Below, piece after piece: positions 1 through 24,679 of a stretch of DNA of 24,679 bases (positions are counted from its first letter, which is position 1; every line of letters begins with the position of its first letter). The stretch covers positions 1 through 24,679 of the IMG/VR virus record IMGVR_UViG_3300032011_000123; one strand, written 5' to 3'. The notes under the pieces were generated by a model that had not been told where the DNA came from, did not search any database, and saw nothing but the letters and a program-made list of their open reading frames with translations. The position numbers and the translations under genes were made by a program. Source of the DNA: a virus.

Positions 1-824
1 AATGCATAGCTGAGATTTTTCACGATCTTCCTTGAGACAGGAACATCAGGAGTCGTCATTCGATCTGCGTTCTGCTGATGTATATCTCCATTGACAACTA
101 CATCGGCAAAAGCATTGTCATCATAGGTACTTAGGAAATGCCCTAATGCTCTCAATTCCAGCCCTTCAAGGTCACATCCAACCATCACATGACCTGGGTG
201 AGGTATAAATAGTTTTCTAGCCCAAGGAGCACTTACAACCTGTCCGAGATTCGGACCCCGGTGGGCATTTCTAGAAGTTTGTGTTGCAAGTGAGCAGCTG
301 TGGTGAATACATCCATCATCTTCAATGGTGTTAAACCAGGAGTTAGCACCTTCACTGAGCTGACCCATCCACTTCTGCAGCGTTAACAGGCGGATAAATA
401 GTTCACACTCATCATGCAGCTTTTGATTACCTTGCGTTAGCGCAACATCACGGATCTCCGATAGTGTGGCTTCATCAACCTTTGGCTTACCAGTGTCAGT
501 GATTTTGGTAAATCGAGCACCCCTAAAGGTGGTCAAGCACCAAGCGATGTGCTGCCTGCTTGTTGGATTAAATGGAAGCAGCTTGGTCATCGGTGCTCCA
601 GAGTAATAACCCTTTTTCTTGTCAGAGCGTTTTGGTGTAAACACTTTGCCTGGGTAGTACGTGAAACGAGATGTCAGTGCATTAGAGATAGTGTCAAATT
701 CAGTTGATAATTCTGATCGCACAGCTTCAGCTGCATCCATATCAAATCGGAACCCACTGGCTTCTTGTTGAGCCATTAGTTCCGCCATTCTCATTTCTAA
801 CTTGATGTAATCATGCATTTTCAT
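1..824 (-). CDS. DNA polymerase, PolA/T7 family, polymerase domain (3' end cut by window)
   Basis: Template-directed DNA synthesis at the phage replication fork. The visible 274 residues cover the thumb and the start of the palm. FNPTSRQHI (about 85-93), a SLATQTSRNAHRGPNLGQV block (fingers-side T/R-rich motif) and motif A as DLEGLELRAL match T7 gp5 in order. The rest of the palm and fingers lies beyond base 1. There is no exonuclease domain: that is a separate gene at 1089-1622. The segment equivalent to the T7 thioredoxin-binding loop is only about 34 residues (56-89), against about 74 in T7 by my recollection of gp5. Start: an in-frame TGA lies directly upstream of the ATG at 824. A second ATG at 818 has a better placed GAGG and may be the true start. 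Confidence 0.9.
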   Translation of the reverse strand, partial: MKMHDYIKLEMRMAELMAQQEASGFRFDMDAAEAVRSELSTEFDTISNALTSRFTYYPGKVFTPKRSDKKKGYYSGAPMTKLLPFNPTSRQHIAWCLTTFRGARFTKITDTGKPKVDEATLSEIRDVALTQGNQKLHDECELFIRLLTLQKWMGQLSEGANSWFNTIEDDGCIHHSCSLATQTSRNAHRGPNLGQVVSAPWARKLFIPHPGHVMVGCDLEGLELRALGHFLSTYDDNAFADVVVNGDIHQQNADRMTTPDVPVSRKIVKNLSYA

Positions 825-981
825 ACCTCAGGATGACTTTGTATTCAGGAAAAGATCGTTTAAGTTCAGCTATAAGTCTTGCGTTCATGGAAGGTGGATT
901 AAGTGATCGACGTATAGTTACAGTCATCTTTTTCTCACTCCAACTAAGTAATCCTTTATAGGTCTTCTTCCGTTTCGTCAT
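811..981 (-). CDS. Small basic protein of 56 residues, unknown
   Basis: Not recognised. The ATG at 981 gives 56 residues starting with a very basic MTKRKKTYKG; an internal ATG at 927 gives 38 residues. The stop overlaps the start of the polymerase gene by 14 nt and the 5' end overlaps the preceding small ORF by 26 nt, the tight packing seen throughout this strand. It lies exactly between the exonuclease and polymerase halves of the split DNA polymerase, so it may serve replication, but that is only position-based. Function cannot be assigned from sequence. Confidence 0.5.
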   Translation of the reverse strand: MTKRKKTYKGLLSWSEKKMTVTIRRSLNPPSMNARLIAELKRSFPEYKVILRYENA

Positions 982-1096
982 CTTCATCTTCGTGTGGTTT
1001 ATAAAATGCGTAGGTTACATAGTCAGGGTGGTGGTCAGCGTGATAGAAACACTGAACTGGGCACTGATCCAACCAGTCGTAGAATTCTTTAGGCAT
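956..1096 (-). CDS. Small acidic-tailed protein of 46 residues, unknown
   Basis: Begins MPKEFYDWLDQCPVQ and ends in an acidic tail (EDEDDETEEDL). Its start overlaps the last 8 nt of the exonuclease gene, which suggests coupled translation. The aromatic, Cys-containing N-terminal half and a tail of alternating Asp/Glu look like a real small phage protein rather than chance. No family recognised. The acidic tail could bind a basic partner or mimic nucleic acid; this is inference only. Confidence 0.6.
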   Translation of the reverse strand: MPKEFYDWLDQCPVQCFYHADHHPDYVTYAFYKPHEDEDDETEEDL

Positions 1097-1622
1097 AGGT
1101 CTTCATCCTCCGCAGCATCATTTGGTAGAGCTTTTGTGTAACTTCAGTATCTTGAATGCAATAACTAAGCATCTCTGGAGTGTATGTCTCCCAGCACCCG
1201 TCATGCTTACCGAAGTCGCCCTTAAAGCATTTCAATCTGTAGCCCCACGCTTCAAGGCTATGACGACCATATAGTTTTTGAGGCATTCCATCAGGTCTAC
1301 GTTCATAGTCCCGATCCATGATGTGTGGATAGTACAGCCTGCTTAATACAAGCGTGTCAACCAACTCTCCATGGAACTCAAAGTCAGGGAATTGTTCTTT
1401 GATTAAGGGTATATCAAAGTTAATTATGTTGTGGCCGATAAGAGCATCAGCACGTTCTAACTGTTTAACTCCTTGAATGATTGCTCGTTCAGGGTCATAG
1501 TCAAACACTTGTGGTTCACTCTCTTCTTCAATTCCACGCATAACGATGCAGTGAATAGTAGAACCTTTACGGAGCAGTCCCGTACTCTCTAAGTCAAACA
1601 GTAGCTGGGTTTTCATCTTCAT
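1089..1622 (-). CDS. 3'-5' exonuclease, stand-alone proofreading domain of the T7-type DNA polymerase
   Basis: A DnaQ/PolA-type 3'-5' exonuclease that would proofread for the separate polymerase encoded just downstream. Visible motifs from the start at 1622: Exo I FDLESTGLL (D and E metal ligands), Exo II in IGHNIINFDIP, a DTLVLSRL segment almost identical to T7 gp5, then GRHSLEAWGYRLKCFKGDF and Exo III in SYCIQDTEVTQKL. The reading frame extends upstream with a low-complexity Ser/Thr stretch inside the preceding gene, so I chose ATG 1622 (or 1616), just before the Exo I strand. It overlaps the preceding gene by 29 nt. In T7 and in most cyanopodoviruses I know of, this domain is fused to the polymerase. 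Confidence 0.9.
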   Translation of the reverse strand: MKMKTQLLFDLESTGLLRKGSTIHCIVMRGIEEESEPQVFDYDPERAIIQGVKQLERADALIGHNIINFDIPLIKEQFPDFEFHGELVDTLVLSRLYYPHIMDRDYERRPDGMPQKLYGRHSLEAWGYRLKCFKGDFGKHDGCWETYTPEMLSYCIQDTEVTQKLYQMMLRRMKTYA

Positions 1623-2166
1623 CGTGGATATCGTTGGCGTCTTGTGGGTCGAATTCGTCAGGCTTGAATGGATCCGTGTTGGTGTAGAGATCGTCATCAA
1701 TTTTTTTAGATCGGGTGAGTTTGTTTACAGTGAAACGTTGGTCATCATCTTCAAACATGGGTTCTATAGCCATTGCTAGTTCTCTTGCTAATCGTGCTGC
1801 TCGTCTGAATTCATCTTTGTAATATGGTTCCCATTCGTGTGCCAGTACCATGATCTTACGGACACCCATTAAGTAGCACTGAAAGACAGATGCACTAAAC
1901 GGATAGCGTGTTGTGTATATAACCGATCCAGTTAGAGGTGTACCTCTTTTAGATGCAGTAGCGATAGCATAGCAAACACAATCGACTTCAACTTTAGAAG
2001 CAGTGAGGATACTACGACCATCACCAACAATCTCACGGTCACGTACAACTACGCAGCCTCCAGGAGACTTCGGATGACTGGATGCTTTGGCTACAACCTT
2101 AGCTATATCCATAAAATATTGCTCCTTATTCTTGATATAAGTTGGATCACCTTTCGGGCTAGTCAT
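1594..2166 (-). CDS. Deoxycytidylate deaminase-like protein, probably catalytically dead
   Basis: 190 residues. The first ~110 follow the CMP/dCMP deaminase fold: YFMDIAKVVAKASSHP, GGCVVVRDREIVGDG, then a TPLTGSVIYTTRYPF strand and GVRKIMVL. In active enzymes the helix carries HAE (zinc His and catalytic Glu) and the next loop PCxxC. Here the first reads DCVCYAI (residues 62-68) and the second RYPFSAS (87-93), so all zinc ligands and the catalytic Glu seem to be missing. The last ~70 residues are a hydrophilic acidic extension. It may be a regulatory pseudoenzyme or have gained another role. The fold call rests on the spacing of the motifs and is moderately sure. Confidence 0.55.
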   Translation of the reverse strand: MTSPKGDPTYIKNKEQYFMDIAKVVAKASSHPKSPGGCVVVRDREIVGDGRSILTASKVEVDCVCYAIATASKRGTPLTGSVIYTTRYPFSASVFQCYLMGVRKIMVLAHEWEPYYKDEFRRAARLARELAMAIEPMFEDDDQRFTVNKLTRSKKIDDDLYTNTDPFKPDEFDPQDANDIHDEDENPATV

Positions 2167-2232
2167 AGGTCACATATAAGCTTATTTATTCCTATATTAG
2201 GTAGTGAAACATATAAGTGCGACTACTAAATT
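2167..2232. promoter_or_regulatory. Divergent intergenic region, candidate promoters
   Basis: AT-rich 66-base spacer between divergent genes. It contains two copies of CATATAAG (plus strand, about 2172 and 2209) and TATATTAGG between them. On the minus strand GAATAAATAAG lies just ahead of the 2166 start. Any of these could be a -10-like element, but no convincing -35 box is present, so the assignment rests mostly on the divergent layout. Confidence 0.35.
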
Positions 2233-2658
2233 ATGGACAAAGAAAAAGGCCGTTGGAAAGAAGTTGCTTACGAGGATGATTGGGATTACATCAGCAAAAA
2301 GTTTAACTTGAAAGACAATGAATGGGATATCGCTCGTCCGAGTACACTCGATTATTATAAAAAAGACAAGATCAGTTTGAATGAGTTTGGTGGCAGTCAC
2401 CTTAATGGTGGAATGTCAGATGACACGATTGTGTTTGGACTAGAGGATAACGTTAATAATCCTGCTCATTACAAGCAAGGTTCTCAGGAAGTTATTGATA
2501 TCATTGAGGGAGCAATCGCTCATGCTCCTGAACCAGTAACAGCAATGCTACAAGCGCAAGTACTGAAGTATTTGCTCCGAATGTGGCATAAGGATAAACC
2601 TGCAGAAGACGCTAAAAAGGCTCAATGGTATCTAAATCGTTTGGTAACTCAGCTATGA
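2233..2658 (+). CDS. DUF3310-containing protein (T7 gp1.7-like C-terminal domain)
   Basis: 141 residues. The C-terminal part (about 74-141) shows the DUF3310 pattern: NNPAHYKQGSQEVIDIIE, then VLKYLLRMWHKDKP, then a KKAQWYLNRLV helix. The family is widespread in phages; T7 gp1.7, a nucleotide kinase that confers sensitivity to dideoxythymidine, carries the same domain at its C-terminus. The N-terminal 70 residues are charged, aromatic-rich and unrecognised, and there is no visible P-loop. It is one of only two genes in a plus-strand island, so it has its own promoter and probably a different timing from the minus-strand operon. Confidence 0.75.
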   Translation: MDKEKGRWKEVAYEDDWDYISKKFNLKDNEWDIARPSTLDYYKKDKISLNEFGGSHLNGGMSDDTIVFGLEDNVNNPAHYKQGSQEVIDIIEGAIAHAPEPVTAMLQAQVLKYLLRMWHKDKPAEDAKKAQWYLNRLVTQL

Positions 2659-2846
2659 AAATGGACACTCAAGGAATGACCGCTGATAAAGGAACACACT
2701 TCAGCAAATCAAATAGAGGTGAATACAGGGTTGCTCCTACAGAGAAGCCTGTTATCAGGTGTTTTAGTGACATGCAGAGAGAGGAACTTAAGGAGATTTT
2801 ACGTGAAGTCTTATCTGAATATTTAACAGATAAGAATGGTGTATGA
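2655..2846 (+). CDS. Small protein of 63 residues, unknown
   Basis: Starts MKMDTQGMTADKGTHF. Its ATG overlaps the TGA of the DUF3310 gene as ATGA, so it is translationally coupled to it. The same frame is open a little further upstream, but that part lies inside the previous gene. The C-terminal half (DMQREELKEILREVLSEYL) is predicted to be an amphipathic helix suitable for oligomerisation or partner binding. No family recognised. Confidence 0.6.
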   Translation: MKMDTQGMTADKGTHFSKSNRGEYRVAPTEKPVIRCFSDMQREELKEILREVLSEYLTDKNGV

Positions 2847-2853
2847 TAGATAA

Positions 2854-2881
2854 ACAAGAGAGCGTTAATCAGTTCTCTTGT
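2854..2881. terminator. Candidate bidirectional terminator hairpin
   Basis: Perfect 8-bp inverted repeat ACAAGAGA / TCTCTTGT with a 12-base loop, placed between the converging ends of the plus-strand pair (2846) and the minus-strand gene (2909). On the minus strand it is followed by TTATCTATC; there is no strong U-tract on either side, so it is a weak intrinsic terminator at best. Confidence 0.35.
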
Positions 2882-2908
2882 ATTGAGTAAAAGCCGATGA
2901 CAAGCGGC

Positions 2909-3322
2909 CTAGCAGCGCTTGAAGTATAGATAATTCGCTCTTAATTCCAGGGTCTCGTGATCCTGAATATGTGAAAGGAGTGTGTCATAGACGGTAGGAT
3001 TATCGTGAATAAGGTGCCTGAAGTAGACAGAGATACCATCAGTAAGTTCAGTTTCAAATGGTGCAAACCAAGCTTGTATTTGCAAGCACTCCCAAGGTTC
3101 TAGATCCTGGGAGATCCAACTGTTCAGTTCCTCAAGGCGCTGAGCAGTTTTTATTATGTGGGCTTCCTGTGCTTCAGTTTCAGGTAATGCAAGCAGCTCG
3201 TTCTGATAGAGGAGTGCATGTTTCCACATCAAGGTTCCATCCTTTTGGATCAGCCGACAGGGATGGACTACCGCCCCAGAAGGTAAGTTATAGAAGCATT
3301 CTTTGGCGATATGCTTAGACAT
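2909..3322 (-). CDS. Hypothetical protein, 137 residues
   Basis: Not recognised. Mixed alpha/beta protein rich in His, Trp and Tyr, with no signal peptide or membrane segment. Features that can be seen: PSGAVVHPCRLIQKDG near the N-terminus, an amphipathic helix EAHIIKTAQRLEELNSWISQ, and PWECLQIQAWFAPFETEL in the middle. Its ATG directly abuts the stop of the methyltransferase-like gene (overlap of one base), so the two are probably co-translated. It is the last gene of the minus-strand run before the convergent hairpin. Confidence 0.7.
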   Translation of the reverse strand: MSKHIAKECFYNLPSGAVVHPCRLIQKDGTLMWKHALLYQNELLALPETEAQEAHIIKTAQRLEELNSWISQDLEPWECLQIQAWFAPFETELTDGISVYFRHLIHDNPTVYDTLLSHIQDHETLELRANYLYFKRC

Positions 3323-3990
3323 TAAATGTTGCCCCGCTGTTCGTCGTAGTACTCAAGGTCTTTCGTCCAGCTATCTCCAGCAAATTCGTTATAAATAACT
3401 CGTCCTATGTCACGGAAGGTGCTGTAGAACAGGCTGACTTTATCGATGTCTGAGATTGCTGCGTTAGTTGGAGGACCATAGATAATGACATTCCATGTTG
3501 ACGGGCAGACTGATTCAAATCCACCTGCTGTGGCTCGTAGTTGCTTGATCCTTTTAAATGGAATACATATTGGGTAATCCCATACGACAGGAGCAGCTCT
3601 CAGTATTTCCGATGCACTAGTGAAAAAGGTAAAGCTATTGATGTAACCATTACGGTACTCATTAATAGTTTTATTCAACCAGATACGTGTATTACGTACA
3701 GCGCCCTTAGGAGCTACCCATACATTGCCGTGCCAGTGTTCCTGCAGTGGATTGATTTCAATCGAAGGAACAGAAGTAGCATCAACAAGCACCTGTTGCA
3801 CTGGATCAGAAGTAGGGTCATAGTCGATCCCACCCATAACAATGCGTGCTCTATCAATGAGTTGCGGTGTTGGATACAGCGGAAGTTTTAAACCTTCAGC
3901 CTTTAATTTATCCGCTAAATTCTGACGCGAGCGCTCGGAGGCTTTCTTGGCTCCCGCCTGCTTCGACACTAAAAGTTCTTGTTCCAGCAT
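3322..3990 (-). CDS. Phage N6-adenine methyltransferase-like protein lacking the NPPY motif
   Basis: 222 residues with the layout of the phage Dam-type DNA adenine methyltransferases (PF05869 family): YPTPQLIDRARIVMGGIDYD with DPTSD (residues 58-62, the usual DPAS region), then HWHGNVWVAPKGA, then an RIWLNKTINEYRNG helix and IKQLRATAGG leading to NVIIYGPP. The usual catalytic N/DPPY reads APKG here (93-96). Methyl transfer to adenine needs that Asn/Asp and aromatic residue, so the protein is probably inactive or changed in substrate. It may bind DNA or protect against host restriction indirectly. The 5' end overlaps the preceding gene by 83 nt. Confidence 0.55.
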   Translation of the reverse strand: MLEQELLVSKQAGAKKASERSRQNLADKLKAEGLKLPLYPTPQLIDRARIVMGGIDYDPTSDPVQQVLVDATSVPSIEINPLQEHWHGNVWVAPKGAVRNTRIWLNKTINEYRNGYINSFTFFTSASEILRAAPVVWDYPICIPFKRIKQLRATAGGFESVCPSTWNVIIYGPPTNAAISDIDKVSLFYSTFRDIGRVIYNEFAGDSWTKDLEYYDEQRGNI

Positions 3991-4330
3991 TACTGATTAA
4001 CGTTATTAGGACATGTGTAGACCAGTCATTTTCATCAACCTGTTCCATTAGTTGACGCATCATCTTGATAGATTCATCGTCTTCTAAGCTTTCAGCTAGA
4101 ACCAGATCCTTTTGAATATCATCGCCAGACATATAGATCGAACTATCATTAACCAAGTTAATAATCAGTGTCCCTGCACCTGTTCGTTCAACACCGCCCA
4201 TAGCGATGTTAATCAAATCAGTGAGAATTAATTCTGCAGTAGCAGTCATGAACTTCTGTTCTTGACTCTTCTCATCACCGAATTTTTCGGACTTGATAAG
4301 GCTTTGTAATAGATCGGTTCGTCTAGACAT
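3908..4330 (-). CDS. Hypothetical protein, 140 residues
   Basis: Unrecognised. It begins MSRRTDLLQSLIKSEKFGDE, has a helical N-terminal half (TATAELILTDLINIAMGG), a central acidic stretch (AESLEDDESIKMMRQLMEQV) and a beta-rich C-terminal part (THVLITLISNAGTRTFSVEA). No membrane segment or catalytic motif is apparent. The last 83 nt are shared, in another frame, with the start of the methyltransferase-like gene; the C-terminal translation there (GGSQESLRALASEFSG) still looks like protein, so I keep the full length. Confidence 0.65.
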   Translation of the reverse strand: MSRRTDLLQSLIKSEKFGDEKSQEQKFMTATAELILTDLINIAMGGVERTGAGTLIINLVNDSSIYMSGDDIQKDLVLAESLEDDESIKMMRQLMEQVDENDWSTHVLITLISNAGTRTFSVEAGGSQESLRALASEFSG

Positions 4331-4381
4331 ATTTAAATGACTCTTGATTAAGGATAGTTGTTATTAGAAAAGATTGTGAGG

Positions 4382-5182
4382 TTAATACTCACCTTCCTCC
4401 TCTTCTTCATTGTCAGTCGGTGCTCGATAAAGTCCAGGTTCGTCAGGTTCTGTCTGAGAAATATGCTGACCTTTAAGCATGTCAGTCAAGACCGCTTCAA
4501 ACCGTTCACCAAAAAGTGAATCAGGATTCAGCAGCATGGCAGCTCTTGCTTCAATCTCTTCAGTCTCGTCAAGTCTCTGCTCTTCCTTCATTGCTTGCTC
4601 AAGAACGTATTCACCTACTGCTTGTTTAAGTGAGTGAATCTGACAGGCAAGTTCAAAGGATTCGATATAACTATCTTGATCTACAAAGACACCAATATTC
4701 TGTGGAATTAAATGGAAGGGGTTACAGCAGTACTTCTCACCACAAGTAGTTTTAACTGCTGTGTAGCCTAAGTCGCCCCAACTGAACCACATTGCCACTC
4801 TTTGGGGATGGTGCTGGGTTGAACTAGTGATACCAGGTCTACGCCAAGCAAACTGAGGCTGCTGAGTTCTGTTATTAATACAGCCACCCCACATCCAGCA
4901 CTCGTCTGGCGCTCCAATTTCAACTTGGCTCCAGAATTTAAGTGCTTTAATGCGGTTCTTCTTAAGCAGGGTCTCAATGTCAAGTGACATTCGACCTTCC
5001 CTTGCTGCAGCAACACACCTAGTACACGCTTGATGGCTATCAAATCGCATTGAGTGAGATGAGAACCTACCGAGGGAGTGTCCTGTGTAGATACACAGTT
5101 CACCTTCCTCAGCTGTATTAGAGATCTGTACGTTACGTCTACCGTATGGTCCCGGCGTACTGGATGGTTTAGCTTCAGCCAT
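4382..5182 (-). CDS. HNH endonuclease-like zinc protein, 266 residues
   Basis: The middle (about 80-165) has the phage HNH pattern: FWSQVEIGAPDECWMWGG, then QHHPQRVAMWFSWGD (usually the first His of HNH), then TTCGEKYCCNPFHLIPQ (usually HxCxNxxCxNPxHL). The His before the first Cys is Thr here, so activity is uncertain. An extra zinc-finger-like region with CIYTGHS and CTRC (about 30-60) precedes it, and a helical, very acidic tail (EEEEEGEY) follows. It may be a nicking or homing nuclease or a DNA-binding relic. It overlaps the upstream small gene by 8 nt and is separated by ~50 nt from the next gene. Confidence 0.6.
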   Translation of the reverse strand: MAEAKPSSTPGPYGRRNVQISNTAEEGELCIYTGHSLGRFSSHSMRFDSHQACTRCVAAAREGRMSLDIETLLKKNRIKALKFWSQVEIGAPDECWMWGGCINNRTQQPQFAWRRPGITSSTQHHPQRVAMWFSWGDLGYTAVKTTCGEKYCCNPFHLIPQNIGVFVDQDSYIESFELACQIHSLKQAVGEYVLEQAMKEEQRLDETEEIEARAAMLLNPDSLFGERFEAVLTDMLKGQHISQTEPDEPGLYRAPTDNEEEEEGEY

Positions 5183-5321
5183 CTTTATCTACCCCTAGTT
5201 CTACAATTCCAACATCGATAAGTCGTTCCCCTTTTTCATAAAGAGCTTCATCCATTACATCTTCGATCCATCCATAAGGATGTGTAAGTGAATCAAAAGT
5301 CAGCGTTACTCTGTATTTCAT
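5175..5321 (-). CDS. Small protein of 48 residues, unknown
   Basis: Starts MKYRVTLTFDSLTHPYGWIE and ends near VGIVELGVDKDG. Its start lies two bases after the stop of the preceding gene and its end overlaps the next gene by 8 nt, so it fills the only gap in the run. The pattern beta strand - helix (WIEDVMDEALYEKGE) - beta strand looks like a compact folded domain. Function unknown. Confidence 0.65.
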   Translation of the reverse strand: MKYRVTLTFDSLTHPYGWIEDVMDEALYEKGERLIDVGIVELGVDKDG

Positions 5322-5323
5322 AA

Positions 5324-5560
5324 CTAGAAAGTATTCTCTGGTCTTACATAGCTGCCACCTAAACCTTTATATTGTTGTTCAGTAGGCAGAGATGAGATCT
5401 GTTGATTAATAACGTACTCATAACGAGTGCTATTCTCATACTTTATACGAATAAGCTTAGACCTGGGGGTGTAATACTCCGGCTTACCTACAACTAAAGC
5501 GTTGAGGTTATTACTGTGAACACGGACACGCAGCCCGATTTTAATATCATTAGCAAGCAT
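5324..5560 (-). CDS. Small beta-rich protein, 78 residues
   Basis: MLANDIKIGLRVRVHSNNLN followed by ALVVGKPEYY and SKLIRIKYENSTRYEYV strands. The alternation resembles a small SH3/KOW-like beta barrel, as found in many phage proteins that bind nucleic acid or protein, but no family motif is certain. It follows the primase-helicase gene after ~30 nt and probably belongs to the same transcript. Confidence 0.65.
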   Translation of the reverse strand: MLANDIKIGLRVRVHSNNLNALVVGKPEYYTPRSKLIRIKYENSTRYEYVINQQISSLPTEQQYKGLGGSYVRPENTF

Positions 5561-5591
5561 TTAATTATCCTTAACTGTTAATTGAATATGA

Positions 5592-7808
5592 TTAGAAGTC
5601 GTTCAGAATGTGCTCTTCAGTGAGAGGGTCATCCTTAGGGCGAATCCAAAGTCGTACAGACTTGGACTTACCAGTTACTGGATCCTTACGGGAGGTGGAG
5701 TGTCGTCGCCAGCCCATTGTTTGCAGTACATCTGCAACACGTCTGGATTCACGACGCCCCTGCTGACGTGGATCAAGGTCTAGTGCATTGGTTAAAACCT
5801 CTGCAGTAGTTACCTCCTCACGGTTAGCTACATAGCTGCTGACCTTATCCATCCAAGGGTCAGGGTCACCAAACTCTTGAATGTATTCAGATATAGCTGC
5901 TATCTCACCACTATTGAATTCGTAAGTATCGTTGTTCTCGTAGGCAGCCATTGCAGCAGCCCACAGTGAATCACGTTTCTCTGTCAGTAGTTTCCATGGA
6001 ACCTGGAAACCAGCACCTACTTCTAGTGGTACAAAGCGTCGGTTACCCGTGCTATCTACCAGGAACTGGTTACGATTGGTGGTCCCAATCATGACAAACC
6101 TACGTCCTAATTTAGACGGCAGGGATGCATAAGGGAATCGTACTTCATCAACACGGGAAGTAATGAGATTTTTAAAGTTCTCAATATTCTTACTGTTGAA
6201 GTAGTGATCAATCTCTGGTAGTTCAAGCAACCAAGAAACGTGCAGCCTGTACTGCTCCTTCATCAACGTATCGAGAGGAGTTGTAATCTCAGAGAACAAT
6301 CCCTCCGGCACTAAGTTACGGGAGAACATTGACTTACCAACACCCTGAGCACCCACAAGAATGGGTAGCCAGGACATTGAGCAACCAGGGTTAAAGGCTC
6401 TTGCAACTGCACCAATCATCATCCGTTGCATTGCAAGGGTTGCTAAGTGGTGCTCATTTCCAAGGAAGTCCTTACCTAAGGTTTCCCATAGTGGAGAAGG
6501 TTTGTTCTCCTCCTTGCACTTATTCAAGTAAGTCTTGATAGGGCACCATTGATTACAACCTGCTGCATATTTAATAGCAGATTTAATCCGTGGTTCAGGG
6601 ATGAATATACCGTGCTCACAAGCGAGTCGAGTAGTCATCAGATCAAGGTCATCACCTTGCAGTGCTACCAACGTCCCGTTCGGTGTGGTGTATTCAATCT
6701 GTTTAGTCAGTTCATTCAGTCGTAGGTTATGGAGAATCTCCTTAACTTTACGAACATCTTCCTCACGTTCTTTGGCAGCATCATCACTTCTCTTACGTGG
6801 TCTGCCTTTACGTTGTACTTGTTGAACGTCAGGGACTGGCTCTGGTGCAGTATCCATTGGTTTACCTTTATTAGCAGATATAATTTCATCGAAACTTGGA
6901 CTGGGGTCGGCTTCGGTATAACCAACAGCTGAACCAGCAGCTCCAAACCGTAAGTGGTCAGGAAGTTGGCTAGTCCAGTTGCGGTCTTGCTTTTTAGCAA
7001 GTGAATATAGTTTAGCGGGACCGCTGTAGTTACCGAGACCTCTCCATTTAAACGGTCGCGTGTTTTCTTCCTTCTCCCCGTGGTGTCCCTTTAGTACCCA
7101 GTCAACCCAGGCGTCAAAGAGAGGCTCCCCTATGGCCGCACAAGCAGCCATAACAGGTACATAGCGCGTCTCATACTCACCGTCTTCTGAAGGCTCTAGG
7201 AAGTTCTCCAGGAGCCATTTACAGCGAGCAACATCCTTATCGGATATGTCTGCTTGTACAAAATCAACCTGATCTTCATAGTCAATATCAGTTAACAGAA
7301 ACTCAGGAACTACTCCATCATTAGTTTGAATGATTGCTTTAGTATTTCCATACCATAGGCGTTCAGGTTTCTGTCCACAGTTGTCTGCCAACTGCTCGAT
7401 ACCAAGTTCAGCCAGTAGTCGATTAACCACTAGCCAATAAGCAGCACGATGCTGTCCTGTTGATTGAAGCTCAATCTCTAGAGGGAAGAGAGCACGGAAC
7501 CTATGTTCTTTTGATGTGTGACTAGCAGACGTATAAGTCGCAGCACACCATGCTTTAGCTGTGTCTGTTTCCCAGAATTTTTCAAGCGTTGTATCCCCAT
7601 CAAAGTCAATAACCACAAGGTTGCTGCCTGATGCGTTGTCACTTTTACGGTGACGGTCAACGAAATGGGTAGCAGTCCAGCCGTAGCCAGCCTTTACCCA
7701 ACCCATCAACCAATCAAGGTCCTCAAGAATGTTTTGCCAATCCTTGGCAACCTTCTGAGCATTTGTTTTGTCCTTGCAGTTCTTATTGACTGCTACTTTG
7801 AGTTTCAT
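5592..7808 (-). CDS. Primase-helicase: AEP-type primase fused to VirE-like SF3/AAA+ helicase
   Basis: 738 residues. The N-terminal domain has VVIDFDGD (Asp-x-Asp metal site, residues 66-71), SHTSKEHRFRALFPLE and QKPERLWYGNTKA, as in archaeo-eukaryotic-type phage primases that make RNA primers. A helical PriCT-like segment follows (about 190-270), then a basic linker with KGRPRKR. The C-terminal part matches the virulence-associated E family: Walker A GAQGVGKS near residue 487, Walker B SWLLELPEID near 530, and GTTNRNQFLVDSTGNRRFVPLEV. It would unwind and prime DNA in one chain. This is not the TOPRIM/DnaB-type T7 gp4. The frame also opens with GTG at 7826, but ATG 7808 is preferred; it overlaps the preceding gene by 26 nt. 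Confidence 0.88.
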   Translation of the reverse strand: MKLKVAVNKNCKDKTNAQKVAKDWQNILEDLDWLMGWVKAGYGWTATHFVDRHRKSDNASGSNLVVIDFDGDTTLEKFWETDTAKAWCAATYTSASHTSKEHRFRALFPLEIELQSTGQHRAAYWLVVNRLLAELGIEQLADNCGQKPERLWYGNTKAIIQTNDGVVPEFLLTDIDYEDQVDFVQADISDKDVARCKWLLENFLEPSEDGEYETRYVPVMAACAAIGEPLFDAWVDWVLKGHHGEKEENTRPFKWRGLGNYSGPAKLYSLAKKQDRNWTSQLPDHLRFGAAGSAVGYTEADPSPSFDEIISANKGKPMDTAPEPVPDVQQVQRKGRPRKRSDDAAKEREEDVRKVKEILHNLRLNELTKQIEYTTPNGTLVALQGDDLDLMTTRLACEHGIFIPEPRIKSAIKYAAGCNQWCPIKTYLNKCKEENKPSPLWETLGKDFLGNEHHLATLAMQRMMIGAVARAFNPGCSMSWLPILVGAQGVGKSMFSRNLVPEGLFSEITTPLDTLMKEQYRLHVSWLLELPEIDHYFNSKNIENFKNLITSRVDEVRFPYASLPSKLGRRFVMIGTTNRNQFLVDSTGNRRFVPLEVGAGFQVPWKLLTEKRDSLWAAAMAAYENNDTYEFNSGEIAAISEYIQEFGDPDPWMDKVSSYVANREEVTTAEVLTNALDLDPRQQGRRESRRVADVLQTMGWRRHSTSRKDPVTGKSKSVRLWIRPKDDPLTEEHILNDF

Positions 7809-8007
7809 TTGCGGTATCTTTTTCACGTTGCTTTTCCTCCCTTTTCATTCTGAAATACATTTTGTAGTATTTCTTTTTCATCTCTGCAAGGTAAGCAGTC
7901 TCTTCTTCATTTTCGGGATAAACCTGAGTAAATCCCCACAGAGCTTCAAGGTGAGTCATTAACCGAAGAACGGTAATAGGATCTTCAGGGTGTGCGTTGT
8001 ACGGCAT
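7783..8007 (-). CDS. Small charged helical protein, 74 residues
   Basis: MPYNAHPEDPITVLRLMTHLEALWGFTQVYP, then a strongly charged helix (EEETAYLAEMKKKYYKMYFR, MKREEKQREK) that may form a coiled coil. It overlaps the end of purC by 23 nt and the start of the primase-helicase by 26 nt. Function unknown; position next to the primase-helicase makes a helicase-loader-like or regulatory role possible but untested. Confidence 0.65.
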   Translation of the reverse strand: MPYNAHPEDPITVLRLMTHLEALWGFTQVYPENEEETAYLAEMKKKYYKMYFRMKREEKQREKDTANETQSSSQ

Positions 8008-8749
8008 CTTCCTGTTCGATCATCAGCTTCCTATCTAACAAGTCAACACAAATCTGTTGGTAAGCATCTAGTAGACGCTGACGTTGTGCCGCTAGTTCAT
8101 TAGTCGCCTTACGGTAGATATCCTTATCGAAGCTTTCATTGGTTCCTTTCTTCCATAGCCTGCAACTATCGGGACTGATTTCATCGGCTACAAGCAGCTC
8201 GCCTGTAGCAGTTGAATATCCAAGTTCAAGTTTGAAGTCAACTAGGTCATAACCAATCTCATCAAACACTCTCTTCAGTACATAGTTAACGTCATGAGCT
8301 ACGGTTGCAAGTTCATTAGGTAGGTTGATGTCATAACCCATTTTAAGGATGCGTCCAGTTGTGAGTAACGGATCATTCTTGTCGTCGTCCTTTAGGAAGA
8401 ACTCAACCAAGGCTGGTGACAGGACAGTACCTTCTTCAATTGTGGTGCCTCTACATAATCCACCCGCTGCCTTGTTACGGACAACGACTTCGATTGGAAT
8501 AATATCCACCTTCTTACAGATGATGGTGTCATTAGTAAGGCGTGTATCAATGTGAGTAGCAATGTTATTCTTCTCCAACTCTTGAAAGAGTAGCCAAGAA
8601 ATATTGCAGGTATATCCACCTTTACCTAAGTAGATCGCTGACTTATCACCATTATTAGCAGTGACAACATCATCGAACTTCAGGCAAATCTTATCAGGTT
8701 GGTAATCCTCATAGATAGATTTAGTCTTTCCTCTAATTAGCCATTTCAT
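7985..8749 (-). CDS. purC: SAICAR synthetase (phosphoribosylaminoimidazole-succinocarboxamide synthase)
   Basis: Catalyses ATP-dependent addition of aspartate to CAIR in de novo purine synthesis, in the cytoplasm. Family signatures: IRGKTKSIY at the N-terminus, IIPIEVVVRNKAAGGLCRG (PIEVVVRN is the SAICAR signature), DLVDFKLELG and VADEISPDSCRLW (the second signature). 254 residues, close to the usual ~240. purC is a known auxiliary metabolic gene of cyanophages, taken to raise purine supply during infection. It sits between the exonuclease and the primase-helicase, in the replication transcript. No key motif is missing, so it is probably functional. Confidence 0.96.
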   Translation of the reverse strand: MKWLIRGKTKSIYEDYQPDKICLKFDDVVTANNGDKSAIYLGKGGYTCNISWLLFQELEKNNIATHIDTRLTNDTIICKKVDIIPIEVVVRNKAAGGLCRGTTIEEGTVLSPALVEFFLKDDDKNDPLLTTGRILKMGYDINLPNELATVAHDVNYVLKRVFDEIGYDLVDFKLELGYSTATGELLVADEISPDSCRLWKKGTNESFDKDIYRKATNELAAQRQRLLDAYQQICVDLLDRKLMIEQEDAVQRTP

Positions 8750-9482
8750 TATCGTTTTCCATATCGTGGAATTGTTTTGCTCTTTTCAGGAACCTGCTTT
8801 CTGCAAGATCCATTTGGTCGCCATCAATAAAGATGCCTTGTGTAGTCTCTTCAGTAGCAACAATGATGAGTGCTACGTCACACTTATAGCCAGTGCGCTC
8901 AGCTAATGCAAGGCGGTAAGCCGCCATCTGTTGAGCACACTTTTGGTACTTTCGGAATCCTCCGAAACCCATGCGGTCACCCTTATCAGGGAACCTGTTC
9001 ATGTAAGGACCATTGCTTGTTTTGAAGTCAGCAATGACCTTCACTCCACCAATCTCTCCGATCAGATCAGGACACCCTGCATACAAGTGTTCCGTAGACC
9101 ACACGTATGCGACTTCCTTATCGTCAGACCTTAGGTGATGCCAGTCCTTACGCAGTGGGCGCTCGGACCAGTGAATAATGTCAAACCAATCTAAATATTG
9201 ATCCATCCCATTCCAAAAAGAACTATAAGCATCGGGGCAGTCAATTGGCAACCCCCTTATATAGTTCTCAGCACACTTATGGATTGCAGATCCACGTGTA
9301 CTTGCCTCCTCAAGCTTGCCTGGGTTATTAATGTTCCAGGTACGTAGCCCAGCCTTAGACTTTTCCGTTTCAGTGGCACTTAATACCGTCGTCACCGAGG
9401 GCATATATAAACCGGAACATAGATACTTCCGGTAACCCTGCGGTGTGCTTATTCGGAAAGGCTGATCTGGGGGATTAGACAT
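8733..9482 (-). CDS. PD-(D/E)XK exonuclease (RecB/Cas4-type fold)
   Basis: 249 residues from ATG 9482 (MSNPPDQPFRIS). Catalytic pattern in order: RGSAIHKCAENY (His helix), GCPDLIGEIGGVKVIADFKTS (D ... DxK, the PD-(D/E)XK core) and QMAAYRLALAE (QxxxY helix). Phage enzymes of this type degrade host DNA or process recombination ends, the role of the T7 gp6 exonuclease. The frame is open further upstream to 9533 but that part lies inside the HNH gene, so I prefer 9482. It overlaps purC by 17 nt and the HNH gene by 34 nt. Confidence 0.85.
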   Translation of the reverse strand: MSNPPDQPFRISTPQGYRKYLCSGLYMPSVTTVLSATETEKSKAGLRTWNINNPGKLEEASTRGSAIHKCAENYIRGLPIDCPDAYSSFWNGMDQYLDWFDIIHWSERPLRKDWHHLRSDDKEVAYVWSTEHLYAGCPDLIGEIGGVKVIADFKTSNGPYMNRFPDKGDRMGFGGFRKYQKCAQQMAAYRLALAERTGYKCDVALIIVATEETTQGIFIDGDQMDLAESRFLKRAKQFHDMENDNEMAN

Positions 9483-9757
9483 AGTTGGTCTTGGTGGATT
9501 TTTACATGACAGGTAGGACAGAGAGGTACACATTTAAGAATTTCATTCCAGAAGCGCTCTTCATTCCAAGCACATCTCCAGACTTTCAATTCCTTAGTAG
9601 AGGGATCTAAGTGATGCCATTCAATAACAGTTGGGTCATTATGATCACAAGCTCTACAGTTGTACTGAGACAGCATCTCCTTGCGGCGTTTAATTGTTTT
9701 CGCTGCATTAATAGCGGAGACGCTAAGACATTTTTTTGTCTTCTCAGTACTCAGCAT
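9449..9757 (-). CDS. HNH endonuclease, 102 residues
   Basis: Small HNH nuclease: zinc ribbon CRACDH, then VIEWHHLDPSTKELKVW with the catalytic HH, then WNEILKCVPLCPTCHVKIHQ with CxxCH and the last His. All the usual residues are present. The N-terminal 30 residues are basic and likely contact DNA. It overlaps the genes on both sides (14 nt and 34 nt), so it has become a regular member of the operon rather than a recent insertion. It may nick host DNA or act as a free-standing homing nuclease. Confidence 0.85.
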   Translation of the reverse strand: MLSTEKTKKCLSVSAINAAKTIKRRKEMLSQYNCRACDHNDPTVIEWHHLDPSTKELKVWRCAWNEERFWNEILKCVPLCPTCHVKIHQDQLCLIPQISLSE

Positions 9758-10085
9758 CCTCTAGTGACGGCCTCGCCTCTTGGAAATTTGAGCTGTAATT
9801 TGAAGGTGCGGTTGTTTCCTGAAACGTCGCATATAGTTGACCGACTGCATTACCAACCGCCTCCGTAACACGAGCAGAAGCTTCTACTTGTTGTGAAAGC
9901 TGATTAACTTCTTGACGGAGTGCAATCACATGATCCATCAGGGATGGAGGACGTGGTGCAGGAGGTGGTGCTTGTGGTGGAGCTGGTGCTTGACCAGGAG
10001 CTTGCTGGCCCTTAGCCATAATTTCAGCAAGTCTTGCCTGCATTTCTGGTGGCAAGTTCTCAAAGTTATTAGGTGTGTTTGTCAT
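9744..10085 (-). CDS. Proline/alanine-linker protein with coiled-coil, 113 residues
   Basis: Unrecognised. An N-terminal amphipathic helix (ENLPPEMQARLAEIMAKG) is followed by a long Gln/Pro/Ala-rich linker (about 27-47) and a heptad-like helix (HVIALRQEVNQLSQQVEASA) that should form a coiled coil. No enzyme motif. This layout suits a flexible scaffold or adaptor. It directly abuts the next gene upstream (one-base overlap) and overlaps the HNH gene by 14 nt, so it belongs to the SSB/exonuclease transcript. Confidence 0.65.
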   Translation of the reverse strand: MTNTPNNFENLPPEMQARLAEIMAKGQQAPGQAPAPPQAPPPAPRPPSLMDHVIALRQEVNQLSQQVEASARVTEAVGNAVGQLYATFQETTAPSNYSSNFQEARPSLEDAEY

Positions 10086-10279
10086 CAGAGTTCCTCAGCA
10101 GTCATTTTTTCTACAACTTCTTCAACGATGTCGCTGAATGCACGACGAAGTTCATACTTCAGATCGTCCTTATCTTTCTTCGCTCTAGTTACAGTGATGG
10201 GTGGCAACGTTAGTGTTGCCTCCACTTCCCATAGCCCTAGCTCTCCGTTCTTATGTGTATCTAAGTCAAGTTTAGTCAT
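10085..10279 (-). CDS. Small protein of 64 residues, unknown
   Basis: MTKLDLDTHKNGELGLWEVE, then a TLTLPPITVTRAKKDKDD hinge and a helix DLKYELRRAFSDIVEEVVEK. It overlaps its neighbours by one base at each end (TGATG-type coupling), so it is translated together with the SSB-like protein upstream. No family recognised. Confidence 0.65.
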   Translation of the reverse strand: MTKLDLDTHKNGELGLWEVEATLTLPPITVTRAKKDKDDLKYELRRAFSDIVEEVVEKMTAEEL

Positions 10280-11016
10280 CAGAATTCAGCGTTAGTTTCT
10301 ACTTTTGCTTTTGCTTTAGCGGGCATCACAGTTGATCCACGCTTATCGGTTCCACCAGCAGGCAGTCCCTTTTCATCAGTCCCTTTACCATCAAAGGGAT
10401 CTTTACCTTCAAAGAAATTCGGAAGCCAGATAGTTTCCTTCTGCTTAGTCCATTCCTTTTTAATCTTCTCAGGCACAGCACGAACCTTTGGCAAGATGCT
10501 GTAGCTAGTTTCAAGACCTTGACCTTTACGGGAGATCTTGATTGAGAAGTTTGCTAGACCTTCTTCGGTCCAGGTGTAGTCCTCAACTTCTTGGAGAACT
10601 TCAGTCAGCTGCTCACGCAATGACTTCTGTTCAATGAACAGAACTTCAAGGCGACCACGGGTTGCTGATGTGCCTACCCAAGCAAGGAAGCGACGTGGCT
10701 TAACAAAGCTGCCGTCAATCTTTGGTCGGTCAGGCTTACTCCAGTCAGTCTCACGCGCAATGTCATTAGGCTGACCAGGGTGACTGCGTGTTACTACGTA
10801 TCCGTTAAAGCGTAGATCACCAGTCTTGGCATCTTGTGTTTCAGATGCATATTGCCAGCCAACAATGGCGTGACCTGTTTCGTAGCATCCAAGCAGTCTG
10901 AATTCTTCTGATTCTCCGTCTTTCAGTTGACTAGGTTTGAAGTAAGGTTGAGGTTCTTTCGTTTCAATTTTATCTTTAGCCTCCGTTAATTCTGGAGGTA
11001 GGACTTGTAATGTCAT
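10279..11016 (-). CDS. Putative single-stranded DNA-binding protein, phage type
   Basis: 245 residues. The core (about 40-180) resembles phage OB-fold SSB-like proteins: RFLAWVGTSATRGRLEVLFI, EQKSLREQLTEVLQEVEDYT, then FSIKISRKGQGLETSYSILP, the strand-helix-strand order with a GxGxxT/S loop that I know from phage SSBs. The C-terminus is a Lys/Ala-rich tail ending ETNAEF; a terminal Phe after acidic residues is also found in T7 gp2.5, where it contacts partner proteins. It would coat unwound DNA for the polymerase and primase-helicase. The family match is by pattern only, so a structural or other replication protein cannot be excluded. It heads a run of genes behind a possible promoter region. 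Confidence 0.5.
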   Translation of the reverse strand: MTLQVLPPELTEAKDKIETKEPQPYFKPSQLKDGESEEFRLLGCYETGHAIVGWQYASETQDAKTGDLRFNGYVVTRSHPGQPNDIARETDWSKPDRPKIDGSFVKPRRFLAWVGTSATRGRLEVLFIEQKSLREQLTEVLQEVEDYTWTEEGLANFSIKISRKGQGLETSYSILPKVRAVPEKIKKEWTKQKETIWLPNFFEGKDPFDGKGTDEKGLPAGGTDKRGSTVMPAKAKAKVETNAEF

Positions 11017-11074
11017 TGCATATATTGTTTAGACAATTACAATATAATCCCTTATTTATAAAGATGTGACCTAA
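11017..11074 (-). promoter_or_regulatory. AT-rich leader with candidate promoter
   Basis: 58-base spacer upstream of the SSB-like gene. On the minus strand it reads CTTTATAAATAAGGG, then TTATATTG and an inverted repeat TTGT-N4-ACAA close to the start codon. TATAAATA equals the T4 late-promoter core, and TTATAT could be a sigma-70 -10 box, but neither has a matching second element. Weak. Confidence 0.3.
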
Positions 11075-11314
11075 TTAAAAAGGTCCTGTCCACTCTTCAG
11101 CCTTCGCCCAAACCTCTCTGTTACCAGCGTCTCCGATATACTTTTTCATATCATCAGTAAGCTGTTCGTCGTCAAGAAACATAAGGGCATCAACCAATAA
11201 GTTCAATAGTTTGTCAAACCCTGCTGCTTGTTCCTGATTGTCGAGCAGCTTGATTGCATAGGCAGCACAGACAGCTTGTCTTTGTTCTGTAGTAATTTCG
11301 GATAATCGATTCAT
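11075..11314 (-). CDS. Small helical protein, 79 residues
   Basis: Nearly all alpha-helical: TTEQRQAVCAAYAIKLL, FDKLLNLLVDALMFLD and DDMKKYIGDAGNREVWAKAE. No membrane segment. Its start has a GAAG about 10 bases ahead. It stands alone between a terminator on its 5' side (11372-11394) and the leader of the SSB-like gene on its 3' side. Function unknown. Confidence 0.65.
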   Translation of the reverse strand: MNRLSEITTEQRQAVCAAYAIKLLDNQEQAAGFDKLLNLLVDALMFLDDEQLTDDMKKYIGDAGNREVWAKAEEWTGPF

Positions 11315-11371
11315 AATATAAGCTTCAAATTTTTTGATACCATTTTTAGGGTCGCACGCGGGCTTTTCATT

Positions 11372-11394
11372 AAAAAGCGACCATATAGGCCGCC
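11372..11394 (-). terminator. Intrinsic terminator after the tandem-OB SSB gene
   Basis: Minus strand: GCGGCC-TATAT-GGTCGC (six pairs, one G-U) followed at once by TTTTT. It lies 27 bases past the stop of the gene ending at 11421, so it should end the long transcript that carries clamp, RNR and ThyX. The same GGTCGC could pair instead with GCGACC further downstream (11350-11355 on the plus strand), an alternative fold. Confidence 0.65.
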
Positions 11395-11420
11395 TTTATT
11401 ATTTAAACCATCCCTTCTTA

Positions 11421-12080
11421 TCAATACTCCGGGGTTGGGTCAACTTCGCCATAACCTTTAGCGCCTCCCGTCGTCGGTGCTCCTCTTCCTGTACGCGGCG
11501 TTTCCTTTCTAGTCGTGAAGTCATTTGCAACGATAGCTCTGTAAGGGCTCGTGTCGCCTTCCTTTCTAAACTCCCGAATATATCCTTGCACACAGATAGG
11601 CCGCCCTTTACGGACTCTCTCAGTGAGTTTTGCTTTTCTTGATTCATGTGTCTCCATAAACAACCAGGTAGTGATGTCAGAGTTGTCTAGTGTGCTGCCA
11701 ATCTTGATAGCAACTTGACCATTTTTACGTTCTTTAATCTCATCAGAACCAAAGAACGCATTCCCCAGTACGACTTGATTACAGTACATTTCTTGGGGGA
11801 TAGCATGTTCCAAAGTAGTAACAACTAGATCTAGTGGTTGTGACGAGTCATCACTAAAGACTAAATTCCCAGTGACTAAAACACGGGTGCCTGTTTTCCA
11901 TGATTGGAAGGCTGATAGCTTTGGACCTTGTCTATCGTAACAGAGTACTCTTAGTTTAACTTGACTACTGTCATTGTTACCTGGAATAACTGCTTCAGCA
12001 GCTACATAGTCAAGACCGTAAGCCTTGACTGGATCAGAGCAAAATTCTTTAAGCTCTACAGTTGCGGCGATAAAATTCAT
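11421..12080 (-). CDS. SSB-like protein with two OB folds
   Basis: 219 residues. The first OB fold (about 1-100) has MNFIAATVELKEFCSD, a KLRVLCYDRQGP strand and TGTRVLVTGNLVF, as in bacterial SSB/PriB proteins. The second (about 100-190) repeats the plan: CNQVVLGNAFFGSDE, then GRPICVQGYIREF. A Gly/Thr-rich linker and GYGEVDPTPEY tail follow, similar to an SSB acidic tip but ending in Tyr. It likely binds single-stranded DNA and recruits replication proteins. It is the last gene before an intrinsic terminator. The call of a single OB fold is firm; the repeat is by pattern. Confidence 0.7.
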   Translation of the reverse strand: MNFIAATVELKEFCSDPVKAYGLDYVAAEAVIPGNNDSSQVKLRVLCYDRQGPKLSAFQSWKTGTRVLVTGNLVFSDDSSQPLDLVVTTLEHAIPQEMYCNQVVLGNAFFGSDEIKERKNGQVAIKIGSTLDNSDITTWLFMETHESRKAKLTERVRKGRPICVQGYIREFRKEGDTSPYRAIVANDFTTRKETPRTGRGAPTTGGAKGYGEVDPTPEY

Positions 12081-12109
12081 TATGACTGATATTGTTGTCA
12101 GTCCTTAGT

Positions 12110-12259
12110 TTAATCGCTCTTTTTAGATTTTGCGAGTTCCTGCTTGTCTAACTCTGCAATTTCACTTTTAATGTTGCCAGCCATAAAAGAATTGCCGAGA
12201 TGTTCAACAGCTCGCAGTGCTTCTTCAAGTGTTTCACGTTTGTCGTTACTAGGCATCAT
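12110..12259 (-). CDS. Small charged protein of 49 residues, unknown
   Basis: Starts MMPSNDKRETLEEALRAVEH and ends KSKKSD. It is helical and highly charged. The start overlaps the end of thyX by 11 nt and two consecutive ATG codons are in frame (12259 and 12256). Likely a real coupled small gene; nothing indicates its role. Confidence 0.6.
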   Translation of the reverse strand: MMPSNDKRETLEEALRAVEHLGNSFMAGNIKSEIAELDKQELAKSKKSD

Positions 12260-12905
12260 TCTCAGGCCACATAGCGTTTGCAATTGTTGGTAGCTCTTTT
12301 TGTAGTATAGCCAACACTTCTAGTGCAATATTCTGATGCTCTAACTGTGTTCCGTTAGCAGAGCGTAAGTCAACATAATGAAGCCAGCTACGGATAGTAC
12401 CTGACATGTACATCCTTGTTCCAGTATTCAAAGGCAGTACAGAACGAGCACACTCCTTAGCAACTCCTTTCTCAAGCAGTGCTTTATAGAGATCCATTGA
12501 GTGTTTGAAGTGCTCTTCAGTAAGAAGATTCCACTGATCAATGTCAGCTTGACGTAAGTCAGCAATGCTGTTCTGTCTATTCTTTGAATCTTGGCGACGT
12601 AACTGAGGTGTATGTAAGTCAGTCACTTCAGCGTAGCGTTGTGAGAACTCTTGAAAACTAAAGCTACGGTGCCTCAGAATTTGAGGTGCAATAGCCCTAG
12701 TAGTTTGAATCTCCACGCACATTGAAGCCATTTCAAATGGGCTCCAGTGCCTGTGCTTGATTAGATACTTTAATAGTTTCTCACTATCTGGGTTATCTTC
12801 ATTAGCGGGATTAGAAACTCTGGCAATTTTACCGATTAGTTTCTCAGCATCAGGAGTAATCCAGATAAGGCGAGCATTATGAGTGTCGTTTGATATATCA
12901 ATCAT
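12249..12905 (-). CDS. thyX: Flavin-dependent thymidylate synthase ThyX
   Basis: Makes dTMP from dUMP with FAD, NADPH and methylenetetrahydrofolate. 218 residues from ATG 12905 (MIDISNDTHNARL). ThyX signature RHRSFSFQEFS (RHR at 78-80, Ser seven residues on) and QRYAEV; an upstream HRHWSPFEMASMCVEIQTTR and a C-terminal LRSANGTQLEHQNIALEV also fit. The frame is open upstream of 12905 but that part lies inside the preceding small gene. ThyX is usual in cyanophages and many cyanobacteria. With RNR, MazG and PurC it belongs to the nucleotide-supply cluster. Confidence 0.96.
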   Translation of the reverse strand: MIDISNDTHNARLIWITPDAEKLIGKIARVSNPANEDNPDSEKLLKYLIKHRHWSPFEMASMCVEIQTTRAIAPQILRHRSFSFQEFSQRYAEVTDLHTPQLRRQDSKNRQNSIADLRQADIDQWNLLTEEHFKHSMDLYKALLEKGVAKECARSVLPLNTGTRMYMSGTIRSWLHYVDLRSANGTQLEHQNIALEVLAILQKELPTIANAMWPENDA

Positions 12906-13098
12906 TTTCGCACCATCTATAAATGTCGTGTTCGTTATAAGGCTTATCGCAACAGTCGTATTCACCTGGATAATCAGGGTGACCAGCAGCCCAGGAGTCA
13001 CCACCTAAGGCCCTTACTTCTATTTTGCAAAGCTGGTGCTCACTAAGCGTAGAGGTTGGTCCTGAAGCAATTGCTACTACAGCTAACAGCTCAATCAT
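12898..13098 (-). CDS. Small protein with hydrophobic N-terminus, 66 residues
   Basis: MIELLAVVAIASGPTSTLSE looks like a short signal or membrane segment, followed by a Cys-containing domain (CKIEVRALGG, YDCCDKPYNE, YRWCEND; four Cys in total). It may be exported or membrane-attached, with disulphides. Coupled at both ends: its ATG shares a base with the nrdB stop codon and its stop overlaps the thyX start by 8 nt. It is odd to find such a protein in the nucleotide cluster. Function unknown. Confidence 0.6.
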   Translation of the reverse strand: MIELLAVVAIASGPTSTLSEHQLCKIEVRALGGDSWAAGHPDYPGEYDCCDKPYNEHDIYRWCEND

Positions 13099-13832
13099 TA
13101 AGCATATTGGGGTAGGTTTCGTGAATCACTCTCAAAGAACGCTGGCATTCTGGAGGCTCTTGTGTCTGCAAGACCAGCAGCTTTACCAGTTTTGTAGAGA
13201 CTATCGCTGCACTTCATCCAGAAGTTACTGGACAGGTGCTTGTTCTCATTCTCAGCTTGGAGTGGTTCAGTAACCCAACGTACAGTTGCACGTCGGATTG
13301 CATTTAGTGTCTTATCTGATGTAGCACCAACTTCTTTAGCAACTAAAGAATGAGCTGCGACATGGGTCATCTCGTCTCGGCTGATATCTGCCGAGGTTGT
13401 ACGTAGGCCCGTGTCACCAAGGAACCTGAAGATTGGCAGAAGAACGAAGAATACACTTCGTTCGAGAATGGCTGCCTTGAGGACGGGGTGACGGTCCAAT
13501 CCAATCCACGTTTTAGCAATCTTGTCAGCTTCAGCCTGTATTCTTCCAGGGACTTGATGAACATCTGCTGCATAGTTAAGGGCAAGATCATGATTAGTTT
13601 CGTCTTCAATGTTGGATAAGAGCAGCTCTTTACAGCCAGCAGCTTCAGGTAGGTCTCCCTTCATAGCGTCAGTAATAAAATCAGCTACAGGAATCTCAAG
13701 GATTCGTAGGGATAGGGCACGTTGAACAACCTCTTCACCACCAGGGAGAAGGTCTCCCTTAGTGATGGCTACAGGTGTCCAGGTACGCTTGCGTTCGTGA
13801 AGTTGAATATATGGAGTTGCTGCTTTTGTCAT
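13098..13832 (-). CDS. nrdB: Ribonucleotide reductase beta subunit (ferritin-like), short cyanophage type
   Basis: Carries the metal-oxidant cofactor that starts the radical in the alpha subunit. 244 residues, shorter than the ~340-375 usual for NrdB. Ferritin-fold ligands visible: ETNH (E78, H81), E124 in AAILERSVFF and EMTH (E154, H157). In E. coli NrdB the radical Tyr sits four residues after the first ligand His; here that place is Leu85, and the nearest Tyr is 87. So the subunit probably stores the oxidising equivalent differently. Directly downstream of the alpha subunit (24 nt). A published reannotation placed T7-like cyanophage RNR in class I with such a beta subunit; this gene seems the same kind. 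Confidence 0.85.
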   Translation of the reverse strand: MTKAATPYIQLHERKRTWTPVAITKGDLLPGGEEVVQRALSLRILEIPVADFITDAMKGDLPEAAGCKELLLSNIEDETNHDLALNYAADVHQVPGRIQAEADKIAKTWIGLDRHPVLKAAILERSVFFVLLPIFRFLGDTGLRTTSADISRDEMTHVAAHSLVAKEVGATSDKTLNAIRRATVRWVTEPLQAENENKHLSSNFWMKCSDSLYKTGKAAGLADTRASRMPAFFESDSRNLPQYA

Positions 13833-13856
13833 GGTAATTATGCGATGGATTTATAG

Positions 13857-15269
13857 TTATTCAGCACATCCAACACACATAGTGGGATCTGAATAATTGG
13901 GTAGGTCAGGGATCTTGTCTGAGTCCTCATCAATCTCATTCATATCGAATAGGTCTCTGAAGTCTTCATCTAAGGCGTTGGATATATCATCTTTGGCTTG
14001 TGTGTTCTCCATTACCTGCAGTGAGTAATACATACTTGTCTGAGGTGAGTTCAGCCAATCTTGGATAAACTCTTCGGAGTAGATAAGAATATCGCTCCAA
14101 GTGTTGAAACTATAGCCATGACAGAGTCCAGTGGACTGGAGCATCAACATGATGCCGTTAGCGACACGGTAGTAATCGTGCCAACCAACCATCTCTGCCG
14201 TTTCTACAAGACCGTAGTCATACTGAGAGATTCCAAAAGTAGAGCTGTCCCTATCAACGATGCGTCCGACCGGCGGTGCGATTTCGGGGGCGGTTGTATA
14301 GCCTGCTCTGTCTTGTTGCGAGTAGGAACATGAAGCAGTTGGTGCAATAGCAAAGGCACGATCCATTTTGGCGGCCTTAGCAACTGAAGCTGCTTGATTG
14401 ATTCCTGCTTGAAGTGCTTTTACGATTTTAACTGCTGCTGGAGTCGCATCAGAATCACCTTCTAGTGCATCAGCAAACTCTGCATACGTTACTTTTTCAA
14501 GTGATAGCAGGTTGGCTAAGCCAAGCATCCCAAGACCTACTTGCCTATCAAAATGAGGATGTAGGTATTGTCCTGTATTCTCAACACCAGTCCTACCATG
14601 AAGCTCGACAAGCTCCGTCATACCATCAACAAATGCCTGTGGTAGATCCTCTACCTTGCCTGCCGCGACGTTTATATGTTGCAACAAGCAAGTGGCTCTT
14701 GATTTAATAAATACTTCCAGACAAACGTTGGCATAAATTCTATTACCGTGCTGGTCATAACGAACCTTCGCTAGCCATACATCACCACGCATAATGCCTC
14801 GCAGCACTGCGTCACGTGTATCAGCATTAGCTACGTCCCACATCTCTTGGTTGAGATTGATGCAACGCTTAGCCCAAGGTAGTTCTGACCTAGGTGCCTC
14901 ACAGAATTCAATAACATCTGCGTGACTTAAGTCAAGATGAAGCACGACAGCCCCATTTTTATATACACCCCCCCTACGTAAAATTTCATTAATCGTTGAA
15001 TAGATTTTTCCAAAACTTACAGGACCTGATGCAACCAAGCCTTTACCGTTTTCTTCACCTTTAGGCCGTAGTTGAGATAAATGGATTGCAACACCTGCTC
15101 CATTTCTTAGGGCGTGTGAAGCAAAGCGCCAGGAGGCTTCGATACCTTCGGCACCCTCCATGCTGTCCATGACGTTAAAAATCGTGCAGCTGACTGGAAG
15201 TCGGCTTTCAGGGTTGTCTAGCCAGCTTTGAACACGGCCAGTACGTGCAATAAAATTGTTAATTGACAT
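13857..15269 (-). CDS. nrdA: Ribonucleotide reductase alpha subunit, compact class I type
   Basis: Reduces ribonucleotides to deoxyribonucleotides for phage DNA. 470 residues, far shorter than E. coli NrdA (~760), with no ATP-cone and so probably no overall activity control by dATP. Catalytic residues are all present: C28 (PVSC) and C194 (SRATC) as the redox pair, N181-x-C183-x-E185 (NVCLE), a C-terminal C465/C468 pair (CVGC), and an adjacent pair Y414-Y415 (SMYYSLQ) as in the class I radical path. Phage proteins of this size are often labelled class II; the Tyr pair and the neighbouring beta gene argue for class I. Start ATG 15269 overlaps the MazG gene by 11 nt. Confidence 0.92.
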   Translation of the reverse strand: MSINNFIARTGRVQSWLDNPESRLPVSCTIFNVMDSMEGAEGIEASWRFASHALRNGAGVAIHLSQLRPKGEENGKGLVASGPVSFGKIYSTINEILRRGGVYKNGAVVLHLDLSHADVIEFCEAPRSELPWAKRCINLNQEMWDVANADTRDAVLRGIMRGDVWLAKVRYDQHGNRIYANVCLEVFIKSRATCLLQHINVAAGKVEDLPQAFVDGMTELVELHGRTGVENTGQYLHPHFDRQVGLGMLGLANLLSLEKVTYAEFADALEGDSDATPAAVKIVKALQAGINQAASVAKAAKMDRAFAIAPTASCSYSQQDRAGYTTAPEIAPPVGRIVDRDSSTFGISQYDYGLVETAEMVGWHDYYRVANGIMLMLQSTGLCHGYSFNTWSDILIYSEEFIQDWLNSPQTSMYYSLQVMENTQAKDDISNALDEDFRDLFDMNEIDEDSDKIPDLPNYSDPTMCVGCAE

Positions 15270-15705
15270 TGAAATCTTCGGGAGGAATTGTGTTAGAAGG
15301 GGCCACTAGATCGTCTAGTGTGGGTGGTTTATAGTTATCACCTTTTAAGACCTTGCCGTCTCTGCGATATATGGGATTACCCTCATCATCTAATTTACTC
15401 ATATTTGATTTATGAATGCGATCTAACGCTTCATCTAAATCAAGGTTATAAGTAGCAGCGAATTGATAACAGACATACACAAGGTCTGCTAATTCTTTTA
15501 GAACTTCAGTTCGATTGTCCTGTGATTGACAATCGCTAGTCAAGATATCGCAGGCATCTAGGAATTCCTTAGCCTCTTCATCGATCAAACTGCATTGCAT
15601 GTTGAACAACTTGAGCCTTAGGAATCCATAGCGTGTGAAGTTATTAAGCAGTGGCTGGTTGAATGCCTTACGGAATTCGATTGCTTGTTTGAATAGGTTT
15701 ATCAT
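15259..15705 (-). CDS. mazG: MazG-like nucleoside triphosphate pyrophosphohydrolase
   Basis: 148 residues from ATG 15705 (MINLFKQAIEFRKAF). All-alpha NTP-PPase signature: LIDEEAKEFLDA (EExxE) followed by VLKELADLVYVCYQFA (ExxD). The C-terminal part (HKSNMSKLDDEG, YRRDGKVLKGDNYKPPTLDD) is the usual tail of the PRA-PH/MazG-like phage type. Cyanophage MazG hydrolyses dNTPs, with preference for dGTP and dCTP in published assays, and its link to ppGpp control is debated. Start fixed by the ATGA overlap with the IF-1 gene; the longer frame runs inside that gene. Confidence 0.85.
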   Translation of the reverse strand: MINLFKQAIEFRKAFNQPLLNNFTRYGFLRLKLFNMQCSLIDEEAKEFLDACDILTSDCQSQDNRTEVLKELADLVYVCYQFAATYNLDLDEALDRIHKSNMSKLDDEGNPIYRRDGKVLKGDNYKPPTLDDLVAPSNTIPPEDFNVN

Positions 15706-15926
15706 TTTTCTCTTAAGGTGATTCGTCCACGTGTTAAGTCGTAGGGTGATACCTCGACTAATACTTTGTCGCCTACAAGCAGTTGTATCTTTCTCGTTAT
15801 TAGCTTGCCTGATGCTCGACAAAGGCAGTGGTGACCTTCAGGTTCGTCAAGTTCAACGTTGAAATATCCGTTTCCCGACTCCTTAAAGATGACGCCTCTA
15901 GCTTCTATTACGTTCTTCTTTGTCAT
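15702..15926 (-). CDS. infA: Translation initiation factor IF-1 homologue
   Basis: 74 residues from ATG 15926 (MTKKNVIEARGVIFKESG), the size of bacterial IF-1 (72). One S1-type OB fold along its whole length: GVIFKESGNGYFNVELDE, then CRASGKLITRKIQLLVGDKV and LVEVSPYDLTRGRITLREK; the last blocks are nearly those of bacterial IF-1 (SGK...GDKV.VE..PYDL.+GRI). IF-1 binds the ribosomal A site with IF-2 and IF-3 and shapes start-codon choice. The insertion HHCLCR in the middle is Cys/His-rich, not usual. Cotranscribed with thioredoxin and MazG (28-nt and 4-nt overlaps). It may replace or modify host IF-1, or act as an RNA chaperone or antiterminator. Confidence 0.88.
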   Translation of the reverse strand: MTKKNVIEARGVIFKESGNGYFNVELDEPEGHHCLCRASGKLITRKIQLLVGDKVLVEVSPYDLTRGRITLREK

Positions 15927-16275
15927 TAGATTGATCAGGGTGAATATTGTCGATGTTCGTTTCGATGTAGGTGTAGTCGCTAATAGTTGAAGGAAGGGAT
16001 TGGATAATCGCCTTCGCTCCAACAACTTTCTCAATTGGTATTTCGCTCCTATCGTTATGAACAACGACCATAGTTGGTGTTAATTCAACACCTAGTTCCT
16101 CACACCAAGCAGTCTGCACTCCCCGTAGGGTTTTCATGTTGTAAAAGGAAATTACATCCTGCTGTCGTGTAGGTAGTTGTCGTATATGTTCGTGCAGATC
16201 TATGCAGGGCTTGCATAGTTCTTGCGTGAAAATAGCAATTGTATATTGCTTCATATTATCAAGCTTGTCTTCCAT
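15898..16275 (-). CDS. Thioredoxin/glutaredoxin-like protein
   Basis: 125 residues (118 if translation begins at ATG 16254, MKQYTIAIFTQELCKPC). Redox motif CKPC in the first strand-loop, cis-Pro segment LTPTMVVV later, both as in thioredoxin; the C-terminal ~30 residues are hydrophilic and probably disordered. The likely task is to reduce the RNR C-terminal cysteines, as RNR lies three genes downstream. T7-type polymerases use host thioredoxin as processivity factor, so a replication role is an alternative. Overlaps neighbours by 17 and 29 nt. Confidence 0.75.
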   Translation of the reverse strand: MEDKLDNMKQYTIAIFTQELCKPCIDLHEHIRQLPTRQQDVISFYNMKTLRGVQTAWCEELGVELTPTMVVVHNDRSEIPIEKVVGAKAIIQSLPSTISDYTYIETNIDNIHPDQSNDKEERNRS

Positions 16276-16567
16276 CAGTGTAATAAAAATCGCCTATACA
16301 GTTGTCGTCGTTTGAGGTAGCTACATGTGTATCGTGTTGATACGCACGCATACCTGAATGGTAAGAAACAAGCACGGGCTCATCTACTCTTACCGCATCA
16401 AGGCTATTACATAGTATAAGCCTTAATTCATTAGGCTTGCGTACATATTGCATCTCTGCATCGTAAGCAAGGTGTTGCACGGTGTGACCCGTGGCGGGCT
16501 CACGTACATCTCTCATGCACGGCAATGTCTTAGCTATCGCTGGCATTGGTGCTTGTGTTCTAAACAT
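16259..16567 (-). CDS. Hypothetical protein, 102 residues
   Basis: Starts MFRTQAPMPAIAKTLP; GGAGG precedes the ATG by three bases, close but strong. The middle (HTVQHLAYDAEMQYVRKPNE, LRLILCNSLDAVRVDEPVLV) looks beta-rich. It contains three Cys and many His. No family recognised. It overlaps the small basic gene by 8 nt and the thioredoxin gene by up to 17 nt. Confidence 0.65.
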   Translation of the reverse strand: MFRTQAPMPAIAKTLPCMRDVREPATGHTVQHLAYDAEMQYVRKPNELRLILCNSLDAVRVDEPVLVSYHSGMRAYQHDTHVATSNDDNCIGDFYYTDGRQA

Positions 16568-16757
16568 TTTCCTCCATGATTAGTGGGAAGTTTTTAGCGA
16601 ATCCTTTAGTGGTTTTAGGACGTGCTCGTTTTGGTTGCTTCCGTCGAGCTTTTCTTTCGATTTCTCGACGTATTGTTCTTGCTCTACTTTGACAGTCAGT
16701 CTTAGGATCACGAATACTCTTATCTATGTTGTACCGTTTGGCAAGAATAGTTGCCAT
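16560..16757 (-). CDS. Small basic protein, 65 residues, unknown
   Basis: MATILAKRYNIDKSIRDPKT followed by an Arg/Lys-rich middle (RARTIRREIERKARRKQPKR) and an acidic MEENV end. Strong net positive charge suggests nucleic-acid binding or ribosome contact. It lies between the clamp gene and the thioredoxin/IF-1 group, in the same transcript. No family recognised. Confidence 0.6.
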   Translation of the reverse strand: MATILAKRYNIDKSIRDPKTDCQSRARTIRREIERKARRKQPKRARPKTTKGFAKNFPLIMEENV

Positions 16758-16761
16758 GTAA

Positions 16762-17436
16762 TTAAGCTCTCACTTGTACAGGCATGAGTAGATGTTCAAC
16801 AGTGACTTCACCTTCTAGTGGTAACCACTTTCTATCAACATGAAAGGTTTGAATCATTGGTGTTGTTGCAGCATTCATGCGCCACTTAACAACAAGGTTG
16901 CTTCCGTATTGCTTGGCTAACTTAAGAAAGTCAAGCAGGTAGGAAGGATTGAATGCAAAGGGAGCTTCTGGTTTGTTGTGGAAGTTGTCTGGAATTAGTT
17001 GATCGTAGTTTGGAAATTCAAACTTCGTATCAGTAGTCTTCCAGAACACTTTTCTAACCTCACGAGAACTACTATTAATAATCTCAGCCGTACCATCGGC
17101 AAAGAGTTCTATTGTTTTCTCGTAAGTTAGTGGGCGTTTCTTAAACGCTGCTGGATCAATAATCAGGCGCTGTCCAGGCTCTAGTTCCCCTATCTGAGTA
17201 GACCCTGCAGGTAGGGTAATCCTCATTAAGCGGTGGCCATCTGTTGCAGCAAGTGTAATATCACCAGATCCAACAGAGTCTTCGCGGTATAGCGAGATCT
17301 TGTTGATTGAAACTTTAACTGGATCAGTGCATACAACTTGCGCTACACAGTGCAGTAAATGAGCAGGTAGTGCAATCAGGAATAGTGGACTGTTGGGCTG
17401 GACTGTAGCTGGACGCTCAAGTGTCGTCGTTGTCAT
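16762..17436 (-). CDS. Short beta-type sliding clamp (DnaN-like, domains II and III only)
   Basis: 224 residues. LAATDGHRLMRITLP (ATDGHRL at 64-70) is the hallmark of DnaN domain II, FEFPNYDQLIPD (139-150) closes that domain, and FAFNPSYLLDFLKLAKQYGS plus a C-terminal LLMPVQVRA match domain III. Bacterial beta has three domains (~366 residues) and forms dimers. Domain I is absent here, so six-domain ring closure would need three subunits, as in PCNA and T4 gp45. It would tether the phage polymerase to DNA. A role as decoy or modifier of the host clamp is an alternative. Linked by ATGA overlap to the small gene upstream. Confidence 0.82.
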   Translation of the reverse strand: MTTTTLERPATVQPNSPLFLIALPAHLLHCVAQVVCTDPVKVSINKISLYREDSVGSGDITLAATDGHRLMRITLPAGSTQIGELEPGQRLIIDPAAFKKRPLTYEKTIELFADGTAEIINSSSREVRKVFWKTTDTKFEFPNYDQLIPDNFHNKPEAPFAFNPSYLLDFLKLAKQYGSNLVVKWRMNAATTPMIQTFHVDRKWLPLEGEVTVEHLLMPVQVRA

Positions 17437-17660
17437 TTAGTGTCAAGGATGATGTTGGATGCAGGCATGTAATCTTTATTGTTCAAGTACTCATCAAAGG
17501 CTGCATGTTTCTCTGCAGGTAAGTAGCCATATGCGTTGTTCTTGATTCGCTCTAGGTAAAAAGCGATTGGATATGGTGGATTTTCTAATGATGCAACGTA
17601 TGCATCACAAACCATATCGAACAGGTCGTAAACTTGAACTTCAACAGTATCTTTAGTCAT
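17433..17660 (-). CDS. Small protein of 75 residues, unknown
   Basis: From ATG 17660: MTKDTVEVQVYDLFDMVCDAY, then a Tyr/Pro-rich stretch (ENPPYPIAFYLERIKNNAYG) and EYLNNKDYMPASN. The start overlaps the preceding gene by 8 nt and the stop overlaps the clamp start as ATGA, so it is coupled to the clamp and could be its partner. No family recognised; a longer frame exists inside the preceding gene. Confidence 0.6.
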   Translation of the reverse strand: MTKDTVEVQVYDLFDMVCDAYVASLENPPYPIAFYLERIKNNAYGYLPAEKHAAFDEYLNNKDYMPASNIILDTK

Positions 17661-17865
17661 CGCAATCTTCCCAGATTTGAAGTAATTCGGCAGTAGTAAT
17701 AACACCTGCTTTTTGAGCTTCCAATAAAGGTTGCATCAAGTCATAGCAACTGAATTCAGATAAAGCATCAGTAGTTTCATCCTTCTCAGTACCGCAAGCG
17801 ATACCGGCAGGAATGAGCACCATGGCAGCTAAGACTGCAAGTATTTTTAAGTATTGGTTATTCAT
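17653..17865 (-). CDS. Small exported protein or lipoprotein, 70 residues
   Basis: From ATG 17865: MNNQYLKILAVLAAMVLIPA with a basic start and ~20 hydrophobic residues, then GIACGTEKDETTDALSEF. The Cys could be a lipid-modified residue (GIAC, a poor lipobox), or the segment may be cut by signal peptidase I. The mature part is acidic with Cys in SCYDL and EDCDD. It opens a new transcription unit just after a terminator, so it may have its own promoter upstream or depend on read-through. Possible superinfection exclusion or spanin-like role; speculative. Confidence 0.6.
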   Translation of the reverse strand: MNNQYLKILAVLAAMVLIPAGIACGTEKDETTDALSEFSCYDLMQPLLEAQKAGVITTAELLQIWEDCDD

Positions 17866-17875
17866 TTTCTTAAGT

Positions 17876-17903
17876 AAATAAAGCACGGCAGGATTACCGT
17901 GCC
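17876..17903 (-). terminator. Intrinsic terminator after the 17921-18586 gene
   Basis: Minus strand: GCACGG-N8-CCGTGC perfect 6-bp stem followed by TTTATTT. It lies about 20 bases past the stop of the gene ending at 17921 and about 10 bases ahead of the start at 17865, so it separates the transcripts. Confidence 0.7.
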
Positions 17904-17920
17904 TGTTACTTCTATTCTAT

Positions 17921-18586
17921 TTAGAACTCGTCTTGCTCATAGTCACCTTCAACTTGAGGTGCCTCCTCGATAACAACCTCAGCTTCCTGAGGGTTAATGG
18001 TGTGAGCAATTACAGCAACTGCGTCACGGCAGAGTTCTTCTATTCTGAGACCGTCTTTGTCACTACGAGCTTCACGGAGTGCTTCATACATTCCGTTGTC
18101 ACTCATCTTTTGTGAGCCGATACGTACAGCTGCGAAGCATGGCTTCATCTTGGAGTTACCTTTCCAAGTGTCGAAGGTAAGGCTCATAGTCAGCTGACCC
18201 TTAGCGAATACATCCATCAGTCCAGTGAGGATGCACTGCGCCCAGATGGTGGTCAAGCCTGCAGTCAGCATGACCGTGGTGCCTGTTTGTGGTGTTGTAA
18301 GGAACAGGTTTAGTTTGGTGCTTTTGTATTCACCTACTTTTTCAGCAATAGAAATGCCAGTCAGCTTTACATCACCGATTCTGGTCAGTGGGTTACCCGA
18401 TGGCTTAACAAGTGCAGACTTGCGGTCATCTCCCATGTATTGGAAGTAAACAGCATCAGAGTCTTTTACTAGTCCAACACCGATCATCATTGATACGTCG
18501 GCGTTGCTACCTCCAAGTTCACTAACAAGTTCAGTGGATAGTCCACACTCTTCTGTAGTGGTTGGAGCAGTAGATACGATGGTCAT
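17921..18586 (-). CDS. Hypothetical protein, possible OB-fold SSB-like, 221 residues
   Basis: From ATG 18586 (MTIVSTAPTTTEECG). Beta-rich core: GVGLVKDSDAVYFQYMG, KSTKLNLFLTTPQTGTTVML, then FAKGQLTMSLTFDTWKG and KMKPCFAAVRIG. A helix-rich segment (MYEALREARSDKDGLRIEEL) and an acidic tail ending EGDYEQDEF follow. An acidic tail with terminal Phe is like T7 gp2.5 and the other SSB-like gene at 10279-11016, so it may be a further ssDNA-binding or recombination protein. I cannot confirm a family. It is the single gene between hairpins at 18612-18652 and the terminator at 17876. Confidence 0.4.
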   Translation of the reverse strand: MTIVSTAPTTTEECGLSTELVSELGGSNADVSMMIGVGLVKDSDAVYFQYMGDDRKSALVKPSGNPLTRIGDVKLTGISIAEKVGEYKSTKLNLFLTTPQTGTTVMLTAGLTTIWAQCILTGLMDVFAKGQLTMSLTFDTWKGNSKMKPCFAAVRIGSQKMSDNGMYEALREARSDKDGLRIEELCRDAVAVIAHTINPQEAEVVIEEAPQVEGDYEQDEF

Positions 18587-18611
18587 TCTGTGTATAGATA
18601 AAGGAACAGAA

Positions 18612-18623
18612 GCCCCGAAGGGC
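18612..18623 (-). terminator. GCCC(UUCG)GGGC hairpin, weak terminator or 5' UTR structure
   Basis: Minus strand GCCC-TTCG-GGGC: a four-pair stem capped by a stable C(UUCG)G tetraloop, followed by TTCTGTTCCTTTATC. It lies 25 bases ahead of the start at 18586. It is either a second terminator after the GCCGCC hairpin or a stabilising 5' end for the next mRNA. Confidence 0.45.
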
Positions 18624-18636
18624 ATAAGGATATAGA

Positions 18637-18652
18637 GCCGCCAACCGGCGGC
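18637..18652 (-). repeat. GCCGCC-N4-GGCGGC hairpin, copy 1
   Basis: Perfect 6-bp inverted repeat with loop GGTT (minus strand), directly after the stop at 18659 and followed by TCTATATCC rather than a U-tract. A nearly identical element occurs at 19223-19238. It may be a terminator lacking a strong U-run, or an RNA end-protecting or processing hairpin. Confidence 0.6.
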
Positions 18653-18658
18653 AATAAG

Positions 18659-18835
18659 TTATTCGTAGTCGGAGTCCTTCATAGGACGTATTTGTATGTC
18701 TGTGGTGTCGCCGTCAAGCAGACGTTCGGTCCAGTAGTAGGCCTGTAGTCCAGCAAAGGCTGCCCATCCCAAAGGATTAAACAGCGCAACACCTGCAGCG
18801 GCTGCCGTGAGGGCAACCATTTTTTGATCATTCAT
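18659..18835 (-). CDS. Small single-pass membrane protein, 58 residues
   Basis: MNDQKMVALTAAAAGVALFN opens a ~25-residue hydrophobic segment (to about residue 34), then an acidic tail (ERLLDGDTTDIQI, DSDYE). One membrane span with the tail presumably on one side. The start overlaps the preceding gene by 8 nt. It lies three genes from the holin-like protein, so an accessory lysis role is possible; not demonstrated. Confidence 0.6.
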   Translation of the reverse strand: MNDQKMVALTAAAAGVALFNPLGWAAFAGLQAYYWTERLLDGDTTDIQIRPMKDSDYE

Positions 18836-19001
18836 TAGATGATTGAATTGTGGTTAGTGTTTCTTTTTCAATCTCACTATCTGCACGCGCCTTAAGCATG
18901 ATCCACAGTAATAGTCGAGAGCATCCAAGTGATTCGCCGGTATCTTCCAGTCGTCTGGCCACCATGTCCAGTTCTTGGTGGATCTGTCTAATTTCCACCA
19001 T
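18828..19001 (-). CDS. Small helical protein, 57 residues, unknown
   Basis: MVEIRQIHQELDMVARRLED, then GCSRLLLWIMLKARAD and SEIEKETLTTIQSSNE. Mainly helix, one moderately hydrophobic stretch, one Cys. The ATG shares a base with the previous stop (TGATG) and its own stop overlaps the next start by 8 nt. No family recognised. Confidence 0.6.
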   Translation of the reverse strand: MVEIRQIHQELDMVARRLEDTGESLGCSRLLLWIMLKARADSEIEKETLTTIQSSNE

Positions 19002-19168
19002 CAAACTGCCGCAAGCTCGCCTTTGAGTTCAGCAAGCTTTGCTGTACCTAGTGATTCGACAATGGTCCAAGCCAGCTGGCCTGAGATCCTGTGCTGATCA
19101 CAATAATACTCAACTGAATCTTCAATGAGTTCAGTCAGCTCTGTCAGATCTTCCTTAGATATCTTCAT
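19001..19168 (-). CDS. Small protein of 55 residues, unknown
   Basis: From ATG 19168: MKISKEDLTELTELIEDSVE, YYCDQHRISGQLAWTIVESL, then an AKLAELKGELAAV helix. Predicted helical bundle or coiled coil. The frame is open back to 19240, but that part includes the GCCGCC hairpin, so the later ATG is preferred. Confidence 0.6.
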   Translation of the reverse strand: MKISKEDLTELTELIEDSVEYYCDQHRISGQLAWTIVESLGTAKLAELKGELAAV

Positions 19169-19222
19169 TCCGTCTTGATATATGGGTTCGCTGGGCACTC
19201 TTGTACCCACTTGTGAAATATA

Positions 19223-19238
19223 GCCGCCGATAGGCGGC
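19223..19238 (-). repeat. GCCGCC-N4-GGCGGC hairpin, copy 2
   Basis: Minus strand GCCGCC-TATC-GGCGGC followed by TATATTTC. It lies 11 bases past the stop of the holin-like gene at 19250 and is the same type as 18637-18652. It probably ends or processes the transcript from the holin-like gene. Confidence 0.6.
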
Positions 19239-19249
19239 ATTGCAACCCA

Positions 19250-19642
19250 TCATTCGGTAATTATTTTAATAGGACGTTGCTCGATTTGAATTTTCTGAGT
19301 TGGGGCAGACTGTTGAGCAGCTTCGATAAGTTTCTCAAGATCTGCTTTGGTTATGTTACCCGTACCTGCAGCACCTCCGTTACTTTTCTTGGAAGCAGCT
19401 TGGACACCAAAGGTCGCCAAGACTCCAGTAAATACACTTGCAATGAAGGTTGGATCTAGCTTCTGTTCAGGTATCCCTAAGGCTGGTGGTAGCTGTATAT
19501 AAGCAAGAGTTAATATTCCTCCACTCCATATCAGAATTCCCAACCGGACAAACGTAGACAGGATTGTCAGCTGCTCTTCCTTGTCATCAACTGATTGTTT
19601 CAGCTTTTTTAATAGACCCGGTTCCTTTTTTGGTTCTTCCAT
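19250..19642 (-). CDS. Two-span membrane protein, holin candidate
   Basis: 130 residues. A charged N-terminus (MEEPKKEPGLLKKLKQSVDD) is followed by two hydrophobic spans (about 32-52 and 66-84) with a short PEQKLDP loop, then a Gly-rich linker and an ADLEKLIEAAQQSA helix. Two spans with charged ends is the class II holin plan, which forms lesions that release the endolysin; a general phage membrane protein is equally possible. Divergent from the plus-strand island, with its own upstream region. Confidence 0.5.
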   Translation of the reverse strand: MEEPKKEPGLLKKLKQSVDDKEEQLTILSTFVRLGILIWSGGILTLAYIQLPPALGIPEQKLDPTFIASVFTGVLATFGVQAASKKSNGGAAGTGNITKADLEKLIEAAQQSAPTQKIQIEQRPIKIITE

Positions 19643-19689
19643 GAGATATTAAAGATACAATAAGGTAGTTGCTTATACTTATGTAAAAG
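19643..19689. promoter_or_regulatory. Divergent promoter region
   Basis: 47-base AT-rich gap between the holin-like gene (minus) and the secreted-protein gene (plus). On the plus strand TACAAT and TATACT are possible -10 boxes; on the minus strand TATAAG and TTGTAT are. No clear -35 boxes are present. The assignment depends on the divergent layout. Confidence 0.35.
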
Positions 19690-20058
19690 ATGTACCGCCT
19701 CTTTCTATTATTACTCATAGCAGCACCAGTCTCTGCTCAGTCAGTTACACCTAATTTCACAACAGGCTCAATGACGCAGACAGTCACGACAACTCAGGAA
19801 ATTACAGAAGTAGTTGAAACAGAACGTTTTGGGTCAGCTATTAATGTATGGAGTGGTGACAACATTAAATCAGTAGATGCAAATGGTGCAGCTACTACCG
19901 TTAATGCGACTGGTGTTCAGTTTGAGATCGTTGACACAGCCTTGCCATGGGAATTAGAAGTTACTTCAAGAGCTGCTGGCCTGATCGAAACAATCGATAT
20001 AGACAGGACAATCGAAACCGATTCGGTTACAAATACCTTATCAGTATTCTCTCAGTAG
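19690..20058 (+). CDS. Secreted Thr-rich protein, 122 residues
   Basis: MYRLFLLLLIAAPVSAQSVT is a clear signal peptide with cleavage after VSA. The mature part is Thr-rich and beta-type (NFTTGSMTQTVTTTQEITEV, RFGSAINVWSGDN) and ends IDIDRTIETDSVTNTLSVFS. I recall similar short exported proteins in cyanophage genomes, usually next to a second exported protein, as here. Role unknown: outer-membrane or virion attachment are possible. Start is the first gene of a plus-strand island. Confidence 0.7.
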   Translation: MYRLFLLLLIAAPVSAQSVTPNFTTGSMTQTVTTTQEITEVVETERFGSAINVWSGDNIKSVDANGAATTVNATGVQFEIVDTALPWELEVTSRAAGLIETIDIDRTIETDSVTNTLSVFSQ

Positions 20059-20642
20059 TTCTTTCTACTCCTTGTTTCGCAAGTGATACCACTAATGTTA
20101 GTGCTCAGCCTAATGCTGCGATCACAGGATCAGTAGCTAATCAAGCAGTGCAGATTAACCAAGGTTCATTGAGCACTCAGGGATTCAGTCGGGGTCATTT
20201 TTGTAATGGTCCAGTTATAAGCTTTGCTCCGTATGTTCTACAGACAGAGAGCATGGCTAGTTCCTATGCTACGAGTGCTAGTTATGGTGGGCAGATCAGC
20301 CTGTCCATGCCTTTAGATGGTAGTGCTGTAGAGATTTGCAAAGAGCTAGGCAGACGACAGTTAGACAAATCACGGTTGGACTATGAGTTAGTTCGCATCA
20401 AAGAATGCATCAACATTTATAAGGCAGGATTTCAGATCCTCCCTGCCAGTCCGTTCTATCCAATCTGTGCAGATATCGTTCCAATCGCAGCATCTCCTGT
20501 AGTAGATCCAGAAGAGTTATCGAAGCCAGAAGGTAGTCCTATTTTGTTGGACCCTTCACCCGCTGATACTTCTGAGACCGACGTTCTCGCGCCCACGATG
20601 GAAGATCCTTCCCCCGAGCCTTCATCAGTTTCTTCAGAATAG
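19947..20642 (+). CDS. Secreted protein with Pro/Ser-rich tail; start codon uncertain
   Basis: 231 residues from ATG 19947, but a typical signal peptide only begins about 30 residues later (YLISILSVVLSTPCFAS, cleavage after CFA). There is no ATG, GTG or TTG in front of that segment; the in-frame codons nearby are CTT 20037, ATC 20040 and ATT 20046. So either the long basic N-terminus is real, or translation begins at a rare codon, or it is coupled to the end of the preceding gene. The mature domain has VSAQPNAAITGSVANQAVQI, a YGGQISLSMPLDGSAVEICK block and four Cys; the tail is Pro, Ser and Asp/Glu rich. Its 3' end overlaps the opposite-strand gene by 104 nt. Confidence 0.65.
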   Translation: MGIRSYFKSCWPDRNNRYRQDNRNRFGYKYLISILSVVLSTPCFASDTTNVSAQPNAAITGSVANQAVQINQGSLSTQGFSRGHFCNGPVISFAPYVLQTESMASSYATSASYGGQISLSMPLDGSAVEICKELGRRQLDKSRLDYELVRIKECINIYKAGFQILPASPFYPICADIVPIAASPVVDPEELSKPEGSPILLDPSPADTSETDVLAPTMEDPSPEPSSVSSE

Positions 20643-21126
20643 TTTTGAATAATGGTTTGAATACTTTTATTAGTTGCCTGAATACTTGATTGGCAACCAT
20701 TGTTCCACCAACAGATGCAATAGCAGCAACACCAGCAGTAGTGACTGCAATGACTACTATTTCAGTCTTCGGTAGTGGTACATCCATATTGATAATAGGG
20801 ATAGTCACTTCATTGACCATCTCTGTTTCAGGGATGACTGCTTGCGGTATTGGTATCGGTGGAAGTGTTGGTAGTTCTACCGGCGGTGGCTTTACTGGTG
20901 CTTGTTCTGGTTTGGCTTCAGTTTCAGCTTCCTCTTCTTGAACTTCTTCTTCAGTTTCGTCCTCGTTATCAGATCCGTTTACATTTCCAATACCTGGTAC
21001 TTGGTCACGGTAAATAGGAACTGGTTGCCATTCAGGTACTTGAAATGTTGGCATTCCAATAGGTCTTCGTGGTGCAACAACTGGAGGAGGAAGCTTTATT
21101 GGTGGTGGGAAGTTTATGGATGGCAT
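20539..21126 (-). CDS. Proline-rich membrane-anchored protein, 195 residues
   Basis: N-terminal proline repeats (NFPPPIKLPPPVVAPRRP), VPEWQPVPIYRDQVPG, an acidic stretch (DETEEEVQEEEAETEA), more Pro repeats, then one hydrophobic span (TEIVVIAVTTAGVAAIASVG) and a basic C-terminal tail (LKKLMKARGKDLPSWARERR). The layout suggests a Pro-rich part on one side of the membrane and a nucleic-acid or lipid-binding tail on the other, possibly a virion-internal or envelope-spanning protein; not certain. GGGAGG lies two bases from the ATG. Its 3' end runs antisense to the plus-strand gene for 104 nt, which is unusual. Confidence 0.65.
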   Translation of the reverse strand: MPSINFPPPIKLPPPVVAPRRPIGMPTFQVPEWQPVPIYRDQVPGIGNVNGSDNEDETEEEVQEEEAETEAKPEQAPVKPPPVELPTLPPIPIPQAVIPETEMVNEVTIPIINMDVPLPKTEIVVIAVTTAGVAAIASVGGTMVANQVFRQLIKVFKPLFKTILKKLMKARGKDLPSWARERRSQKYQRVKGPTK

Positions 21127-21151
21127 AACCTCCCTTGTGACTTATTTAATT

Positions 21152-21244
21152 TTAGCTATCATTATTTATCCCATCATCATTAATCATTACTGATAGAAGT
21201 GAAGCTGTTAAACAGGCGGCTAGAACAAGAAATATAGGTCCCAT
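21152..21244 (-). CDS. 30-residue single-span membrane peptide
   Basis: MGPIFLVLAACLTASLLSVM followed by INDDGINNDS. One hydrophobic helix with an acidic end, similar in size to small photosystem subunits but without a recognised match. The start lies one base after the hli stop, so it is probably translated with hli and could work in the thylakoid. Too short for sequence to prove; supported only by position and composition. Confidence 0.4.
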   Translation of the reverse strand: MGPIFLVLAACLTASLLSVMINDDGINNDS

Positions 21245-21245
21245 T

Positions 21246-21437
21246 TCAGAATAGGCCAGGAATGATTTGACCTGTTGCTGCATACGAAGCGATGGCAAAC
21301 ATAAAGCCCATCATTGCTGCGCGTCCGTTAGTCTTTTCAGCATTTTCCATAGGAGTTCCGTAATCAGTGGTGTAATACATGCGTGGTTCTTTGGCGTAGA
21401 TATTAGTTCTGCCGCCGTCTTCTGTAATTGTCGTCAT
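21246..21437 (-). CDS. hli: High-light-inducible protein (Hli, one-helix chlorophyll-binding)
   Basis: 63 residues. C-terminal ENAEKTNGRAAMMGFMFAIA and ASYAATGQIIPGLF match the CAB/Hli helix pattern AExxNGRxAMxGF...TGQ.IPG.F. It binds chlorophyll and carotenoid and protects photosystem II under strong light, here helping to keep photosynthesis active during infection. The N-terminal ~30 residues are a hydrophilic leader. AAGGAGG is a strong ribosome-binding site, though 17 bases ahead of the ATG. It is downstream of talC and psbA, the usual cyanophage photosynthesis cassette. Confidence 0.95.
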   Translation of the reverse strand: MTTITEDGGRTNIYAKEPRMYYTTDYGTPMENAEKTNGRAAMMGFMFAIASYAATGQIIPGLF

Positions 21438-21481
21438 TATGTTAAGTTTCGTAACCTCCTTAATATTAGCAGTATAAATGC

Positions 21482-22132
21482 TTAGTTGCGCTTAGTCATC
21501 TTCAGATCTTGACTAAAGATTTCTAGTCCAGCATCCGTCAAGATACTCTTGTACATCTGCTTGAAGATTGAAGGTGGCATCGTTACAATTTCAGCACCGT
21601 TGTAGAAGGATCTAACAACACGCTGAACGCTGCGTATAGACGCCGCTAGCACTTGTGTAGGGCGTCGGTGGATCTTATATAGGTCAGAGATAGCACGGAC
21701 TACTTCAAGCCCTGCTACAGATTGATCATCAAGTCTTCCGACAAATGGTGAGACATAAGTAGCACCTGATTTACTGGCAAGGATTGCTTGTGCTGCTGTG
21801 AATATCAGCGTCACATTAGTTCCAATTAGTTCTTTGCTGAGTTTCCTGCAGACCTTGAGCCCATCAGGCGTGCAAGGTACTTTAATGGTCGCAACATCCC
21901 CGAACTTATCTGCAAGACGATGTGCATCATCAAGCATCTCATCAGCGTTACCACTAACTTCCATGGAGATATCCTTAACACCAATGTCTTTGATGGCTTG
22001 GTAGATGTCATCAGGTTTCTCTCCAGCCTTCAGGATCAGGGATGGATTCGTTGTGACACCGTCAATTAGTCCAGTTGAGAAGTGCTTCTCAATCGTTTTC
22101 GGTTCCGCCGTATCCAGGAATATTTTCATCAT
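21482..22132 (-). CDS. talC: Transaldolase, phage-type (TalC/FSA family)
   Basis: 216 residues. Family features: KIFLDTAEPKTIEKHF, GLIDGVTTNPSLI, the Schiff-base Lys84 in ATIKVPCTPDG, GTNVTLIFTAAQAILASKSG and YVSPFVGRLDD. Transfers a dihydroxyacetone unit between sugar phosphates in the pentose phosphate pathway. Cyanophage talC is thought to push carbon toward NADPH and ribose 5-phosphate, with Calvin-cycle inhibition, to feed nucleotide synthesis by the RNR/PurC genes here. Two ATG codons are in frame at 22132 and 22129. A small ORF overlaps its 5' end by 44 nt. Confidence 0.95.
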   Translation of the reverse strand: MMKIFLDTAEPKTIEKHFSTGLIDGVTTNPSLILKAGEKPDDIYQAIKDIGVKDISMEVSGNADEMLDDAHRLADKFGDVATIKVPCTPDGLKVCRKLSKELIGTNVTLIFTAAQAILASKSGATYVSPFVGRLDDQSVAGLEVVRAISDLYKIHRRPTQVLAASIRSVQRVVRSFYNGAEIVTMPPSIFKQMYKSILTDAGLEIFSQDLKMTKRN

Positions 22133-22259
22133 CGTTCTCGATTTTTTCTAATAGGTGATTGAAATATTTAAAGCGATCTGTACTAGGTGAGATGTGGTGC
22201 ATTTGAAAATGTTTAACCACTTCAAGCACATCCTTTCTCTCTTCAGAAGTGAGGCACAT
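22089..22259 (-). CDS. Small protein of 56 residues overlapping talC
   Basis: MCLTSEERKDVLEVVKHFQM, then HHISPSTDRFKYFNHLLEKI and ENDDENIPG. AGGA precedes the ATG by seven bases, a good ribosome-binding site, and the 3' end runs 44 nt into talC in another frame. This would couple translation to talC. It lies directly after the psbA terminator. A basic-acidic helical protein of unknown role; the last 15 residues may be constrained by the talC frame. Confidence 0.55.
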   Translation of the reverse strand: MCLTSEERKDVLEVVKHFQMHHISPSTDRFKYFNHLLEKIENDDENIPGYGGTEND

Positions 22260-22304
22260 TGTTTTATCCTATGTATCTATATTCATCATATATAGCTAAA
22301 GATT

Positions 22305-22331
22305 AAAAAAGAGCCTCATGTTTGAAGCTCT
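22305..22331 (-). terminator. Intrinsic terminator after psbA
   Basis: Minus strand: AGAGCTTCA-AACA-TGAGGCTCT (nine pairs including one G-U) followed by TTTTTT. It lies about 19 bases past the psbA stop at 22350. psbA therefore has its own transcript end, with talC and hli needing read-through or a separate promoter in the AT-rich 22260-22303 stretch. Confidence 0.85.
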
Positions 22332-22349
22332 GAATTTTTCTAATCGAAT

Positions 22350-23438
22350 TTAACCAATCATAGGCGCTTTTAGTGCGACATGAGTACTGCCTGTTGATGC
22401 TAGATCCAAGGGGAAATTATGGGCATTTCTTTCGTGCATGACCTCAAACCCAAGGTTTGCTCGGTTAAGAACGTCAGCCCAAGTAGGAACAACCCTACCC
22501 TGTGCATCTTGAATTGACTGGTTGAAGTTGAAGCCATTTAGGTTGAAGGCCATGGTGGAAACACCTAATGCCGTGAACCAGATACAAACAACGGGCCAAG
22601 CAGCAAGAAAAAAGTGCAAGCTACGACTGTTGTTAAATGAGGCATACTGAAAAATAAGGCGACCAAAATAGCCATGAGCAGCGACAATGTTATAAGTCTC
22701 TTCCTCTTGACCGAATTTGTAGCCATAGTTCTGACTCTCTACTTCAGTTGTTTCACGAATGAGGCTGCTTGTGACAAGCGACCCGTGCATAGCACTAAAT
22801 AGAGAAGCACCGAATACACCGGCAACGCCAAGCATATGAAAAGGGTGCATAAGAATGTTGTGCTCAGCTTGGAAGACGAACATATAGTTGAATGTTCCTG
22901 AGATACCGAGGGGCATTCCATCTGAAAAACTCCCTTGTCCAATTGGATATATAAAGAACACAGCGAATGCGGCAGACAGTGGTGCTGAGTAAGCAACACA
23001 AATCCAAGGGCGCATACCTAATCGATAGCTAAGTTCCCATTGTCGTCCCAAGTAAGCAGAGATACCAATGAGGAAGTGGAATACGACGAGTTGGTACGTG
23101 CCGCCGTTGTACAACCATTCGTCAAGCGAGACAGCTTCCCAAATTGGGTAGAAATGCAGTCCAATCGCGTTGGAAGATGGGACGATGGCCCCACTGATGA
23201 TGTTGTTCCCGTATAAAAGGGATCCGGCAACTGGTTCTCTGATTCCATCGATGTCTACAGGTGGTGCGGCAATAAAAGCAATAATGAATGCGGTGGTAGC
23301 AGTCAATAAGCAGGGGATCATTAGCACCCCAAACCAACCTACGTAGAGGCGGTTGTCGGTGCTAGTTACCCACTTACAGAAAGACTCCCACGTAGCCTCT
23401 GGACTACCAGTCCGAGGCAGAAGTGATGTTGAAGCCAT
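22350..23438 (-). CDS. psbA: Photosystem II D1 protein
   Basis: 362 residues, full length and with no stop or intron. Essential residues visible: the tyrosine Z segment [31 protein letters not shown] (P680, Mn-cluster and Tyr Z side ligands), [18 protein letters not shown], and the C-terminal [14 protein letters not shown] that holds the Mn-cluster ligands, after which [15 protein letters not shown] is the removable extension. The residue equivalent to plant E130 is Gln ([10 protein letters not shown]), the type seen in the low-photoinhibition or standard D1:1 form of cyanobacteria. The phage copy supplies fresh D1 during infection. No clear ribosome-binding site precedes ATG 23438. Confidence 0.98.
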
Positions 23439-23490
23439 AATGAATTAGTGGTGTTGTAAGAAGGTAAAACTCGGAGATTGGTTACTCCTA

Positions 23491-23498
23491 CTTATATA
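23491..23498 (-). promoter_or_regulatory. Candidate -10 element for psbA
   Basis: Minus strand TATATAAG about 53-60 bases ahead of the psbA start, resembling a sigma-70 -10 box. Seventeen bases further upstream there is no good TTGACA-like box. psbA is expected to have its own promoter because a terminator follows it. Confidence 0.35.
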
Positions 23499-23503
23499 GT
23501 CTA

Positions 23504-23713
23504 TTAAGTTAAATGAACCTCAGCGGCAGAACTAGGTGTCAAATCATCATATTCACTTTGGACATTCTTATGAATACGATTATGAGGGCTTATGTTAAAG
23601 CCAATCACGCGTTCATCCGCTTCGATTGCTTTTAATTGTCTGAGTTGATTTAGTCGCTGAGGATGTCGGATTCCAGAGTCATTACAAGGTAACGCTCTGC
23701 TGGTATGAGACAT
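23504..23713 (-). CDS. Hypothetical protein, 69 residues
   Basis: MSHTSRALPCNDSGIRHPQR, then LNQLRQLKAIEADERVIGFN and HNRIHKNVQSEYDDLTP. No membrane span, two basic-acidic helices. It ends 66 bases before the psbA start, so it may share a transcript with psbA or end before its promoter. No family recognised. Confidence 0.55.
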   Translation of the reverse strand: MSHTSRALPCNDSGIRHPQRLNQLRQLKAIEADERVIGFNISPHNRIHKNVQSEYDDLTPSSAAEVHLT

Positions 23714-23780
23714 AGTTTCTATTTCAAACTTCTTTTATTTTATGTTGAATTGATAACAATTGAGAGCTAATTAAAATTAC

Positions 23781-24089
23781 TTAATTAAGCGTCCAATCAC
23801 AAATACTTTTGTAGTCAACAGATCCATCGAAGTACTCGTCAATCGCTGTCTCAGCCTGACGCTCTACTTTGGTATCCTTCTTAGACATCATCCAAGCAAC
23901 ACAGTCCTTAGCAAGTTCTGATTTCATTTGTGCCAGCTGTGTCCCTTTAGCTGTAGTGACTTCTGCCTTGTCCAGCAGTCTGTTAATACCTCCGGTCAAA
24001 CCTAGTGATACAGGAATGAAGACTGAAGCAATAGCAACGCTTCTAACGATGCTGGAGATCATATGGGCTTGGTTATTATCGTTACACAT
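23781..24089 (-). CDS. Small membrane or exported protein, 102 residues
   Basis: An N-terminal hydrophobic segment (MISSIVRSVAIASVFIPVSL, about residues 10-32) is followed by a Lys/Glu-rich domain (KGTQLAQMKSELAKDCVAWM, VERQAETAIDEYFDGSVDYK) with two Cys. It may be membrane anchored with a soluble helical domain. An alternative start is ATG 24062 (MISSIV), which removes ten hydrophilic residues. No family recognised. Confidence 0.6.
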   Translation of the reverse strand: MCNDNNQAHMISSIVRSVAIASVFIPVSLGLTGGINRLLDKAEVTTAKGTQLAQMKSELAKDCVAWMMSKKDTKVERQAETAIDEYFDGSVDYKSICDWTLN

Positions 24090-24110
24090 AATAGAAAATA
24101 GTAGTGTGGT

Positions 24111-24293
24111 TTAGCGCCAGTCAAAATGGCTCTTGTCTTCAAGTAGGCGGAATTGTTTCAGCCAGAATCTGAAGTCATTTTGATCTTCAATTGATACATG
24201 CCTTCGGTGCTTACCACCGTGCATGAACATAATTCCGATGCCTTCCTCATTAGCGAGGAAGTAAATATTTCTACCTAACTTGACGCCTTTCAT
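24111..24293 (-). CDS. Small protein of 60 residues, unknown
   Basis: MKGVKLGRNIYFLANEEGIG, IMFMHGGKHRRHVSIEDQND, then FRFWLKQFRLLEDKSHFDWR. Basic, aromatic and His-rich. Its start overlaps the end of the RlpA-like gene as ATGA, so it is coupled to it. No family recognised. Confidence 0.6.
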   Translation of the reverse strand: MKGVKLGRNIYFLANEEGIGIMFMHGGKHRRHVSIEDQNDFRFWLKQFRLLEDKSHFDWR

Positions 24294-24640
24294 AGGAACT
24301 CAAAGGTCACAGGTACAACACCTGGATCAATCATTCCTATGGCTTCAGCAGCTCCTCGTGATAGGTCAAGGCCACGTCCAGCAATGTAAGGACCACGGTC
24401 ATTGATACGAACATCAACGCATAGATCATTAATCTCGTTACAGACTTTTAGCCGTGTACCGAAAGGTAATGTCTTATGAGCAGCAGTGATTCCGTGCTGG
24501 TTATAACGTTCCCCATTAGCTGTCATGTTTCCGTGGAAACCAGGGCCATACCAGCTAGCATTTGTTCTAAATACTGCTGTCGCCGCTTGAGCTGGGAGAA
24601 TAGAGCAAAGAATTGGCAAGGCATATAGTAGTTTCTTCAT
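24290..24640 (-). CDS. RlpA-like secreted peptidoglycan enzyme (double-psi beta-barrel)
   Basis: 116 residues with signal peptide MKKLLYALPILCSILPAQA (cleavage after AQA). The mature part is one double-psi beta-barrel: ASWYGPGFHGNMTANGERYN, AAHKTLPFGTRLKV and VDVRINDRGPYIAGRGLDLS. Glu in ANGERY, His in AAHKTL and Asp in INDRGP are the conserved residues of RlpA lytic transglycosylases. There is no SPOR domain. It could cut the host wall at lysis, or modify it at entry; export by the Sec system is unusual for a phage lysin. Preceded by TATAAG and a short AT-rich gap. Confidence 0.85.
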   Translation of the reverse strand: MKKLLYALPILCSILPAQAATAVFRTNASWYGPGFHGNMTANGERYNQHGITAAHKTLPFGTRLKVCNEINDLCVDVRINDRGPYIAGRGLDLSRGAAEAIGMIDPGVVPVTFEFL

Positions 24641-24679
24641 TTACTTATAAGAAATATACTTTAGACTGCTACTTATTGC

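Follow-up and report, generated by a model that had tools for sequence, protein, structure and literature searches.

An IF-1 homologue of host type, altered in its decoding-centre loop, in an uncultivated cyanophage lineage

Reports of translation factors in phages come mainly from huge phages. IF1 has been described there (Al-Shayeb 2020, PMC7162821), and in Jug phages translation initiation factor 1A belongs to the conserved genes (PMC12363816). The contacts of IF-1 with the ribosome are known by residue: K39 and M42 touch G530, R41 and R46 touch A1492/A1493, and H35, Y60, R64, and R66 face uS12 (PMC10913371). No paper on an IF-1 of cyanophages was found in a literature search with subscription papers mostly outside its reach. 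A sequence-only reading of the 24,679 nucleotides of the IMG/VR virus record IMGVR_UViG_3300032011_000123, the stretch analysed here and called the window, had proposed an IF-1 gene of 74 residues and had considered such genes to be rare in phages. The first claim is confirmed: the reading frame is at the stated place, and its matches to TIGR00008, PF01176, and the PDB go far beyond chance. The second needs qualification, IF1 being known from the huge and the Jug phages and 255 stretches matching IF-1 being confirmed in IMG/VR.

The reading frame starts with an ATG at 15926 and stops with a TGA at 15702-15704 on the minus strand, and the translation of 15702-15926 (-) is MTKKNVIEARGVIFKESGNGYFNVELDEPEGHHCLCRASGKLITRKIQLLVGDKVLVEVSPYDLTRGRITLREK. 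The protein reaches 66.9 bits over its residues 3-72 with the NCBIfam infA equivalog TIGR00008 (cut-off 61.15) and 58 bits with the Pfam IF-1 family PF01176 (cut-off 30.2), and a PDB search with it matched solved bacterial IF-1s, from 2.9e-17. Another OB family was considered and rejected, as RsgA_N with 29.9 bits stays far under the IF-1 score. An AlphaFold model calculated with 21 aligned relatives (pLDDT 86.7) predicts a five-strand OB fold with the strand order of IF-1 and a short helix between strands 3 and 4, and its best PDB matches are all IF-1, including the ribosome-bound E. coli IF1 (9fco, TMq 0.89). By homology the window reading frame is a genuine phage-encoded IF-1. Homologues were found in some 49 further viral contigs and are 76-100% identical. 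The dN/dS ratio was about 0.12 in 82 closer phage pairs, with synonymous sites mostly saturated in the remaining pairs; phage IF-1 is under purifying selection. The PHROGs family phrog_30201 matches the window protein over its whole length and is labelled "unknown function", a label which could probably be updated.

The nearest cellular proteins found by tblastn are the infA products of Prochlorococcus and Synechococcus, with 64-65% identity. Of 200 genomes of the picocyanobacterial order 198 contain IF-1, one good copy each, with a score of about 61 bits in nearly all among the matches listed; the other sampled cyanobacteria have a canonical IF-1 with about 79-103 bits. A search of the 200 host genomes for another infA, or for one carried by a prophage, found none; the sole extra match reaches 19.9 bits, below the cut-off. 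The picocyanobacterial IF-1 is itself single and aberrant, with a KLTKFRIK loop without R41, a two-residue insertion, a Gly/Arg-rich tail, and a place beside trxB-trx, as read in three host loci (L082 at 2010-2279, L083, and L084). It has the insertion, a GHxCLCRA segment, a GNG[FY] motif, and the loss of R41 in common with the phage protein and differs from it by its loop (KLITRKIQ in the phage), by its tail, by its neighbours, and by the lack of the N-terminal residues before IE. The Cys/His stretch (HHCLCR), which the sequence-only reading had regarded as an unusual insert, is for the most part a substitution: compared with canonical IF-1 only about two residues are inserted, near E28-P29. 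As the insertion and GHxCLCRA are common to phage and picocyanobacteria (host form GHQCLCRAAGK), this feature is of host type and not specific for the phage.

In a careful tree phage and picocyanobacterial IF-1 formed one clade with a support of 100/100, which was recovered in a quick tree of 144 rows (SH-aLRT 95). The window protein thus stays among the IF-1s, together with picocyanobacterial infA, and does not fall among general OB proteins. Grouping phage IF-1 with canonical cyanobacterial infA (p-AU 0.011) or with huge-phage infA (p-AU 0.002) was rejected by the AU test. The alignments and trees argue that phage IF-1 shares ancestry with the single aberrant picocyanobacterial infA. Transfer may have gone in either direction, inference on this being limited by the long stems and an alignment of about 75 columns. 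In a free tree of a fuller set the host sequences were nested inside the phage clade beside the window protein, but the AU test did not reject monophyly of the phage sequences (p-AU 0.35). That the phage lineage donated the single-copy infA of marine Prochlorococcus and Synechococcus, where it would have replaced the canonical cyanobacterial infA, is considered very improbable. If true, a core translation factor of the most abundant phototrophs of the ocean would be of viral origin.

Phage IF-1 has the fold and most contact residues in common with canonical cyanobacterial and bacterial IF-1, and differs in the two-residue insertion and in the loop between strands 3 and 4. In the alignment canonical K39, Y60, R64, R66, and R70 correspond to K41, Y62, R66, R68, and R72 of the window protein; some phage relatives have arginine at the K39 equivalent and lysine at the R64 equivalent, and the H35 position is arginine in phage and host. 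Most residues for ribosome binding are therefore kept, but the equivalents of R41 and R46 are replaced, so that phage IF-1 lacks the basic residues at 41 and 46 which touch A1492/A1493. All phage sequences (49/49) fit the loop pattern [KR]L[IV]TRKI[QH]. Each of the 107 other cellular sequences has R41 (77 bacterial, from a set retrieved for its likeness to the phage protein and hence not a random sample, and 30 cyanobacterial), whereas position 41 is threonine in 37/37 host sequences and isoleucine or valine in each of the 49 phage sequences. Position 46 is arginine or lysine in the 107, lysine in the host, and glutamine or histidine in every phage. The huge-phage IF1, likewise phage-encoded, does not form one clade with the cyanophage protein and keeps R41 in 28 of 31 sequences. 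As the sole IF-1 of the host is also devoid of R41, loss of this arginine does not exclude function. The replacements at 41 and 46 lower the certainty about the mechanism, not about homology. The loop hardly varies among phages whose synonymous sites are mostly saturated, and together with the low dN/dS this speaks for a functioning protein whose contact is tuned, and against decay.

Occurrence in the lineage was examined in contigs which had been chosen without reference to IF-1. As nrdB used as bait yielded only six loci, an unrelated conserved gene (window positions 10279-11016) was used as well and yielded 80. This gene encodes a 245-amino-acid protein, 78-93% conserved across the lineage and a good marker for it; searches of Pfam, PHROGs, and 50,697 phage records with this protein matched nothing. 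IF-1 was found in all 40 loci (37 distinct contigs) which reach far enough upstream, and is therefore a core gene of this uncultivated cyanophage lineage as sampled. A tblastn search of a GenBank-derived set of 50,697 phage records yielded no cyanophage record with IF-1. As a difference from the huge-phage systems, no tRNA genes were found in two cyanophage contigs scanned end to end (106 and 87 kb).

The virus is marked as a marine cyanophage by psbA, talC, hli, purC, ThyX, and a ribonucleotide reductase of cyanophage type. The purC gene (SAICAR synthetase, phrog_1112) is full-length and located in the replication region (7985-8749), and near psbA the window encodes an RlpA-like lytic transglycosylase (DPBB) whose N-terminus is signal-like (24290-24640). 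Two separate reading frames, one for the polymerase and one for the exonuclease (3-824 and 1089-1619), make up a split DNA polymerase and match successive parts of phrog_17. NblA and integrase were each matched in all of four long relatives (80-106 kb), and for each of the two families two of the four matches reached the cut-off. In these contigs (G004-G007) the NblA-like and tyrosine-integrase-like genes (L328-L335), some just below the family cut-off, lie near each other. An uncultivated cyanophage lineage with a split DNA polymerase, NblA, and integrase was reportedly described by Flores-Uribe et al. in 2019. It has been named BAC21E04 cyanophages (PMC9983427). The window virus may belong to it: the likeness, compared by description, consists in the split polymerase of the window and in NblA and integrase of the relatives, which are partly below cut-off. 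A sigma-70-type factor in which regions 2, 3, and 4 are present is encoded by the 106-kb relative (G004; L320, 18196-18960 (-)), and the lineage may therefore steer host transcription too.

The expected position within a thioredoxin-MazG-ribonucleotide reductase neighbourhood on one strand was seen in the window (Table 1), and the linkage of infA, mazG, and nrd, for which a search of viral metagenomes had been suggested, is conserved in every relative covering the region. The order in these IMG/VR relatives is trx-IF1-mazG-nrdA-nrdB-thyX-ssb. The genes of the array are tightly packed and overlap: the ATG of IF-1 lies inside the 3' end of the thioredoxin-like gene with an overlap of 29 nt, and mazG and the gene for the large subunit of ribonucleotide reductase overlap by 11 nt. 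This large subunit is 57-64% identical to cyanophage ribonucleotide reductases. The true start of ThyX is probably further downstream than annotated. A promoter scan around the array gave fewer matches than in shuffles, and neither Rfam elements nor tRNAs were found in the window. Capture of the thioredoxin together with infA from the trxB-trx neighbourhood of the host was rejected, as phage thioredoxin is not significantly similar to the host thioredoxin domain (E 0.16).

Table 1. Features of the IF-1 gene and its neighbourhood in window coordinates
Feature	Position	Strand	Basis
IF-1 (infA-like), 74 aa	15702..15926	(-)	TIGR00008 and PF01176 above cut-off; fold; tree
Strand 3-4 loop KLITRKIQ, at canonical K39-x-R41...R46	15783..15806	(-)	alignment; contacts from PMC10913371
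GHHCLCRA segment ("Cys/His insert")	15813..15836	(-)	alignment; host ORFs
Two-residue insertion, approximate place	15840..15845	(-)	alignment; common to picocyanobacterial infA
Thioredoxin-like gene	15898..16275	(-)	PF00085 24 bits, cut-off 23.5; synteny
ATGA overlap, IF-1 stop / mazG start	15702..15705	(-)	sequence read directly
MazG-like pyrophosphohydrolase, 148 aa	15259..15705	(-)	PF01503 and phrog_671
Ribonucleotide reductase large subunit	13857..15269	(-)	phrog_367 and PF02867
Ribonucleotide reductase beta subunit	13098..13832	(-)	phrog_6799, 2.5e-94
ThyX, FAD-dependent thymidylate synthase	12249..13004	(-)	TIGR02170 171.8 bits

The explanation which accounts best for these data, and which is regarded as fairly likely, is that a genuine IF-1, kin to host infA and a core gene of the lineage, supplements or displaces the host IF-1 in infection. 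The phage protein would bind to the A site of the 30S subunit between helix 44 and uS12, alongside IF2, IF3, and initiator tRNA. It would be expressed together with the nucleotide-synthesis genes, presumably by co-transcription, and to the benefit of the phage the ribosomes committed to its mRNA could then keep initiating at a time when host gene expression declines. Isoleucine or valine for R41 and glutamine or histidine for R46, with the new basic residues R45 and K46 (phage numbering) between them, may give the loop a different hold on A1492/A1493 and may thereby shift the rate or the stringency of initiation. The overlapping genes and the ATGA coupling of IF-1 to mazG count in favour of this explanation; that host genomes already carry their own infA counts against it.

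Since both residues touching A1492/A1493 are replaced, normal binding by phage IF-1 is not assured. These replacements in every phage copy, combined with retention of the fold and the residues on the uS12 side, would also suit a decoy or antagonist which takes the 30S A site and, instead of acting as a normal factor, stops initiation on host mRNAs or shifts it away from them (host shut-off). This is judged unlikely, as the host IF-1, presumably functional as the only copy, likewise lacks R41, and an antagonist of all initiation would damage phage translation too. E. coli IF1 has been proposed to be an RNA chaperone or transcription antiterminator, and with two contacts to the decoding centre gone the phage protein might be a small OB protein which acts in this way off the ribosome and not mainly in initiation. 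The kept residues for uS12 and C-terminal contacts and a match at the level of the infA equivalog make such a role decidedly improbable. Both the decoy and the off-ribosome role are less likely than a working IF-1.

The least probable of the roles considered is that IF-1 helps initiation on phage mRNAs without ribosome-binding sites, which had been put forward from the sequence. IF-1 does start within trx, mazG does start by the ATGA overlap, and the Shine-Dalgarno core 4-mer precedes only 22-25% of genes in phages with IF-1, compared with 14-15% in shuffled sequences. By the same comparison, made with a crude first-ATG gene call on few genomes, the signal is equal or weaker in two T7-like cyanophages (S-RIP2, 15% vs 14% shuffled; 9515-10a, 13% vs 10% shuffled), and cyanophage records of the GenBank-derived set are without IF-1. 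A weak Shine-Dalgarno signal is therefore not specific to the phages with IF-1, and the idea is unsupported.

New in this locus is a mid-sized cyanophage lineage with a host-type IF-1 as a core gene and a clade-fixed replacement of both arginines which touch A1492/A1493. It draws attention to the odd sole IF-1 of the host, which is without the arginine found in all other cellular IF-1s compared, and it offers a small system for testing how initiation is redirected by phages in the phototrophs of greatest abundance. A contact to the decoding centre altered by the phage suggests, as far as can be read from the sequences, that the virus tunes protein synthesis in infection.

Follow-up and report, generated by a model that had tools for sequence, protein, structure and literature searches.

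A short DnaN-like gene in a cyanophage genome

The DNA analyzed here (the window) is the virus record IMGVR_UViG_3300032011_000123 in its entire length of 24,679 nt (24.7 kb), in which an ORF on the minus strand encodes a DnaN-like protein of 224 aa, henceforth the short clamp. Along with genes for transaldolase and ThyX, a ribonucleotide reductase gene and a gene for a VapE-type helicase, the window contains what we take, on inspection by eye, to be psbA and the start of a family-A DNA polymerase (PolA) gene, which is incomplete in the window; because of this gene complement, we consider the virus to be a cyanophage. The psbA gene shows 83-90% identity in comparisons with cyanobacterial genomes. 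The short clamp stands at the head of a series of genes on the same strand that serve nucleotide metabolism and replication, and another gene precedes it:

16762..17436, minus strand: short DnaN-like gene, 224 aa (ORF; TIGR00663 match in two pieces; family profile match to Escherichia coli beta; AlphaFold model and VIA-align)
17433..17705, minus strand: preceding gene, not DnaN-like, whose sole PHROG match is weak and of unknown function

The stop codon of the preceding gene overlaps the ATG of the short clamp as ATGA, so the two genes are probably co-translated. The codon immediately ahead of this ATG is itself a stop, which means that no in-frame domain I is fused upstream; with the same layout shared by the related records L003 and L013 and by Synechococcus phage S-SRP02, a frame error or a misplaced start was ruled out.

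Among the other genes of the window, an IF-1 (translation initiation factor) domain (PF01176, E 2.5e-15) is encoded at 15702-16064 (minus strand), in a gene that overlaps a thioredoxin-like gene at 15898-16275. This phage also carries purC (SAICAR synthetase; 7985-8749, minus strand; E 2e-58), in a run shared with ThyX, a MazG/PRA-PH-type gene, a deaminase gene and the ribonucleotide reductase gene. The match of the ribonucleotide reductase large-chain gene (13857-15269, minus strand) to PF02867 covers residues 26-141 only, so the remainder of the chain is divergent. A 234-aa gene three genes upstream of the short clamp (17921-18625, minus strand) yielded nothing above the Pfam or PHROG thresholds, and a double-psi beta-barrel protein (RlpA-like, PF03330, E 1.7e-23) is encoded at 24290-24640 (minus strand).

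Relationship to DnaN and domain architecture

A Pfam search left the 224-aa protein unmatched. The DnaN profile TIGR00663 recognized it with an E-value of 2e-5 and a score of 23.7 bits, far below the equivalog cut-off of 137.65, and the PHROG 3007 profile covered nearly the whole protein (residues 21-220, E 9.9e-14). When a profile of 16 family members was compared with E. coli beta, the match (~1e-15) fell into two pieces, from beta residue 129 to ~252, with a loose extension to ~286, and then 312-366. The same break was obtained with TIGR00663 on the window DNA, where profile positions 164-255 are followed, after a few residues, by positions 318-366. In an alignment of 20 diverse short clamps with E. 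coli beta, occupancy is 0.06 over beta residues 1-122, ~0.8 over 129-252, 0.02 over 253-310 and 0.99 over 311-366. The reference sequence of E. coli beta in our scripts is presumably correct, its length of 366 residues and the profile-aligned stretches being consistent.

16981..17388, minus strand: equivalent of domain II, residues ~17-152 (beta ~129-252), from the 20-member alignment with E. coli beta
16771..16971, minus strand: C-terminal half of domain III, residues ~156-222 (beta ~311-366), from profiles and alignment

By these alignments, the short clamp amounts to about 1.5 domains, a complete domain II being joined to the C-terminal half of domain III; beta residues 1-122 and ~253-310 are absent, the latter gap falling at the join just ahead of the half domain. 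The AlphaFold model of the window protein (mean pLDDT 76, pTM 0.73) is consistent with this kinship: 179 of the 249 residues of E. coli beta 118-366 were aligned at 4.0 A with a Z score of 12.9 (VIA-align), and the comparison with PCNA gave a Z of ~12. In the model, only four residues are left of the second pore helix in domain II, and its position reads IKGxK in part of the enterobacterial group, both of which would weaken the case for a DNA-lining ring.

The sequence-only reading of this locus had described the protein as a clamp lacking domain I and aligned with DnaN domains II and III. Its relationship to DnaN is borne out by TIGR00663 (E 2e-5), the 16-sequence profile (~1e-15) and the model (Z ~13 against beta clamps). 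The absence of domain I likewise stands, given the stop codon before the ATG, the low occupancy over beta 1-122 and the lack of any match to a separate domain I (PF00712) in the window and 22 related records, several of the latter being fragments. Alignment with domain II also holds, but that with domain III extends to its C-terminal half only, beta ~253-310 being skipped. Since PF00712 was matched in none of the 23 records, nothing points to a split clamp whose domain I is encoded by a gene of its own, and this possibility was rejected.

The docking pocket is kept and the ring interface is lost

The residues that form the peptide-docking pocket of the E. coli clamp, as well as the main residues of its dimer interface, are listed in a 2024 review (PMC11139829). 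The short clamps retain the former and lack the latter. In the 20 diverse members, all 18 listed pocket positions are present, with a mean identity to E. coli of 0.68 in the pocket versus 0.21 elsewhere (p ~1e-7). All seven interface residues of the bacterial ring (beta I78, R103, F106, I272, L273, E298 and E304; PMC11139829) fall in the segments that are missing from the short clamps. The motifs on which the sequence-only reading had relied, ATDGHRL, FPNYDQLIPD and LLMPVQ, are indeed all there, opposite beta 171-177, 241-250 and 360-365, respectively, in the alignment; the pocket elements in the window are:

17230..17244, minus strand: TDGHR, residues 65-69, pocket subsite I (beta T172, G174, H175, R176), invariant in the 16-sequence alignment
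16990..17016, minus strand: FPNYDQLIP, residues 141-149, pocket residues P242, Q246 and L247 (beta numbering), from alignment
16939..16953, minus strand: FNPSY, residues 162-166, pocket subsite II (beta N320, Y323), from alignment
16774..16791, minus strand: LLMPVQ, residues 216-221, pocket residues beta 360-365, of cyanobacterial type, from alignment with host DnaN

The net charge of the window protein is 0, and most members are near zero or slightly negative. The family is under purifying selection, dN/dS being below 1 in every computable pair (0.05-0.33; 0.13-0.33 for the cyanophage pairs).

The pocket is of the host type

We compared the pocket with those of DnaN from 14 cyanobacterial genomes. 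The window protein reads KITGHRLPQLNYTLMPVQ at the pocket positions and most picocyanobacteria read KLTGHRLPQLNYTLMPVQ, so that 17 of the 18 positions are identical to picocyanobacterial DnaN, as against ~20% of the remainder of the protein (p 3e-10). At the seven pocket positions that differ between cyanobacteria and E. coli, the window protein, S-SRP02 and L013 have the cyanobacterial residue in all seven cases and L003 in five; none of these four has the E. coli residue at any of them. In short clamps from phages of enterobacteria, Acinetobacter and Burkholderia, 4-6 of the seven positions carry the E. coli residue, with the exception of IME_EC2 (two); in those of Vibrio and Listonella phages, 3-6 do. 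As a control for general conservation, we counted columns that are invariant in the 14 host clamps: the window protein retains 14 of 15 such columns in the pocket versus 12 of 36 elsewhere (p 8e-5).

This signal may partly reflect descent, because full-length clamps show high pocket conservation as well (18/18 between Prochlorococcus and Synechococcus, compared with 44% for the rest). Between the window protein and L003, the pocket is no better conserved than the rest, 3 of its 18 positions being different. Trees built without the pocket columns united all short clamps in one clade (support 59/54), and a grouping of the cyanophage short clamps with cyanobacterial DnaN was not rejected (AU p 0.59 and 0.39). 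The host-type pocket may thus have come down from a cyanobacterial dnaN or may track the host; the trees favor neither.

Distribution, annotation and genomic setting

The window protein has a relative in Synechococcus phage S-SRP02 (30% identity), and further relatives were found in IMG/VR contigs; distant ones occur in phages of enterobacteria, Vibrio, Acinetobacter, Burkholderia, Xanthomonas and other hosts. Two queries matched 171 and 286 phage records, and the short architecture is present in more than 280 (PHROG 3007); a scan of viral contigs with the Vibrio K249 query retrieved no relatives. In Edwardsiella phage PEi21 (L073, 4001-4528), the short-clamp match spans two adjacent annotated hypothetical ORFs (53 and 52), and this gene may therefore be broken or miscalled.

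Databases already contain the short form as a family, for the most part under names that are incorrect or bland. The best PHROG matches of the short clamps are 3007 and the processivity factor 947, and some match weakly phrog_12598, which, like phrog_3007, is labelled RusA. The annotated RusA of S-SRP02 matches other PHROGs (phrog_140, 34 and 11894) and the members of phrog_3007 are DnaN-like, so we rejected a RusA identity; the phrog_3007 label 'RusA-like Holliday junction resolvase' seems to be a misannotation, which has found its way into many phage records. In the open-access literature, we found reviews and genome notes, and no study of the architecture or function of the short form.

The genomic setting of the gene is varied. 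In several phages it is reversed within, or inserted into, structural operons: two annotators noted it as a possible moron (Kagunavirus fEg-Eco19 and Sodalis phage SO-1), and other such copies are found in Bcep781, Shewanella phage 1/41, Obolenskvirus ZC3 and Vibrio phage 1.012.O. In Acinetobacter phage 4316 and Xanthomonas phage PhiXhv-1 its neighbors are PolA and helicase genes, and in the lambdoid Hafnia phage yong1 it follows CII. In S-SRP02, it is the first of the rightward (early-region) genes, ahead of the RNA polymerase and far from the DNA polymerase. A loose scan, which overlooked annotated polymerases, detected PolA in 5 of the 22 records. Clamp-binding motifs were not above chance among the proteins of the window, and none was found in two complete phage PolA proteins, which is weak evidence because the motif is loose.

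Possible functions of the short clamp

The explanation that we prefer, with about an even chance of being correct, is that the short clamp mimics, without forming a ring, the host clamp's docking pocket and would bind host clamp-binding motifs and sequester or redirect the host's clamp partners. With domain II and the C-terminal half of domain III, the protein retains the part of DnaN in which the peptide-binding pocket is formed, and it lacks both segments by which the DnaN ring is closed, the N-terminal half of domain III as well as domain I; it would be a monomer or a small non-ring oligomer. Such a protein would be expected to bind the QLxLF-type motifs of host proteins, candidate targets being alpha of Pol III, delta of the clamp loader and repair enzymes, and the captured partners would be withheld from the host clamp during infection. 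Because the docking pocket is kept and both ring-closing parts are lost, the short clamp probably captures host proteins rather than slides on DNA. A monomeric E. coli beta (I272A/L273A) binds delta ~50 times tighter than the dimer does and cannot tether Pol III (PMC11139829), which shows that a clamp without a ring is able to capture the loader. The sequence-only reading had offered both theft of the host's clamp partners and a trimeric ring; of the two, the alignments favor the former, the pocket being the best-kept part of the protein and of cyanobacterial host type.

In favor of the pocket mimic, besides the kept, host-type pocket and the lost interface residues, we count the moron-like sites, the first place in the early region of S-SRP02, away from the polymerase, the lack of a domain I gene in the 23 records, the motif counts that do not exceed chance and the purifying selection. 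Against it, we count the position beside PolA in some phages and the replication and nucleotide-metabolism cluster of the window, which would suit a polymerase factor; the pocket that is no better conserved than the rest between the window protein and L003; and the harm that a decoy would do to phages relying on host Pol III, such as yong1.

A protein with the same pocket and the same evidence of host matching could instead be a recruiter rather than an inhibitor, delivering selected partners of the host clamp (such as ligase, Pol I or mismatch-repair proteins) to the DNA or the replication proteins of the phage, to the advantage of the latter. The gene adjoins replication genes in several phages and is present in temperate phages that use host replication, as a recruiter might require, but the protein has neither a second domain nor any evident means of anchoring to phage proteins, and the moron-like sites lie away from replication genes; we consider this role unlikely, though well worth keeping in view. 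We judge equally doubtful that the short clamp is a processivity factor of the phage family-A polymerase, acting without a ring or as an unusual oligomer, with the phage polymerase held in the pocket. Adjacency to PolA in phages 4316 and PhiXhv-1 and the PolA genes of the window virus and S-SRP02 speak for such a factor. However, the motif scan of the two PolA proteins, the few records in which the loose scan detected PolA, the distance between the two genes in S-SRP02 and the host-type pocket speak against it, and the near-zero or slightly negative net charge is not that of a basic DNA-binding tether surface.

Three further possibilities fare much worse than either of these or the pocket mimic. 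A tetrameric sliding clamp of a new kind, in which four subunits of three half-domain motifs each would assemble into a ring of 12 motifs whose composite domains have two-fold symmetry, perhaps loaded without a loader, is geometrically conceivable for subunits of 1.5 domains but is without support, and we regard it as very improbable. Similarly implausible is a degenerate, functionless clamp fragment carried as a passenger: the gene is short, mobile and poorly conserved outside the pocket, but its frames are intact, dN/dS is low in all computable pairs and the same architecture recurs in hundreds of phages. The trimeric, PCNA-like six-domain ring of the sequence-only reading, to which the size near those of PCNA and T4 gp45 and the PCNA-like fold match (Z ~12) might point, was rejected as barely credible, because it needs two full domains per subunit whereas half of the second is missing, so that three copies would provide 4.5 domains, not six, and because all seven interface residues are in the missing parts.

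If the pocket-mimic explanation is correct, phages of many hosts keep only the clamp's docking pocket, in a form that matches the host type, to catch the many host proteins that dock there, which would be a simple route to host takeover. This would assign a function to hundreds of blandly named or mislabelled phage genes and provide a naturally occurring probe for a site that antibacterial drug development is pursuing.

Comparison with known systems

The window protein shares its length class and its layout of domain II and half domain III with PHROG 3007, labelled either 'RusA-like Holliday junction resolvase' or 'DNA polymerase III beta subunit'; the cyanophage clade (the window protein, L003, S-SRP02 and L013) differs by an N-terminus longer by 16-30 aa and by the cyanobacterial-type pocket. 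With bacterial DnaN (TIGR00663), the short clamp has in common the domain II fold, half of domain III and the complete peptide-binding pocket, but without domain I, the N-terminal half of domain III and the ring interface it is not a three-domain clamp. The two-domain trimeric clamps PCNA and T4 gp45 resemble it in general fold and chain length, although their subunits have two full domains and the short clamp only ~1.5.

Herpesvirus UL42 is a non-ring processivity factor with two full domains and a basic DNA-binding face. The short clamp could likewise have a clamp fold and function without forming a ring, but it has about 1.5 domains and a net charge of 0. Finally, Gp168 of phage Twort is a clamp inhibitor that binds the DNA channel of the clamp (PMC11139829). 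In its proposed role, the short clamp would similarly be a phage protein aimed at the host clamp system, but whereas Gp168 targets the DNA channel, the short clamp is itself a piece of a clamp that bears the partner pocket.
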